Below are positions 1 to 64,000 of a DNA stretch of 64,000 bases, in pieces; the first letter of the stretch is position 1, and the number at the start of each line of letters is the position of its first letter. The stretch covers positions 1,240,001 to 1,304,000 of the forward strand of contig NC_011832.1 of assembly GCF_000021965.1 (NCBI RefSeq), written 5' to 3'. The translations under genes were made by a program, and so were the position numbers. Source of the DNA: Methanosphaerula palustris E1-9c (GTDB lineage Archaea > Halobacteriota > Methanomicrobia > Methanomicrobiales > Methanospirillaceae). The notes under the pieces are model-generated. The model did no database searches, had not been told where the DNA came from, and saw only the letters and a list, made by a program, of their open reading frames with translations.

Positions 1-849
1 TCCGAGTGACTCCCCGGTTACGATACCGATCGCTCCAACCTCCTCTGCAAATTTGGTGGCCAGTCTGTACATCCTTCGCTTGCAGAAAACACAGGTATAT
101 TTTTCGAGTTTTCTGGCAACGAGTGCCTCTTTGGCCTTGATCAGATAATCATCTGAGATCACATGCAGTGCTATATCCGGTTGGTACTGACGGAGGCATT
201 CGATCACCTGCTCAGCCCGTGCAATGTGTTTCTCAGTCAGAAATGAGTCCAGTGCGACATAGATCGGGATGATCTTGCACCCGCGCTTCATCATCATGTA
301 TGAGGCGACCGGTGAGTCGATCCCGCCTGAAAACAGCGCGACCAGCGTTCCCTCGACACCGGCCGGCAGACCGCCTGGTCCCTCTTCGACGGTTGTGAAC
401 AGGTAGCACCGGTCCTGTCTGATCTCTATGGAGACCTCCAGTTCGGCGTGGTCAAGGTCGATCTTGAGGTTCGGGTACGGTTCTAAAACCAGATTTGCAA
501 GTTCAATCTCCTTTTCACGAGAGTTGAACGGATGGTTGCCGACTCGCTTGACCCGGAATGCAAAGGACTTCGCGTCCTTTATTCCATGTTCCTCAAGGTA
601 GTTCGGGAGCACCTCGGCAAGGGTGTCGAGCGTACATTCGGTCACCTCAGAGAATGAGACGATCCCAAAGATTCTGCGCAGACACTCGGGCTTGACATCT
701 CCCTCAACCCAGACTCTGCCTCGCTCAACACTGACGGTGACATCGGGCATCCTGGAATAGATATCATGCACCAGCACGCCCTGCCAGATCCGTTTCACCG
801 GTTCTGATTTTAAGAAAATTTCAGAGTACCGAACTAGATATAATGTCAT
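1..849 (-). CDS. thiI: tRNA 4-thiouridine synthase ThiI (partial, runs off the left edge)
   Basis: Translating the minus strand from ATG at 849 gives an open frame of 283 codons that continues past base 1. The N-terminal part (MTLYLVRYSEIFLKS) is typical of the ThiI ferredoxin-like and THUMP region. A PP-loop ATP-binding motif, SGGIDSPVASYMM, follows in the middle. ThiI adenylates U8 of tRNA and transfers persulfide sulfur to it; in some organisms it also serves thiamine thiazole synthesis. A C-terminal rhodanese domain cannot be judged because the gene is cut. It lies 25 bases downstream of metX and is probably the last gene of the SepCysS-metY-metX-thiI operon, which fits a shared sulfur role. 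Confidence 0.9.
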   Translation of the reverse strand, partial: MTLYLVRYSEIFLKSEPVKRIWQGVLVHDIYSRMPDVTVSVERGRVWVEGDVKPECLRRIFGIVSFSEVTECTLDTLAEVLPNYLEEHGIKDAKSFAFRVKRVGNHPFNSREKEIELANLVLEPYPNLKIDLDHAELEVSIEIRQDRCYLFTTVEEGPGGLPAGVEGTLVALFSGGIDSPVASYMMMKRGCKIIPIYVALDSFLTEKHIARAEQVIECLRQYQPDIALHVISDDYLIKAKEALVARKLEKYTCVFCKRRMYRLATKFAEEVGAIGIVTGESLG

Positions 850-874
850 AATTTCACCAACTAATTTTTGAATG

Positions 875-5021
<4,147 letters not shown>

Positions 5022-5038
5022 AATACATCTCTCCTGAA

Positions 5039-5107
5039 TGTCTAGAATGAGAATTGAACTCATCATCTGATTTAAGATTAGAGGCAAGGCCTCTCTGCCA
5101 TCCAGGT
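5039..5107 (-). other. Degenerate tRNA-like element in the SepCysS leader
   Basis: On the minus strand the leader contains a perfect T-arm (stem ATGAG/CTCAT, loop TTCAATT, bases 5047-5063). It is followed by a 7-base acceptor-like strand TCTAGAC plus A. Upstream are a D-arm-like GCAGAGAGGCCTTGC and an anticodon-like arm TCTAA-TCTTAAA-TCAGA. The matching 5' strand ACCTGGA (5101-5107) pairs at 5 of 7 positions. The variable region is only 2 bases and position 33 is C, so it is unlikely to be a working tRNA. The element ends 17 bases before the SepCysS start. It could be a tRNA relic or a tRNA-mimic regulatory leader; chance resemblance is not excluded. Confidence 0.3.
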
Positions 5108-5126
5108 GACTCAACCAATCATGTGT

Positions 5127-5167
5127 TCACAATTGTGATGATAAAGTTCACCTGATTCATATATAAC
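5127..5167 (-). promoter_or_regulatory. SepCysS operon promoter with palindromic operator
   Basis: On the minus strand a TATA box (GGTTATATATGAATC, about 5154-5168) is followed about 25 bases on by the perfect 12-base palindrome TCACAATTGTGA (5127-5138). The palindrome therefore covers the expected transcription start, which suits a repressor. A further half site TTGTGA lies at 5170-5175, and an inverted GTTCACC/GGTGAAC pair flanks the TATA box (5146-5152, 5180-5186). Confidence 0.65.
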
Positions 5168-5277
5168 CATTGTGAAAATGGTGAACGATGATCTTTACCT
5201 GGATGGTGGTCTTTCCCCAACGTGCCTTGGAATCCACTGATATTTGCCGGAGTACGAGATGAATATTTCCCCTGGTA

Positions 5278-5904
5278 CTAACTCTGGATGGAAAGGGTAG
5301 TGAGAGCCTCGATAGCATCGAGCCTCTTCTGATCTTCACCGTTCTTCTGGACAAATGAAAGAAAAGCTTCCCCCGACTCTCCCGATCCGGCGATGATTGA
5401 GGCATACGTTCTATCCGGGAAGTACATCCCCCGTCCGCAGGCGAGAATTGCTGCAGCTGCCTCCGGGAGCAGGATCCCAGCTTTTACTGCCAGATCCAGG
5501 TTGTGCCTGATGTTCACGAGGGGTTCAGAGAGATGAAGGTAGGTCTCTGGATCATAGATCAGCGCGACCTCATCATCTGAGACCACGATTCCATCCCGAT
5601 AGAGCCGGTAGACCTCGCCGATGCCGATCATCCCGAAGGTGTCGAGTTCGGAAGCTCGGAGAGCACCCATACTTGAAGCTCCAATCACCGTCGTCCCCAG
5701 TTTGATCGCAGCGAGAACCTCCCGGTGGCCGACCGAGCAATCCTGAAAGAAGACCCCGTCGATCAGCACGATCGTCTTGGCCCCTTCCTTTGCGGCCTGC
5801 AGCAGGTCACCGCGCCTGGCCGGTGGCCTGTACTCGGCGTCGAGGATAGCCCTGGCCGTGGTCAGATCAAGACTCGGTCCGAGAAAGACGATGATGTCGT
5901 GCAT
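5278..5904 (-). CDS. tfuA: TfuA-like protein, partner of YcaO
   Basis: The start MHDIIVFLGPSLDL is the usual TfuA N-terminus, so I chose ATG 5904 over the longer frame starting at 5952. The protein has 208 residues. Characteristic stretches are LIDGVFFQ, GASSMGALRASEL and GIGEVYRLYRDG. TfuA is thought to deliver sulfur to YcaO; in Methanosarcina the ycaO-tfuA pair is needed for thioglycine in methyl-coenzyme M reductase McrA. It overlaps the 3' end of ycaO by 38 bases, so translation is probably coupled. It is the last gene of the nadA-ycaO-tfuA unit. Confidence 0.88.
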   Translation of the reverse strand: MHDIIVFLGPSLDLTTARAILDAEYRPPARRGDLLQAAKEGAKTIVLIDGVFFQDCSVGHREVLAAIKLGTTVIGASSMGALRASELDTFGMIGIGEVYRLYRDGIVVSDDEVALIYDPETYLHLSEPLVNIRHNLDLAVKAGILLPEAAAAILACGRGMYFPDRTYASIIAGSGESGEAFLSFVQKNGEDQKRLDAIEALTTLSIQS

Positions 5905-7078
5905 GTCTGCACCGTTCTCCGCGTCGTTCATTATCCATAGCATAGGTCTCAAGCCCTGGTACCACGACCCTGACCACGTTCACACCGGTTTCAGGTCGGG
6001 TGAGGTCGCTTACGATAACACGATCCAGCCCGACTGCTGCAAGTCGATCGGTCACCACCCTGATATCGTCGAGGAAGTCCTCGGTATCACAACTCGTAAG
6101 TGCTGCGTAAGGGACTGTGCTCTTCCCTTCGTACCAGTAGCGGTTCAATCGTTTGACCCGATCATACCCGATCGAACGGCGTTCGTCGGCTTCGGTGGTA
6201 TCCTCGCGGGCGCCATGGATCTGGGTGACCCTGCTCTGCGCCACTTCAGTCAACGCCCGCAGTGTAGCAATCGCGGCAGAGGTGTGTGTCCCCATCCCGA
6301 GAGTCAGGAGACGGGGATCTCTGAGCACCGGATCGTCTGATGCGGCAGCGATCGTTGGGATCCCGATATCGCTGGTCAGGTCGTGGAGGACGATATCGAC
6401 CCCCGCCGTAGAGAAAGCGTCGAGGAGCGAGCAGGCGGTCGGATCGGTCACATCGGTGATGACCGGTCCGGTGTCATGCAGCACCTCTGCGATCGACCAG
6501 GCATCCCGCTCTATGATCTCAGCCAGGGCATGGAAGGTGGCCTCTTCAAGGGTATTCCCTGAGGCGATGCCGTTGGTACTGGTCCGAAAGAGGGGTGCCG
6601 CCCCCTGTGGCAATGGGTGGAAGACCGCGTGAGCAGGAAGGAGCACCTCCTCATGCTGGACGATATCAAACCCCTTCACCCAGGAAAGCACCCGGTCTGG
6701 GTCGGCATCGTTGGGAAGGATGAGGTCACGTGGGTCGACAACGTTTCCCTGCCTGGCAAGGGAGTCATAGGTTCCCGTGATCAGGGGCCGGTCATGTACC
6801 TCAGCAGAGTACCGCTCGATCCCCTCCATGATGGCAGAGACCCTTGCAGCGATTGGCGTTGCTCCTTTGCCGTTGTAAACCGAGATCGCCCCGTCTGCCG
6901 CTGCAGGACGCATACATGAGAACACCGGGATCCCGATCCGATCGAGACCCGTGATATCGGCGACCCGAGTGATCCCGGTCGTCGGGAGCAACCGCTCGAT
7001 CCGTTCGAGCGTTATTGCAGGGTCAACCGCACGCTGAGTCTCATTCCGGTATCCCTTCCTGCACGAACTGAGTTCCAT
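5867..7078 (-). CDS. ycaO: YcaO domain protein (peptide thioamidation)
   Basis: This 403-residue YcaO protein has the family's ATP-site stretches: ISVYNGKGATPIAARVSAIMEGIERYSAE in the first third, SNGIASGNTLEEATFHALAEIIERDAW-type sequence in the middle and ALTEVAQSR later. YcaO enzymes phosphorylate a backbone amide with ATP. Next to a TfuA gene they install a thioamide, in methanogens on McrA. The N-terminal residues (MELSSCRKGYRNE) are variable and the start is less certain. It lies 11 bases after nadA and overlaps tfuA. Some YcaO proteins make azolines instead, but the TfuA neighbour favours thioamidation. Confidence 0.9.
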   Translation of the reverse strand: MELSSCRKGYRNETQRAVDPAITLERIERLLPTTGITRVADITGLDRIGIPVFSCMRPAAADGAISVYNGKGATPIAARVSAIMEGIERYSAEVHDRPLITGTYDSLARQGNVVDPRDLILPNDADPDRVLSWVKGFDIVQHEEVLLPAHAVFHPLPQGAAPLFRTSTNGIASGNTLEEATFHALAEIIERDAWSIAEVLHDTGPVITDVTDPTACSLLDAFSTAGVDIVLHDLTSDIGIPTIAAASDDPVLRDPRLLTLGMGTHTSAAIATLRALTEVAQSRVTQIHGAREDTTEADERRSIGYDRVKRLNRYWYEGKSTVPYAALTSCDTEDFLDDIRVVTDRLAAVGLDRVIVSDLTRPETGVNVVRVVVPGLETYAMDNERRGERCRHARHHRLSRTES

Positions 7079-7089
7079 GCGCCTTTCAC

Positions 7090-7959
7090 CTAGGAGACCG
7101 CAAGCATCCGCTCGAGTGCTCTGCGTGCCCCTTCCGCGATCACCGGGTCCACCTGGACGATTGGTGCCTTTGCCCTGATCGCCGCCTCAATCTTCTCAAC
7201 GGTGATCATCTTCATATCTGCACAGCTGAGTAAGGGTGAGGCTGCCACAAAAATCTTGTCCGGCGACTCCTTCTTCAGGCGGGTCAGCATCCCCACCTCG
7301 GTGCCGACAATGATCACCTTCGCCGTGGTTGTCTTTGCATGCCGGGCCATCGCAGAGGTCGAGCCGATGAAGTTGGCGACATCCTGCACCTCGGGGATCG
7401 TTTCTGGGTGCACGATCACCTCTGCACCCGGGTACTCGGCGAGTCTGTCCTGGATGTCCTGCACGGTCAGGGAATGGTGGACCGGGCAGCATCCGAGTGC
7501 TGGCACCGGGATCACCTGTTTATCGGTGTTACGTGCGACATAGAGGGCGAGGTTCCGGTCTGGTGTGAATATTATCTGCTTCTCTTCCAGACTGTTCACC
7601 ACCTTCACTGCATTCGCAGAAGTGCAGATGATATCGGAGACTGCCTTGACCGCTGCAGAACTGTTCACATAGGTGACAACCGCTGCTTTGGGATAGTCCT
7701 TGCGTGCCGCCAGGATCATCTCGGGGGTGACCCTGCTCGCCATCGCGCACATCGAAAACGGTTCGGGGTGGATCACCTTCTTGGATGGATTGACGATCGC
7801 GGCCATCTCTGCCATGAAATCGACACCTGCAAAGATCAGGTACTCGGTGGTGACTAATTTTGCTTTCTGTGCCAGTTCAAGACTGTCGCCGACAAAGTCT
7901 GCCATCGCCTGAACCTCGGGCCGCACGTAATTGTGGGCGAGGATAGTGAAATCTTTCAT
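7090..7959 (-). CDS. nadA: Quinolinate synthase NadA
   Basis: NadA condenses iminoaspartate with dihydroxyacetone phosphate to quinolinate, the NAD precursor. The 289 residues match the short archaeal form. The N-terminal ILAHNY motif, HPEPFSMCAMAS (Cys71), PALGCCPVHH (Cys157/158) and SPLLSCADM supply the three expected [4Fe-4S] ligands. It is the first gene of an operon with ycaO and tfuA, with an 11-base gap to ycaO. A palindrome at 7985-7996 sits 26 bases upstream of its ATG, where the transcription start is expected. No NadB or NadC gene lies nearby, so its place in a sulfur cluster is odd; it needs an iron-sulfur cluster. Confidence 0.92.
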   Translation of the reverse strand: MKDFTILAHNYVRPEVQAMADFVGDSLELAQKAKLVTTEYLIFAGVDFMAEMAAIVNPSKKVIHPEPFSMCAMASRVTPEMILAARKDYPKAAVVTYVNSSAAVKAVSDIICTSANAVKVVNSLEEKQIIFTPDRNLALYVARNTDKQVIPVPALGCCPVHHSLTVQDIQDRLAEYPGAEVIVHPETIPEVQDVANFIGSTSAMARHAKTTTAKVIIVGTEVGMLTRLKKESPDKIFVAASPLLSCADMKMITVEKIEAAIRAKAPIVQVDPVIAEGARRALERMLAVS

Positions 7960-7984
7960 ATTACTCTCACACTGCTCCGGAATA

Positions 7985-7996
7985 TCACAATCGTGA
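7985..7996. promoter_or_regulatory. Operator-like palindrome between nadA and the HTH regulator
   Basis: TCACAATCGTGA is a one-pair variant of the TCACAATTGTGA palindrome found before SepCysS and before cysK. It lies in the 79-base divergent gap between nadA (ATG 7959, leftward) and the HTH gene (ATG 8039, rightward). AT-rich TATA-like stretches (TTTAATGT at about 8003-8010, TTTAAAAG at about 8020-8027) flank it, so it could control both directions. Confidence 0.55.
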
Positions 7997-8038
7997 AGTT
8001 AGTTTAATGTAGTGGGACGATTTAAAAGTTATCATAAT

Positions 8039-8362
8039 ATGGTCAAAGCACCCTGTCAGGAGGTTGTCTGGGAACTGCTCCCTGCGATCAGAGCTGCGCT
8101 TGCAGCAGAACTGGTGAGACGGGGAATGTCGCAGCTGGCTGCATCCAGGGTCCTCGGGATGGCGCCGTCGGCAGTATCTCAATATCTCTCAAAGAAGAGG
8201 GGATACCGGATCGAATTCGAAGGAGAGGTAAAGCAGACGATCGAGCACCTGGCTGAGGATATCAATCAGGGGAAGATCGAAGACGTATCAGCAGCATTCT
8301 GTGATATTTGCAGGTTGATCCGGAAGGACCAGGGTCCCTGTCAGAAAAAACCCAATGATTAA
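8039..8362 (+). CDS. Small HTH (XRE-type) regulator with four cysteines
   Basis: The protein has 107 residues from ATG 8039; a GTG at 8012 would add nine. Residues 25-55 form a helix-turn-helix (GMSQLAASRVLGMAPSAVSQYLS) like that of the archaeal COG2522 regulators. Cysteines lie at 6, 88, 91 (CDIC) and 101 and could hold an iron-sulfur cluster or zinc, or sense redox state or sulfur (inference). The gene heads an operon with the LarE-like, desulfurase and FdhD genes (27-base gap to the next). Its promoter carries the palindrome shared with the SepCysS and cysK promoters. It is the best local candidate for the regulator of the sulfur island. Confidence 0.8.
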   Translation: MVKAPCQEVVWELLPAIRAALAAELVRRGMSQLAASRVLGMAPSAVSQYLSKKRGYRIEFEGEVKQTIEHLAEDINQGKIEDVSAAFCDICRLIRKDQGPCQKKPND

Positions 8363-8389
8363 GTACCACCAGGGGGCATTGCTGCAGAG

Positions 8390-9187
8390 ATGGAATATAT
8401 CACAGAGTTATCGGCACTGAAGGATGTGATCAGAGCACGCGGTTCATTGTTGATCGCGTTCTCCGGTGGGGTGGACAGCAGCCTGCTGGCGGTGATTGCC
8501 CGTGAAGTCCTGAGGGATCGGATGAACTGCGTCCTGCTCGACAGTCCCCTGTTGCCGCGAAGAAGTTATCGGGAGGCGATTGCACTCGCCGGGGAGTATG
8601 ACCTTCCCCTGACCGTTCTCTCCTTCTCTCTGCTCTCAAGGGATGATATTCTGAGGAACTCCCGGGATCGCTGTTACTTCTGCAAGAAGGGAACGGCAGA
8701 ACTCTTCCACAATGAACTGGTACGGCTTGGTTTCTCTGGGGTTGCGGATGGCGTGAACCTGTCCGATTATGGGGAGCACCGGCCTGGTTTGATCGCCTGC
8801 GAGGAGGAAGGGATTCTCCATCCATTTGTCGAGGCCGGCATCACCAAGCCGATGATCCGGGCGATCGCACGGTCGATGAGCCTTTCCTTCTGGAACAAGC
8901 CTTCGGCGGCCTGCCTGGCCTCGCGGCTCCCGTATGGTGACGAGATCACGCCGGAACGTCTGCATATGATTGAGGTGGCCGAGGACGCTCTCTTTGATCT
9001 GGGATACCAGGGTTTTCGGGTGCGCATGCATGGCACCATTGCCCGGGTTGAGATGAGGAGGGATCTGATGGAACAGGCCTTTAAAGACCGTGATGCGATC
9101 CTGGCGGCTCTTAAATCTGCGGGTTTCCGGTACTGTACACTCGATCTGGAGGGATACCGGACGGGTTCAATGGATGAGGTGCTATGA
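8390..9187 (+). CDS. larE: LarE-like ATP-dependent sulfur transferase
   Basis: This 265-residue PP-loop protein has LLIAFSGGVDSSLLA near the N-terminus, CYFCKK (Cys95, Cys98) and PSAACLASRLPYGDEIT (Cys175). LarE of Lactobacillus gives up the sulfur of the cysteine matching Cys175 to the nickel-pincer cofactor. Homologues with three cysteines instead hold a [4Fe-4S] cluster that relays sulfur, and this protein has the three-cysteine pattern. No LarB, LarC or LarA is present in the window, so lactate racemase maturation is doubtful. It overlaps the desulfurase gene by 4 bases, which suggests a sulfur relay from the desulfurase. Confidence 0.85.
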   Translation: MEYITELSALKDVIRARGSLLIAFSGGVDSSLLAVIAREVLRDRMNCVLLDSPLLPRRSYREAIALAGEYDLPLTVLSFSLLSRDDILRNSRDRCYFCKKGTAELFHNELVRLGFSGVADGVNLSDYGEHRPGLIACEEEGILHPFVEAGITKPMIRAIARSMSLSFWNKPSAACLASRLPYGDEITPERLHMIEVAEDALFDLGYQGFRVRMHGTIARVEMRRDLMEQAFKDRDAILAALKSAGFRYCTLDLEGYRTGSMDEVL

Positions 9188-10365
9188 AACTCGAACTGGC
9201 ACGGGAGGACTTCCCGCTCTTTGCTGATGTCACCTACATGGACAGCGCTTCGATCAGCCTGACGCCGGTCCAGGTGGTGGAGGCGGTCACGGACTACGAC
9301 CTTCACTACCGGGCCAATGTTGGTCGGGGTGTTCATCGGCTCGCACAGATCGCTTCGCTCAAGTACAACGAAGCGCACCGGAAGGTCGCCGGTTTCATCG
9401 ATGGGGGGCAGGGGATCACGGCGTTCGTTCAGAACACCACGGCAGCGGTGAACATGGTCGCTGCCGGTTTCCCCTGGAAGCGAGGCGATCATGTGGTCAC
9501 CACTCTTCTCGAACACCACTCCAACCTGCTCCCCTGGATTCGGCTCCGTGAGCAGGGAGTTTTGGTGACGGTGGTTCCCCCCGGTCCGGATGGAACGATC
9601 AGTCCGGCCTCGATCGAGGCCGCGATGACCCCGGCAACCAGGCTGGTCGCCGTGACCCACGCCTCCAACGCCCTCGGCACAATCGTGCCGATAGAGCAGA
9701 TCGCAGCGATCTGCCATGCCCATGGAGCACTGCTGCTGGTGGACGGGGCCCAGACTGTTCCTCATCTCCCGGTCAGTGTGCAGGCACTCGACTGTGACAT
9801 CCTCTGCTTCTCCGGGCACAAGATGCTCGGACCGACCGGAACTGGGGTGCTCTGGATGAAGGATATCTACATCCGGCCGTCGGTGCTCGGCGGCGGGATG
9901 GTCGAGACTGCAACCACGAATGGGTTCACCCCGGTGCAGGGGTACCGGCAGTTTGAGGCGGGCACTCCGAACATCTCTGGCGCGATCGGCCTCTCTACGG
10001 CAGTCAGTTACCTTGAAGAGATCGGGATGGCGGCTGTTCGAGTCCATGAGCAGACACTGACACGGCGGCTGGTCGACGGCCTCCGGGGGCTTGGGGGGGT
10101 GACGGTCTATGGGCCGGAACGGGCGGAGGACCGGATCGGCGTGGTCTCGTTCACGGTTGACGGTGTCCACCCCCACGACGTGGCGCATATCCTCGATGAG
10201 GCATCCGGCGTGCTGGTCAGATCTGGCCATCACTGCTGCATGCCCCTGATGCAGGCTCTCGACGCCCCGGATGGTACGGTTCGGGCGAGTCTGTACCTGT
10301 ACAACAGCATTGAGGATGTCGACCTGCTGATAGCGACCGTCGAGGAACTGGAACGGAGACAGTGA
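9184..10365 (+). CDS. Cysteine desulfurase, SufS/CsdA-type class V aminotransferase
   Basis: The 393 residues are of usual SufS length. Visible motifs are TYMDSASISLTP at the N-terminus, TTLLEHHSNLLPW, the PLP lysine in CFSGHKMLGPTGTG, and a C-terminal cysteine loop RSGHHCCMPLM, where one Cys would carry the persulfide. It would release sulfur from cysteine as a protein-bound persulfide. Its 4-base overlaps with the LarE-like gene upstream and fdhD downstream place it as the sulfur source for both. It could also serve iron-sulfur assembly, but no SufBC is near. Confidence 0.88.
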   Translation: MKLELAREDFPLFADVTYMDSASISLTPVQVVEAVTDYDLHYRANVGRGVHRLAQIASLKYNEAHRKVAGFIDGGQGITAFVQNTTAAVNMVAAGFPWKRGDHVVTTLLEHHSNLLPWIRLREQGVLVTVVPPGPDGTISPASIEAAMTPATRLVAVTHASNALGTIVPIEQIAAICHAHGALLLVDGAQTVPHLPVSVQALDCDILCFSGHKMLGPTGTGVLWMKDIYIRPSVLGGGMVETATTNGFTPVQGYRQFEAGTPNISGAIGLSTAVSYLEEIGMAAVRVHEQTLTRRLVDGLRGLGGVTVYGPERAEDRIGVVSFTVDGVHPHDVAHILDEASGVLVRSGHHCCMPLMQALDAPDGTVRASLYLYNSIEDVDLLIATVEELERRQ

Positions 10366-11150
10366 TGATGTATAAGGAGATCCCCTGTATCAAGAAGAAC
10401 GGTGATGAGTATACGGCTTCAATGCACCCGGTCGTCGAGGAGGTGCCGGTTGCCCTGTTTGTGAACGGCAGGCATGCGGCGACGGTGATGACCAGTCCGA
10501 CGATGCTGAAGGAACTGATCGTTGGGTTTCTGCTGACCGAAGGGGTCATCAAATCGCTCGACGAGATCGAGGCGCTCTCTGTCGACGATGATCGGGCCGA
10601 GGTGCTGACGAAGAACCCGTACAAGATCCTCTTCTCGAAGAAGACGGTGCTGAGCGGGTGCGGGGGCTCGTCATCGTTCCTCGACATGAAAAAACTTCCG
10701 AAGATCCAATCAGACCTGACGGTGACCCCAGCACAGGTCTCAACCGGGCTCAAGGCGGTGCTGAATTCACCGCTGCATATGCTGACCGGCGGAGTGCATG
10801 TGGTCGGTCTGATCCAGGGGGATCACCATCTTGCGATCGTCGAGGATATCGGGCGGCACAACGCGCTCGATCGGGTGATCGGGTACGCAGCGCTGAACGG
10901 GATCGATCTCTCGCAGACGTTTGTCGTCTGCACCGGCAGGATCTCTTCAGAGATGGCACGCAAATGTCTGATCGCGAACATTCCGATCATCGTCTCGCGT
11001 GGGGCGACGACGACGCTCGCGGTGGAGATCGCCAGGGCCGGCGGACTGACGGTGATCGGTTTTGTCAGGAGCGATAAGATGAATATCTACTCCGGGGAGG
11101 AGCGGGTGAGCGGGGCCGGTTCACTGGAGATTCCCGCGCCTGTCGAGTAG
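10365..11150 (+). CDS. fdhD: FdhD, sulfur carrier for formate dehydrogenase
   Basis: FdhD passes sulfur from a cysteine desulfurase to the molybdenum or tungsten cofactor of formate dehydrogenase. The family motifs SGCGG, VEDIGRHNALDRVIGYA and CTGRISSEMARKC are clear. The usual CxxC is reduced to a single Cys in LSGCGGSSS, as the second position is Ser. I prefer ATG 10365 (a GGAG lies 6 bases upstream); GTG 10362 and ATG 10368 are alternatives. The start overlaps the desulfurase stop. No formate dehydrogenase gene is in the window. The 3' end overlaps the convergent TtuA-like gene by 30 bases. Confidence 0.9.
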   Translation: MMYKEIPCIKKNGDEYTASMHPVVEEVPVALFVNGRHAATVMTSPTMLKELIVGFLLTEGVIKSLDEIEALSVDDDRAEVLTKNPYKILFSKKTVLSGCGGSSSFLDMKKLPKIQSDLTVTPAQVSTGLKAVLNSPLHMLTGGVHVVGLIQGDHHLAIVEDIGRHNALDRVIGYAALNGIDLSQTFVVCTGRISSEMARKCLIANIPIIVSRGATTTLAVEIARAGGLTVIGFVRSDKMNIYSGEERVSGAGSLEIPAPVE

Positions 11151-12035
11151 ATCTTCTATTTTGCAGCGCTGGCAGATGGTGCCGGAGCAGGGCGCCCCAC
11201 AGCGGTCGCACTTCGACAACGCCGATGGTGGAACCATACCGCTGACCGTTCGTTTCAGGTCTGCCTCTCCTTCCACGATTCGAAGCATGGTACCGGGGAA
11301 CCGATACTCAAGTACCCCGAGTGCACGCCGCACCTCGGCCCTGAGGGCATGGGCCGTGTACGGGCACTCCGGAAGGGGTGAGAGGAGCGATGCGACCATT
11401 CCATACACGACCACCTCCTTCTCGCTGACCCGTCCGAGCGGTTTGATCCGCGGAATGTACCCGGTCCCCTCCGGCAGGGTGCCGGCGATCCGGGTGAGGT
11501 CTCCGCGCAGGTAATTCATCAGAACCGACTGGGCCTCGTCGTCCAGACAGTGGCCGGTCGCGAGGACACCCGCCCCTGCCTCCACGGCAGTCTGCTGCAG
11601 TGCCTGTCGCCGGTAGACTCCGCAGACAGAACAGGCCCGTTCCCTGTTTCCGATCAGCAGGCTATCGAGGTCGGCTCCGAAGAGATCCTGAAACGAGACG
11701 ATGATATGCCGGATCCCGAGCCTGTGGGTCAGGCGCCGTGCCGCTGCCAGTGTCTCATCGCGATAGTCTCTGATCCCTTCGTCGACGGTGATGGCGACCA
11801 GGCGGTCTGCAGCCCTCTTCCCGAGCAGCATGTTCATAAGCCAGAGCAGCACCGTGCTGTCCTTGCCGCCGCTGAGCGCGACTGCTATCCGTTCGTTATC
11901 TGCAAGGGTGTATGAGGCGAGCATGCCGGCAGTCTTCGCCTCCACCTTCTCCATCAGGTGTGCTCCACAGAGGTGCGCCCCATCTCCCCGGGAGAAGTAG
12001 ACCGCGTGCTCGTTGCAGCGATCGCAGGCGATCAT
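11121..12035 (-). CDS. TtuA/NcsA-like tRNA 2-thiolation enzyme
   Basis: This 304-residue PP-loop protein starts with a zinc finger (CDRCNEHAV, LCGAHL). It has the ATP loop ALSGGKDSTVLLW, the cysteines of SVCGVYRR and TGHCLDDEAQ that normally hold a catalytic iron-sulfur cluster, and a C-terminal zinc finger (CDRCGAPCSG, CQRCKIED). This layout is that of the TtuA/Ncs6 group, which 2-thiolates uridine in tRNA using a ubiquitin-like sulfur carrier. The carrier-like gene lies directly upstream with no gap. Which tRNA position is modified, U34 or U54, cannot be told. Confidence 0.88.
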   Translation of the reverse strand: MIACDRCNEHAVYFSRGDGAHLCGAHLMEKVEAKTAGMLASYTLADNERIAVALSGGKDSTVLLWLMNMLLGKRAADRLVAITVDEGIRDYRDETLAAARRLTHRLGIRHIIVSFQDLFGADLDSLLIGNRERACSVCGVYRRQALQQTAVEAGAGVLATGHCLDDEAQSVLMNYLRGDLTRIAGTLPEGTGYIPRIKPLGRVSEKEVVVYGMVASLLSPLPECPYTAHALRAEVRRALGVLEYRFPGTMLRIVEGEADLKRTVSGMVPPSALSKCDRCGAPCSGTICQRCKIEDLLDRRGNLQ

Positions 12036-12233
12036 CTATCCTCCATGGACGATGCTGATCACACGGAGATGGTCGCCATCGGAGAGGGGTGTGTCCTCAG
12101 GGAGGAGTACACCATCCCTGACCACGATCACCTCTGCAGGGTTCACCCCTGCGGCCACAAGCAGTTCCTCGATGGTATCGCCAGAAGGTGAACAGAGTTT
12201 TCTGGTCAGATCCGGGAGTTCAAGGGTAATCAT
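12036..12233 (-). CDS. Ubiquitin-like sulfur carrier (MoaD/ThiS/SAMP type)
   Basis: The protein has 65 residues and ends in VHGG, the double-glycine tail that is adenylated and thiocarboxylated in ThiS, MoaD and SAMP proteins. The pattern GDTIEELL, VIVVRDG, LSDGDHLRVI fits the beta-grasp fold. Its stop codon directly abuts the ATG of the TtuA-like gene, and the two Gly codons GGA GGA also form that gene's Shine-Dalgarno sequence. It is most likely the sulfur donor to the TtuA-like enzyme. No E1-like activating enzyme is encoded in the window. Confidence 0.82.
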   Translation of the reverse strand: MITLELPDLTRKLCSPSGDTIEELLVAAGVNPAEVIVVRDGVLLPEDTPLSDGDHLRVISIVHGG

Positions 12234-12370
12234 CTGATGTACGATTGGGAGGACCGGTGGTTTAACAGTGCTGAATGAGGATAAGAGGAGTAGATATTTA
12301 TCTCATAGTAGAGACCCTAACTACCGGATTGATGCTCTGCCGATAGCAATCCTTATCCCCGTTTCAGAAT

Positions 12371-12386
12371 AATCACAATTGTGATT
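12371..12386. promoter_or_regulatory. Operator-like 16-base palindrome before cysK
   Basis: AATCACAATTGTGATT is a perfect 16-base palindrome. It contains the same TCACAATTGTGA core as the SepCysS promoter. It ends 48 bases before the cysK ATG in a 200-base divergent gap between the sulfur carrier and cysK. A clear TATA box for cysK was not fixed; ATATTTATC at about 12293 is the strongest AT stretch. Confidence 0.6.
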
Positions 12387-12433
12387 TCTGCTTTGGTAGA
12401 AATTTCCGGAATCTAACAGTAAGAGGTTGATCT

Positions 12434-13363
12434 ATGGGAAAAATTTACAACAACATCACAGAGACCATCGGGCACACCCCGTTGGTCAGGTTGAACCGGC
12501 TGACCGAGGGGATACCGGCAGAGATCGTCGTCAAGGTGGAGTCATTCAACCCGATGTCGAGTGTCAAGGATCGGATCGGGTTAGCGATGATCGAGGCGGC
12601 GGAGCAGCACGGTCTGATTGGGAAAAATACGACGATCGTCGAGCCGACCAGTGGAAACACCGGCGTAGGACTGGCTTTCGTTGCAGCAGCACGCGGATAT
12701 AAGATCCGGCTTCTGATGCCCGATACGATGACCATCGAACGGAGGAAACTCCTCAAAGCACTCGGGGCAGAACTGGTCCTGACCCCAGGCAAGGATGGGA
12801 TGAAGGGAGCAGTCAGCGCTGCAGAGGCGATGGTCGCAGAGAACCCGGACCTGCTGTATATCCCTCAGCAGTTTCGAAACCCATCGAATCCTGCCATTCA
12901 TCGGAGAACCACTGCCGAAGAGATCTGGACAGATACCGATGGAAAGGTGGATATCGTTGTGGCCGGCGTCGGGACTGGTGGGACGATCACCGGTATTGCA
13001 GAGGCTATCAAGGCCAAAAAACCGGAATTCAAGGCAATTGCCGTTGAGCCGGCGACGTCCCCGGTCCTCTCAGGAGGAAGTCCTGGACCGCATAAGATCC
13101 AGGGGATCGGTGCCGGGTTCATCCCGGATGTGTTGAGGATGGACCTGCTCGACGAGATTGTTCCGGTCAGCAACGAGGATGCGTATGAGATAGCCCGGCG
13201 TCTCGCCAGGGAGGAGGGGATCCTGGCAGGGATCTCATCTGGTGCAGCCCTCTATGCGGCTCTGCTGATCGCAAAACGCCCGGAAAACAGTGAAAAAATG
13301 ATCGTGGTGATCCTCCCGGACACTGGTGAGCGGTACCTCTCCACCGATCTCTTTGATGCATAA
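12434..13363 (+). CDS. cysK: Cysteine synthase CysK (O-acetylserine sulfhydrylase)
   Basis: The 309 residues match CysK. The PLP lysine is in [11 protein letters not shown], the substrate loop is [10 protein letters not shown], the phosphate-binding loop is [10 protein letters not shown], and [10 protein letters not shown] is near the end. It makes cysteine from O-acetylserine and sulfide. AGAGG lies 8 bases before the ATG. It heads an operon with the CysE-MIP18 fusion 12 bases downstream. With SepCysS in the same window, the organism has two routes to cysteine. Confidence 0.95.
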
Positions 13364-13374
13364 GTGACCTGATC

Positions 13375-14346
13375 ATGCTCCTCAAACACCTCAGGGAAGA
13401 TATCCAGACCATCTTTCAGAAGGACCCGGCAGCCCGATCGATACCGGAGGTGCTCTTCTGTTACCCCGGGTTGCATGCAATCTGGAGTCATCGGATCGCT
13501 CACTGGTTATGGGTCCACCATCTCTTCTTTGCAGGACGGTTTGTATCGCATATCGGTCGGTTTTTGACCGGGATTGAAATCCATCCCGGGGCAATGATCG
13601 GTCGTCGGGTCTTCATTGACCATGGCATGGGTGTCGTGATCGGGGAGACGGCTGAGGTTGGGGATGATGTCCTGATCTATATGGGGGTCGTGCTTGGTGG
13701 GACTGCGCTGGTGAACGAGAAACGTCATCCGACCGTTGAGGATCATGTGATCATCGGTTCAGGGGCCTCGGTGCTCGGTCCGATCACCATCGGAAGCGGG
13801 GCTAAGGTCGGGGCCGGTTCGGTCGTGGTTCGGTCGGTACCCCCAGGGGCAACGGTCGTCGGGGTTCCCGGCAGGATTGCCGGGCCCGAGTGTAACCAGG
13901 ATAGAGATGGGGACCTGGAGGCACCGATGCCGGATCCGATGCTTCGGGTGATCTCCAGGCTGCTCGATCGGCAGAACCAGTTCGAGGAGCGGATCCGGAT
14001 CATGGAACAGGTGATCCCTGGGCCGCTTGGTCTGGAGAAGCGGGCCGAACTGGAGATGGAGGAGCAGATCAGAGACGCGCTCCGCGAGGTGATCGACCCG
14101 GAGGTTGGAATTGATATCGTCGACCTCGGGCTGCTCCGAGATGTGCATGTCACCGCGGACGGGCGTGCAGAGATCGATATGGTGTTGACGACGAAGGGCT
14201 GCCCGTTGGTCGATTACCTGAGCCAGCAGGTTCGGCGGAAGGCCGAGGGGATCCCCGGGATCTCCTCGGTTGATGTGAGGGTGCTGGACGAACCCTGGGA
14301 CTGGAGCAGGTTCGTCCGTCAGAACGGGCAGCTGAAAAAGGTATAG
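13375..14346 (+). CDS. cysE: Serine O-acetyltransferase CysE fused to a MIP18 (DUF59) domain
   Basis: Residues 1 to about 175 are a CysE left-handed beta-helix acyltransferase: [52 protein letters not shown] and [13 protein letters not shown]. After a linker, residues from about 225 to 310 are a MIP18/DUF59 domain ([29 protein letters not shown]), as in SufT and iron-sulfur assembly factors. CysE makes O-acetylserine for CysK. The fusion suggests a link between cysteine supply and iron-sulfur cluster assembly (inference). One continuous frame with no internal start signal supports a true fusion. CysK often binds the CysE C-terminus, which here is replaced. Confidence 0.88.
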
Positions 14347-14369
14347 CCCGTGCCGTTGAAGTACTGCTG

Positions 14370-14951
14370 ATGGATAGTCGCGATGAGATGTACGGCCGCT
14401 TCTCAGTTGCCCTCGCAAAGCTTGAGGCGTGCAAGGAGTTTGCGGCGCTGATCCCGGAGGTACGGACCAACCTGGTCTATGCAACCGGGGACGCGAAGGA
14501 GAGGAGTGATGTGCTCGCTGTTGAAGGGCGCGTGACCATTATCGGTGGAATGCCGCATGCCTCTGGGAAGCCGGTCTTTGGGGCTTCAAGCCATATGGCC
14601 AGACTGATGATCGAACTGCGAAAGGTCGATCCCCGTGTGCGGGCCGGCGTGGACTTCGCCAACACGCCTGCGCTGGCAGCATGGCTTGAGGACTACTGTC
14701 GGGAGAAACGCTGGATCTTTTCTATGATCGATCGGAGGAACGAGCCGGATTCTATCAAAGAGGAGGAGTGCGCTTCGATGCCATGGAAGGTCGCCGAGGC
14801 GGTCAGGGCGGCCGGGAATCGTGCCCCCAAGATCTTCTATGAGACCGGTGCCATCGGCAAGGAGCCGGTCAGTGTGCTGGTCGGCGGGGATCCGATCGAG
14901 GTCGTCGAGCAGGTCTGCGAGATTGCGCGGAGGTATGCAGATGAGCGATGA
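14370..14951 (+). CDS. thiN: Stand-alone ThiN-type thiamine-phosphate synthase
   Basis: The 193 residues match the ThiN domain that in many archaea is fused to ThiD. Typical stretches are EVRTNLVYA, DVLAVEGRVTII, GASSHMARLMIELRK and a C-terminal YETGAIGKEPVSVL. ThiN joins HMP pyrophosphate and thiazole phosphate to thiamine phosphate. A separate thiD-like gene lies at 37248-38090. It follows the CysE fusion by 23 bases and overlaps the next gene by 11 bases, so it is in the cysK operon. Some ThiN-like proteins act as ligand-binding domains; an enzymatic role is probable but not certain. Confidence 0.78.
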   Translation: MDSRDEMYGRFSVALAKLEACKEFAALIPEVRTNLVYATGDAKERSDVLAVEGRVTIIGGMPHASGKPVFGASSHMARLMIELRKVDPRVRAGVDFANTPALAAWLEDYCREKRWIFSMIDRRNEPDSIKEEECASMPWKVAEAVRAAGNRAPKIFYETGAIGKEPVSVLVGGDPIEVVEQVCEIARRYADER

Positions 14952-15978
14952 GAAGATCGGGAAGATCGATGCGGCGACTTTCGCCTCGTTCCTGCTCCAC
15001 CGAACAGGTGCGGCAGATCCCTCGGTGATCGTGCCGCCGACTGCGGGGATCGATGCAGGGGTGGTCGACCTCGGTAACAACAGGGTACTGATCGTGGCCG
15101 AGGATCCGATCTTCGCCATCCCCAACCAGCCATACGATCTCTTCGGCTGGCACACGGTCCATATCGGGGCCAGCGATGTCGCCGTGATGGGGGTGAAGCC
15201 GCAGTACATGACCTATTCACTGCTGATGCCCCCGGGTACGCCCGACCAGGACTTCCGGACGATCGTGGACGCGATCGACTTGGCTGCAAAGGATCTCGGG
15301 ATCGCGATCGTCGGCGGACACACCGGGTACTATCCCGGGTTCGCCGCCCCGACGATCGGCGGAATTACGGTTTTTGCGGTGGCAGAGAAAGGGGAGTACA
15401 TCACCTCTGCAGGTGCTCGACCCGGTGATGATGTGCTGCTGACCAAGGGGCCGGCGATCGAGACCGCGGCTCTCCTTTCAGTGCTCCGTGAAAATGAACT
15501 GAAGGCGAAGTACCCGGCCTGGCTTGTGAAGGCTGCGCAGGATCTCTGCTGGCAGATGTCGGTTGTGGCGGATGCGGCCCTCGCCCGTGAGGCTGGCGAG
15601 GTGACAGCGATGCATGATGCGACAGAAGGCGGGGTGATCGGCGGACTCTTTGAGATTGCAGCGGCAAGTAACACCGGGATGGTGATCGATGAGGCGCAGA
15701 TCATCTATCCGAAAGAGGTCAGAATGGTCTGTGAGCAGTTCAACCTGGATCCTCTGGCATCGATCGCCGAGGGGACGCTCCTTCTGACTGCAGATCCGTC
15801 CAGTTCTGATGCGATCATCGACCTCCTGACCCGGTCCGGGATCCCGGTGTCGGTGATCGGGAAGGTCACGGACAATCCTGGGGAGCGGACGATCCGACGG
15901 GTCGACGGTACCATTGAAGAACTCCATATCCCAGAGCAGGACCCCTTCTGGCCCGTCTTCTTCGAGAGTACGTGCTGA
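14941..15978 (+). CDS. AIR synthase family protein (HypE/ThiL-like ATPase)
   Basis: I chose ATG 14941 because GGAGG lies 7 bases upstream; ATG 14935 is too close. The protein has 345 residues. It shows the PurM/HypE/ThiL/SelD two-domain pattern: a GIDAGVVDLGNNRVLIVAEDP ATP-site start, HIGASDVAVMGVKPQYM, VGGHTGYYPG, GDDVLLTKGPAIETAAL and MHDATEGGVIGGLFEIA. These proteins phosphorylate a carbonyl, amide or thioamide oxygen. It is closest in look to HypE-like AIR synthases, but the substrate is unknown. The place after thiN suggests a thiamine or sulfur link (inference). The C-terminus ends in FESTC, faintly like the HypE Cys tail. Confidence 0.75.
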   Translation: MSDEKIGKIDAATFASFLLHRTGAADPSVIVPPTAGIDAGVVDLGNNRVLIVAEDPIFAIPNQPYDLFGWHTVHIGASDVAVMGVKPQYMTYSLLMPPGTPDQDFRTIVDAIDLAAKDLGIAIVGGHTGYYPGFAAPTIGGITVFAVAEKGEYITSAGARPGDDVLLTKGPAIETAALLSVLRENELKAKYPAWLVKAAQDLCWQMSVVADAALAREAGEVTAMHDATEGGVIGGLFEIAAASNTGMVIDEAQIIYPKEVRMVCEQFNLDPLASIAEGTLLLTADPSSSDAIIDLLTRSGIPVSVIGKVTDNPGERTIRRVDGTIEELHIPEQDPFWPVFFESTC

Positions 15979-15988
15979 AGGAGACGAC

Positions 15989-15995
15989 TTTTTTT
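15989..15995 (+). terminator. Poly-T terminator of the cysK operon
   Basis: A run of seven T lies 10 bases after the AIR synthase stop. Archaeal termination needs only such a T-tract, so this is a plausible end of the cysK-cysE-thiN operon. Confidence 0.5.
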
Positions 15996-16110
15996 AAGCG
16001 TCCATGTCTCATGAGATGGCTTTAGAAAAAATGCGCGGATTATTTCGTCTGTATCTGCCGGAATACCTCGGTGAAAGTCGACTACCGATAAATATCATCA
16101 TCAACTAATT

Positions 16111-17307
16111 ATGATGATCACCATGCCTGTCCCTGTCAGTGAACTTATGGGCCGAATGAGTCGTTTTAGAACTCAGATGGATAAAAATCATCCTGATTGG
16201 GAGATTGTGGCCATTCTCGGAAAGGTCGACCTTTATTACTTCACCGGTACCATCCAGGACGGCATTCTCCTCATTCCCCGGAATGATGAAGCGGTGTTCT
16301 GGGTCCGTCAGAGTTATGAACGGGCCCTTGATGAATCCAGGTCCCCCTGCATCAGAAAGATGAGCAGGTACCGTGATATTGCTGCGGTCATGGGGACATT
16401 TCCTGCAACGCTGTACCTTGAGATGGAACTGGTGACGATGGCACAGGTTCAGAGACTGCAGAAATCTCTCAATTTTACCGATGTGAAGGCGGTTGATGCC
16501 GAGGTGGCCGCTGTCAGGTCGGTGAAGAGCGGCTACGAACTCTCCCTTATGGAGAAGGCTGGAAGGATCCACCGGCATGTGCTGGAGGATTGTATGCCTT
16601 CCCTCCTCTCAGAAGGGATCGATGAGGTAGAACTCAACAGCGACCTTTACTCCCTGATGGTGAAGGAAGGTCACCAGGGGATCATCCGGTTTGACATGTT
16701 CAATGAGATGATCCTGGGACAGATCGGTTTTGGTGTCAGTTCCATCTATCCGACCTGTGTCAACACCCCTGGAGGGATTTCAGGTATGCATCCGGCGGTA
16801 CCGCTGATGGGATGCCGGGAGAGGCGACTCCGGAAGGGCGACCTTGTTGTTGTGGATATCGGGTGTGGGGTTGAGGGATACCAGACCGACAAGACCATGA
16901 CCTACATGTTTGGTTCGCCCATTCCTGATGCAGCGGTCCAGGTGCATGAGCACTGTGTGGATATCCAGAATGAACTGGCTTCGCTCCTGAAACCGGGTGC
17001 GATTCCTTCAGAGATCTACTCTACCATCATCGATGGGCTGAGTCCTGAATTCCTAAAAGATTTTATGGGATTCGGAGGGCATCAGGTGAAGTTCCTTGGT
17101 CATGGTATCGGATTGTGGATCGATGAAAAACCCGTGATCGCGAAAGGGTTTGATGAACCGCTGGAGGAAGGGATGGTCTTTGCACTTGAGCCCAAAAAAG
17201 GAATCCAGGGAGTCGGGCTGGTTGGCATCGAGAATACCTTTGTCGTGACTCCTCAGGGGGGTCGATGCATCACCGGTGATAATCCCGGACTGATCCCGGT
17301 ATACTGA
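16111..17307 (+). CDS. M24-family Xaa-Pro aminopeptidase-like protein
   Basis: The 398 residues have an N-terminal creatinase-like domain (to about 130) and a pita-bread M24 domain. The metal ligands are visible: Asp in VVVDIGCGVEGYQTDKT (two Asp), His in LGHGIGLWI, Glu in ALEPKKG and Glu in VGIENTFVV. Such enzymes cut after Xaa-Pro or act on related small substrates; the true substrate is unknown. The gene stands alone and runs toward the leftward gene at 17490. A second ATG at 16114 is possible. Confidence 0.88.
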   Translation: MMITMPVPVSELMGRMSRFRTQMDKNHPDWEIVAILGKVDLYYFTGTIQDGILLIPRNDEAVFWVRQSYERALDESRSPCIRKMSRYRDIAAVMGTFPATLYLEMELVTMAQVQRLQKSLNFTDVKAVDAEVAAVRSVKSGYELSLMEKAGRIHRHVLEDCMPSLLSEGIDEVELNSDLYSLMVKEGHQGIIRFDMFNEMILGQIGFGVSSIYPTCVNTPGGISGMHPAVPLMGCRERRLRKGDLVVVDIGCGVEGYQTDKTMTYMFGSPIPDAAVQVHEHCVDIQNELASLLKPGAIPSEIYSTIIDGLSPEFLKDFMGFGGHQVKFLGHGIGLWIDEKPVIAKGFDEPLEEGMVFALEPKKGIQGVGLVGIENTFVVTPQGGRCITGDNPGLIPVY

Positions 17308-17357
17308 TCCTGAAGTCCATCGTCCACTCCGGTCGACCCACTCTCTACCTCGTCAAA

Positions 17358-17364
17358 TTTTTTT
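17358..17364 (+). terminator. Poly-T terminator after the M24 peptidase
   Basis: A run of seven T lies 51 bases after the peptidase stop, in the gap between two convergent genes. Confidence 0.45.
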
Positions 17365-17489
17365 GGATATGAGGATCTGTAAAACAGTTTAATATTTTGA
17401 ACCAATCGGTTGATCACGCAATCCAGTCTGACCTGATCGGCAAGAACTGTGTCAAGAATTATTTTGACGCCGTTGTTTTAATAGACAAT

Positions 17490-18323
17490 TCACCCGACAG
17501 TCCAGGTGATCTCTGCATGCATGGACTTTCCGCGGTACCTGAGCCCGTTATGCTCCATATTGAGGTGATTCCGAAGGTACTGGCGGATAATTCCGTCCTG
17601 CTGTTCATCGACGCCGCCCATTCTGGCTCCGAGGTCCATGACGGCGTGGCCGAGTGTCGGATACAACCGACCGTCCGGGTACTCTTTGCAGACGATAGAA
17701 GCCGGTACCCCGAGCTGGCGGAGTCCACGGTACAGGCAATCGGCATGGGGGATATCGTTGAACTCGCATCCGAGGACCTTTGGCCAGAGTTCCTTCATCG
17801 CAACAGCGATCGGTGGGGGGGTTCCATGCCAGAAGAGGACGACCCTCCCCGAGCAGCAGGTGTTGACTGCTCTGACCACTGCTTCCAGGTCCGGGGTGAA
17901 GAGTGAATAGGGAGCGACTAGGAGAGGATACTTTTCTGTGCATCCTGTGTCGAGGTGTTCCCATCCCCCTGCGATGACCGAGATTCGTGACTCCATCGAA
18001 TGTTTGACTGCACACTTGGTCAGGGAGTCTATCATCGCCTCGGATTTTGTCACTTCGGTGACCCGGTTTCCTTTTCGGGAGATCAGATAGGGGAGCATCG
18101 ATCTGTCCCCAACCAGCAGTACCGACGAGCCGGACGGGGGGGCGACCCGCTCCATCAGATATTTGGCCTGAGTGACCCATAGCCGGGGATCTGCCATTGA
18201 AAGTCGAATTGTCTCTTCTGGTTCCTCTGGGACAAGATGTGGAGTGGAGAGGTACTGGTTATAGGTAAGGCGCCAGGTCTCGACCCAATCTGTGCTGCTA
18301 TCAGGTTCTTTCATCTGCATCAT
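17490..18323 (-). CDS. Class I SAM-dependent methyltransferase-like protein
   Basis: The 277 residues show a Rossmann start SSVLLVGDRSMLPYLISRKG followed by an acidic second strand end (TEVTKSEAMIDSL) and a VIAGGWEHL loop, as in SAM-dependent methyltransferases. The glycine-rich loop is changed (VGDRS instead of GxGxG). Several cysteines occur in the C-terminal half (NTCCSG, GCEFND, ADCLYRG). The substrate is unknown. MKEPDSS at 18314 is an alternative start. The AT-rich region to 18430 holds its promoter. Confidence 0.6.
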   Translation of the reverse strand: MMQMKEPDSSTDWVETWRLTYNQYLSTPHLVPEEPEETIRLSMADPRLWVTQAKYLMERVAPPSGSSVLLVGDRSMLPYLISRKGNRVTEVTKSEAMIDSLTKCAVKHSMESRISVIAGGWEHLDTGCTEKYPLLVAPYSLFTPDLEAVVRAVNTCCSGRVVLFWHGTPPPIAVAMKELWPKVLGCEFNDIPHADCLYRGLRQLGVPASIVCKEYPDGRLYPTLGHAVMDLGARMGGVDEQQDGIIRQYLRNHLNMEHNGLRYRGKSMHAEITWTVG

Positions 18324-18493
18324 CTCGTCCAGTCCTCGTCGTATGGGTATTGAATGTGATAGGTCTTTTGATAATATATTGTTCTTAATTATTTCTGAAG
18401 TTAATTAAATTTATCTATATCTGTGATGCACCGGCATGTCAGTCCGAGTTTCTATCGCTGGATGATCAGCAGACCTCCGCATCTGGATCGGAC

Positions 18494-19972
18494 TCACACA
18501 TGACGAAGGTCGGTGAATGCGGCGATCGTAGCACTGGTCGTGACAAGGTCGTCCCTGCTGAGATCATGAACATTGGTGTGTCCGGTCAGACGAGTGAAGT
18601 CCTCTAACTCTGCTGTGGTAACGTTGAGGAAGTTTGCCAGTCGGTCGGCCCCAACCTCGCTCTTCATCCTCGGTCGAAGATCGATATCCTGAGTGGTCAA
18701 ACCCTCCGGGCATCGTCCGGTTGAACAGATCCTGTGCTGCTGACAGCCGCAGGCCATCAGGGCGGCGGTCCCAAGGGCGACAGCGTCCGCACCAAGGGCC
18801 AGAGCCTTGGCAATGTCAGAGGAGATCCGAAGCCCGCCGGTGATGACCAGTGACGTCCCGGTTGCACCCAACCGATCCAGTGTCTCCCTCGCCCTGTAGA
18901 GGGCGAATATGGTGGGGACCGAGGTCGAAGCTTTAATGAACTTCGGGGCTGCCCCGGTTCCTCCTGGTCGACCATCGATGGTGACAAAGTCGGCCCCTGC
19001 ATAGACGATTGCCTCGAGGTCAGCTTCGATATGTCCGGCTGCAATCTTGACCCCGACCGGGCGTCCTCCGGAGATCTCCCGGAGCCAGGTTACCTTGGTT
19101 TTCAGGTCGTCCCGGGTTTTGATATCAGTGAAACGTGCAGGGCTGATGATATCCGTTCCTTTCGGATACCCCCTGACCGTCGCGATCTCGGGGGTGACCT
19201 TCTCACCGGGTAATCGAGCTCCGAGACCTGGTTCTGCAGACTGACCCAGTTTTATCTCGATCGCGTCGACAGACCTGAGCATCTCGGCTGTCACGCTGTA
19301 CTGGTTCGGAACATACTCAAAGATGTATCGATACGCCTGCGCCTGCTCTTCGGGGAGCACCCCGCCTTCACCCGATCCGATGGCAGTTCTGACCTTGGCT
19401 GAACCGCCTGCAAGGGCGATCTTTGTCTCCTTTGAGAGAGCACCAAAGGACATGTGTGTCACATAAAATGGGGTGTCGATCACCAGCGGATGAACTGCCC
19501 GGGGACCTATAACGGTTCTGGTTAATACCGGAACGTCTGCATTGATCGGAATGCGTGCGATCTGGGCTCCACAGATCAGCAGTTTGTCCCAGGTTATCAC
19601 CTGCTGTGTGGTCCGCATCGGCTCGATCACAGACCGTCCGGTCTCTGCCATCTGGTGGATATCGGTCAGGTACTCCTCGATGAAGAGAGGTGCCTCCATA
19701 CGGTTGAGTAAAGCCTCCGTAACCCTGTCCGGAAGGGCCGGCGGAGTCGCCATCTGACTCGTTGTTCCGCAGACCGGGCAGGTGAACCCGATATGTATCT
19801 CCTTTCCCTTTTCGATCACTGGCTGCAGGTGTGAACGGTCTGATCCGCAGATCGGGCAGATCCAGGTATCGGAGAGGTCATAGGGCTCGGCTCCCTTTGG
19901 AATGTCATTCTCCTCTTCACCCTCGTTGCTGTCATATTCGAATGAATTACAGACATTACACCGGTAGATCAT
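18494..19972 (-). CDS. gltB: Glutamate synthase (GltB-type) with N-terminal rubredoxin-like domain
   Basis: The 492 residues begin with a rubredoxin-like metal site (CNVC near residue 6, CPIC near residue 39) followed by a second CPVC site. An FMN-binding glutamate synthase barrel follows: THMSFGALSKETKIALA, SGEGGVLPEEQ, DFVTIDGRPGGTGAAP and GADAVALGTAALMACGCQQH. The cysteines of CGCQQHRICSTGRCPEG hold the [3Fe-4S] cluster. It makes glutamate from 2-oxoglutarate and glutamine-derived ammonia. There is no glutaminase domain, as usual for archaeal split forms. The rubredoxin part probably brings electrons. Confidence 0.9.
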   Translation of the reverse strand: MIYRCNVCNSFEYDSNEGEEENDIPKGAEPYDLSDTWICPICGSDRSHLQPVIEKGKEIHIGFTCPVCGTTSQMATPPALPDRVTEALLNRMEAPLFIEEYLTDIHQMAETGRSVIEPMRTTQQVITWDKLLICGAQIARIPINADVPVLTRTVIGPRAVHPLVIDTPFYVTHMSFGALSKETKIALAGGSAKVRTAIGSGEGGVLPEEQAQAYRYIFEYVPNQYSVTAEMLRSVDAIEIKLGQSAEPGLGARLPGEKVTPEIATVRGYPKGTDIISPARFTDIKTRDDLKTKVTWLREISGGRPVGVKIAAGHIEADLEAIVYAGADFVTIDGRPGGTGAAPKFIKASTSVPTIFALYRARETLDRLGATGTSLVITGGLRISSDIAKALALGADAVALGTAALMACGCQQHRICSTGRCPEGLTTQDIDLRPRMKSEVGADRLANFLNVTTAELEDFTRLTGHTNVHDLSRDDLVTTSATIAAFTDLRHV

Positions 19973-20108
19973 GATATTGTATCCGTTGAGATTGAGAGGG
20001 CGAGGGGGATAAGCGTTGTGACGGCGGGTCTCTCGCTATGGAATGACCTCTTCTATATTCGGTCTTTTTAAAAATATGAATATGGGGAGCACGGTTCCTC
20101 TCCTAGGG

Positions 20109-20564
20109 TCAGATGATCAGTTCAGATTCTCCTTCTGGACGGGTCAGGACGATCCCCGCGATCAGCACCGCGAGTACAGCCACGGTTCCCATAATTTCGT
20201 ATGGGTTGGTGAACGTGGTGGCATTGCTGACATTACTGACGATCACATGTCGGATCATGCTGGTCAGCCCGGCGATCAGCAGCGGTCGTGGTTCAAAGTG
20301 TCGTGTCTGAAAGTAGACGGTCACGGTAGTGAGCAGGGTCAGCACGGTGATCGAGAGAAGGAGTGCTTCGAGAACCTCTACGACTCCCGTCTGCAGATCC
20401 GGGGATGAGAAGAGGTCGAGAATCTCTCTGATCGCGTCGTATAGTGAGAAAATGGCGACGATCGAGAAGAGGGCTGCGATAACCACATACGCTGTCAGTT
20501 GTATATCTGTGATCACACGGATCACGAAATGTACACTTGTCGCTTCGTCAGGGATTTTTGCCAT
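20109..20564 (-). CDS. PsiE-family membrane protein
   Basis: The 151 residues contain four hydrophobic stretches: about 20-42, 63-83, 98-110 and 128-146. The pattern DIQLTAYVVIAALFSIVAIFSLYDAI then VLEALLLSITVLTLLTTVTVYF is that of the phosphate-starvation-inducible PsiE family. The function is not known in detail. The gene has no partner; it sits after the glutamate synthase gene in the same direction but with its own spacing. Confidence 0.7.
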   Translation of the reverse strand: MAKIPDEATSVHFVIRVITDIQLTAYVVIAALFSIVAIFSLYDAIREILDLFSSPDLQTGVVEVLEALLLSITVLTLLTTVTVYFQTRHFEPRPLLIAGLTSMIRHVIVSNVSNATTFTNPYEIMGTVAVLAVLIAGIVLTRPEGESELII

Positions 20565-20825
20565 CCCCAGTCTATCGGCGCATAATAGATATATGCGTGT
20601 CGAACTGGTTGGACTGGTAGTGCTCGTCGTCGATGTATGTTCTGATCAGAGGGGAATGATAGAGAAAACGTGCACTTTTCTTTCCACTTTTTCTTTGGGT
20701 TCACTCGATGTAAGAAGCCATCAGTCCGAAACCTATTCTCTTCTACGATAGGAGATCTGTCGACTCATCTCAACGGACCACAATAAATATCTGGCCACCT
20801 GAACTTTTACCTACCAGGTGAGGTG

Positions 20826-21308
20826 ATGAAGGATATGAGAAGGAAGGAGAGGCAGTTGACACCAGAGGAGACGGATCGCCTTCTTCAGACTGGTGTATTC
20901 GGTGTCCTCTCGACGGTGGGTTCAGGGGGAGTACCCTATGGGGTCCCTTTGCATTATGTCTATCACCATAAAGTGATCTACTTTCACTGTGCAACAGATG
21001 GCCTGAAGCTGGACCTCCTGGATCAGAATAACCGGGTCTCGTTCTGCGTTGTCGTCGATGCAGTCGTTCTCCCTGAGCGATTCAGCACCCGATATTCCAG
21101 TGTGATTCTCTCTGGCAGGGCTTTTGAAGTATTTGACCTGGAGAAGCGGGCCGGCCTGGTGGCACTTCTTGGCAAGTATTCAGCCGGCTATCTCGATCAG
21201 GGAACCCGGTATATCGAGAAGGCCTGGGAGAGAACGAAAGTCTACAGGATCGATATCGAGACCTGTACCGGAAAAGGGACGATCACCTCAAAGTCCAGTC
21301 GAGACTGA
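20826..21308 (+). CDS. NimA-like pyridoxamine-phosphate-oxidase-fold flavoprotein
   Basis: The 160 residues have the split-barrel pattern of NimA/PNPOx-like proteins: a start LTPEETDRLLQTGVFGVLST, GVPYGVPLHYVY, IYFHCATDGLKLDLL and an ending YRIDIE. These bind FMN; some reduce nitroimidazoles, but most are of unknown role. AGGTGAGG lies just before the starts; GTG 20823, ATG 20826 and ATG 20835 are all possible. The inverted pair CACCTG/CAGGTG lies just upstream of the start at about 20802-20820. A TATA-like AATAAATAT lies at about 20782. Confidence 0.8.
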   Translation: MKDMRRKERQLTPEETDRLLQTGVFGVLSTVGSGGVPYGVPLHYVYHHKVIYFHCATDGLKLDLLDQNNRVSFCVVVDAVVLPERFSTRYSSVILSGRAFEVFDLEKRAGLVALLGKYSAGYLDQGTRYIEKAWERTKVYRIDIETCTGKGTITSKSSRD

Positions 21309-21473
21309 AATTCCACGGGATACGACCCACGGTAGAAGGGGGCCGGTCTGAATGATGGAATCTCTGACCAGCGAGGCATGATGGGGCGAGTTAGATCTGG
21401 ATCCAGATATGATAATGGCATGGTGACCATCTGGGATGAATCAATGCCCGCAGGTCATCGGAAAAAAACAAAT

Positions 21474-21486
21474 ACATTTATATTTC
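21474..21486 (+). promoter_or_regulatory. Strong TATA box upstream of aIF1A
   Basis: ACATTTATATTTC is a good archaeal TATA box. It puts the transcription start near 21505-21510, only a few bases before the GGAG at 21510-21513 and about 100 bases before the first usual start codon of the aIF1A frame. Confidence 0.6.
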
Positions 21487-21611
21487 TATAGGTCCTTATA
21501 ACACCACACGGAGTTGAGTACATCCCATATAATCGAACAACAGATACCCCCCAGGAATACAGTCTTGAAGGTGGGGTAAACTCTTCAGGGGTTCAGACTA
21601 CCCGCGTCAGG

Positions 21612-21866
21612 TTGCCCAAGCGATGGAATAAAGAGCAGTTTGCCTCGGCTGATACACTGCTCGGGGCAAATCATATCCGGGTCAGATGCATCGATGGTGT
21701 CACCCGGATGGGAAGGATCAAAGGGAAGATCAAGAAAAGATCCTGGATACGTGAAGGAGATACGCTGATCGTGGTTCCATGGAGTTTCCAGGATGAGAAA
21801 TGCGATATCCTGTACCGCTACCTGCCTCCGCAGGTCGAGTGGCTCCGTAAGAACCATTACATCTGA
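21612..21866 (+). CDS. eif1A: Translation initiation factor aIF1A, true start unclear
   Basis: The protein is clearly aIF1A, an OB-fold factor of the ribosomal A site: LLGANHIRVRCIDGVTRMGRI, KKRSWIREGDTLIVVPWSFQD and PPQVEWLRKNHYI. The only usual start codon in frame is TTG 21612. It lies inside the conserved TTRVRLPKR motif and leaves 84 residues without the basic N-terminal tail. The frame is open and reads like protein from 21492 (VEYIPYNRTTDTPQE from 21513), with GGAG at 21510 and a promoter to match. The natural start may be GTT 21513 or ATC 21522, or a start codon may be mutated or misread. A six-C run at 21547-21552 is a possible indel site. Confidence 0.85.
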   Translation: MPKRWNKEQFASADTLLGANHIRVRCIDGVTRMGRIKGKIKKRSWIREGDTLIVVPWSFQDEKCDILYRYLPPQVEWLRKNHYI

Positions 21867-22167
21867 TTCGTCCTCTTTTTTCTTCAGTGCCGGTTCGGTT
21901 GTATTCATCTTCCGGGTCATTACGATCAATTGTCACCGAGCGGAGCTGGTCAAGTATCTGGCCGCGTCTGCACGTTCCTATAACAGATCCCAATTATCAT
22001 CGTGACTGTATCCGCGTCTACGTGTGCTATCCGGTATTCGTTCCACTCGGTCTGACATTTGAAACCGGCGGCGATGATCGCATCAAGCACTGTCATCACC
22101 TGTGCTGCTATTCACAGGGGAGGTGATAGGGAGATCTTCAAAAAAAGTGTTCCTTTCCTCTCCACAG

Positions 22168-23592
22168 TCAATGTGTGTTTCCCCTCGCATACGAAGCGTA
22201 AATCCCCACGACGCAGAGGATTGTGAAGAGGATGAACGTATCATGAACACTGATGACGAACTGTGGGTAGAGTGCAGGGACGATCTCAACACGACCGATC
22301 ACGATCGCAAAGATCATCGAGGCGATTCCCATCGAGAGCATCTGCCCGAGGAGCCTCATCGTCCCGTTCATTCCGGAGGCCACCCCATAGAATCGTCTGT
22401 CGACGGAACTCATGATCGCATTGGTGTTCGGTGAAGAGAAGAGCCCTGCTCCGACACCGAGCAGCATAAGGATTGAAAGGATGGACCAGAGCGGTGTGCT
22501 CTCAGTGAGGAAGAGACTGAAGAGACCGAGACCAAGGGCTGTACACCCCATCCCGATCGAGGCCACCACCCGTGGTTCAATCCTATCTGAGAGTCGGCCA
22601 GCAACGGGTGAGACGATCATCATCATGAATGCCTGGGCGACCAGGATCAGGCCGGCGTGTTCTGGAGTGAAACCCTTGGTATACTGGAGGTCCAGGCTTA
22701 AGAGGAACGTCACCGCAAAGGTCGCACTGTAGTTGATCAGGGCGGCGAGGTTTGAGAAGAGGAAGACTCTGTTCTCGACAAAGAGGCGCATGTCGAGGAC
22801 TGGGGTGGGTACCCGTCTCTCATACCAGATAAAAGCTGAAATCGTGACCAGTCCGACGGCGATTAGGGCCCCTCCGGTGACGGATGGGAGTTGTGAGAAG
22901 CCGTACATCATCGCCACCAGCCCGACAGCGTAGATCAGAGAGCCGGCCCGGTCCAAGCGTTCGGTGGGGCAATCTGCCCATTCGCCTTTGAGTTTCCAGA
23001 TGATGAGCAGCACCGCGGCGACGCCGATGGGGACATTGACGAGAAAGATGGACCGCCAGCCGAAGTACTGGGTCAGCACGCCGCCGAGAGGTGGGCCGAG
23101 GGTGAGTCCAAGGTAGACCGATGTGATATAGATCCCGAGCGCTCGCCCACGCCGCTGTTTTGGGACCACCGAGGTGAGGATCGCAACAGCGGTACCGAAG
23201 ATCATTCCACTTCCGGCCCCCTGGATCACTCGCATCCCGATCAATGCAGGCGTGGATGGAACCATGGTCATCAGAAGCGAGGCGAGGGTGAAGATCGAGA
23301 GCCCTGCGAGAAAGACCTTCTTCCTTCCATGGATGTCTGCGATCTTTCCGAATGGAACGATGACGAGTGCAGAAGCGAGCAGGTATGCGGTCGCAACCCA
23401 GGAGAGTGAGACTGCATCCATATGAAATTCACCACTGATGAAGGGCAGGGCGATGTTGGTGGCAGAGCCATCGAATGGGGTCAGAAATCCGGAGATAATG
23501 GCTATGATGAGGACGATCCGCTCCTCTGAAAAAAATGATGCCGGCGACGATGAAGGCTGTGCATCATCAGCAGTTGCTTTCTGTTCCTTCAT
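22168..23592 (-). CDS. MFS drug efflux transporter, DHA2 (EmrB/QacA) family
   Basis: The 474 residues have about 14 membrane segments. Typical signatures are LDGSATNIALPFI-like sequence in helix 1 (FDGSATNIALPFIS), GKIADIHGRKKVFLAG in loop 2-3, and GSGMIFGTAVAILTSVVPKQRRGRALG. It should export drugs or toxic compounds with protons. The usual TM1 Asp is in FDGSA. A PGF- or regulator-type partner is absent; it stands alone. Two similar transporters occur at 33928 and 51897, each next to a MarR gene. Confidence 0.88.
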   Translation of the reverse strand: MKEQKATADDAQPSSSPASFFSEERIVLIIAIISGFLTPFDGSATNIALPFISGEFHMDAVSLSWVATAYLLASALVIVPFGKIADIHGRKKVFLAGLSIFTLASLLMTMVPSTPALIGMRVIQGAGSGMIFGTAVAILTSVVPKQRRGRALGIYITSVYLGLTLGPPLGGVLTQYFGWRSIFLVNVPIGVAAVLLIIWKLKGEWADCPTERLDRAGSLIYAVGLVAMMYGFSQLPSVTGGALIAVGLVTISAFIWYERRVPTPVLDMRLFVENRVFLFSNLAALINYSATFAVTFLLSLDLQYTKGFTPEHAGLILVAQAFMMMIVSPVAGRLSDRIEPRVVASIGMGCTALGLGLFSLFLTESTPLWSILSILMLLGVGAGLFSSPNTNAIMSSVDRRFYGVASGMNGTMRLLGQMLSMGIASMIFAIVIGRVEIVPALYPQFVISVHDTFILFTILCVVGIYASYARGNTH

Positions 23593-23776
23593 CCTGTTCC
23601 CACTCCTGGGGTGCTATAGAGACCATACGTTCCAGTCATGATTGTGATCCGACCGTTGTAATATTCTCTTTTCATAGTAAAAAAGAAAGAGGAAACTGTA
23701 CCCGGGGAGACTGGGGTGGGCCCGGAGATCCTCTCAGATCCAGCTCATTTTTCTACTTCTTCTCCGATACTCAAGT

Positions 23777-24244
23777 ATGGAAGAGATACAGATCATCGAA
23801 GTTCTGCCTCAACTGGTACTTGGTATGCGGCAAAAAGGGGCTTATCGTGATATTCCGGCGATGCTCGGCGAGCTCTATATCTATGGGATCTCTCATCAAT
23901 CAGTCCTGACCGGACCGCCGGTCTTCATCTGCCACGAAGGATCGGTCGAGGAGGCTATGGTCGCCAACGAGACCGGGGATGCCGATATGGAGGTTGCTTT
24001 TCCGATAGAAGGATCGATAGAGGGTGAAGGGCCTATATCGATCTATGAACTTCCAGGTGGGAGGATGGCGAAGGTGCTGCACCGGGGGCCCTATGAGGAT
24101 TGCGGGCCGACCTATACCCGGCTCTTCGCCTGGATAGAGGAGCAGGGGCTTGCCGTCACCGGCCCGGTTCGCGAGGTCTACCTGAACGATCCGACCCTGG
24201 TGAAGCCAGAGGAGTTGATGACCGAGATTCATGTCCCGATTTAA
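23777..24244 (+). CDS. GyrI-like (AraC effector-binding type) small-molecule-binding protein
   Basis: The 155 residues match the GyrI-like/SOUL-type effector domain: an N-terminal EIQIIEVLPQLVLGMRQKG, GPPVFICHE, the middle DADMEVAFPIE, then LPGGRMAKVLHRGPYEDCGPTYTRLFAWI and a final EIHVPI. Such domains bind cationic drugs or hydrophobic compounds, as in BmrR. Here there is no DNA-binding domain. It lies near, but divergent from, the MFS pump at 22168. Confidence 0.82.
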   Translation: MEEIQIIEVLPQLVLGMRQKGAYRDIPAMLGELYIYGISHQSVLTGPPVFICHEGSVEEAMVANETGDADMEVAFPIEGSIEGEGPISIYELPGGRMAKVLHRGPYEDCGPTYTRLFAWIEEQGLAVTGPVREVYLNDPTLVKPEELMTEIHVPI

Positions 24245-24331
24245 GCGCTGGAGAGCGAGGGTTTGATGAAATCTTCCCCTCTTTCTCCCCGGTGGCGTCG
24301 GCCTGCCAGATCCGGGTTCGAATGGATTTTT

Positions 24332-24365
24332 GTAGGTTGGTACAATTCCGTGCAGTCGAACCTAC
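24332..24365. promoter_or_regulatory. Inverted repeat upstream of mntP
   Basis: GTAGGTT (24332-24338) and AACCTAC (24359-24365) form a perfect 7-base inverted repeat. Outside the core the arms also resemble each other (GTAGGTTGGTAC and, on the other strand, GTAGGTTCGACT). It lies 46 bases before the mntP ATG. It could be a metalloregulator operator, or a hairpin if the transcript starts upstream. Confidence 0.45.
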
Positions 24366-24410
24366 CTGAACCATACTCCTTTATCGGTCTGGGATCCACC
24401 TGATCATCAG

Positions 24411-24977
24411 ATGGATGCAGTGATTGAATCAGTGCTGATCGGTCTCGGCCTTGCGATGGACTGTTTTGCTGTCACCCTTGCGACGGGGAGTTCAGCCGGT
24501 ATCGATCGATTCAAGACAGCGATCATCCTCGCGGCGACATTCGGTCTCTTTCAGGGAGGGATGACGATTGGTGGCTGGTTGCTTGGGATATCCTTCGCTG
24601 GTTTCGTCACCAGATATGCACCCTGGATCGCATTTTTGCTGCTGACCGGGATCGGTGTGAAGATGTGTATCGAAGGGGTCAGGGGCGGGGATACCCGGGA
24701 ACGGCCATCGTCACTCCGTGCCGGTGTGGTCATTGGACTTGCCATCGCCACCAGTATCGACGCGCTGGCAGTCGGGATCAGCTATGCACTGCTCGGAGTC
24801 GAACCTGTGATCCCGTCCCTGATCATCGGTGCGGTTGCATTCTGTATTTCGTTTGCCGGGGTCTATGCTGGTATCAGATTGGCACCGGTTCTTGGCACCC
24901 GTGTGGACTTCTTTGGTGGGGCTGTGTTGATGTTGATCGGGGTTAAGGTGCTGGCAGATCACCTGGCCCTGATCTGA
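24411..24977 (+). CDS. mntP: Manganese efflux pump MntP
   Basis: The 188 residues make six membrane helices in two DUF204 repeats. The conserved stretches LGLAMDCFAVTLATG in helix 1 and IATSIDALAVGISYALLG in helix 4 each carry the acidic residue thought to bind Mn2+. It exports manganese. There is no Shine-Dalgarno before the ATG, and a TATA-like CCTTTATCGG at about 24378 would give a leaderless or nearly leaderless mRNA. The inverted repeat just upstream may tie it to metal control. Confidence 0.9.
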   Translation: MDAVIESVLIGLGLAMDCFAVTLATGSSAGIDRFKTAIILAATFGLFQGGMTIGGWLLGISFAGFVTRYAPWIAFLLLTGIGVKMCIEGVRGGDTRERPSSLRAGVVIGLAIATSIDALAVGISYALLGVEPVIPSLIIGAVAFCISFAGVYAGIRLAPVLGTRVDFFGGAVLMLIGVKVLADHLALI

Positions 24978-25155
24978 ATGGCAATGAATGAGTTGGTGTG
25001 GGTTATACCGGCTATATGGCGATGAATTGTTTTTATTTTTTAAGAATATCCTGAAAAAAGTACAGGGTTTTTATGGTAAGCAGAGATCCTGGCGCCACCT
25101 GAATTCCGGCGGTCGTCTTCAGTTTCACTCAGTATTTTTTGTGATGGGAGAGGGA

Positions 25156-25455
25156 TCAGCGCATCTCAAGGAATCTGCGTGTCGAAAGGCCGATGACCCG
25201 AAGGATACATTTCAATGTCCTGCGATCCAGTTCGTCAGACTTTGGGACAATCACGGTAACCAGCCCTGAACTGTCATGTCGCCGCATCTTCAGATGATTC
25301 TCCTGGATCGTTACAACCGTAAACCCAATATTGGCGAGGCACTTCTCCATATCCTTCCAGGAGATCACCGGAAGTTTTGAGAGTTTATCAGGTTTCATTG
25401 GTTTTGGTTGTTTTCCTGGTTTTTCTTGAATTTGAGGTGCGGTCTGTTTGGTCAC
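25156..25455 (-). CDS. hicA: HicA-type mRNA interferase toxin
   Basis: The last 75 residues match HicA (YcfA): LPVISWKDMEKCLANIGFTV, ENHLKMRRHDSSGLVTVIVPKSDELDRRTL and a final RVIGLSTRRFLE. The catalytic His is probably that of ENHLKM. The first 25 residues are Lys/Pro/Gln-rich and may not be translated; MKPDKLSKLP is an alternative start. It overlaps the hicB-like gene by 4 bases. HicA proteins cleave mRNA and are held inactive by HicB. Confidence 0.85.
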   Translation of the reverse strand: MTKQTAPQIQEKPGKQPKPMKPDKLSKLPVISWKDMEKCLANIGFTVVTIQENHLKMRRHDSSGLVTVIVPKSDELDRRTLKCILRVIGLSTRRFLEMR

Positions 25456-25652
25456 AGTTCCACCTCAATTGATTCGGCACCATCGGGGAGATGCAGGTTT
25501 TCCTCTGGCTGAAGGTACAGGCAGATGGCCTCCCTGGCATGGGTAAGCGCCTCCTCCTTAGTCCGTCCCTGTGTGATACAGCCCGGTAATGCTGGACATT
25601 CCATCACGATCCATCCATCCTCTCCTTGTCTGCTGGTAATCATCAGTTTCAT
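25452..25652 (-). CDS. hicB: HicB-type antitoxin
   Basis: The 66 residues match the short HicB fold: GWIVMECPALPGCITQGRTKEEALTHAREAI is the typical degraded RNase-H-like motif. It lacks a separate DNA-binding domain. It comes first in the operon, as needed for antitoxin excess, and is followed by the toxin with a 4-base overlap. GGTGAGG precedes the ATG. Confidence 0.87.
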   Translation of the reverse strand: MKLMITSRQGEDGWIVMECPALPGCITQGRTKEEALTHAREAICLYLQPEENLHLPDGAESIEVEL

Positions 25653-25704
25653 TGGTTGCCGTCCTCACCAGTTGAATGATAGTTACTGTGATTTGGTTCC
25701 GGAA

Positions 25705-25714
25705 GATATAAATT
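25705..25714 (-). promoter_or_regulatory. TATA box of the hicBA operon
   Basis: On the minus strand AATTTATATC lies about 55 bases before the hicB ATG. It predicts a transcript starting near 25683 with a short leader. Confidence 0.5.
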
Positions 25715-25740
25715 TAGTACAGATGGCTGATCCCACATTT

Positions 25741-25764
25741 ATCTTAAGTGGAATCTTAAGTGGA
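25741..25764. repeat. Exact tandem 12-base repeat
   Basis: ATCTTAAGTGGA occurs twice in direct succession in the AT-rich gap between hicB and the decayed IS element. Its role is unknown; it may be a small duplication or a regulator site. Confidence 0.8.
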
Positions 25765-25793
25765 TACCTTTTAACATGGCTCGATTTAATGCA

Positions 25794-26858
25794 TCATGAT
25801 TCCTTCATCCCCAACGTGGTTTGTTCTCGGTTATCCGCTGTCAATTTTCTCAATTTCTTTCTCATTCTGACCAGTCTTATTCCAGATTTCGAGAGTTGCC
25901 GCTCTTTGAGTGCCTGTTGATGAATTGTTCTGAGTTGTGCGAGATTGTAATCGAAACCTGCGAAGAGGTTTTGCAGACTTGCTCGTGCCACGGTCGTGAC
26001 CCGGATATGTCCTGGGTAGAATTGCCGTTTGATGACAGTATAGGTTCGTTAGGTTCGTTCCACCAGCGAGCGTACCCTACTGATAACTCTGTTTCTTCGT
26101 TTTTCTTTGATCGATAAAGGATGGTTTCGCACTGTACGATGCATGGTTTTGTCCTTTGATGCGATTGGCTTAACGCCTAAATATCCTTTGTCAAGGAACA
26201 TCGTCTTCTCTGACTGCGAGAGATCGATCCGACTATCATGGACTGATGCAGTAGTGGTTACCTGCGCCCGGACCAGTTGATATTCTCTGGTGATGATGGT
26301 GTGGAGTTTATATTCGAGATGAGAATTCATTCCTTTTTTTTGCCCAGGTACCGTCCCGTGATCGTCGGGTACAGGCAAGATCACTTTGTGCTTTCTCTGC
26401 CGGGGCGTGACCGGGATCTGATGTGATGAATGGTGCATCCAGGATGACACCATGTTTAACCTGAAGTCCACGTGCATCGATCTGATGCTGCAGTTCGTTC
26501 CAGATCTCATCCAGTACCTCACAATCAGCCGATTCTGAAACGATCAGGGCGTCGAACGATCCGGGATCGTCGCAGAAAAATTCAGAAAATATCGGAACGA
26601 GATCTGATCGTTTGCCTGTCGTTTGAGTTTATAAACCGAAAGACCATATCACTGCTGGAGAAAAAGCAACTTCATGACCTGGATCACGTTGGTGTGGGGA
26701 TGACCACCCAATTCTGTATTGCTCTGATACGCCAGGGCCTGAAGAGGATGAAACCGCTCCCAGTCGATCATACTACTGATCCCTTGGAGAGGATCTCCGC
26801 CACGGGCCGCGAGATCAGCATATTCCTGGTTGAGAATGAAATTCCCGAACGTGCTCAT
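25794..26858 (-). pseudogene. Decayed IS5-family transposase
   Basis: Pieces of one IS5-type transposase follow each other on the minus strand in several frames. The N-terminus is MSTFGNFILNQEYADLA from 26858. The middle reads NDQISFRYFLNF, QIDARGLQVKHGVILDAPFIT and RRSRDGTWAKK. The C-terminal half reads YKLHTIITREYQLVRA, TTTASVHDSRIDLS, FLDKGYLGVKP and FAGFDYNLAQLRTIH. The conserved LFLQQWYGLS has TGA in place of the Trp codon (at about 26649), and at least two frameshifts follow. It cannot make an active enzyme. Clear terminal inverted repeats were not fixed. Confidence 0.82.
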
Positions 26859-27284
26859 ATCAAAAGATCGATCGATAAATGGATGAGGGTAAGTTAGGGT
26901 TAATAACAATTCTCTGTAGAGTTCGCCGTTTGCGTCGAGGCACTTGAGGGTCGCGCAGAATGCATCCTTTCCGGCATCCTGGGCCACAGTTCCACCGTGC
27001 GCTGTGCTGACCGCAGAGGCGGAAGCAGCGTGGTCACCCCGGCATTGATCTGGCAAGCGTGTCAAACGTGTGGTTGCGGTACCGACACTCTTTGCATTGC
27101 TGTTCTGGTAGACCAGCTGTACGGTGTATGCCTCTTTTCTCTTCTCGGCAGCAGGGTCGCTTTCGCCGGCAGTCATGTATGCTACGCAGGCAAACTGGTT
27201 GGATAAGATGACCGACTGGATGATCGTGTTGAACGTCGCAGCGTCAGCAATCGGGATCGCAAGTTTGCGTAATGCGCTTTTCAT
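26859..27284 (-). pseudogene. 5' part of a conserved hypothetical gene cut by the IS element
   Basis: The first 125 or so residues (MKSALRKLAIPIADAATFN, QFACVAYMTAGESDPA, CLDANGELY) resemble a family of about 155-residue hypothetical proteins that I recall from methanogens. The frame then runs directly into the transposase N-terminus (TYPHPFIDRSFDMSTFG), giving one chimeric open frame. The natural C-terminus is missing. The function is unknown. The insertion point is probably near 26890-26910. Confidence 0.6.
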
Positions 27285-27300
27285 ATTTTCACTCTGTATA

Positions 27301-27697
27301 ATATCTGCTATGGGTGTAGTTGCTCCCGGTTCGTTTTACGAACCACAAACAGTGTAATTTGAGGGATTTTTTTACGGTTTTGAAAAATGGGGTGAAAACA
27401 AAGAAATTTTCATATCCTCCCTTCAATTTTTTTCAATTGTCGAAATTATTTCGTTTTAGATTCAATTTTTATACGCTCCTGAATCGTAGTTCTCCAGTTG
27501 AAGCCAGATTAATGACTCAAGGAGCAATTCTGTCTGGGTTCTGCCAGATTCTTCCTGGTTCATGGTTCGAATGAAAACGCCCGTTCATGGGCATTTTTAC
27601 CGAGCTGTTTTTGATTTATGATTTAAGAATCACTACCATCTATCACACATCTAAAGATTTTTAATTCAGCCGTCAAACCTGTCAGAATCCTTCAAAT
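27301..27697. other. AT-rich intergenic region with a small hairpin
   Basis: No gene is seen. The region is strongly AT-rich and holds GCCC-GTTCAT-GGGC followed by ATTTTT near 27580-27597, a possible terminator or the end of a small RNA. Nothing else could be supported. Confidence 0.4.
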
Positions 27698-27736
27698 AAA
27701 AAATATATAAATACTCGGTATTATAAGATATATCTT
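27698..27736 (+). promoter_or_regulatory. padR promoter with two palindromes
   Basis: A TATA box (AATATATAAATAC, about 27700-27712) is followed by AATAC-TCG-GTATT (27710-27722) and the perfect palindrome AAGATATATCTT (27725-27736), which covers the expected transcription start. Both are probable sites for autoregulation by PadR. An AAGGAG lies 9 bases before the ATG. Confidence 0.6.
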
Positions 27737-27784
27737 GAGATACGTCTTGATTTTATGAGATGTTTTAGTTAAGGAGAATAAATA

Positions 27785-28465
27785 ATGAATGAACACTATT
27801 TTAGAATGGATGATGGCCGCGCCCAGAGAGAGCCTGGTTTTGCAGGACGCGAAGGTTTCAATTCAGGACCTCCCGAGAGGAATGAGGAGAGTTTCGGAGA
27901 TAGAGAGCACCACAGTTTTGGTGGCCACGGGGATTTCAGACCAGGGCCTCACGAGAGGTTTGATCGAGGTTTTGGTGGCAGAGGGCATGGCGCCTTTGGT
28001 GGCGGGCGTGAACGTTTGTTCAATTCAGGCGACTTCAAACTTGTCGTCCTCAAACTGCTCTCTGAGCAGCCGAGTTACGGATACCAACTCATCAAGACCA
28101 TGGAGCAACGCCTTGCAGGCGGTTACACCCCGAGCGCCGGCGTTATTTATCCTACCTTGACAATGCTGGAGGAAGAGGGGCTTGCCATCGTATCTTCAGA
28201 GAACAACAAGAAGATCTATTCGGTGACCCCAGAAGGAGTCCAATACCTTCAGACCAACGAAGGTCGAGTAACGGAGCTGTTCAACCACCTCGAAGAGGCG
28301 GGAAGGCATTTCCAACGCGGCCGGTCTCCTGAACTCATGCAAGCCTTCCATAACTTACGCGGCGCTGTAGCGGCACGCGTGTCGCGCGAGAGCGTGACAC
28401 CAGAACAAATCAGCAAAATCACGGAAGCGATCAATGCCGCTGCCAAGGCCATTGACGAACTCTGA
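27785..28465 (+). CDS. PadR-family transcriptional regulator with Gly/Arg/His-rich N-terminus
   Basis: The 226 residues start with an unusual low-complexity part to about 75, rich in Gly, Arg, His and Phe (SFGGHGDFRPGP, GFGGRGHGAFGG). A winged-helix PadR domain follows: GDFKLVVLKLLSEQPSYGYQLIKTME, GVIYPTLTMLEEEGL and KKIYSVTPEG. PadR proteins usually repress a neighbouring exporter. The genes downstream are a broken ABC exporter, so the regulator has outlived its target here. Its promoter has palindromes at the expected start site. The look is bacterial, and transfer is likely. Confidence 0.88.
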   Translation: MNEHYFRMDDGRAQREPGFAGREGFNSGPPERNEESFGDREHHSFGGHGDFRPGPHERFDRGFGGRGHGAFGGGRERLFNSGDFKLVVLKLLSEQPSYGYQLIKTMEQRLAGGYTPSAGVIYPTLTMLEEEGLAIVSSENNKKIYSVTPEGVQYLQTNEGRVTELFNHLEEAGRHFQRGRSPELMQAFHNLRGAVAARVSRESVTPEQISKITEAINAAAKAIDEL

Positions 28466-28569
28466 GTTTCCACCTCAATCACCGACAGCGTACGTCGAAA
28501 CGACGTTAACCCAATATAAGGAGGATCGCAATGCGAAAACAGTTATCATGAGCCCATGCCGGATTTACG

Positions 28570-29409
28570 AAAAAATACGTTACTAAAATTGGAGATTTAG
28601 GAAATCACCTGACCCGGAAATTTAACGAGCTGGTCGCAGTGACTGACATTTCATTTACTATGGGACCGGGGAAGATTTTCGGCCTGCTTGGCCCAAACGG
28701 CGTCGGCAAGACCACTTCACTCTCGATGCTCGCCACCTCCTCAAACCTATCGAAGGAACTGCAACAGTGAGCGGTATCGATGTCCAGAAGGATCAGGACG
28801 GGGTCCGGAAGGCCATCGGGATCGTTTTCCAGGATCAAAGCCTTGACGAGGAACTCACAGCATGGGAGAACATGGACTTCCATGGCCGGCTTTACTGCGT
28901 ACCCACGGGAGATCCGGAAGCAGCGGATCGCCGATCTTCTGGACCTTGTCGAACTCACCGACTGGAAAGACGACATTGTCAGGACCTTCTCCAGCGGGAT
29001 GCGGCGGCGTCTTGAGATCGCCCGGGGACTGCTTCACCACCCCTCGGTTCTCTTCCTCGATGAGCCCACGCCCGGCCTTTGATCCCCCGACCCGGAATCA
29101 CCTCTGGCAATATATCGCCACTCTTGCGAAGAGGAGGGGATCACAATCATCATCACTACCCACTATATGGATGAGGCAGACCGGCTCTGCAACCGGGTCG
29201 CCATTGTCGACCACGGAAAGATCATCGCGCTGGACACTCCCGCAAACCTCAAGGATGGGATCGGTGGGGACGTAGTGACGATCCGCTCCCTGGATACCGC
29301 TGCAATTGTCGCTGTTATCAGGGAACCGTGAATCAGCCGGGTTGACGAACACGAAGTGGGAACCGCCGAGATCATGCGGCAACAGATGAAGATAATGAGG
29401 AGGCACTGA
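28570..29409 (+). pseudogene. Broken ABC transporter ATPase (DrrA type)
   Basis: Walker A is intact in IFGLLGPNGVGKTTSLS, then the frame is lost near 28755. The next piece reads VSGIDVQKDQDGVRKAIGIVF, the next LVELTDWKDDIVRTFSSGMRR with Walker B LFLDEPTPGL, and the last TTHYMDEADRLCNRVAIVDHGK. At least three frameshifts occur. In the C-terminal part a TGA stands where relatives have the Trp of a PWISRV-like motif (about 29329). It was an exporter ATPase paired with the truncated permease downstream. Confidence 0.85.
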
Positions 29410-29411
29410 TC

Positions 29412-29792
29412 ATGGATATCATCTACACCATCTGGCTCCAGAGCATGATGCGGTTCATCCGGTCGCAGAGCCGGATCATCGGGAGCATATCAATGCCGCT
29501 CTTCTTCCTCGGGTTCGGGCTGAACTCGGTGGTCAGCATCCCGGGTCTCGGCAAGAACTATCTCCAGTTCCTGATCCCGGGCCTGGCCGCGATGAGCGTC
29601 CTCTTCACCTCGGCCTTCTCGGGTATCCAGATCATCACGGAAAAGCAGTTCGGGTTCCTGAAAAAGACCCTTATTGCACTGGTGATAGGGCTTGCGATCA
29701 TGCTTGGCCAGACTGCCGGCGGGGCAACGACTGCGGTGACATCATCCATTTGGATAGATCAGGTGGAACATGATCCGGCGGATAAAAAATAA
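29412..29792 (+). pseudogene. Truncated ABC-2 permease (DrrB type)
   Basis: The frame of 126 residues starts like a DrrB permease (IRSQSRIIGSISMPLFFLGFGLNSV, LQFLIPGLAAMSVLFTSAFSGIQIITEKQFGFLKKT). After a short stretch resembling a later helix it ends, so about half the usual length is lost. It follows the ruined ATPase gene by 2 bases. The compare case is the intact pair at 44833-47000. Confidence 0.75.
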
Positions 29793-29850
29793 TTTTTCCC
29801 GGCTTCGCCAGAAAACATTTTAACGAGCGGGATAATCGGACAACCGGGGG

Positions 29851-30207
29851 TTATAATCCCCTGATTAATAGAGGTCTGATTGTAAACCATGTCACAAGGA
29901 CAGAGAGTATGATGGTGAACCCAATAAAACCAAAGACCAGCACTTTGCTCTCAAGAAAGACTCTGTATGCAGCCGGTGAAAGGAGTGCATTGAGCATCAG
30001 GTTTGCAAGCCAGTTCAGCACCATCCAGACCAGAAAGACAATGATCAGCGAGATGAAATTAATAACGCCCAGATCCTGGACATTTCCCTCCTTTTGTCGA
30101 TTATTTTTTTGTTTTTTCATTGATAGGATCCATTTCATCTCTTCAGATGGGATATCAGGATTCTTCAACTGGTCCGGGTGATCAGACTTCCTGTCTGTAT
30201 GCTGCAC
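29851..30207 (-). CDS. Hypothetical protein with two membrane segments
   Basis: The 118 residues have a charged N-terminal half and two hydrophobic stretches (INFISLIIVFLVWMVLNWLA and LVFGFIGFTIILSVLVTWF). No family was recognised. MKKQKNN, about 30 residues in, is a possible later start. A poly-purine stretch lies upstream. Confidence 0.45.
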   Translation of the reverse strand: MQHTDRKSDHPDQLKNPDIPSEEMKWILSMKKQKNNRQKEGNVQDLGVINFISLIIVFLVWMVLNWLANLMLNALLSPAAYRVFLESKVLVFGFIGFTIILSVLVTWFTIRPLLIRGL

Positions 30208-30351
30208 AATCTCTCATCTGCAGTCAATATGTTTAAAGAGGATCCTCATACCTATGATCCTGATCGAGCAAGGGTTTTATTATCTGACTTGCGGGAAGCC
30301 AGGGAGCCGATCACGCACTTCACCGCGCAAAAAAAACATGGGGTCTGAGCG

Positions 30352-30684
30352 CTAGATCGAACTGATCTGAGTTCCCTCGCCCAGGTACACCCTTAATCGA
30401 TTCCTGAACCTGACGGCGTCCGGTGTGTCGAACAGTAACTGAATCCGCTCCGATATACGCTGCACCCCCTCGGGTAACGACGCGCAGGGAATCGTCAACT
30501 GGAGAGAGCGATTGGAGAGGGTGAATTCCTCCCCCTCCCTGACAGCCTGAAACCGGATCGGCTTGATTAACGGTACTGCCCGCCCCTGCAGAGTGATCAC
30601 CCTGATAACCAGTGAGTATGGCTCGCAGAGGGAGATCCCCGGTTCTTTTCCTGCAGTGAATGAGCGCTTCTTTGATTCCTTCAT
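30352..30684 (-). CDS. Hypothetical protein
   Basis: The 110 residues are soluble and basic at the N-terminus, with no membrane segment or recognised motif. The middle (YSLVIRVITLQGRAVPLIKPIRF) looks like beta strands. The gene stands alone. The frame has regular codon use, which supports coding, but the function is unknown. Confidence 0.45.
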   Translation of the reverse strand: MKESKKRSFTAGKEPGISLCEPYSLVIRVITLQGRAVPLIKPIRFQAVREGEEFTLSNRSLQLTIPCASLPEGVQRISERIQLLFDTPDAVRFRNRLRVYLGEGTQISSI

Positions 30685-30874
30685 TCTTTCACCATATTCT
30701 GTTTTTAGGACAGAACAGATTTCCGTAAGAAATAGATGTGGCTGGAGGGATATACGTTCCTCTTTGATTCAGGGGCCGTGATAATGGGAATCCAATCCAC
30801 GGGTTAGATCTGAGGGGTTCTCTGTGCCAAACGTTCATTGTCCATGAATAACAACCGTTGTGGGAAGTGAACCG

Positions 30875-32038
30875 ATGAAACAGTGTCCGGGATGTGGAAC
30901 TTCGGTCCTGCCGGGGTGGTCGTTCTGCCCATCGTGCAACAGGGATCTGCGGATTCTGCCAACTGCCGATGATCCTGAGTTGCCGGCCCCGAGAACTGAG
31001 GTGGCACCGTCACATTCTGGCCGTGCGCGGCGGTGCGAAACCTGCGGGCATCTGAACCCAGAGGATGCTGATCGTTGCGAGGCCTGCGACAAGCGGTTCG
31101 TATCTCACGAATTGAGGCTGGACAGTCCTGTGGTGATCGGGATTATTTCGATCGTGATGGTCCTGCTCTTTGTCGTGTTGTCACTTCCTGGTGGTCTCTT
31201 ATCCGGACAGCAATACACCCACCAGCTCCCGCCTTCTGCCGGTATCGGGCCGCTATCGGGTGCAGGTCCCAACGCAAGCCTGACCCGGGTCACAACCCTG
31301 ACTACGTCCCTTCCATTGCCGGTCGTTTCTGCACCGGTCGTCTCCACCGTCCTCACTACAACCCTTCAGGCACCAGTTCCTGTTGCGAGTGGTGTACCTT
31401 CGATCGTTCAGCAACCCGTGGTCATCACCTCGACCGCTCCGTCTACACCGGGGAGCCAGGTACCGGTGGTTCCGGCCGGACTTCCGAATGCGAGTTCGTT
31501 TCCGGTGTCAACGGCTGGAACCCCAATTGGAGTGTCCTCCCTTTCGTCGACACCGACAGCAACCCCTTCGCTCGCCTCCACATCCAGCCAGGTTGTGACG
31601 ATCCCGGTGCCGGCAAACGGACATCTGACCGGGCAGTTAACGTGGGCCGGTACAGGGAACTATGCCAGCGACTTCTTCACTCTATCTCCTGGAGAGGTGC
31701 GGCTGACCGCCACGGCTGATACGAGTTCTGGGGTGATCGCCGAAGTTCGGGACCGGACCGGTACAGTCCTAGGCAGGGTATCGACCGGTGGTTCGCAGCA
31801 GGAATCGACGATGCTGACCATCCCGGAGAACAGCACGTATCTGATAGCCATGATTGGCGAAGGTGGTTGGACGGTGGCGGTCACCCAGGCCACGGTGAAC
31901 ACGCTGTCGCAATCGGCAGATCTCTCTATGACTACTTCTGCGACCATGACTGCAACCCAGGGAACGGGGACCTCTACCCAGCAGGGTGTTGTCACCCCGC
32001 AGGTACCACCCACCCATGCTTCGCTGCCGGTCAGTTAA
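30875..32038 (+). CDS. Double zinc-ribbon membrane-anchored protein with Ser/Thr/Pro-rich linker
   Basis: I chose ATG 30875 (MKQCPGCGTS); a GTG at 30860 would add five residues. Two zinc ribbons come first (CPGCG...CPSC at about 4-23, CETCG...CEACDK at about 52-72). A membrane segment follows (VIGIISIVMVLLFVVLSL, about 87-104). A long Ser/Thr/Pro/Val-rich stretch then leads to a C-terminal domain (about 250-340) that resembles bacterial pre-peptidase-type beta domains (GQLTWAGTGNYASDFFTLSPGEV, TYLIAMIGEGGW). It probably faces outward from the membrane. The function is unknown. A similar layout occurs at 58809. Confidence 0.7.
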   Translation: MKQCPGCGTSVLPGWSFCPSCNRDLRILPTADDPELPAPRTEVAPSHSGRARRCETCGHLNPEDADRCEACDKRFVSHELRLDSPVVIGIISIVMVLLFVVLSLPGGLLSGQQYTHQLPPSAGIGPLSGAGPNASLTRVTTLTTSLPLPVVSAPVVSTVLTTTLQAPVPVASGVPSIVQQPVVITSTAPSTPGSQVPVVPAGLPNASSFPVSTAGTPIGVSSLSSTPTATPSLASTSSQVVTIPVPANGHLTGQLTWAGTGNYASDFFTLSPGEVRLTATADTSSGVIAEVRDRTGTVLGRVSTGGSQQESTMLTIPENSTYLIAMIGEGGWTVAVTQATVNTLSQSADLSMTTSATMTATQGTGTSTQQGVVTPQVPPTHASLPVS

Positions 32039-32127
32039 GGGATGATCATTCCTGATGGGGCGATGGTTTTGGATCCTGGGCTACCGTCTGGCAAACCATT
32101 ATCGTCCCAGCACCGTATTCACACTTT

Positions 32128-32475
32128 ATGAACAACTGGAAGTCTGTTGCTGCAGTCCTCCTCGGGCTGCTCTTCCTGGTCACAATCTGTGCAGCAGAAG
32201 ATGATCAGTTCACTCCAAACTCAACACCTGCCTCGGTGAATCAAACCCTTCATTCCATGCGTTCTGATAATCTGACGAACTTCAGTGGAACCACAGAACC
32301 CGTGATTACGCTCGTTCTGCTCCAGAGCAACAACACGAAGATGCCGGGCCCCCGGGACATGGCTTTTGGGCCGACCTCGATCTCGATCAAGACTACTCCA
32401 TCCTCGCTGATTGTTATCTCGCTGCTGGCAGTAGCCGCACTCGCAGGACTTATTCTCTTCAGGAGGCGTTGGTGA
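32128..32475 (+). CDS. Small secreted or surface-anchored hypothetical protein
   Basis: The 115 residues start with a signal-peptide-like segment (WKSVAAVLLGLLFLVTICAAED). They end with a hydrophobic segment and basic tail (LIVISLLAVAALAGLILFRRRW), as in archaeal cell-surface proteins with a C-terminal sorting or anchor signal. The part between is Ser/Thr/Asn-rich and may be glycosylated. No family was recognised. Confidence 0.6.
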   Translation: MNNWKSVAAVLLGLLFLVTICAAEDDQFTPNSTPASVNQTLHSMRSDNLTNFSGTTEPVITLVLLQSNNTKMPGPRDMAFGPTSISIKTTPSSLIVISLLAVAALAGLILFRRRW

Positions 32476-32560
32476 ATAGATCGGATTGGATCGGTTTCAT
32501 CACTCTGGATCAAGGGATCGGTTCCTTACCAGATCCTCTATCTGTGAGGAGAGTCCAGTG

Positions 32561-33211
32561 ATGGGTATGATGGAAGAGAGCAGTGGCAGAGGTACCACTC
32601 GGCGAGCGGGCCCTCGGGAACAGGAGAACGTTGCCATCTTTGGATCACTCAGAACTATCCACAATGATCTGACCAGTATCCCGGCTGACATTATCGCTGT
32701 CAGGGAATGGACACGTTTCCGATGCAGGTTTGGCTGTGCAGCATATGGCACACACTTCTGTTGCCCCCCCTTTGTCCCTTCGACTGAAGAGACCAGAACG
32801 ATGATCGCTGAGTATCATTCTGCGGTGCTGGCCCGGTTCGACACCGCGACCTTTCCATCCGGACCGGACGGCCTTCCCCCATCGAGAGGGGAGATTCTCC
32901 GGACTGTCCAACAGACGATCGCCGATCTGGAGAGGGCCGCTTTCCTCGCCGGGTACTATCGTGCGTTTGGGATGGGTGCCTCCCCGTGTGCTCTCTGCTC
33001 GACCTGCGTGGCGCAGGAGATGCTGGATGCCGGTACCACTCCTACGCCTGCTGATGCAGTCAGATGCCGGCAGAAGAAGGTGATGCGTCCTTCGATGGAA
33101 GCTCTTGGGATCGATGTCTTTGAGACAGTCAAAAATGCTGGACATTCGATTGAGGTGCTCACTGGACGGGATGATCCTCCCATCTACTTCGGGTTGGTCC
33201 TCCTCGATTGA
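32561..33211 (+). CDS. DUF2284-type predicted metal-binding protein
   Basis: I chose ATG 32561 because GAGGAG lies just upstream; the frame is open from 32486. The 216 residues hold the cysteine pattern of DUF2284 proteins: RCRFGCAAYGTHFCCPP in the first third and GASPCALCSTCVAQE in the last third, probably for a metal or an iron-sulfur cluster. The function is unknown. The gene stands alone. Confidence 0.8.
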   Translation: MGMMEESSGRGTTRRAGPREQENVAIFGSLRTIHNDLTSIPADIIAVREWTRFRCRFGCAAYGTHFCCPPFVPSTEETRTMIAEYHSAVLARFDTATFPSGPDGLPPSRGEILRTVQQTIADLERAAFLAGYYRAFGMGASPCALCSTCVAQEMLDAGTTPTPADAVRCRQKKVMRPSMEALGIDVFETVKNAGHSIEVLTGRDDPPIYFGLVLLD

Positions 33212-33382
33212 AAGGGTATGGATTCATCAGATAGTCGATCAGATCCCTCATACAATTTTCACCTCGAGGTCGTAGAGGGCAGCGAAGATACCTGTTTTTT
33301 CTCTTCAGTCCTCTCTTTCACCATCAGATGCATGGTCACTATCCTAAGTATTATCAGTTCCATCTGCGAATGTGTAAGATAG

Positions 33383-33931
33383 TTGACAGATCAACTTGAT
33401 TTGGGAGATATTCATCTCATCAGAAAACTGGCCTACCTGTACTGGTTCAAGCGACGATTTATGGCAAAAGAGTTGACGTTGTACGGGCTGAGCCCCGGGC
33501 ATCACCCCTTTCTCATGGTACTGTACCACATGGATGGTGTTCGCCTTGAGGAACTGGCACGAGTGCTTCGTGTCGATAAGGCTGTATCCACCCGCATGGT
33601 CAGGGGGCTGATCGAGGAAGGCTTTGCATACCGGGAGAGAGATCGCACGGATAAACGTGCCTATCGCGTTTTTCTGACTGAAAAAGGTCGAGCGCTTCAT
33701 CCCAAAATTGTCGAGATGATCGATATCCTGACTGAGGTGTACCTGGATGGGTTTTCAGATGAAGAACGGATCCTGCTTGTGCAGATGTTCGATCGTATGG
33801 TGAAGAATGTGGAACGGGCGGAATGCGACCTGAATGAAAGGAATCAAAAGATTATGAGTAAGAGTAGTAAGGATGCCGGGGAGGATCTGACGGAAGAGCC
33901 CGGGTCAAAGAAGGAGGAGGATGGAGTATGA
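33383..33931 (+). CDS. MarR-family regulator of the adjacent MFS pump
   Basis: The 182 residues hold a MarR winged helix (VRLEELARVLRVDKAVSTRMVRGLIEEGFAYRERDRTDKRAYRVFLTEKG). An in-frame TAG lies just before TTG 33383, so the start is TTG 33383, TTG 33401 or later. The inverted repeat AGTTGA-CAGA-TCAACT (33381-33396) overlaps the first candidate and may be its own operator. The last 30 residues are Lys/Glu/Ser-rich. It overlaps the MFS gene by 4 bases. Confidence 0.85.
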   Translation: MTDQLDLGDIHLIRKLAYLYWFKRRFMAKELTLYGLSPGHHPFLMVLYHMDGVRLEELARVLRVDKAVSTRMVRGLIEEGFAYRERDRTDKRAYRVFLTEKGRALHPKIVEMIDILTEVYLDGFSDEERILLVQMFDRMVKNVERAECDLNERNQKIMSKSSKDAGEDLTEEPGSKKEEDGV

Positions 33932-35391
33932 ACCGCCTTTCTGATAATACCAGTGATGAAAAGTACAAACGGGTCGCTCTGGCCATTGCCGCCCTCGGCA
34001 CACTGGTCGGGGTGCTGAACGGTTCGACCCTGATCATTGCACTGCCGACGATCATGGTGCAGCTGCATACCACCCTGTTCGGCGTGATGTGGGCGCTGAT
34101 CGTGTACATGCTGATCACCACTATCCTGGCCCCGGCCTGGGGTCGGCTGGCCGATATCTATGGCAGAAAACGGCTCTATGTCTGGGGGCTCGTCACCTTC
34201 ACCATCGGTTCGATCCTCTGTGGCTTTTCAGCCGACATCGGGCAGCTGATCGGATTTCGAGTTATTCAGGCGATCGGGGGATCGCTGCTGGTTGCGAACG
34301 GGACGAGCATCGTCGCTGATGCCTACCCGCGTGGGGAGTTGGGCCGGGCGATGGGTGTCCTCTCGATGATCATGGCGGCCGCGTTCGTCGCAGGACCGAT
34401 CCTCGGCGGAGTTCTGACCGTGATCGACTGGCGGCTGAACTTCTTCTTCAACGTCCCGTTCGGGATCGCGGCGATCATATGGGCACAATGGAAACTGAAA
34501 GATATCGTTGCCCTCGATCGACACAAGCATTTCGACCTGCTGGGCATGGTCTACTTCACGGTTTCAGTGATCGCCCTGATGGTCTATGTCGGTGCAGGGT
34601 TCATCGTCGGCCTTCTCTCGCCGGCGATGCTGGCGACGCTCGTTGTGGGTCTGATCAGCACCTGGGCCTTCATCAGGCAGGAGCAGAAGAGTCAGTCCCC
34701 TCTGATCGACTTATCGCTCTTCAAGATTAAGATCTTCACCTACGGGCAGGTCAGCGCACTGCTGAATTCGATCGCCAGGGGTGCCGTGATGATCCTGCTG
34801 ATCCTCTTCTTCCAGGGGGTCAAGGGTGAGGATCCGTTCACAGCATCGATCATGATCGCCCCGCTTGCCATTGCACTGACGATCAGCGGTCCGATCGGTG
34901 GGAGGCTCGCCGATAGATATGGCTCACGGTTGATCGCCACTGTTGGTCTGATCTTATCGCTGGTCGGACTGTTCGGCCTTGCTCTGATGCATTATGATAC
35001 ACCCTATTGGTACCTGGCTGTCTGCCTCTTCATCAACGGGTTCGGGTCCGGGCTCTTTCAGCCGCCGAATACCAGTGCGATCATGTCATCGGTTCCACCT
35101 GACCGGCGAGGAGTCACCTCCTCGATCAGGGCGTTCTTCGGGAACATGGGTATGATGGTCTCAATGTCGTTTGCGACACCGATCCTGCTCGGCACCATCT
35201 CAATGGACGAGATGATGCAGATGTTCGTGGTCGGCGGGTCCAGTATCCCGGTCGCGGTCCAGCAGACCTTCACCGGCGGGATCACCATGGCCTTTCTGCT
35301 CGCGTCCCTGATCACCGTACCGGCGATCATCGTATCGGCACTCAGAGGGAAGGACGATCTCCATCATCTGCATAGCATACCTGCAGAGTAG
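33928..35391 (+). CDS. MFS drug efflux transporter, DHA2 family
   Basis: The 487 residues have about 14 membrane segments and the usual marks: LNGSTLIIALPTIMVQL in helix 1, WGRLADIYGRKRLYVWG after helix 2, and GGSLLVANGTSIVADAYPRGELGRAMG. It should be a proton-driven multidrug exporter. The 4-base overlap with the MarR gene shows one transcript and suggests control by that regulator. The protein is close in type to those at 22168 and 51897. Confidence 0.9.
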   Translation: MNRLSDNTSDEKYKRVALAIAALGTLVGVLNGSTLIIALPTIMVQLHTTLFGVMWALIVYMLITTILAPAWGRLADIYGRKRLYVWGLVTFTIGSILCGFSADIGQLIGFRVIQAIGGSLLVANGTSIVADAYPRGELGRAMGVLSMIMAAAFVAGPILGGVLTVIDWRLNFFFNVPFGIAAIIWAQWKLKDIVALDRHKHFDLLGMVYFTVSVIALMVYVGAGFIVGLLSPAMLATLVVGLISTWAFIRQEQKSQSPLIDLSLFKIKIFTYGQVSALLNSIARGAVMILLILFFQGVKGEDPFTASIMIAPLAIALTISGPIGGRLADRYGSRLIATVGLILSLVGLFGLALMHYDTPYWYLAVCLFINGFGSGLFQPPNTSAIMSSVPPDRRGVTSSIRAFFGNMGMMVSMSFATPILLGTISMDEMMQMFVVGGSSIPVAVQQTFTGGITMAFLLASLITVPAIIVSALRGKDDLHHLHSIPAE

Positions 35392-35527
35392 ATCGATGGG
35401 TGATCCCACACAGAAGAACAGATTCACTCGGCCGGGGCAGAGATCCTGGTGCAGGTGATCATCCTTTTTTGACGGTCGTTCACCGCAAGTGATTTATCCG
35501 AGTTGAGCACTTCGAAACGATACATAT

Positions 35528-36640
35528 ATGGCCGGCATATCCCATCCAGGGGCGTATATCTACGTCTGTACCAGGCTGCAGATCCGCAAGGGAAGGTTGA
35601 TTCCCGAAGATCAGTACGAGCGGATGCTTCAGATGTCGTCTTCGCAGATCATCAGAATGATCGGGGAGGGGAACTACCGGGCACAGGTACTCCAATTCCC
35701 TGGGGGGGCCCTGAATGCAAATCAGATCGAACAGGCCCTTACCGATAACCTTGCCCTGTCGTTTCAGAAGGTGCTGGATCTCGCTCCCGGAATGCTCGGT
35801 CTGCTCACCTCGCGATATCTGGCTCGATGGGATATCGTCAACGTGATGCTGGTTCTCCATGGTAAAGAGCACAGGATCTCAGATCAGCGGATTCTGAGCG
35901 AGTTGATCCCTGCCGGGGAATTGGATCGGTCATTTCTTGAATCCCTGATCGGTCAGGAGTCAATAGATCGGATCGTGCCGATGCTTGAGGATTGGGAACT
36001 CTACCCTGTGCTTTCTCAGTGGTACATGCAGAAGGAGGGAGCCGGCAGGTTTGCCCGGCTCGAAAATCGACTGTACAAACAGTATTATGTCAATCTCCTT
36101 CATGCACTGCGAAACGATCCTCAAACAGATTATGTCTTCACCCGGTACATCCGGCTGGAGATCGATCTTGTCAATCTTAGGAACATCTTTCGGCTCAGGA
36201 GCGGCGGAGTCACCCATGATCTCGATCACTACCTGATTCCTGGTGGGACCGTAGACCTTACAACCTTGAACACCCTGTACGGTATCGAGGAGAAGGGTGC
36301 GTTCGTCGAAGAGATCCGGAGAACCGGTATCTTTCCGCTCATCATCAGGGGGTTACAGGAGATAAATCGTGAAAAAACAGTCGATTCAGAGATGGTTGGG
36401 GAGATGCTCTGGCTCCGCTGGCAGCAGCGGAGGACCCCAATTCATGAGGTCGAGATGGCCGTGACCCGGGCCCGGTTGGATCAGATGGATCGTCTTGCGA
36501 TCCGTCACCCCTTCTCCGTCCTTCCGGTGCTCTCGTACCTGGAACGGAAGAAGTATGAGGTATTTAATCTGCGAGCGATCATCAGGGGGAAGGAATACCG
36601 TCTCCAGAACGACCTGATCCGTCGGTATTTGGTGATATGA
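35528..36640 (+). CDS. atpC: A/V-type ATP synthase subunit C-like protein
   Basis: The 370 residues match the V-type ATPase subunit C/d family: YIYVCTRLQIRKGRLIPEDQYERML at the start, LGLLTSRYLARWDIVNVMLVLHGK in the middle, DYVFTRYIRLEIDLVNLRNIFRLR later, and the end YEVFNLRAIIRGKEYRL. The repeated W-D/N-NI pattern is typical. Subunit C links the membrane rotor to the central stalk. Only subunit D follows (16-base gap); no A, B, E, F, K or I gene is near. This is either a spare copy or a split operon. Confidence 0.87.
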   Translation: MAGISHPGAYIYVCTRLQIRKGRLIPEDQYERMLQMSSSQIIRMIGEGNYRAQVLQFPGGALNANQIEQALTDNLALSFQKVLDLAPGMLGLLTSRYLARWDIVNVMLVLHGKEHRISDQRILSELIPAGELDRSFLESLIGQESIDRIVPMLEDWELYPVLSQWYMQKEGAGRFARLENRLYKQYYVNLLHALRNDPQTDYVFTRYIRLEIDLVNLRNIFRLRSGGVTHDLDHYLIPGGTVDLTTLNTLYGIEEKGAFVEEIRRTGIFPLIIRGLQEINREKTVDSEMVGEMLWLRWQQRRTPIHEVEMAVTRARLDQMDRLAIRHPFSVLPVLSYLERKKYEVFNLRAIIRGKEYRLQNDLIRRYLVI

Positions 36641-36656
36641 TGCCCAAGGAGGAGCG

Positions 36657-37301
36657 ATGAGAACTGCTGATATCAAACCAACCAGATCGGAACTTCTCGC
36701 GGTCAAGCGACGGATCCGGTTATCAGATCGGGCACACTCCCTGCTGAAGAGAAAACGGGATGGATTGATGCTGGAATTGATGCGGGTGATTGGAGAACTG
36801 AAACAGGTACAGCACGAACTTGCCGCACGATATGATGCTTCACAGCAACTGATCGCTGTCGCGTACATGATGGAAGGAGCGATCGGAGTGGCGATCGCTG
36901 CAGAGTCGATCGAGCAGATTCCAACGATCGAGCGGGGTTTGAAGCATCTTCTTGGCGTGGGGGTGCCGGTTTTTCATGAGCAGGGGGTGAAGAAGAATCT
37001 CGACGAGCGTGGGTACTGCATCCTCGGAACAGATTCGGTGATCGATGATGTGGCTGGAGCCTTCGAGGATCTGCTCGACGTCGTGATTCGTGCAGCAGGT
37101 CTTCAGACCGAACTCCGATTGATCCTCGCCGAGTTCGTCCGCACCCGCCGCCGGGTCAGGGCCCTTGAGTACCGGGTGATCCCGGACCTGATCGAGGAGC
37201 GAAACTATATCCAGTTGAGGCGGGACGAGATGGACCGGGAGGAGGCATCACGCCTTTTTCATATTAAGAAGGTCAAGATCGGTCGGAATCCTGTCAAATG
37301 A
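36657..37301 (+). CDS. atpD: A/V-type ATP synthase subunit D
   Basis: The 214 residues match subunit D of the archaeal ATP synthase, the coiled-coil central stalk: KPTRSELLAVKRRIRLSDRAHSLLKRKRDGL at the start and RRVRALEYRVIPDLIEERNYIQLRRDEMDREE near the end. GGAG lies upstream. It forms a two-gene unit with the subunit C-like gene. Its last 54 bases overlap the convergent thiD gene. Confidence 0.92.
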   Translation: MRTADIKPTRSELLAVKRRIRLSDRAHSLLKRKRDGLMLELMRVIGELKQVQHELAARYDASQQLIAVAYMMEGAIGVAIAAESIEQIPTIERGLKHLLGVGVPVFHEQGVKKNLDERGYCILGTDSVIDDVAGAFEDLLDVVIRAAGLQTELRLILAEFVRTRRRVRALEYRVIPDLIEERNYIQLRRDEMDREEASRLFHIKKVKIGRNPVK

Positions 37302-38090
37302 TGAGATCTGAAGGGGGTCGACCATCCGCATCCCACTCCGGCCGACCGGTTCGGTGGAGACGGCCCGACTGATCAGACATTTTGCCTCTTGTGCAGCGGT
37401 GGGAAGCGGATACCCCCGAGCGAGGAGAGCGGTCAGTGCTGCTGAGAAGCAGCAACCAGTACCATGTACTGGATAGGGCCTCCGGAATGATGAGAGGGGG
37501 ATGACGGTGCTGGCTGTGATCAGCAGATCGGTGGCTCTGGCACCTGCTCGATGACCCCCCTTGATGATCACCGCCGCTGCACCGAGATCCAGCAGAACCT
37601 TCCCTGCCCGGATCACCTCATCGTCTGAACAGAGCGGGCTGAGTCCAGAGAGCACCTCTGTCTCGGGGAGATTCGGTGTGATCACGGTCGCCCGTGGTAA
37701 AAGACGCTCTTTCAGCAGTTCTATCGCCTCTTCTGCGAGGAGCCGGTGACCGCTGGAGGAGACCAGCACCGGGTCGACGACGAGGGGAACGCCCTCTGGG
37801 AGGAGATCGGTGATGGTATCGATCACCGATCCGTCACCGAGCATTCCTGTCTTGAACGCTCCTATGTGAAACTCTTCGAGCAGAACCTTGAGTTGGGTCG
37901 CCACGATAGGTGCGGGTTGAACCCAGGTACTGTCGACCCTCTCTGGGGTCTGGGCTGTCAGCGCTGTGATCACTGAAAGACCCCACACTCCCATGGCAGC
38001 GAAGGTCGACAGGTCGGCCTGGATCCCTGCTCCCCCGGTCGGGTCCGATCCAGCGATCGTGCAGGCACAGACGGTTTGAGATCTCTGCAT
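37248..38090 (-). CDS. thiD: Hydroxymethylpyrimidine (phosphate) kinase ThiD
   Basis: I chose ATG 38090 ([22 protein letters not shown]) since the longer frame upstream has no family similarity. The 280 residues show the ribokinase-like ThiD pattern: [60 protein letters not shown] and [12 protein letters not shown], with the catalytic loop in GTGC. It phosphorylates HMP and HMP-P for thiamine. The ThiN domain usual in archaeal fusions is absent, while a separate ThiN lies at 14370. Confidence 0.9.
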
Positions 38091-38217
38091 CCAGAGAGGA
38101 TGGTGTCTGTGGTGTCTTGAAGGTATGTATATCCCGTAACCGGAACGAATCCAGGGATTATCTGGGGGACACTGAATCCATACGTTCATATACGGCCACC
38201 CGAATATCTGCTGTTGC

Positions 38218-38904
38218 ATGGATCTCACCTACCTGGTTGTTCTTGGCTTTGCCCCCGCGCTCTTCTGGGTCTGGTTTTTTTATATGCGGGATCGGTGCAG
38301 GTCCGAATCGCCGACCTGGATGCTCTGGCTCTTCATCCTCGGGATGGTGGCGATACCACCAGTTGCCCTGATAGAGGGGGCTTTTGATCCCCTTGTTCAT
38401 TCTACCGTGTTCATCAGTGTCATAGTGGCCCCGATCGTTGAGGAACTGGCCAAGTTCTTGGTGGTGTACCTGACAGTTTATAGAAATCATGCCCTCACCG
38501 ATCCAATGGATGGGATCATATACTCAACGACGGCCGCACTTGGATTTGCAGCCCTTGAGAACTTCTTCTATGTCTTCGGTGCATATCAGGAACTGCTGGT
38601 TCTGCCGTTCGAGTTGAGCATCGTTCGAGCGCTTCTTTCAGTACCTGCCCACGCCCTGAACTCAAGTATGTGGGGGTATTCACTTGGTCAGGCAGTGGTA
38701 GTGCCACACGAGGCGAAGAGGCCGATCATCCTGCAGGGACTCCTGGTTGCGATGTTCTTTCATGCTCTCTTCAACCTGTTACTCACCTTTAATGAACCCG
38801 GGTTTGCCGTGACAGCGCTGGTTCTCGTTCCATTGATGTGGCTGATCGTCAGCAAACGGATCAATGCAATGCTGGTTCGAAAATTCTGTGTCCTCAGACG
38901 ATGA
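38218..38904 (+). CDS. PrsW-family membrane protease-like protein
   Basis: The 228 residues have about seven membrane segments. They carry the PrsW/CPBP-type motifs APIVEELAKFLVVY, GFAALENFFY, HALNSSMWGYSLG and FHALFNLLLTF, whose Glu and His residues form the presumed active site. PrsW of Bacillus cuts an anti-sigma factor in the membrane; the archaeal substrate is unknown. The gene is divergent from thiD and faces the ABC permease gene. Confidence 0.87.
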   Translation: MDLTYLVVLGFAPALFWVWFFYMRDRCRSESPTWMLWLFILGMVAIPPVALIEGAFDPLVHSTVFISVIVAPIVEELAKFLVVYLTVYRNHALTDPMDGIIYSTTAALGFAALENFFYVFGAYQELLVLPFELSIVRALLSVPAHALNSSMWGYSLGQAVVVPHEAKRPIILQGLLVAMFFHALFNLLLTFNEPGFAVTALVLVPLMWLIVSKRINAMLVRKFCVLRR

Positions 38905-38927
38905 GGAAAAAAAGGGTGAAGCCGACG

Positions 38928-40088
38928 TCACTCGTATCGAAGGGCATCAATCGGGTTCAGGTTAGAAGCCTTCCATGCCGGGTACAGTCCGCTCAGCACG
39001 CTGGTCCCAATTCCGAAGCCCATTCCATAAACTATCGCGATCAGACTTGACGGATAGAAGAGATACTTGGTGGTCTGGAGCATGAAGAGGCTGATCACAT
39101 ACCCGCCGCCAAAGCTGAGCATCCCGCCGATCAGGGAGCCGATGAATCCGAGGATCAGCGCCTCATAGATGAACATCCAGCGCACTTCTTTCCGTCGTGT
39201 CCCGAGCGAACGCATGATCCCAATCTCTCTGATCCGTTCAGTCACCGACATCATCATGATGTTCAGGATACTGATCCCTGCAACCAGGAGAGATATCCCA
39301 CCAATCACTGTTGTGAATGTCGAGATCTGATTGAAGGCACCCAGGATAGAGTCAAGGATCGACTTGGTGTCGTAGACGTCGACGACCTTATCCTGTCGGT
39401 TGAATCTCTTCTCAATTGCCTGCTTCACCGATACAATCTGTTTCAGGTCGGAGGCTTTGACGATCGCTTCATTGTACCCCTTGACACTGTAATGCTCGGA
39501 GAACCATTGTTTACTGACGATCAGAGCGTTGTCAGGGTTGATATCCAGCCCGAGCCCGCGCTCCTTGAGGATTCCGACCACCGGGAGGATCGTCCCGTCT
39601 CCCAGGATCACCTTCGAGCCGACCTTGACCTTCAACTGATCGGCGATCGTCTTCCCTATCATGGCCCCGCTGTTTCCACGCAGATATACTCCGCTCTCCA
39701 CGGTGAGCATGGTGGGCATGTCGTCAGGGTCCATCCCATAGATCGAAGCGACTCCTTTCTCATTTCCATAGGTGATCCTATCGCCGCCGGTATAGATTGG
39801 AATCACCTTGTTCGGAGAGACTGCCCGGGAGAGTTCAAGGATTTGCTGTTCAGAGAGCCGGTCATTGGTGACGGTAGTCCCCGAAAGCCCTCCCGTACCT
39901 GAATGGGGCGAGACCACGATTGAATCCCCAACCGAGGTGAAACTATCTGAAACCGAGAGGACGATTCCATTCCCGAGGATCCCCATCGATGAGATCGAGA
40001 GCACTCCGATGATGATCCCGAGGATCGCCAGCAACGAGCGGAACCAGTTTCTTCGCAGGTTTCTGACTGCAAAATCAACGAATATCAT
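38928..40088 (-). CDS. MacB/FtsX-type ABC permease
   Basis: The 386 residues have the MacB layout: one N-terminal helix (RNLRRNWFRSLLAILGIIIGVLSI), a large outer domain (about 50-255), then three helices (ISLLVAGISILNIMMMSVTERIREIGIMRSLG and following). It pairs with the ATPase gene upstream (4-base overlap). Such systems push extracytoplasmic proteins or lipids by mechanotransmission. The neighbours are a CARDB-type surface protein and two Yip1-like proteins. Confidence 0.9.
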   Translation of the reverse strand: MIFVDFAVRNLRRNWFRSLLAILGIIIGVLSISSMGILGNGIVLSVSDSFTSVGDSIVVSPHSGTGGLSGTTVTNDRLSEQQILELSRAVSPNKVIPIYTGGDRITYGNEKGVASIYGMDPDDMPTMLTVESGVYLRGNSGAMIGKTIADQLKVKVGSKVILGDGTILPVVGILKERGLGLDINPDNALIVSKQWFSEHYSVKGYNEAIVKASDLKQIVSVKQAIEKRFNRQDKVVDVYDTKSILDSILGAFNQISTFTTVIGGISLLVAGISILNIMMMSVTERIREIGIMRSLGTRRKEVRWMFIYEALILGFIGSLIGGMLSFGGGYVISLFMLQTTKYLFYPSSLIAIVYGMGFGIGTSVLSGLYPAWKASNLNPIDALRYE

Positions 40089-40789
40089 GCAATTCTCCCG
40101 TCCACGATCCGGATCATCCGACTGGCATAGTCGGCAACCGATGCATCGTGCGTGACCATGATGATGGTCTTTCCGTCCTGGTTCATCGTGGTCAACAGGT
40201 CCATGATACCCTTCCCTGTCTTGGAGTCCAGGTTGCCGGTAGGCTCATCGCAGAGGAGGATGTCGGGGTCGTTGACCAGCGCCCGTGCGATCGCAACCCG
40301 CTGCTGCTGTCCGCCTGAGAGTTCACTCGGCTTGTGTGTATAGAGCTGGACATCATCGAGCCCTGCGGCCTTCAATACCTCCAGCGGCTTGAGGCCGCAT
40401 TCATCGTTCTGACATTTCAGGATCAGCGGAAACTCCACATTCTCCAAGACCGAGAGGAGTGGGATCAGGTTGAAGTGCTGGAAGATGAACCCGATCGTGT
40501 CCCGTCGCAGCCAGGTGAGTTCGTCATCACTCAGGTCCTTAACATTTGAACCGTTGATGATCAGGTCCCCTGATGTTGGGATATCGAGGCATCCCATCAT
40601 GTTCAACAGCGTGGTCTTGCCTGATCCAGAGGGGCCCATGATCGCGATGAACTCGCCCGGGTAGACCTTCAGCGAGACGTGATCGAGTGCCACCACATCC
40701 CCTGCTGGGAGGGGATAGATCTTGGTCACCTGATCGAAGAGGAGGACCGGTTGATCTGATCGTTCATCAGAGGGTTGAAGCGCGTTCAC
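40085..40789 (-). CDS. LolD/MacB-type ABC ATPase
   Basis: The 234 residues have Walker [13 protein letters not shown], the Q-loop [12 protein letters not shown], the signature [15 protein letters not shown], Walker [13 protein letters not shown] and the H-loop MVTHD. It drives the overlapping permease. It lies 9 bases after the surface protein gene. Confidence 0.94.
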
Positions 40790-40798
40790 CCGAACAGG

Positions 40799-42046
40799 TC
40801 ACCCCCTCTTCCAGGATTTGTTGATCACATATCCGACGACGAGGATTGCCAGGAGCAGGATCACAACCCAGAGGATGGGAAACGAAGTATCTGCTGTGGT
40901 TGAGGTGTCAGCCGTATCTCCCAGCGAAAGTGGAATGGTCTTGGAGAACTGGTTTCCATCGGCATCCAGATAGGTGACGATCACCGGAACGCTGGTTGCA
41001 CCTTTTGCATTGAAGGTCAGCTCAAAGCTCGAGAAGTCGTCTGGCTGGAGAGAACCGACAACATACTGTTTGTACGGATCGATCCCGGTCACATCCTTGC
41101 CAGGCGTGACAACGACCGCCTTGGCCGGGGTGAGCCCGGCATTGGTGATGTCTCCGGTCAGGTCGATCGTTGAATTGGACTGTTTGATCACGATATTCGA
41201 GATGACCATATCTGCCCGTGTCTTGGACTCACTGAATTCCACCGGGATGACAAGCGTCTGGGTGTGTCGGTTCAGACCATTGGTGAACAGGACCTGCACC
41301 GTGAGGTTCGACGGGGCGGCCGGGGTGATGTTCAGCGTGGTGGTCGAAGCGCTGTTCGATCCGAGCGTCCCGATGAACGAAGTGGCAGGAAGCATCGTGA
41401 TCGAAGGGCCGGCTGCATTGACGGTCACTCCGTTCACACTGTTCTGACGGGGGTTTCCCACAGAGAGGGTGATGGAATCCTTCTGGCCGGCACTGTAGGC
41501 GTCAGGCTGACTCTGAATAGCGAGGACAAGGCCGGTGTTGTCGATCTTCACCGGCACCAGGTATCGAAGGCTGGTTCCTTCGGGAAACTGAAGCGAGAAC
41601 TCTGGGTAGTAGATCCCATCTGGGGCTCCCGCCTTGATGGTGAAGGTGAACGACATCTTCGCCCCGGGACCGATATCCCCTACTGCCGCGTAATTCTTGT
41701 CGTTGACCGTGATAGCCCCGTTTCCGGTCAGCGCCCCCCGCTTGACCGTGATACTGTGGCTGGCGGTGTTGACCACATCGACGGTCAGCGTACCGGTATC
41801 CCCGTACATCAGCACTTCAGGGTCCAGTTTCGTACCGGTCACCTGCAACTGCCCGGTATCGCTCGTCTGGGAAGCGATGACGCTTTGACTCAGCGTCTGG
41901 GTGGTGGTCGATACAACTCCAGATGTCGTGGATGAGGTGGTTATTCCTGCAGGGATTGTATATCCTGCAGGAATGGTCTGGTCTACGGCCCCTGCTGCGC
42001 TGATAAGGAGGCAGAGGAGCAATCCGATGAATACAAGTCTTCTCAT
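40799..42046 (-). CDS. Surface-anchored CARDB/COG1361-type protein
   Basis: The 415 residues begin with a signal peptide (RRLVFIGLLLCLLISAAGAVD). Two or three immunoglobulin-like repeats follow (TGTLTVDVVNTASHSITVKRG, KDSITLSVGNPRQNSVNGV, MVISNIVIKQSNSTIDLTGDITNAG). A C-terminal membrane helix with basic tail closes the protein (ILWVVILLLAILVVGYVINKSWKRG). This is the common archaeal partner of LolD/MacB ABC systems and may be the outer part of that machine. It lies 2 bases after the Yip1-like gene. Confidence 0.85.
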   Translation of the reverse strand: MRRLVFIGLLLCLLISAAGAVDQTIPAGYTIPAGITTSSTTSGVVSTTTQTLSQSVIASQTSDTGQLQVTGTKLDPEVLMYGDTGTLTVDVVNTASHSITVKRGALTGNGAITVNDKNYAAVGDIGPGAKMSFTFTIKAGAPDGIYYPEFSLQFPEGTSLRYLVPVKIDNTGLVLAIQSQPDAYSAGQKDSITLSVGNPRQNSVNGVTVNAAGPSITMLPATSFIGTLGSNSASTTTLNITPAAPSNLTVQVLFTNGLNRHTQTLVIPVEFSESKTRADMVISNIVIKQSNSTIDLTGDITNAGLTPAKAVVVTPGKDVTGIDPYKQYVVGSLQPDDFSSFELTFNAKGATSVPVIVTYLDADGNQFSKTIPLSLGDTADTSTTADTSFPILWVVILLLAILVVGYVINKSWKRG

Positions 42047-42048
42047 GG

Positions 42049-42678
42049 TTATAAAACTCCAATTATTTTTACTGCGACGGCGATGATGATCGGAATACAG
42101 ACGATGATCGCCGCATGGTGAGTGGAGAGGTCTTCAGCCTCCCGTACTCCAAAGATCCAGATATATCCACTCCAGAGCAGGCAGATGATCCCAATCAGGG
42201 TCACCATCTGCATCGTTTGGGTGTGCTGGATCTGGTCGACCATCGCTCCGATCATCTGTGGATCCCCGAGCGCTGGCAGTCTGAGCGATCCGGTGAACGG
42301 CGCCAGCACCGGAATCGTGATGAGCGAACCGATGAACCCTGGAATGAACCCATAACTGGTGAACTGGAGCAGCTGCAGGAATTCTCCACCACCGAACAGA
42401 ATCCTTGAGATGATCGTAAAGATCCCGGTCACGATCACCCAGACCAGGTAGGCCATGAGGATCGCAGAAGCCAGGGTCAGGAGAGGATCCAAACTCGTGG
42501 GGGTGTGGCCAATCAGTTGATTCTGGATCTGACTGTTCAGATAGCCAGTCCCTGCACCTCCAAACCCAGATATCAGGACCAGCAGTGCAGGGATTCTCAG
42601 ATCGAAGGGATCCTGTTTTTTTGCTGCAAAAAAAACCCCTGGTGTGAGGAGCGCCAGGATCGGGTTCGTGTTCTCCAT
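42049..42678 (-). CDS. Yip1-family membrane protein
   Basis: I chose ATG 42678 (MENTNPILALLTPGVFF); the longer frame begins at 42762. The 209 residues have five membrane segments in the Yip1 pattern. It starts with the usual PxxFF-like segment near the N-terminus and ends VCIPIIIAVAVKIIGVL. It shares its layout and several stretches (WSGYIWIFGVREAEDLSTHHA) with the next gene upstream, so the two are paralogues. Role unknown; in archaea these genes often travel with MacB-like ABC systems. Confidence 0.78.
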   Translation of the reverse strand: MENTNPILALLTPGVFFAAKKQDPFDLRIPALLVLISGFGGAGTGYLNSQIQNQLIGHTPTSLDPLLTLASAILMAYLVWVIVTGIFTIISRILFGGGEFLQLLQFTSYGFIPGFIGSLITIPVLAPFTGSLRLPALGDPQMIGAMVDQIQHTQTMQMVTLIGIICLLWSGYIWIFGVREAEDLSTHHAAIIVCIPIIIAVAVKIIGVL

Positions 42679-42769
42679 GTGTATCTCGTTACTCTTTCTT
42701 TGTGGTTTATTTGAACATTGGTATCTGGTTGGCGCCGCTCGTTTCAATACAGATACCTTCAATCTGTAT

Positions 42770-43408
42770 CTATGCGATCAGTCCATATATCGAGAACAGC
42801 ACCGATACAAGCACCGGGATGCCAACCGTGATGACTGCGTTACGGGTGGTCAGATGCCGGGCCTCCCTGACACCAAAGATCCAGATGTTTGCACTCCAGA
42901 GCAGGAAGACGATGCCGATAAGGGAGATCACCGCCATCGACGGGGTCTTCATCATCCCGGTCATCGCCGACTGCATCAGGGTGGGATCCGCGATCGATGG
43001 CAGGTGGATCGTTGAGAGGTACTGGAACATCAACGGCAGCGAGATGATACTGCCGATCAACGAGGGGATATATCCGTACCCTGTGACTTCGAGCACCCGC
43101 TTGAAGTCTCCGGTCCCATTGAAGGCCATCGAGATCAGATAGAAGATCCCGGCCATGATAAACCACATCACCAGGACGACGATGATAGCACTGATCGCAC
43201 CGATCCCCTGAATGATGCCGATCATCTGCTGTGAACTTGCAGGGAGCACCTGCATCGTGACGCCGGTGACTATATAGGCCGAGATGGCGCTGACAATTCC
43301 CATGAGGAGAACGATCACTGCCGGGATGCCGAGGCTGACCGGTCTCTCTTCGATCCCGATAAAGAAATTTTGAGGAGCAGTGAGTATTGTTAAAAATTTA
43401 TTATCCAT
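42770..43408 (-). CDS. Yip1-family membrane protein, paralogue
   Basis: The 212 residues have five membrane segments. The start TAPQNFFIGIEERPVSLGIPAVIVLL and the end WSANIWIFGVREARHLTTRNAVITVG match the neighbour at 42049. The pair probably arose by tandem duplication. It is the first clear gene of the leftward ABC cluster; a further envelope gene lies 112 bases upstream. Confidence 0.78.
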   Translation of the reverse strand: MDNKFLTILTAPQNFFIGIEERPVSLGIPAVIVLLMGIVSAISAYIVTGVTMQVLPASSQQMIGIIQGIGAISAIIVVLVMWFIMAGIFYLISMAFNGTGDFKRVLEVTGYGYIPSLIGSIISLPLMFQYLSTIHLPSIADPTLMQSAMTGMMKTPSMAVISLIGIVFLLWSANIWIFGVREARHLTTRNAVITVGIPVLVSVLFSIYGLIA

Positions 43409-43520
43409 GGCTGATCAGTGAATCAATGAGTTATCATCAAAGTTTAATTTGTTGGTCAATTTTTCTGAATCGCATCCGAACCGAGGGGAAAAAAGGAGAT
43501 TATCCTCTTATCATGTCCGT

Positions 43521-44567
43521 TCAGGCAGGTACATCACGGTTCTGTATCAGTTCGAAGGCTGCAGAGAAGATGGCCCCGGTTCCCAGCAGCAGGGCGATCA
43601 GCCAGATTATTCCACCGAGGATCGGGATCAACTGGAGCAGATTCAGCAGGACGAAGCCGATAATGAAGAGGATCAGCGGCGAGGCTGTCATCTTCAGCAC
43701 ATCTCCGAGGAATTTTCCCAGCGCCAGAGATGTGACGAGCCCGGAGAGCGTCGTTGTGGCCATGATGAGCAGGGCGACGAGCAGGGCCAGCGGAATCCCT
43801 ACTATGGAGATCAACAGCAGCAGACAGATGATCCCGCCGCCGATCAGTCCTCCTATCCCGAAGATCAGTGTCCTGACGGGATGATTCAGCACAGATCCTC
43901 CGACGGCCGTCGCCGCTCCCGGGAAGAGAACGATCAACACGAGCCCGATGATCAGGAACCCGAGCGCCATCAGAAGAGCCAGGACCGCAGATATCCAGCT
44001 CCAGTTTCCGTGATCTTTCGATCGATCTCCAGTCTGGTTCGCCTCTTTGTGGTCCTGGGGACTATCGATCACCATGCTTCCGGCTGTCCCGGTGTTCTGG
44101 AAATTCGAGCTGCCGACCCGGAGCGTGCCGTTGATATTCCCGGCATTGGTAACGGAACCGCCACTGAGCAGGGCGTCCCTGCTCACCGTTGTGGCGTTCA
44201 TGACGTTCACCTTCCCGCCGGCTGCGATCAGGTTGGTTCCCACACTCCCGTTCATCACTACACTGCCCCCGGCAGCGATCACCTTCCCGCCAACATTGGC
44301 GTTGATCGAGACTTTACCGCCGGCTGCGATCAGATCTCCTTTCACCGGTGCATTCACCTGAATCATGCCGCCGGCCACCACCAGGCTGTCGACCGGTGCA
44401 TCGATCACAATGGTACCGCCGGTAGCGAACACATCATCAGAGATGGGTGTGGTCAGATGGGTCTGGTTGTCGTCGAGGATCACGACGGCCATCGAGGCGG
44501 TGGGTATGAGCATCAACAGCACGAGCCCTACTATCAGGGCCGGCCATTGCAATATCTGTGGAGTCAT
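43521..44567 (-). CDS. Bactofilin-like (polymer-forming) protein with membrane domain
   Basis: The 348 residues start with a membrane segment (LQWPALIVGLVLLMLIPTAS). A beta-helix of short repeats follows (IVIDAPVDSLVVAGGMIQV, GDLIAAGGKVSINANVGGKV, GGSVVMNGSVGTNLIAAGG), as in bactofilin-type polymer-forming domains. The second half has four to five membrane helices. The repeat domain should lie outside the cell if the first segment is a signal anchor. The role is unknown, possibly envelope scaffolding. Confidence 0.72.
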   Translation of the reverse strand: MTPQILQWPALIVGLVLLMLIPTASMAVVILDDNQTHLTTPISDDVFATGGTIVIDAPVDSLVVAGGMIQVNAPVKGDLIAAGGKVSINANVGGKVIAAGGSVVMNGSVGTNLIAAGGKVNVMNATTVSRDALLSGGSVTNAGNINGTLRVGSSNFQNTGTAGSMVIDSPQDHKEANQTGDRSKDHGNWSWISAVLALLMALGFLIIGLVLIVLFPGAATAVGGSVLNHPVRTLIFGIGGLIGGGIICLLLLISIVGIPLALLVALLIMATTTLSGLVTSLALGKFLGDVLKMTASPLILFIIGFVLLNLLQLIPILGGIIWLIALLLGTGAIFSAAFELIQNRDVPA

Positions 44568-44832
44568 AGAGTTTAGGTCAGGCTCAACCGATTTATCTGT
44601 TGTGTCAGGTGTTGATAGGAATGACGACTGGTTGTTCTCTTACCTGCTGCCAGTGTCTCATATCCTGAACGGAGACCCGGGGGTGAGATAATTGCCAGGT
44701 GATCGATTCGGTCTGCTCGCTCCGTATCACTATATTATTATCTTAAGGGTGACACCTTGTGTCAGTGGGGATCGGGAAGGTCGTCGGTACTGGACATGTC
44801 GACTTTCCTGAGTCTCCCCAATCAGGAGACCA

Positions 44833-45903
44833 ATGAACCATATCGTACCCGTTGATCAGGATCTACCGGATCACCATGCAGCCTTGAGGGAGGGGCCGGT
44901 CCCTTCAGCAGTGAGGGAGAGTATCATCCGGATCGAACATCTCTCCAAGGTCTTCCCATCCAAACAGGGACCGGTGGCCGCTGTCGATGATATCTCTTTC
45001 GAGGTAAAACGTGGCGAGATCTTCGGCCTGCTCGGCCCGAATGGGGCCGGCAAGAGCACGCTCATCAGGATCCTCACCACCCTGATCTCCCCGAGTTCCG
45101 GGGCCGCGTTCATCGATTCCTATGAGGTATCGGCTTCTCCCGAGCAGATCCGCGGGTTGATTGGTGTCTGCCCGCAGAACAGTACCCTGGATCAGGAACT
45201 GACCGCCTACGATAACCTTGAGTTTTACGGCAGGTTGCAGAACATGGAGGATCGGGTGCTCAAGCCCCGGATCTGGCAACTCCTGGAGATGACCGGGCTT
45301 CAAGACAGGGCCCGTTCTCCAGTCAGTACCTTCTCCGGCGGAATGAAACGGAAACTTGAGATTGTCCGGGCGTTCATCCATAAGCCGGATATCCTCTTCC
45401 TGGATGAACCGACGATCGGACTCGATCCCGAGTCCCGGCGCGAGGTGTGGCAGCAGATTGAACAGTTGAACGTTGAAGAGACGACGATCATCCTGACCAC
45501 CCATTATATGGATGAGGCCGAGAGGCTCTGCAACCGGATAGCATTCGTCGACCAGGGTCGACTGATCGCCCTGGACACGATGGAGAACCTGCGACGATCG
45601 TTTCCGGTTGGCGACCTGATCGAGATTGGGGTTGTGAAGATAACCGGGGATCTCCTCGCCCGGATCAGAGAGATACCCCAGGTTGGTTCTGTCGATGTCA
45701 GGGGACTGAACCTGCTGATCGTGACAAGAGATGCGAGTATCGTCCTCCCCGATCTCCTGCGGGTCCTCGAACAGTTCTCAAACCCAATGACCTCGATTGC
45801 AATCCGGTCGCCGTCCCTCGAGGATATCTTCATCTACCTGACCGGGCAGGTTCCAGAGTCCGATGCGATCGCGACCGGTGAAGTCGGGAGGCAGGATTCA
45901 TGA
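44833..45903 (+). CDS. DrrA-type ABC exporter ATPase
   Basis: The 356 residues have Walker A LLGPNGAGKSTLIR, the Q-loop VCPQNSTLDQEL, the signature FSGGMKRKLEIVRA, Walker B ILFLDEPTIGLDP and the H-loop LTTHYMDEAERL. A long C-terminal part follows. This is the daunorubicin-resistance (DrrA) type, often used to export lipids or drugs. It overlaps the permease gene by 4 bases. Confidence 0.94.
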   Translation: MNHIVPVDQDLPDHHAALREGPVPSAVRESIIRIEHLSKVFPSKQGPVAAVDDISFEVKRGEIFGLLGPNGAGKSTLIRILTTLISPSSGAAFIDSYEVSASPEQIRGLIGVCPQNSTLDQELTAYDNLEFYGRLQNMEDRVLKPRIWQLLEMTGLQDRARSPVSTFSGGMKRKLEIVRAFIHKPDILFLDEPTIGLDPESRREVWQQIEQLNVEETTIILTTHYMDEAERLCNRIAFVDQGRLIALDTMENLRRSFPVGDLIEIGVVKITGDLLARIREIPQVGSVDVRGLNLLIVTRDASIVLPDLLRVLEQFSNPMTSIAIRSPSLEDIFIYLTGQVPESDAIATGEVGRQDS

Positions 45904-47000
45904 CATCATCCCTGCTGCGGGGAGCCTTTGCGATCTTCAAACGGGATTTTCAGAAGTTCCTGAGCAATCCGTTTGTGATCCTGATGACCCTCTTCATGCC
46001 GATCATGTACCTGATCATCTTCGGCAGCGCGATGGGCGGGTCTATCAGCCACATCCCGATCGGGGTGGTGCAGGACGAGCCGTACCTGGTGGAGACTCCG
46101 CTCTTCGCCTCGGCAGTTGCTGGATTGAGCACGATGCAGCAGGTGGACAACCCTCCAACCTTTGATGTAACGGTCTTCACCGATGAGGCGAGCGCCCGGC
46201 GTGCGGTCACTGACGGAAGGATCATGGCTGCTGTCATCTTCCCCTCCAGCATCTCGGCGGATAATACGATCCGCATGTACATGGACAGTTCTGAGTTTAC
46301 CATCCCCGCACTGATCCAGGCTGGATTGAACGGTGTCCTGGCCCAGAACGGGGCGCACAATCCGGTGCAGGTCACCAAGATCTATGGGGATATCGGTTAC
46401 TTGCAGTTCTTTGGGGTTGGTGTCATTGTCATGGCCATCTTCATGACCACGATGATGGGGGGCGGCATGGCGATGATCCGGGACCGGGAGATGGGGATCG
46501 TCGAAGGGTATCTGGTCACGCCGGTGAAACGGTCGAGCACCCTCCTCGGCATCATCGCAAGCGGCACGGTCAAGGGATTTCTCGCAGGATTTATCATCCT
46601 TCTTGTCGACCTCTTCGTGGCCGGGATCGTCATCGACAGTGCGGTGAACTTTCTGCTGATCCTGGCTGTCATCTTCATCATCAGCATCGGACTCACCAGT
46701 CTGGTGGTCGCTTTCGCCTCCCGCTTTGCAAACCAGCAGATCTTCGCCTCCTCTGTCGCGTTCCTGAACCTGATCCTCTTCATGACCAGCGGTGCTTTTT
46801 ACCCGACACTCGGGATGCCGGACTGGCTCCGCTGGATCACGGTGATCAATCCTGAGTCCTACGGCGTGCATGCCCTTCGCTCCCTGGTTCTCAGGGGTCA
46901 GGGGCTCAATCTCATCGGAATCGACCTGCTGGCGCTGATCATCTTCTCGGTCTTTGCGATCGCGATCGGCATTGCGACCTTCCGACGGACCCTCGATTGA
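45900..47000 (+). CDS. DrrB-type ABC-2 permease
   Basis: The 366 residues have an N-terminal helix, an outer domain to about 165 (VVQDEPYLVETPLF, SSISADNTIRMYMDSSEF), then five helices with the ABC-2 motif MTSGAFYPTLGMPDWLRWITVINPESYGVHALR. The large outer domain is the YhhJ/YadH-like type. It pairs with the ATPase gene. The truncated copy at 29412 belongs to the same broad family. Confidence 0.92.
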   Translation: MTSSLLRGAFAIFKRDFQKFLSNPFVILMTLFMPIMYLIIFGSAMGGSISHIPIGVVQDEPYLVETPLFASAVAGLSTMQQVDNPPTFDVTVFTDEASARRAVTDGRIMAAVIFPSSISADNTIRMYMDSSEFTIPALIQAGLNGVLAQNGAHNPVQVTKIYGDIGYLQFFGVGVIVMAIFMTTMMGGGMAMIRDREMGIVEGYLVTPVKRSSTLLGIIASGTVKGFLAGFIILLVDLFVAGIVIDSAVNFLLILAVIFIISIGLTSLVVAFASRFANQQIFASSVAFLNLILFMTSGAFYPTLGMPDWLRWITVINPESYGVHALRSLVLRGQGLNLIGIDLLALIIFSVFAIAIGIATFRRTLD

Positions 47001-47010
47001 GGGATTACCC

Positions 47011-47016
47011 TTTTTT
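47011..47016 (+). terminator. T-tract after the DrrAB-type operon
   Basis: A run of six T lies 10 bases after the permease stop. This is a plausible archaeal terminator. Confidence 0.4.
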
Positions 47017-47335
47017 GTTCGGACCCGGGGATGTTTGGTCTCTGGTCGGTAGAACTTTTGAAGGCTGCAGTTCCCTAGCACTGATCGACCATTTCCTGCA
47101 GCAGCAGTGCAGGGCCGGTCACGATCTGTCCGGTCCCCCCGTCGAACTGATGATCTTTTTAAAGGTTGCCTGGTAGGACTTTCGAGGGCTGTTCAACGAT
47201 CCGGGAAGGACAACGGGAATAGATCCACGGTGTCCGGGTGTGTCAGAAAAAGTGATGCCGGCTGCAGTCCCAAACGCGGCCTTTGGAAACGACAGTTCCG
47301 GGGGGACCGTGATGATCGAGGATTTTCAAACGGGA
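47017..47335 (-). other. Gene-poor stretch with possible coding relics
   Basis: No intact gene is seen. On the minus strand two broken pieces read like protein: a stretch with FPKAAFGTAAGITFSDTPG and, in another frame, GGTGQIVTGPALLLQEMVDQ before a stop. They may be parts of one frameshifted gene. No family was recognised. Confidence 0.25.
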
Positions 47336-48373
47336 TCATACATCACAGGTGGTTGATGAACAGGGATTACGCATCTCTTCTTCCAGGATCTTATACCCGG
47401 TCACCACCAGTGCGACCAACACGGGGCCGACGATGAAACCCAGGATTCCCATGAATGGGAGGCCGGCAAAGATGCCGATCATCATCAGCACCGGGTTGAT
47501 GGCGACTCTCTTCCCCATCATCACCGGCCGGTAATAGAAATCGATCCATCCACTTAAGAGTGGATATCCGATGAACACCGTAATGGCCGCACCCTTCATA
47601 TCCCCTGTGGCGATCAGGTAGAGGGTCATGAGAAGAATGATGAATTGGGCCCCAATGAGAGGGATCAGCATGCCGAGTCCTATTATGGTGGCGAACAGGA
47701 TCACGTTTCCATAGCCGAGCACCATGAAGAATGGTATGGCAAGGATAAAGGAGAGGATCGCAGCCGATATCTGGATGATGATGAGCGAGTAGATGGTATC
47801 TCCTGAAATTCTGGCCATCTTTTCCACGGCAGATGCCAGTTTGGGGGAGAGGTTGCAGGTCAATGTGCCCCAGATACTCTCCCCGAAATAGAGGAGCATC
47901 GAGAGGGAGAGGAAGAAGATCACAACCTGAATCAGGAGCTGCAGCAGGTTGCTGGTCATTCCTATGATCGACTCCAGCATCGACTTGATCAGCATTTGAG
48001 GGATGCTGGAGAGTTGACTGGCTATGGACGATGGGAGAAATGAGGATATGCCGGCATTTTGAATGCCCATCACCAGCGACGTGATCATGGAACCGATCTC
48101 ACCACTGTTGGCCAGGAGCACGTTCATCGATACCGATACCACCAGGATGACTGTACAGAGGATCATGATGGTAATGAGCGCTGCAGAGATCGATGGTTTG
48201 AGACGACGCGATAATCTTTTTTGGAGTGGCATGAATGCAACGGCAAGGGCGACGGCCCATACGATCACCGTCATCAACGGCCAGAATGCAAAGACGGCCA
48301 CAAGAAAGATCGCACTGATAAGGAGCCACAGTTTCTGCTCTTCAGTGATCAGGGTTATCTCCATATATCTCAT
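47336..48373 (-). CDS. AI-2E family transporter
   Basis: The 345 residues have about seven to eight membrane segments and the family's features: an N-terminal helix pair, a polar middle part (about 130-200), FATIIGLGMLIPLIGAQFIILL and the C-terminal NPVLMMIGIFAGLPFMGILGFIVGPVLVALV. Members export autoinducer-2 or, more often, act as Na+/H+ antiporters or unknown permeases. The start may be ATG 48364. Confidence 0.88.
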   Translation of the reverse strand: MRYMEITLITEEQKLWLLISAIFLVAVFAFWPLMTVIVWAVALAVAFMPLQKRLSRRLKPSISAALITIMILCTVILVVSVSMNVLLANSGEIGSMITSLVMGIQNAGISSFLPSSIASQLSSIPQMLIKSMLESIIGMTSNLLQLLIQVVIFFLSLSMLLYFGESIWGTLTCNLSPKLASAVEKMARISGDTIYSLIIIQISAAILSFILAIPFFMVLGYGNVILFATIIGLGMLIPLIGAQFIILLMTLYLIATGDMKGAAITVFIGYPLLSGWIDFYYRPVMMGKRVAINPVLMMIGIFAGLPFMGILGFIVGPVLVALVVTGYKILEEEMRNPCSSTTCDV

Positions 48374-48399
48374 CTATTCGAGGAGTGAAGTGAAAAATG

Positions 48400-48938
48400 T
48401 ATGGAACTTGAAGATCGGAGGATCTCTTTCGTTTAACTCGCTCACGAATTCTCCTGATCCCGGCAACCCTACGAGCATCACCCGTGCTCGTCATCACGGT
48501 CACGTACCACCCGGCCGGCTCTTCGACGCCATCATTCCACCTGCATGCCCCTCTTCGATCACGATGTGCCGGCCCAGGGTGGTCACCATGCTCTCGGATG
48601 GTTAGGATTCCCTTTCCTCTCCATGGCACCGGGTCCGCACCGACACCGCTGGTGGGAATCGGTCCCTCATCGGGAACTGAGGGGCCGGGTCGTTCTCTTC
48701 GTTTTCTGATTCGAATGCGATCGGGTACTCGAGGAGACCGGCTTTGTTCAGAACGGCGAGATCTGTGGAGGGGATGGCACGGAGGAGGGAACGGTCCGGT
48801 TCGCGCCTGATCGATGGGGATGAGCCTGGTCCTTCACGCATCTCCTGCAGAGCCGGGTGGGGACCGGATAGATATGATTCAAACGGCCAGGTGCCGCCAA
48901 AGGTCCAATCATCGGTTTTCTGCAAAATCCCTTCTGTT
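48400..48938 (-). pseudogene. Probable decayed gene, perhaps an alpha/beta hydrolase
   Basis: No intact gene is supported. On the minus strand a long frame (stop at 48602) reads KTDDWTFGGTWPFESYLSG near its start. This looks like the N-terminus of haloalkane-dehalogenase-like alpha/beta hydrolases. The expected catalytic motifs do not follow in frame. A later piece beyond the stop reads MVTTLGRHIVIEEGHAGG. Frameshifts are likely. The call rests on one short motif and is weak. Confidence 0.25.
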
Positions 48939-49379
48939 TCATTCAGGCGTTTGTCCCTCTTTTTCGAATTCCTGCAGGATTCTCTTAAAATCTTCTTTCT
49001 CGATCTCCAGGAGACCGAACCGGAATGCATACCCCCATGACTTTTTGTTCCGGATGAAATGGAGATCTTCGATGAGCGGCTCGATCTTGACCTCTCCCGT
49101 GTACAGGTACTTCACATCTCTTCGGAACGGTTTGAAGTCTGGCGTCATCTCCACCTGCACAATCTCCTCGCCTGCAATGGTCCCCAACGCCGTGAATGCA
49201 TGGAGCGGGTCATCCCCTCCCAGCACCCTCTTTGGGGAGTAGTACACAATGGAATCACCGGCATGCATCCGGGCTAAACCGGATCGTTTCCCATGTCCTG
49301 TCTGGGCAAATCCGCCTTTGACGCCAACCATCACGTGTTCTCTGGACGCCACAATGATCCAAAAGTGGGGAATGTTCAT
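48939..49379 (-). CDS. EVE domain protein
   Basis: The 146 residues match the EVE (UPF0310) fold: PHFWIIVASREHVMVGVKGGFAQTGHGK at the start, MHAGDSIVYYSPKRVLGGDDPLHAFTALGTI in the middle and LHFIRNKKSWGYAFRFGLLEIEKEDF. EVE domains bind modified bases in DNA or RNA. I prefer ATG 49379 (MNIPHFW) to 49391. The gene has no obvious partner. Confidence 0.87.
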   Translation of the reverse strand: MNIPHFWIIVASREHVMVGVKGGFAQTGHGKRSGLARMHAGDSIVYYSPKRVLGGDDPLHAFTALGTIAGEEIVQVEMTPDFKPFRRDVKYLYTGEVKIEPLIEDLHFIRNKKSWGYAFRFGLLEIEKEDFKRILQEFEKEGQTPE

Positions 49380-49398
49380 CTCTCTCAACAATTTTTAT

Positions 49399-49791
49399 TC
49401 ATTGTTTTGTATGAAGAGTAATCACATACCCATCGGGATCTGCGAGAATCAGCATCTCTCCAAATGGTCCCATCGTCGGGGGTTGAATTATTCGTATTCC
49501 GGTTTCTTTAGCGTTTTCAAAGATGTCTTTTACATCTGGAAGATAAAACCAGAGCCCTATTCCAAAGCCTACCTGTGATACCTGATTCAGATCTACAAGC
49601 GGTTTGCGTATAGCAAAAATTGCACCCATGCCTGTAGAGAAAACTACTGCATCAGGACGGGTTTCATCCTCTACACGAAAGCCGAGATTATCGTGATAAA
49701 ACTTTTTTGAGAGGGATATATCCCGGACCTGTAACGAAACAAAATCGAGACTTGTTGGATTTTCTTTTAGTTTTTTTGACATCTGTTTCAC
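49399..49791 (-). CDS. VOC-family (glyoxalase-like) protein
   Basis: The 130 residues have the glyoxalase/bleomycin-resistance pattern: LDFVSLQVRDISLSKKFYHDNLGF, WFYLPDVKDIFENAKETGIRI and MLILADPDGYVITLH. The final motif holds a usual metal-ligand region. The substrate is unknown. The start may be MSKKLKE at 49782. Base use is more AT-rich than in the core genes, suggesting recent arrival. Confidence 0.85.
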   Translation of the reverse strand: MKQMSKKLKENPTSLDFVSLQVRDISLSKKFYHDNLGFRVEDETRPDAVVFSTGMGAIFAIRKPLVDLNQVSQVGFGIGLWFYLPDVKDIFENAKETGIRIIQPPTMGPFGEMLILADPDGYVITLHTKQ

Positions 49792-50070
49792 CTTCCCATT
49801 GATTTTTGGTCATGCGTCAGTGTTCCTTAAAACTACATAAAGGAAGTATATGTTACTCAATTTCAGTATTCCTACAGTTAATAGAATCTGAAATCTCTGG
49901 AGTATGAGTGATGAGAGAACGTGTCGATTATCATGATTTGGACCACCCCCGGTTGCAGTACTTAACTAATTTTTTCAGTGTCTTTAATAATTCATCAGCG
50001 CTTCGAGTCTCCTTCAGATATACAGGGTTTCTGAGGGCCGGAATTTTCAACATGGCCTAAAAGCTAATCG
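49792..50070. other. AT-rich intergenic region
   Basis: No gene or RNA is seen. The DNA is AT-rich and leads into a short coding relic. Confidence 0.4.
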
Positions 50071-50277
50071 TACGGCCTCCCAGACAAACAACTGGAACTG
50101 ATCAAATCTGAACGCGTCCATCTTGATGGTTCCCAGATGAAAAAAGTGTTCTGGACGATGTTTGTTTCGATGACCGGGCTGGTTTTGGCGAGGGTGCTGG
50201 ACCCGAAGACGGCACGGTTGATGGTGGGTGAATGTAAGTATCAGGGCAAATGCCCATTAATAATTAATTTTTTATAG
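50071..50277 (+). pseudogene. C-terminal relic of an unrecognised gene
   Basis: An open frame without a usable start reads YGLPDKQLELIKSERVHLDG and then MKKVFWTMFVSMTGLVLARV and VLDPKTARLMVG, ending in TAG. One hydrophobic segment is visible. It looks like the end of a larger protein whose front is lost. The family was not recognised. Confidence 0.35.
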
Positions 50278-50392
50278 ATTTTATGGATATAATTTGACTG
50301 GTTCTGTCGCGTTATCGGGACCTTTTAACCAGACAACATTAATCGATTACGACGATATTCTTTTCTTTAAGTCCCGTTAATGCAACAGTACC

Positions 50393-50848
50393 TTAATTGT
50401 CATTGCTTTGTCGTTTTATTTTATTATCGGCATCCTGAAGGATACCGTCGAGATCTTCGAGCAACTGACTAAGTTTAATGGGGTCTACTTCCACTGGCTC
50501 GGACAACCCCTCACAGACAGTATTGGATCCAAGGTAGATTACACTCCATATCCCGAGAATCTTCAAAACCGGAATCAGTTTTTCACCTGACTGCGTAAGC
50601 GAATATTCAACCTTCGCGGGGACTACTGCATAGACTGTCCTTGTGATTATACCGTCGTGCTCCATCTCACGGAGTTGTTTAACGAGCATCCTCTCGCTGA
50701 TTGCCGGAAGTTTACGAGAGATCTCGTTATACCGCTGAGTCCCGTCCTTTAATGCAATAACGATCAGCAGTTTCCACTTCCCTCCGATCACATTAAGTGC
50801 AGCCTCGATCCATCGCCAAAAATCCTTGTTCTTCGTCATCACAGTCAC
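50393..50848 (-). CDS. HxlR-family transcriptional regulator
   Basis: The 151 residues have the HxlR winged helix: WIEAALNVIGGKWKLLIVIALKDGTQRYNEISRKLPAISERMLVKQLREMEHDGIITRTVYAVVPAKVEYSLT. HxlR proteins often sense aldehydes or redox stress. It is divergent from the MBL-fold gene across a 104-base gap that holds two GTTAG motifs, perhaps its operator. ATG 50839 (MTKNKDFW) is an alternative start. Transfer from bacteria is likely. Confidence 0.88.
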   Translation of the reverse strand: MTVMTKNKDFWRWIEAALNVIGGKWKLLIVIALKDGTQRYNEISRKLPAISERMLVKQLREMEHDGIITRTVYAVVPAKVEYSLTQSGEKLIPVLKILGIWSVIYLGSNTVCEGLSEPVEVDPIKLSQLLEDLDGILQDADNKIKRQSNDN

Positions 50849-50952
50849 TTTCTATTTTGTTAGCACCGGCTAAAATTGTTAGTATCCACTATAAATTGAC
50901 ATACATTGGATCTTTGTAGTGAAGAAATACAAAAAAATGGAGTTGAAGGATT

Positions 50953-51648
50953 ATGGAGATAGTGCCTGGAATTCACCAAGTCGATGGTGTAAATGGTAAT
51001 TGTTTTATTATTGTTCGGGACGATCTAACACTTATAGATACGGGAATGCCCAAAAACAGCGCAAAAATTGTAAACTATATTCAGGATATTCTTAAACGTA
51101 AACCAACAGATATCAAAACGATCGTCCTGACACACTTTCATATCGATCACGTGGGCGACGCCAGCGATCTCAAAAAACTTAGCGGTGCGAAGGTGGCCAT
51201 TCATGAAGCGGATGCGGACTATGTTGCCGGCAGAAAAACCCAGCCTGTACCGGGAGGTGTTAAGGGAATGATCTTTAAAGTCCTCATCCCCTTGTTTTTT
51301 GGATCACGACCTGTTGAACCGGATATAGAGCTCAACGACGGTGATACCATCGCTGGTCTCACCGTCATTCATACACCCGGACATACTCCGGGAAGTATTT
51401 GTCTTTTTGATCAGGCATCAAATGTTCTGTTTGCAGGGGATCTATTGAGGTTTAACGGCAGTAAAATCGAAATTGGAGTGGTGCCATTAGACACAAGTGA
51501 GGTACAACAATCAATCAATAAAATCGCCGCACTTGATTTTGCTATCATGCTGTCGGGACATGGAATACCTCTTAGACCCGATGCATCGGTAAAGGTCCGG
51601 GAGTTTGCAAAGAGAGATATTCGAAAAAATGGATTCCCGGGAAAATGA
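50953..51648 (+). CDS. MBL-fold metallo-hydrolase
   Basis: The 231 residues carry the metallo-beta-lactamase metal motif LTHFHIDHVGDA, a later His in IHTPGHTPGSI, Asp in LFAGDLLRF and the final His in LSGHGIPL. These bind two metals. The substrate is unknown. Divergence from the HxlR gene suggests control by it. Confidence 0.9.
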   Translation: MEIVPGIHQVDGVNGNCFIIVRDDLTLIDTGMPKNSAKIVNYIQDILKRKPTDIKTIVLTHFHIDHVGDASDLKKLSGAKVAIHEADADYVAGRKTQPVPGGVKGMIFKVLIPLFFGSRPVEPDIELNDGDTIAGLTVIHTPGHTPGSICLFDQASNVLFAGDLLRFNGSKIEIGVVPLDTSEVQQSINKIAALDFAIMLSGHGIPLRPDASVKVREFAKRDIRKNGFPGK

Positions 51649-51714
51649 AAAGGAAGACTCTGAAAATATTTGAAGAGGGTCCTAAGAATTTAAACGGGAC
51701 CTCGTACCCTGTCT

Positions 51715-51798
51715 ATCGCACTACACATAGATCAGCTGACAAAGCGTTTTAACAGCCTCATGGCTGTAGATAAAATTTCATTTGATTCGAACACGGGG
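51715..51798 (+). pseudogene. N-terminal fragment of an ABC ATPase
   Basis: Read in one frame, this stretch gives IALHIDQLTKRFNSLMAVDK followed by ISFDSNTG, the start of a DrrA-type ATPase before Walker A. The rest is missing. It is a relic of another exporter like those at 28570 and 44833. Confidence 0.6.
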
Positions 51799-51896
51799 AG
51801 ATCTGACAGCATGTCAATTAAAATTTGATTGTTCTCTTATTTCCTCCAATTGAAGATTTAAATGGAACATCATTCGCCGATTTCCGGAGATGAAGA

Positions 51897-53297
51897 ATGA
51901 ATAAATCCAACTCACCTCAACCCACAAAAAGTGAAAAAGCGTTCGATTGGCGTTTTGTAACACCTCTCTATATCGGCTCCGCACTAAATCCTGTCAACAG
52001 TTCGTTCATTGCCACTGCGCTGGTGCCAATAGCAGCGGCCATCAACGTTCCGGTCGGACAGACTGCTGTTCTGGTCGCAGCACTCTATATGGCATGTATC
52101 GTTGCCCAGCCGGCAGCCGGAAAATTATCTGAGGCATGTGGGCCACGGCGGGTGTTCCTTGCAGGTATTCTCGCTGTACTGGTTGGAGGAGTGCTGGGTG
52201 GCTCAGGCCATGACCTCGCAACGTTGATCATATCGCGGGTCCTGATTGGTGTGGGCACCTCGACCGGCTATCCTTCGGCAATGCTTTTGATCCGACAGCG
52301 GGCCGAATCGGCCGGGCTGACCGAGCCCCCGGGAGGAGTGCTTGGCGGCCTTGTGATAGCGGGAATGGCGACTGCGGTTATAGGTCTGCCCATTGGCGGA
52401 TTCCTCGTCGGCGCCTGGGGCTGGCAGAGCGTGTTTTTTATTAACGTCCCGCTGGCTCTCGTAGCACTCATTATGGCTGTGTCCTGGATCCTCCGGGACC
52501 CGCCAAGCAGGAGTACAAAGACGCTCCGTACCCTGGCAGCCCGCATCGATCTGGCCGGCATCACGGTCTTTAGTGGCGTGATGCTTTCCCTCCTGGTCTT
52601 TCTCATGTCATTGCCAGATCCGGATTGGGTTGTTTTAGGCGTAGCTGTTCTGCTCGTTTTGGCCTTTGTCTGGTGGGAAGGACAGGTGAGTCAACCTTTT
52701 ATTGACCTCCGCCTGTTGGCAACGAACCGGCCATTGATACTCACCTATGTGCGCTTTGCCCTTGCATCGCTGTGCGTCTACACCGTAATGTATGGTGTCA
52801 CGCAATGGCTTCAGATCGACAAAAATATTCCATCCGCTGATGTCGGATTCATCATTTTGCCAATGAGTCTCATATCCATTGTGCTTGCGTGGCCGGTATC
52901 GCGGCTGAACCTCGTGCGCACTCCCCTTATTGCGTCCGCCGTTGCCTGCTTGATAGGGTCTGTGGGTGTACTTTTATTTACCACGGCGACTCCACTAATC
53001 TGGATAGTTGTAGTCACTGCGATCTTCGGGATTACCATGGGGATGTGCACCAGTGCGAACCAGACAGCCTTTTACACCCAGGTCACCGCAGATCAGATCG
53101 GTACCGCTTCAGGCCTGTTCCGTACCTTTGGGTATTTGGGCTCGATTACATCGTCGGCCCTTATCGCGATATTCTTTAATCCAAATGTCAGCGATCAGAG
53201 CCTGCATTCAATTGCTGCCGTTATGGTGATCCTGAGCGTTGTGGGGCTGCTTATTGTCATTGTCGACAGGAAAATCATGGTGCTGGCAAAAGTATAG
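51897..53297 (+). CDS. MFS drug efflux transporter, DHA2 family
   Basis: The 466 residues have about 14 membrane segments. Marks are LNPVNSSFIATALVPIAAAI in helix 1, AAGKLSEACGPRRVFLAGIL after helix 2 and GVGTSTGYPSAMLLIRQRAE. It should export drugs with protons. A MarR gene follows 37 bases downstream. The last 230 bases are repeated at 55864-56090, a partial second copy. Confidence 0.88.
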   Translation: MNKSNSPQPTKSEKAFDWRFVTPLYIGSALNPVNSSFIATALVPIAAAINVPVGQTAVLVAALYMACIVAQPAAGKLSEACGPRRVFLAGILAVLVGGVLGGSGHDLATLIISRVLIGVGTSTGYPSAMLLIRQRAESAGLTEPPGGVLGGLVIAGMATAVIGLPIGGFLVGAWGWQSVFFINVPLALVALIMAVSWILRDPPSRSTKTLRTLAARIDLAGITVFSGVMLSLLVFLMSLPDPDWVVLGVAVLLVLAFVWWEGQVSQPFIDLRLLATNRPLILTYVRFALASLCVYTVMYGVTQWLQIDKNIPSADVGFIILPMSLISIVLAWPVSRLNLVRTPLIASAVACLIGSVGVLLFTTATPLIWIVVVTAIFGITMGMCTSANQTAFYTQVTADQIGTASGLFRTFGYLGSITSSALIAIFFNPNVSDQSLHSIAAVMVILSVVGLLIVIVDRKIMVLAKV

Positions 53298-53334
53298 CGG
53301 GTTTTCTCATGATGATTAATCACTAATTACCTTA

Positions 53335-53802
53335 ATGTCTGAACTGGTTCTATGTACTGCTATGGATTTAAGGGATCTATTTGCTCAGTTTATCGAACGG
53401 TACAAATATGTTACTATTGAGGCAGATAAGATTGAAATGGAAACGATTGGCTCTTGTGATCTTACCCTCAACCAGTTCTATTATTTACGGGGCATCCAGC
53501 GCAACGACAGTATCACCCTAACCGAACTTGCCCAAAAACTCGGTGTCTCAAAACCTTCGGCCAACGCCGCGATTACAAAACTCATGAAGGACGGGTTTGT
53601 TGTCCGGACCCGGTCCGATGTTGATCAGCGCAAATTTCTCCTGACCCTGAGCGAAAAAGGTTGTCAGGTTTTTAAACACAAACAGCGGGTTTTTGAGGCA
53701 TTCATAGAGCTGATTGAGAAAAACACAACAGAAAACCAGCAAAAAACCCTTATCAAATCATTTCGGATTATGATTGAGTGCTCATCAGAGAAGAAAGAGT
53801 GA
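53335..53802 (+). CDS. MarR-family transcriptional regulator
   Basis: The 155 residues have a MarR winged helix: DLTLNQFYYLRGIQRNDSITLTELAQKLGVSKPSANAAITKLMKDGFVVRTRSDVDQRKFLLTLSEKG. It follows the MFS gene. A perfect palindrome lies 11 bases after its stop, before the nitroreductase gene, and is a likely binding site. MDLRDLF is a possible later start. Confidence 0.87.
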   Translation: MSELVLCTAMDLRDLFAQFIERYKYVTIEADKIEMETIGSCDLTLNQFYYLRGIQRNDSITLTELAQKLGVSKPSANAAITKLMKDGFVVRTRSDVDQRKFLLTLSEKGCQVFKHKQRVFEAFIELIEKNTTENQQKTLIKSFRIMIECSSEKKE

Positions 53803-53813
53803 ATCAACAAATT

Positions 53814-53834
53814 AGTTTGTTAGTCTAACAAACT
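53814..53834. promoter_or_regulatory. 21-base perfect palindrome, probable MarR operator
   Basis: The arms AGTTTGTTAG and CTAACAAACT flank a single central T. It directly abuts a TATA-like CTATTTATCC (53833-53842) that would serve the nitroreductase gene. The MarR gene just upstream is the obvious regulator. Confidence 0.65.
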
Positions 53835-53940
53835 ATTTATCCTGTCCATGCGTACTATTTGGTATGCAAAGCAAACGATTCAAATCTGGTATGAGAAAAA
53901 TTGAAGAAACTGACGACAATGCCGATCTCACATTTTCAGG

Positions 53941-54789
53941 ATGGGTATCCTTGTGATCGGAATAACCGTTGATCGTGATCTCTGCACCCGGTGCGGGATC
54001 TGTTCGGAGGTTTGCACGACGCAGATTATAGCACGGGCTGATAACGATACTGCGCTTCCGGAAATCCCGTCCTCGAAGGAGGCAGGGTGTCTGTCCTGCG
54101 GGCATTGCGAAGTGTTCTGTCCGACAGGGGCGCTGACCCGCGAACACAAGGAAGGTGTGCACCTTCAAAGTGCAGCAGCACCCGGATCAGTCAGTCCGGA
54201 GACATTAGGTACCTACCTCAAAAGTCGCCGTTCGGTCCGGGTATACCGTCCCGAACCGGTGGCCAATGAAACCCTCATGCAGATCCTCAAAAACGCCCGC
54301 TATGCTGCGACCGGGAGTAATTACCAGCCTGTCGAATGGGTAGTCGTGAACGGTGCTGAAAAAGTCCATACCATAGCCGCACTTACGATGGATTATTTAC
54401 AGGAATCGGGGAAAAGTGATCATCCTATCAGTCAATACATCCCTTTACTCACTGAATACTGGAATAACGGGATCGATATTGTCTGCCGGGGTGCCCCGGT
54501 TCTTATCTGCGCCCATGTTCCCACGGGCACGGCGGATACCACAGGTCTGGTACAGACCGACGCGATCATCGCACTTACTCATGTCGATATTTGTGCCCCG
54601 GCGTTCGGACTCGGAACGTGCTGGGCTGGCCGGCTGGTCAGTGTTGCCCAGAATTACAGCCCCCTAAGTGAAGCCCTCCACATCCCGGACGACCGCAGGG
54701 TTGCCGGCGCGTTGTTGGCCGGGTATCCAAAGTATAAGCCGGTGCGCATCCCGGAGCGCAGCAAACCCCTCAAAGTGACGTGGTTATAA
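53941..54789 (+). CDS. Ferredoxin-nitroreductase fusion
   Basis: The 282 residues begin with two [4Fe-4S] motifs (CTRCGICSEVC at about 17-27, CLSCGHCEVFCPTGAL at about 51-66). A nitroreductase domain follows (SRRSVRVYRPEPV, NARYAATGSNYQPVEWVVV, APAFGLGTCWAGRL), which binds FMN. It should reduce nitro compounds or similar with electrons from its own ferredoxin part. A short open frame of 21 codons (ATG 53891) runs into its start and could be a leader. The likely regulator is the MarR protein upstream. Confidence 0.9.
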   Translation: MGILVIGITVDRDLCTRCGICSEVCTTQIIARADNDTALPEIPSSKEAGCLSCGHCEVFCPTGALTREHKEGVHLQSAAAPGSVSPETLGTYLKSRRSVRVYRPEPVANETLMQILKNARYAATGSNYQPVEWVVVNGAEKVHTIAALTMDYLQESGKSDHPISQYIPLLTEYWNNGIDIVCRGAPVLICAHVPTGTADTTGLVQTDAIIALTHVDICAPAFGLGTCWAGRLVSVAQNYSPLSEALHIPDDRRVAGALLAGYPKYKPVRIPERSKPLKVTWL

Positions 54790-54918
54790 TGAGAGTTATA
54801 GCGGTTCTGATGAGTTGTCGTATCAGGATTTGGAGTGATTCCTTTTAATCCTTATATCGTAAATTTTTTTTTCACATTTCCACATGGTCCCGTTAATCTA
54901 TCAAAACCCCTCTGTCGA

Positions 54919-55746
54919 TTATTTGGGAATGCCAGACTTTCGTGCCCATACCGTGAAAACCATGTCACTGACGTAGACTAAATTGGCTTTTGTCCGTTCG
55001 TCAAAAAGGCGTTGTTCGAGGGTTTCGAGATCGATTTCCTCTTCAGTGGCAACACCTGCCTTAATGATCCGGGGGAACATCGCTCGGATGATAGCTACTG
55101 TTGGGTACTGCGTGCGAGGAGTCTGGATGATCGCCTCGGCTCGTACATGTTCTAAGGTAAGCCCAGCCTGTTCGAAGAGAAGTGGAAGGTTAAAACCGAT
55201 ATGAATATCGGCGCCTTCATACTCGATAGTTTTCCTGATCCAAGTGCTTACCTGCTCCTGGAGCGGCAGGGGTTTCAGCCGGCCCGGCACCATCGTTGCA
55301 TCATGTTCCACAAAAGCGACAACCCCCCCGGGTCGCAATGCTGCAGCAATTTTTCGGATGGCATCAACCGGCTCGGGCAGATACGTGATCACACGCCGGC
55401 CGACAGCAGCATCGAATGGGCCGAGTCCGGGCGATATCGCGCAAATATCCCCCTTGATGAATGTGATATTTGAGAGATGGAGCTTACGCACACGTTCCCG
55501 TGCTATCTCAAGTGAAGGTCCGTCCCGATCGATGCCGGTGATCTTCCCATCCTTGCCAACCAGTTTCGCGAGCAGGAGCGAGACGTCGCCGCTCCCGCAG
55601 CCAACATCAAGAACACGCATCCCGGGACCTATTCCTGCATCGACTAACAGACGTACAGTCATTTCGTCAACGGAATCTATCAGCGATACCTTGTGAGCTG
55701 GCTCCTGAATTGTCTTCTCACCTCGAAGGGCTTCGTTAGACATCAA
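54919..55746 (-). CDS. Class I SAM-dependent methyltransferase
   Basis: The 275 residues have a clear SAM site: MRVLDVGCGSGDVSLLLAKLVG, then GIDRDGPSLEIARE, FIKGDIC and LRPGGVVAFVEHD. The overall look is of the UbiE/arsenite-type small-molecule methyltransferases. The substrate is unknown. An N-terminal fragment of a related gene lies on the other strand at 56216-56329. Confidence 0.88.
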   Translation of the reverse strand: MMSNEALRGEKTIQEPAHKVSLIDSVDEMTVRLLVDAGIGPGMRVLDVGCGSGDVSLLLAKLVGKDGKITGIDRDGPSLEIARERVRKLHLSNITFIKGDICAISPGLGPFDAAVGRRVITYLPEPVDAIRKIAAALRPGGVVAFVEHDATMVPGRLKPLPLQEQVSTWIRKTIEYEGADIHIGFNLPLLFEQAGLTLEHVRAEAIIQTPRTQYPTVAIIRAMFPRIIKAGVATEEEIDLETLEQRLFDERTKANLVYVSDMVFTVWARKSGIPK

Positions 55747-55863
55747 TTCCTTATATCATCTCAGGAGTATATTATTTCTTTTTCTGATTCATCCAAAATC
55801 TGCATTCAAACGTATCTTTCACAGGGTTATCATTTCCCCGTATTGACGTCACCGTCGTAACCA

Positions 55864-56090
55864 AGTCACCGCAGATCAGATCAGTATCGCCTCAGAACTG
55901 TTCCGTACCTCTGGGTATTTTGGTTCGATTACATCGTCGGCCCTTATCGCGATATTCTTTAATCTAAATGTCAGCGATCAGAGCCTGCATTCAATTGCTG
56001 CAATTATGGTGATCCTCAGCGTTGTGGGACTGCTTATTGTTATTGCCGACAGGAAAATCATGGTGCTGGCAAACGTATAGCGGGTTTTCT
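55864..56090 (+). repeat. Partial second copy of the MFS gene 3' end (relic)
   Basis: These bases match 53081-53307 with about 90 percent identity by eye and without gaps, at a constant offset of 2783. They would encode the last 70 or so residues of the transporter (TSSALIAIFFN, QSLHSIAA, DRKIMVLANV) up to the same stop. No start is present. The copy marks a decayed tandem duplication around the MarR-nitroreductase-methyltransferase block. Confidence 0.9.
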
Positions 56091-56215
56091 TCTATACAGT
56101 ATGACACATACGATCGATTCAATTTCATTTCCTTTTATCGTCTTCGACAAACAGGAGAGTTAGTTTTCAATGCAATCGGAAGAAGAACGATATACGCTCA
56201 AATGATCTTAAGAGG

Positions 56216-56329
56216 ATGTCCTGCGAAGTCCTTTGAGGTAAGAAGATTATTCCGAAGTCTGCCCGGAACCTATCACTGACAGACTCTGTCGATGACATGA
56301 CCCGGCGAATGCTCATCGACGCAGGCTGA
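56216..56329 (+). pseudogene. N-terminal fragment of a methyltransferase like that at 54919
   Basis: The reading MSCEVL-stop-GKK, then SLTDSVDDMTRRMLIDAG-stop, matches the start of the methyltransferase at 54919 (MSNEALRGEK, SLIDSVDEMTVRLLVDAG). Two TGA codons break it, one at a conserved Arg. The rest of the gene is lost. Confidence 0.7.
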
Positions 56330-56512
56330 GGGAAGATCGTCGACCCGCACGCTTCGTGCACCTTCGGCGCGCTCGCACCTGTTTCGTGGGCCGGCTCTGT
56401 CGTCAGGTCTGATACCTGGCTATTGATGCAGATTTTAATATCTTCCGCGCTAAAATGAATAGAGCAAATTTTCAATAAGGAAATTTGTGAATATTCAACC
56501 AGAACAATATCC

Positions 56513-56585
56513 ACCCCCGTAGTGTAGCGGTCAATCATGCAGGACTTTGGATCCGGCGACCCCGGTTCGAATCCGGGCGGGGGTA
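56513..56585 (+). tRNA. tRNA-Gln (TTG anticodon)
   Basis: The acceptor strands ACCCCCG and CGGGGGT pair fully. The T-arm is CCCGG-TTCGAAT-CCGGG, and the anticodon loop CTTTGGA gives TTG, as in archaeal tRNA-Gln. The discriminator base is A. No CCA is encoded, which is common in archaea. No intron is seen. It lies in a relic-rich region, a usual setting for island integration. Confidence 0.9.
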
Positions 56586-56627
56586 TTCGTTTTTGATTTT
56601 TTCTTTTTCTGTGGGTTTATTTTCGGT

Positions 56628-56804
56628 TTATACTTCCATATGTCGTTCTAATGACTGGCGCACTTTAGATATCTTCTCGTTCAGTGATACCAAAATAATT
56701 ACCGATTCCTTCTGATCTAAAGGTACGATAATTAATGTCCTATCATGGTCTACGATGCCGGCATGTTTCCCGATTAGATTCTTGCACGTGTTCTTTGGGA
56801 ACAT
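56628..56804 (-). CDS. Small hypothetical protein, possibly a broken gene
   Basis: The frame from ATG 56804 gives 58 residues (MFPKNTCKNLIGKHAGIVDH, TLIIVPLDQKESVIILVSLN) that read like a real protein. Just upstream in the same frame, beyond one TAA at about 56841, the text goes on sensibly (STIVKVDVIQFKK). A longer gene may thus have been cut by a nonsense mutation. No family was recognised. Confidence 0.4.
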   Translation of the reverse strand: MFPKNTCKNLIGKHAGIVDHDRTLIIVPLDQKESVIILVSLNEKISKVRQSLERHMEV

Positions 56805-56970
56805 CAGAATAATGTATTTGTAGATATTCTTCGGCTCTTATTTCTTGAATTGGATAACATCAACCTTCACGATGGTTGATACTCGATTACCAGAAAAAAG
56901 TATTCATCCTTCTTAATTATAATGGAAAAATATAACGTCTTTGACTTCTGATTTTCAACCGTGACGTTTC

Positions 56971-58041
56971 ATGGATTTTATTGATGATATTTGTACTTTT
57001 TCCAAGAAGATACCCACAATAGCAGAGAGCATCAAGACTGAGGAGGCGACCAAGACGGCCTTGGTGATGCCGTTCATTCAGATGCTTGGGTACAATGTCT
57101 TCGATCCGACTGAGGTATGCCCTGAATTCGTTGCCGATGTCGGCATCAAGAAAGGCGAAAAGGTTGATTATTGCATCTACAACAATGGGGAACCAACACT
57201 GTTGTTTGAGGTTAAACCAGTGTATTTTGACCTATCTACAGCCCACGCGTCTCAATTGTATCGATATTTTACAGTGACTCCTGCCCGGATTGGAATTTTG
57301 ACCAATGGTGTAGTTTATAAATTCTTCACGGATCTTGACAAACCAAACACTATGGATGAACGTCCATTCCTTGAAATCAATCTTCTCGAACCTAAGGAAT
57401 CTTCGTTACAGGAATTGAAGAAATTCACAAAGGCAGGATTCAACCTCGAGGATATCGATAGTGTCGCTTCTGAATTAAAATATACACGAGAAATTAAGCA
57501 AATCCTTCTTGATCAATCTACTTCACCTACACCAGAGTTTGTTAAGTTCTTTGCCAAGCCTGTTTATGGTCGTCCATTGATGCCATCGGTGATGGAGAAA
57601 TTTACCCCCATCGTAAAAACAGCCTTTGCTCAATTCATTAATGAGCGTATAAACGATCGGTTGAAGTCGGCAATGGCCCCAGAACCCGCTCCTCTCCCTG
57701 TTGAGCCGATATCTGATGTTACCAAAGATGAACCGGATATAATCACAACCGCTGAAGAATTGGAATCATATTACATAATCAAGGCAATTGTAAGAGAATC
57801 TGTTGACCCTTCAAAGATCACGCTTAGGGATGCCAAGAGTTACTGTGCTATCCTCTATGAAAATAATAATCGCAAACCAATATGCCGCCTCTATTACAAT
57901 TCTCCAAAGAAGAAAATTGGACTATTTGATAGTCCGGAAGGAACTGAAGAGCGTATTCCCCTTGGTTCACCCGATGATCTATTCACATATGCATCCCGAT
58001 TACGAACAACAGTTGAAAAATTTACAACGGTAAAACAATAA
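56971..58041 (+). CDS. HsdR-N-type restriction-nuclease-like protein, stand-alone
   Basis: The 356 residues start with the HSDR_N-type (type I restriction R-subunit N-terminal) nuclease fold: TKTALVMPFIQMLGYNVFDP, CPEFVADVGIKKGEKVDYCI, EPTLLFEVKPV and ASQLYRYFTVTPARIGILTNG. The Asp, Glu and Lys of a PD-(D/E)XK site are present in KVDYC and LFEVK. There is no helicase, specificity or methylase gene beside it. The C-terminal 100 residues (about 250-350) form a separate, unrecognised domain. It may be an orphan defence protein. Confidence 0.8.
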   Translation: MDFIDDICTFSKKIPTIAESIKTEEATKTALVMPFIQMLGYNVFDPTEVCPEFVADVGIKKGEKVDYCIYNNGEPTLLFEVKPVYFDLSTAHASQLYRYFTVTPARIGILTNGVVYKFFTDLDKPNTMDERPFLEINLLEPKESSLQELKKFTKAGFNLEDIDSVASELKYTREIKQILLDQSTSPTPEFVKFFAKPVYGRPLMPSVMEKFTPIVKTAFAQFINERINDRLKSAMAPEPAPLPVEPISDVTKDEPDIITTAEELESYYIIKAIVRESVDPSKITLRDAKSYCAILYENNNRKPICRLYYNSPKKKIGLFDSPEGTEERIPLGSPDDLFTYASRLRTTVEKFTTVKQ

Positions 58042-58442
58042 ATTTATTACCTATATATCCAGTTTTTCGAGTATCGATAATATTTCCGGATGACCAGAGC
58101 CCTCCGACGGCTTGAGACGTTTACGGTTCAAAGCCGCACGTTTTTAAAATTGCAGCGTTTTTATGATTTAATTATTATTTCCAGATCCATTATAACGTCA
58201 TATATTGAGATATAAAAAGAGAGATTTTCACGAGACGCGTGTAATGGACGATATACCAAAGAGGCCTCTATCGGGGTGCGCCCTCTATTTTACCCCGCCA
58301 GATCCGCCATAGACGATCGATCGCGACCAGGTTGGCTGCAACGAATGCCTAGAGGAGGACCCGTGAGTGATAGGGAGGCTCCAGTCCCGATCGAATAACC
58401 AGACCGCTGGCACCAACATGGCGGCATCGACCTACTGAGATA
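58042..58442. other. Intergenic region with a GC-rich relic
   Basis: The first half is AT-rich and empty. Bases 58260-58440 are GC-rich, unlike their surroundings. On the minus strand they read AFVAANLVAIDRLWRIWRGK in a broken frame, which may be the tail of a transposase or membrane protein. Nothing intact is present. Confidence 0.3.
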
Positions 58443-58643
58443 TTGTATGATCCACTGATGCAAGGGGTAATAAAAGACAAGAATTTTCTTTCAAACCTCG
58501 CCGGGGAAGTAGCGGATCACATGGTAATTGAGAAGAAAAATTCAGATGATCGTAAAAAAACACTTTCACCCCACTTACCACCAGTATCAATGTTAACTCC
58601 TCCAAATCTCACTCTATGGATAGAATTGAACTGGAATTTTTGA
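58443..58643 (+). CDS. Small hypothetical ORF
   Basis: The frame gives 66 residues (MYDPLMQGVIKDKNFLSNLA). The first 45 look plausible and charged; the end may be out of frame. No family was recognised. It overlaps a second small frame at 58616. Confidence 0.3.
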   Translation: MYDPLMQGVIKDKNFLSNLAGEVADHMVIEKKNSDDRKKTLSPHLPPVSMLTPPNLTLWIELNWNF

Positions 58644-58729
58644 AGTTCTTACAAACAGACGATGGGTTACCCGTTCTTGAGGAATTGACCCAGTTAGTGG
58701 TACTTAAACTCAAATCCAATATAGAATGA
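58616..58729 (+). CDS. Very small hypothetical ORF
   Basis: The frame gives 37 residues (MDRIELEFLKFLQTDDGLPV, then EELTQLVVLKLKSNIE), a composition typical of a folded helical protein. It may be a gene of its own or the frameshifted end of the ORF at 58443. Confidence 0.3.
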   Translation: MDRIELEFLKFLQTDDGLPVLEELTQLVVLKLKSNIE

Positions 58730-58808
58730 ATCAATAAGCATATCCTCTATTTTTATTCTCAAAAAATCATTTAGAAATATTAAACACCTCTCATAACAAT
58801 TTTCATTA

Positions 58809-59672
58809 ATGAAATGTCCTCACTGCGGCCAGGAGATCCCGGACCACAGTAAAATCTGTTCTTACTGCCAAAGGATAGTTGAAACCCCTTCTGGCAACGC
58901 AATACTCCCATCAACAAAAATTTGTCACGTTTGTGGGAAAATAAACTCGAAGGAAGCTTTATTCTGCATGGGCTGTGGGGCAAATCTTCAAGAGAATTTG
59001 TCTGGAATATCATCACCAATCCCGCCGCCACCCACCACACAAGGAGCCCCACGTAACCCTCCGACCTCGGGGGGAGGTGTAGGGAGATTCATCAAAATTG
59101 GGTTAATGGGGATCGGAGCGCTTGTAGTGTTTATAATAGTCTGCATTATTATTGCTGCGTTCGTTTTCGGGAGTACAGGTACAACCCACCCCGCATCGAC
59201 GGCAACATCTGTTTCCGGGGCAGCAGTAACAACGATTGCAGCGCACACAACGGCCAGCACCTCAAGCATGGTGGATTTTTCCAAGGTGACTCATATCTCT
59301 GCAAGTACTATCCAAAAACATTGGAGTTCTGGGGCTGGTTATGATGGCATCACCGTTCATGCTGATCTACGAGATAGTAGCGATGCGACGATAAAATGGA
59401 GTGGCACCACCCTCCCGGTGGACATTCAAATCTATTCAACGAAATTCGATAGCAATTACAAGAAAGTCAAAGATAAACTTGTATATCAAGGAACTGGACA
59501 GATAACATCCTGGGTAGATGGTAATATGTTTATGGGTGGGGGAATTAAAGTTCCGTACTCATCCATGAATGTCCCAGCCGGCGAACAATACGGATGGACC
59601 ATCGTAACCGTTCACACCCCTGATGGGAAAACATATGCTGATACAGATCAGATCACCGCACTAACACCATAA
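58809..59672 (+). CDS. Double zinc-ribbon membrane protein
   Basis: The 287 residues begin with two zinc ribbons (CPHCG...CSYC at 3-20, CHVCG...CMGC at about 38-57). A Pro/Gly-rich linker, a membrane helix (IGALVVFIIVCIIIAAFVFG, about 100-120) and an outer domain (about 165-285) follow (GYDGITVHADLRDSSDATIKW, MNVPAGEQYGWTIVTVHTPDG). The outer domain is beta-rich and unrecognised. There is no Shine-Dalgarno, and a TATA-like ATATTAAAC at about 58774 would give a leaderless transcript. The plan matches the protein at 30875. Confidence 0.72.
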   Translation: MKCPHCGQEIPDHSKICSYCQRIVETPSGNAILPSTKICHVCGKINSKEALFCMGCGANLQENLSGISSPIPPPPTTQGAPRNPPTSGGGVGRFIKIGLMGIGALVVFIIVCIIIAAFVFGSTGTTHPASTATSVSGAAVTTIAAHTTASTSSMVDFSKVTHISASTIQKHWSSGAGYDGITVHADLRDSSDATIKWSGTTLPVDIQIYSTKFDSNYKKVKDKLVYQGTGQITSWVDGNMFMGGGIKVPYSSMNVPAGEQYGWTIVTVHTPDGKTYADTDQITALTP

Positions 59673-59680
59673 TCCCTTTT

Positions 59681-60583
59681 TTATTTGGGCTGTGGGAGAT
59701 CACCCGAATCAATCAGATGCTGAAGATAATCTATCATATCTTTTGCTCGTCGTGCACTCTCCATATCAAGTTCTCCTTCTTCTGCTGCGGCCTCCTCACT
59801 CAGCCCCTGCCCGCATTCGAGCAGTAATCGATCCCCGGTCCGTTGAGTGTGTGGCATCTCGGGCAGACAGTCGGCCGGAGTGCATCGGATAGGCTCTCCT
59901 CTTTCACCACGAGGCCGGCTCTTTGAGAGGAATTCGGCATCGATCTCTTTCTCGGCAAGGTGAACGTAGGTCCTGAACATCTCAGTGTCTAGGTTTCCTC
60001 ACAGAGACATCTTGATTACAGATTCTTGATACCCCTCTGCGACCATGTGTGTCGCTCGGGACTTTCTAAATAAATGGGCATAAATCCATTTGGTAATGCC
60101 GGCGAGGTCGGCCGCACGTTTGATTGTGCGATCCACAGTAATGTCAATAATCTCCCGACGGGTACGATCAATAAAAACCTTAGAATTCCCTTCTGGTTGA
60201 CCTGGATAAATGTTTTTCCAGGCCAATACGCAATCTTTAGCACTGACCATCCGACTATACCTGATCTGTTTACTCTTGGTGTCATGGATGTAGACCTTCA
60301 CCACCAGTTCGTCAAATATCAGGTCTTTCCATTCCATTCGGGCGAGTTCCCCGACCCGACACCCCGTTTCGTAGAGAGTGAAGATCAATGCTTTATCTTT
60401 GGTACTCAGACAGTTATCCTGGATAAGAGAGATTTCGATCTCTCCTCTGGTCCGGCCGCCGTCCGGGATGAAGAACGGAGCGATCAGTAAGGATTCACCC
60501 GTTACCTGTCTCGGACTAAATCCACGAGCGGGCGGTCTCATGATGGGCGTGTTCAAAAGGTGACAGGTGACAGGCAGTGACAC
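59681..60583 (-). pseudogene. Tyrosine integrase with in-frame TGA and lost N-terminus
   Basis: The catalytic domain is visible: Arg in ETGCRVGELARMEWKDL, His and Arg in HLFRKSRATHM, and the nucleophile Tyr in FRTYVHLAEKEID. A TGA at 59999-60001 interrupts SVIKMSL-stop-GNLDTEMFRTY, exactly where relatives have Trp. The same frame goes on to 59681. The core-binding N-terminal domain is missing or replaced by short unrelated sequence. So it is almost surely inactive unless TGA is read through. It marks an integrated element. Confidence 0.85.
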
Positions 60584-60661
60584 CTGTTTTGTAATCCTTC
60601 TTCATGGGAGTACACATGAGAAGTTATCCAAAAAAGGTGTCACTCCCTGTCACCTGTCACC
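60559..60661. repeat. Long inverted repeat upstream of the integrase relic
   Basis: Two 26-base arms (60559-60584 and 60636-60661) are reverse complements with one mismatch and are separated by 51 bases. Each arm contains GGTGACA twice in direct succession, followed by GTGACACC. The left arm overlaps the start of the integrase frame. It could be an integrase binding or attachment site, an iteron-type replication site, or a hairpin. Confidence 0.85.
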
Positions 60662-61139
60662 AGAGAGGAGAGGGTGTGCTGATACCTCAAATCGCCTTCC
60701 CGGTCCTTGAACTCAAATTCTTCCTTCGTTTCCAAGGTTTTTGGTCTGATCCAGGTGATTGCCCGGGCGCTCGCCCCCGGGGATACCGGACCCGCCTCAC
60801 CTTCGGCACGGTGGGCTGTCTCCACTCCGCCGGCTCCACAACGCAGACCGGATGGTCGGGTCGCCCGGGTTGGACGCGGACCCTCTGGCATACTCGCCCG
60901 CCCTTCTGCCGGAGGACCTCAGCCCGCCTGATGGCAGGACGTCGGCCCCGCCTCCGGTGGAGCGTCGCCGGCACAATTATCCTGATTCTCTCCCGGCCCT
61001 CTCTGATCAAAAGATCAAAGATAGCCGGGCTTTGTGTATCCAAAAATATGTATCAGCCTTATTACAGGAGGTCCCGGAGAATCAACGGAAAAGGCTAACA
61101 TGAAAGCCAGCATTTTAAAGATAATCCAGGTGATTCAGA
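60662..61139. other. GC-rich stretch without an intact gene
   Basis: Several overlapping frames are open on both strands because of high GC content, but none shows a family motif. The minus strand near 60690-60760 reads KTLETKEEFEFKDREGDLRY, which looks like protein. The region is probably a decayed part of the integrated element. Confidence 0.3.
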
Positions 61140-62303
61140 ATGAAACCTTCGTATTTTATGTATCTAGTCTGTGCCCTGCTGATCCTTTTGAGCATCATCC
61201 CGGCCGTTTCAGCCGATGGGGGGTATGTGTACTCCACACAATGGGGCAGGTACGGCTCGGGGGACGGGCAGTTCAATTACCCCTGTGGTGTCGGCGTGGA
61301 CAGCGCCGGCAACGTCTACGTGGCTGATACGTTTAACAACCAGACCCAGAAGTTCACGTCGACCGGCGGATTCATCACCCGCTGGAACGGTTCCGCCTCG
61401 GCAGGCGGAGCGTTCTATTATCCATGTGGTGTCGCATTTGACAGCGCCGGCAACGTCTACGTGGCCGACGAGTACAACGACCAGATCCAGAAGTTCACCG
61501 CGACCGGTGGATTCATCACCAGCTGGAACGGTTCTGCCTCAGCCGGTGGAGCGTTCAATAAGCCCGGTGGTGTCGCAGTGGACAGCGTCGGGAACGTCTA
61601 CGTGGCTGATTCTGCTAACAACCAGATCCAGAAGTTCACATCGACCGGCGGATTCATCACCAGCTGGAACGGTTCCGCCTCGGCAGGCGGAGCGTTCGAG
61701 TATCCCGGTGGTGTCGCGGTGGACAGCGCCGGCAACGTCTACGTGGCTGATACGTTTAACGGCCAGATCCAGAAGTTCACGTCGACCGGCGAATTCATCA
61801 CCAGGTGGAACGGTTCCGCCTCTGCAGGCGGAGTCTTCGATAAGCCGAGTGGCGTCGCCGTGGATAGCGCCGGCAATGTCTACGTGGCAGATTGGGGTAA
61901 TAACTGGGTCCAGAAGTTCACATCGACCGGCGGATTCATCACCGGTTGGAACGGTTCCGGCCTGGCAGGTGGAGCGTTCCAGTATCCCGTTAGTATCGCG
62001 GTGGACAGCACCGGCAATGTCTATGTCGCCGACTACGGCAACAACCGGATCCAGAAGTTCGCTCCTGCCGGCACGACCCCGGTGGTGATCGTCCCTGGCG
62101 GGTCAGCCATCCCGCACGACCTCAACAATGACGGGCTCTATGAGGACGTCAATGGCAACGGGGTCCTCGACTTCGACGACGTGGTCCTCTTCTTCGACCA
62201 GATGGATTGGATCGCCACAAATGAACCGGTCAGTGCGTTCGACTTCAACAAGAACGGCCAGATCGATTTCAATGATATCGTTATCCTGTTCAACGAACTC
62301 TAG
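61140..62303 (+). CDS. Secreted NHL-repeat protein with dockerin-like C-terminus
   Basis: The 387 residues begin with a signal peptide (YLVCALLILLSIIPAVSADG). Six NHL-type beta-propeller blades of 47 residues follow, each with GGVAVDSAGNVYVADxxNNQIQKF-like text. The C-terminus (about 325-387) has two calcium-binding loops in dockerin style (DLNNDGLYEDVNGNGVLDFDD, DFNKNGQIDFNDIVILFNEL). The six blades make a full propeller, which probably binds a ligand or another protein outside the cell. AGGTGAT precedes the ATG. The strong likeness between blades suggests recent expansion. Confidence 0.88.
   Translation: MKPSYFMYLVCALLILLSIIPAVSADGGYVYSTQWGRYGSGDGQFNYPCGVGVDSAGNVYVADTFNNQTQKFTSTGGFITRWNGSASAGGAFYYPCGVAFDSAGNVYVADEYNDQIQKFTATGGFITSWNGSASAGGAFNKPGGVAVDSVGNVYVADSANNQIQKFTSTGGFITSWNGSASAGGAFEYPGGVAVDSAGNVYVADTFNGQIQKFTSTGEFITRWNGSASAGGVFDKPSGVAVDSAGNVYVADWGNNWVQKFTSTGGFITGWNGSGLAGGAFQYPVSIAVDSTGNVYVADYGNNRIQKFAPAGTTPVVIVPGGSAIPHDLNNDGLYEDVNGNGVLDFDDVVLFFDQMDWIATNEPVSAFDFNKNGQIDFNDIVILFNEL
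61240..62062 (+). repeat. Six tandem 141-base repeats coding NHL blades
   Basis: The coding sequence repeats with a period of 141 bases. GACAGCGCCGGCAACGTCTA and GGAACGGTTCCGCCTC recur almost unchanged. Identity at the DNA level is high, so copy number may vary by recombination. Confidence 0.85.
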
Positions 62304-62455
62304 GGATTGAAATGGATCCCTCCCTGGATTCCGGGGGGAGCAAGCGGACTCAAACTTATAATTGGGAAAAACACAGTCCCCTCGATTGGAATGTCAGTGT
62401 TCGCCGGTAATGATCGTCAATTATAGTTGAAAAGATATTATCAAGGTGAAAACGA

Positions 62456-63070
62456 ATGAAAAGCCAATCAGAGCAGAAAGAATCTCAGTCAAAGTGGTCG
62501 GCAGCAGATCTTTGCCTGCCGATCTACCTCGATCAACTCATCGTCTTTGATATGCTGGCGGTTCTTGAAAGAATTGTTAAATTAATGGAATTGGCGAAAG
62601 TGTTCCAGAATCCTTCAACGACACAAGCGGTGCCCAAAAGAGGGAAAATCAGTAATAATCAGCATCCCTCTATCGCCAATCCTCAGGAAGAAATGTATCA
62701 GCAGTTAAGAAATTTTCACGAACAGATGACTAAGTCTGATTCCATTGAAGTTAAGGGAAAAAGTGTTATCTCTCCAGAAATAAGCGTTGTAATTTCAATG
62801 AATCGCAATTCATTCGTAAAAAATGAGTCTGAGTTTATTGGAAATATTTTCACAATCTTTGGTAAAGTAGCTAATGTTATCACATCCAATGAGAATGGCA
62901 GCATTAACCTCCTATCACGGACACCACTTGCCGGCTTCAATAACAGTGAAATCCAGAAAATGTTCAATAGATTCGATGAAGCAAAGGAAAAGGGTATTGA
63001 TCTTCCAGAAGTTATTACTGAAGTCGAAGGGCCAGCTTTGCAGATAATCCCAATCGCTGCATTTCTATAA
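62456..63070 (+). CDS. Hypothetical protein (possibly DUF6414-like)
   Basis: The 204 residues start LCLPIYLDQLIVFDMLAVLE, which resembles the first motif of DUF6414-type proteins. A later part (SPEISVVISMNRNSFVKNES, FIGNIFTIFGKVANVITSNE) suggests an alpha/beta fold. There is no membrane segment. GGTGA lies before the ATG. The DNA is AT-rich compared with the gene before it. The function is unknown. Confidence 0.6.
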   Translation: MKSQSEQKESQSKWSAADLCLPIYLDQLIVFDMLAVLERIVKLMELAKVFQNPSTTQAVPKRGKISNNQHPSIANPQEEMYQQLRNFHEQMTKSDSIEVKGKSVISPEISVVISMNRNSFVKNESEFIGNIFTIFGKVANVITSNENGSINLLSRTPLAGFNNSEIQKMFNRFDEAKEKGIDLPEVITEVEGPALQIIPIAAFL

Positions 63071-63676
63071 ATATTACCTCATTTTTTAGTAATGTGAGAG
63101 ATCAACCATTGAATCCACTCCATACCTCGATGAACCAAAGATTGGGATTCGGTTCAATCTATAGATGAAACATAACTAATACCATCGTAACGAGGTGCTG
63201 ATCACGAAGAGGAACTTATATCACGGAGTATGGATTCTTTCAGTTCCATGTTCGACAACGTCCCAAACTCTGGGTTGTGAGTGCTGTTGATCTGGATTCG
63301 CCGGCTGAAGCAGATTCATTCTGGTTCATTTATGGTACGGTCAGAATTGACCTTTTTTTCGTCCGGATCTCCTGGTTGAATTCAAGATTTTTTCACAACA
63401 CGTCCGGCACGCTACCAACCTCATCCAGCATCGACCGGCCCGGTCCCGACCGACCCACATCTACAGATAGGACCGTCGACGCGATTGTCTTCGTCGTCCG
63501 GATCCCACTGATCCTCATCGACAACCGGATGAAGACAGCGGGAGCAGATCCTCTCGCCTCGTCGTCGAGAACGAGCCGGCATCCCCCCTGAGCGATCAGC
63601 CGGCCGCCCAGACCATCAGCTTGATAGCGCTCTCCGGGAGGCCGTGCATACCTGCGCTTTGAGAACGGGCACCACC
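63071..63676. other. No supported gene
   Basis: Open frames on both strands are short, have no family motif and start with weak codons. The DNA changes from AT-rich to GC-rich near 63400. It is probably relic DNA. Confidence 0.35.
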
Positions 63677-63799
63677 ATGATCCGATCAAAGTACGTGACA
63701 GCCCATGAGATCGATGGCACCGATGTGATCATCATATTCAAAGAGCCGGCCGGTTTTCAGTCATCGAATGAAGAGATCTGTGCCGGGTATGATGCATGA
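63677..63799 (+). CDS. Very small hypothetical ORF
   Basis: The frame gives 40 residues (MIRSKYVTAHEIDGTDVIII, then FKEPAGFQSSNEEI), which look like a beta-rich small protein. The frame is open a little further upstream, so it may be the end of a broken gene. Confidence 0.3.
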   Translation: MIRSKYVTAHEIDGTDVIIIFKEPAGFQSSNEEICAGYDA

Positions 63800-63891
63800 G
63801 AACGACAATGAGAGGTATAACCAGAAATCAGAACAGAATGGTCGAACGCTTCTTCGGGAGGTTACGAGAATCACCGGTCGGTTTTTCGTTT
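63800..63891 (+). pseudogene. Possible transposase fragment
   Basis: One frame reads TRNQNRMVERFFGRLRESPV and stops soon after. The NRMVERFFGRLR text resembles the region around the last catalytic Glu of DDE transposases. It is short, so the call is weak. Confidence 0.25.
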
Positions 63892-63984
63892 CGAAGATTG
63901 TAGTGGCCAAAACAACGATACAGGGATATTTTAAGAAGGAAAAAAGCTAATGGGAACCAGTCAAAGGCGTAGCGAGGTGACTGA

Positions 63985-64000
63985 ATGCCAACAAGTAAGA
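63985..64000 (+). CDS. Start of a gene cut by the right edge
   Basis: An ATG at 63985 is preceded by GAGGTGA with 5 bases between, a good ribosome binding site. Only five codons (MPTSK) are inside the window, so no product can be named. Confidence 0.35.

Follow-up and report, generated by a model that had tools for sequence, protein, structure and literature searches.

The HTH–LarE–desulfurase–FdhD genes of the methanogen Methanosphaerula palustris E1-9c are best explained, tentatively and with close to an even chance of being right, as a sulfur-delivery operon in which one cysteine desulfurase would feed two clients, FdhD and a genuine LarE. Among the FdhD proteins compared here, a cysteine in the FdhD loop predicts an adjacent sulfur donor gene almost perfectly. 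The component families are known, but the LarE–desulfurase–FdhD combination is undescribed as far as the open literature goes, a search of which returned no publication treating LarE and FdhD together. The analyzed window is the whole stretch of 64,000 nt at positions 1,240,001–1,304,000 of NC_011832.1, the host genome being a single contig of 2,922,917 bp. The gene content is of the methanogen type (YcaO/TfuA for McrA, SepCysS, and formylmethanofuran dehydrogenase), and sulfur genes are abundant in the window (SepCysS, YcaO–TfuA, CysK, CysE, and NcsA).

The three ORFs overlap as the preliminary description had it: larE and the desulfurase gene share ATGA (9184–9187, four bases), and the desulfurase gene and fdhD share GTGA (10362–10365), or one base with the alternative FdhD start ATG at 10365. 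The HTH gene, absent from that description, ends on the same strand 27 bp before the LarE start and is the fourth, first-in-order member of the operon. Beyond these four genes, the divergent neighbor codes for NadA, an enzyme on the route to NaAD, from which the nickel-pincer cofactor is made; a NadA homolog is likewise divergent to HTH–LarE in ANME-1. The NcsA/TtuA-like gene is convergent with fdhD and in relatives often adjoins fdhD genes of the cysteine type; it is context and lies outside the operon. TfuA–YcaO is another sulfur-using module, often close to LarE in relatives.

Table 1. Genes of the operon and its surroundings (window coordinates).
Feature	Position	Strand	Basis or remark
TfuA	5278-5952	-	TfuA/YcaO pair: cut-offs of NF033432 (266 bits) and TIGR03266 (480 bits) both exceeded
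YcaO	5867-7078	-	Pairs with TfuA for McrA-glycine thioamidation; outside operon
NadA (quinolinate synthase)	7090-7959	-	PF02445 E=4e-102; divergent neighbor, outside operon
HTH protein, four conserved cysteines	8012-8362	+	116 aa from GTG 8012; 107 aa from ATG 8039
LarE, PP-loop ATP pyrophosphatase sulfurtransferase, [4Fe-4S] (non-sacrificial) type	8390-9187	+	TIGR00268
SufS/CsdA-like cysteine desulfurase	9184-10365	+	PF00266, TIGR01979, motifs
FdhD, sulfurtransferase for Mo/W-bisPGD enzymes	10362-11150	+	TIGR00129, PF02634, alignment with 2pw9 and 4pde
NcsA/TtuA-like tRNA thiolation protein	11121-12035	-	NCBIfam NcsA cut-off not reached (207 bits); TIGR00269 cut-off exceeded (81 bits)

LarE scored 284 bits against TIGR00268 (cut-off 150, residues 7–261), and contains the motif SGGVDS at residues 25–30 and a CxxC...C pattern formed by Cys95, Cys98, and Cys175. 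Among solved structures it matches L. plantarum LarE (5udq, E=1e-40) and 8cnz (E=4e-17), the latter a PP-loop "NAD_synthase domain-containing protein" and perhaps an archaeal LarE. Ser180/Arg212/Arg214, which bind the P2CMN phosphate in L. plantarum LarE (PMC9283937), align with Ser178/Arg210/Arg212 here. Among 139 LarEs, whether FdhD-linked, LarB/LarC-linked, or neither, no variation was seen at the three cysteines, Glu198, Arg210, or Arg212, and position 178 is Ser or Thr. In T. maritima LarE the equivalent cysteines bind a [4Fe-4S] cluster, and IscS donates sulfane sulfur to the protein (PMC9283937); the three-cysteine cluster pattern noticed in the preliminary description is thus borne out. 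Judged by these residues, the FdhD-linked protein is probably a genuine LarE with a predicted P2CMN-type active site. In a quick maximum likelihood tree the methanogen-type archaeal LarEs group together (SH-aLRT 95 for 71 rows), and within this group the link to FdhD is dispersed, with 10 changes. A distant LarE class with ca. 32% identity, adjoining SepCysS and a ThiI-like gene, was left out of the comparison as too remote.

The preliminary description had used the lack of LarB and LarC as an argument against nickel-pincer synthesis, and had named their presence elsewhere as a ground for abandoning its proposal. The lack is real at the locus but not genome-wide, LarB (2341007–2341642, 231 bits) and LarC (290385–290879, 175 bits) being encoded unlinked to the operon with scores above the cut-offs, together with a second LarE (1181005–1181781) that is 53% identical to that of the operon. 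LarC was above the cut-off in 41 of 41 relatives and LarB was found in 20 of 21, the one miss corresponding to an 89%-complete assembly in 510 contigs. Since both are encoded elsewhere, an operon devoid of them says nothing on the nickel-pincer pathway, and this first ground given by the preliminary description for refutation applies. A single LarE exceeded the TIGR00268 cut-off in 16 of the 20 genomes tested, and it was the FdhD-linked one in 12 of those 16; as this LarE keeps the catalytic and substrate residues and is usually the only one, the argument that it has left the pathway fails.

LarA (PF09861) was detected neither in this genome nor in any of 120 genomes of the order, with a search that did detect it in the controls T. 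maritima and M. acetivorans. Some weak PF09861 matches appeared in relatives, and the two that were translated read as ferredoxin-containing DUF362-type proteins, not LarA; DUF362 and the DUF2088 of LarA belong to one Pfam clan (PMC11770544). LarA marks the known use of the nickel-pincer cofactor and does not define LarE. The whole methanogen order carries the genes for nickel-pincer synthesis without LarA, and the product of LarB, LarC, and LarE has no known user there.

LarE and FdhD can be placed in their families with confidence. The desulfurase scored 395 bits against PF00266 and 400 bits against the SufS family TIGR01979, carries SGHK as the motif of the PLP lysine and RSGHHC as that of the active-site cysteine, and can be classified from its sequence as SufS-like, below the SufS subfamily cut-off of 475. 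The cysteines of the HTH protein (PCQ, CxxC, and one last Cys) are kept among its homologs, which stand ahead of LarE in most archaeal loci. Its HTH_3 match (E=9e-4) is below the Pfam cut-off and an NCBIfam search gave no match, leaving no family above cut-off; it is probably an Fe-S or metal-sensing regulator.

FdhD scored 208 bits against TIGR00129 (cut-off 140.9) and 243 bits against PF02634. Aligned with 2pw9 and 4pde, its loop has Cys100, within SGCGG, at the position of the essential Cys121 of E. coli FdhD, through which the E. coli protein passes on sulfur from IscS to Mo-bisPGD (PMC10609526), and Ser103 at that of Cys124. We sorted 92 non-redundant FdhDs by this loop, 51 with SGCG and 41 without it (a loop SGGGCG was not counted as SGCG), and scored as donor adjacency any LarE, SufS-like desulfurase, or PAPS-reductase(-desulfurase) gene at 2.5 kb or less from FdhD. 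It is evident how sharply the two kinds separate, with an adjacent donor for 50 of the 51 SGCG FdhDs versus none of the 41 others. The loci fetched via FdhD, not via LarE, give by themselves 19/20 versus 0/40, so that the association is not a product of locus choice. The SGCG FdhDs form one clade (SH-aLRT 100), the loop changing once on a quick tree, and the 50 of 51 cannot therefore be taken as 51 independent events. Inside this clade the donor type changes at least nine times, and that some donor persists despite the turnover speaks, at the level of sequence comparison, for function. In 13 of the 51 a LarE but no SufS-like desulfurase is adjacent, and for eight of these 13 an IscS-like gene lies no more than 2.5 kb away. 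The genome of M. palustris has a second FdhD (1558902), also with SGCGG, directly after a 908-aa PAPS_reduct and Aminotran_5 fusion.

Formate dehydrogenase, proposed in the preliminary description as the recipient of the sulfur, now looks doubtful. The fdhA gene lies within 2.5 kb of five FdhDs, all of them without SGCG, and beside no SGCG FdhD (p=0.013 over all FdhDs sorted, p=0.15 for the loci fetched via FdhD). The sole SGCG FdhD with no adjacent donor comes after fwdA and fwdC, genes of formylmethanofuran dehydrogenase, and faces a MoeA-like gene. M. palustris itself has two fdhA genes (226922 and 571614), both distant from the operon, and two fwdB-type genes; a neighboring fdhA is a matter of context and does not define FdhD.

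Neighbors were detected by BLAST against markers at 2.5 kb or less, and some loci were covered for 1.5 kb on each side, so the links reported are lower bounds. Besides the window, FdhD was found no more than 1.5 kb from LarE and in the same orientation in 20 of 61 sampled Methanomicrobiales loci, spread over four families, about half of the LarE–FdhD loci having a SufS-like desulfurase in between. By random placement, assuming roughly two FdhD genes in a genome of 2.4 Mb, we estimate such an arrangement in ca. 0.1% of cases; the co-location exceeds chance, with about 20 genomes of the order against an estimate of well under one expected. The row HTH–LarE–(desulfurase)–FdhD recurs in Methanomicrobiales, ANME-1, and Methanothrix, in its exact four-gene form also outside the order in ANME-1/Methanophagales and Methanosaeta (Methanothrix) and in families f10 and f21, and LarE–desulfurase–FdhD appears outside the order in family f18 as well. 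The partnership of LarE, desulfurase, and FdhD suggested in the preliminary description is consequently conserved far beyond this genome, and the lack of an FdhD or desulfurase link in other genomes, which it had given as its second ground for refutation, is not what the survey found.

In the model we favor, the desulfurase would take sulfur off cysteine as a persulfide and load it onto Cys100 of the FdhD loop, and FdhD would hand it to the Mo/W-bisPGD cofactor of an enzyme of the formate dehydrogenase family, perhaps formylmethanofuran dehydrogenase. The same desulfurase would also load the [4Fe-4S] cluster of LarE with a non-core sulfide, and LarE, together with the unlinked LarB and LarC, would thiolate the nickel-pincer precursor to supply a user distinct from LarA, with the HTH protein probably sensing Fe-S or sulfur status. 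Gene order, conservation, residues, and genomic co-location are observed directly, and loading by IscS is known for T. maritima LarE and E. coli FdhD; we infer both sulfur transfers, the target enzyme, and the regulation in this archaeon. The overlapping genes, the recurring gene order, the donor adjacency, and the conserved LarE residues are in favor of the model, as are the genomes in which the FdhD-linked LarE is the sole copy alongside LarB and LarC, and those with a LarE but no SGCG FdhD. Against it stand the order without LarA (120 genomes) and the 13 SGCG FdhDs that have LarE and no SufS-like desulfurase, as a plain desulfurase-to-FdhD scheme needs no LarE. Formylmethanofuran dehydrogenase as the target is suggested by its relatedness to formate dehydrogenase and by the one locus described above, and that this link comes from a single locus also counts against the model.

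A different role for LarE, which we consider rather unlikely, is that of a relay, transferring its [4Fe-5S] sulfide or ATP-activated sulfur to Cys100 of FdhD or to the FdhD-bound Mo/W cofactor, outside nickel-pincer synthesis. At the same 13 SGCG loci, FdhD has LarE beside it and neither of the other two donor types, often with a 4-base overlap between larE and fdhD, and the donor, whatever its identity, stays through the changes within the SGCG clade. An unrelated PP-loop protein, the PAPS_reduct–desulfurase fusion, occupies the place of LarE beside FdhD, this genome included, and such swaps between LarE and PAPS-reductase-type proteins suggest that the PP-loop protein may in itself be of importance for FdhD. 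A close LarE and an SGCG FdhD also co-occur among the 120 genomes (both in 32, neither in 47; odds ratio 4.9, p=2e-4, uncorrected for kinship). However, 31 of the 63 genomes with a close LarE have no SGCG FdhD and 10 have the SGCG FdhD without a close LarE, the P2CMN phosphate-binding and all catalytic residues are retained in LarE, and known FdhD does not require an ATP-dependent partner. We prefer two clients to this relay because the substrate residues are kept, LarB and LarC are present, and LarE and SGCG FdhD are often separate. That the methanogen LarE has become an ATP/[4Fe-5S] donor dedicated to FdhD, with PAPS-reductase-type PP-loop proteins as its analogs, seems to us doubtful; if true, it would represent a new PP-loop-driven sulfuration route for archaeal Mo/W-bisPGD cofactors.

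It is improbable that there is no functional partnership whatsoever, sulfur and Fe-S genes drifting together in methanogen genomes with the LarE–FdhD adjacency as a by-product. The many sulfur genes in the window and the patchy FdhD linkage on the LarE tree would fit, but not the overlaps of 4 bases, the gene order shared by distant lineages, or the fact that the loop cysteine of FdhD tracks an adjacent donor almost exactly. Least probable of all, and quite unlikely, is that LarE and MoeB thiocarboxylate MoaD for the molybdopterin dithiolene sulfur, LarE and FdhD then serving separate sulfur steps in a single Mo/W cofactor pathway: a MoeB–MoaD–MoaE cluster is divergent from LarE in many methanogen loci (in Methanomicrobiales often as IscS/IscU–MoeB–MoaD–MoaE, with YcaO–TfuA beyond) and Pfam confirms MoaE and the MoaD/ThiS fold, yet here moeB–moaD–moaE lies 100 kb off, at about 1350–1352 kb, LarE has the active site of a P2CMN enzyme, and MoeB already activates MoaD, which makes an ATP-using LarE superfluous.

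The two-client operon has several partial counterparts among known systems. The [4Fe-4S] LarE of T. maritima (PMC9283937) has the same PP-loop, CxxC...C cysteines, and P2CMN-binding Ser/Arg/Arg, and can be fed by a desulfurase, but here the gene sits in an operon with a desulfurase and FdhD and not with larA/B/C, in an order without LarA. The bacterial lar operons (LarE–LarB–LarC) share the LarE family and its residues; they differ in carrying LarB/LarC at the locus (22 in the LarE tree) and in the absence of FdhD beside LarE in the sampled loci. The relay from IscS through FdhD to formate dehydrogenase in E. coli (PMC10609526) also combines a desulfurase with an FdhD having a loop cysteine at the Cys121 position, whereas the archaeal operon described here has one loop cysteine instead of two, co-encodes LarE, and has no fdhA next to it.

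The operon bears on how archaeal formate-type W/Mo enzymes get their essential sulfur, and names a SufS-like desulfurase, LarE, and the PAPS-reductase/desulfurase fusion as candidate sources for FdhD. A 2023 review noted that the FdhD of Methanococcus maripaludis is Cys-less and asked if other partners supply inorganic sulfur (PMC10609526). The FdhD of the window belongs to the same family but has the loop cysteine and adjacent sulfur donors, while the Cys-less ones are found without donors. A second, Cys-less FdhD paralog also occurs within the same order.

LarB, LarC and LarE occur almost throughout the Methanomicrobiales, as seen in M. palustris and the genomes of the order searched, and LarA was found in none of the 120 Methanomicrobiales genomes searched. 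The order seems to have retained the nickel-pincer pathway without LarA, its sole known user.

Ahead of LarE in the window lies a small HTH protein that matched none of the Pfam and NCBIfam models above cut-off, and whose homologues in several archaeal orders are kept upstream of LarE and also of genes resembling IscS. This four-cysteine protein is a candidate archaeal Fe-S/sulfur regulator.

The second SGCGG FdhD of M. palustris is found immediately 3' of a PAPS-reductase/cysteine desulfurase fusion, and comparable fusions adjoin FdhD in other genomes (loci L123, L100, L165, L180, L271, and L297). The third FdhD is apparently a broken gene. In several genomes of the Methanomicrobiales, a radical-SAM protein repeatedly appears close to the paired desulfurase and FdhD genes (a cluster of nine loci).

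The window holds two cysteine routes, tRNA-dependent and O-acetylserine, in one neighbourhood. The SepCysS-like gene adjoins MetX-CBS and O-acetylhomoserine sulfhydrylase, and CysK adjoins the CysE fusion gene.

Coordinates of the features (G000, M. palustris genome; C1, its contig; L, sampled loci)
Feature	Position	Detail
PAPS-reductase (PP-loop) domain/cysteine desulfurase fusion, then second SGCGG FdhD	G000:C1:1556120-1559591 = L156:3121-6592	fusion 908 aa
Third FdhD, partial	G000:C1:264408-264701 (L157)	open frame 107 aa, C-terminal half
HTH protein	window 8012-8362	four conserved cysteines
SepCysS-like protein	window 3642-5114	N-terminus ~90 residues longer
CysK	window 12434-13363	
CysE (serine acetyltransferase)	window 13375-14346	MIP18/SufT-like domain fused at C-terminus
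Radical-SAM protein	L116:6616-7611	and relatives
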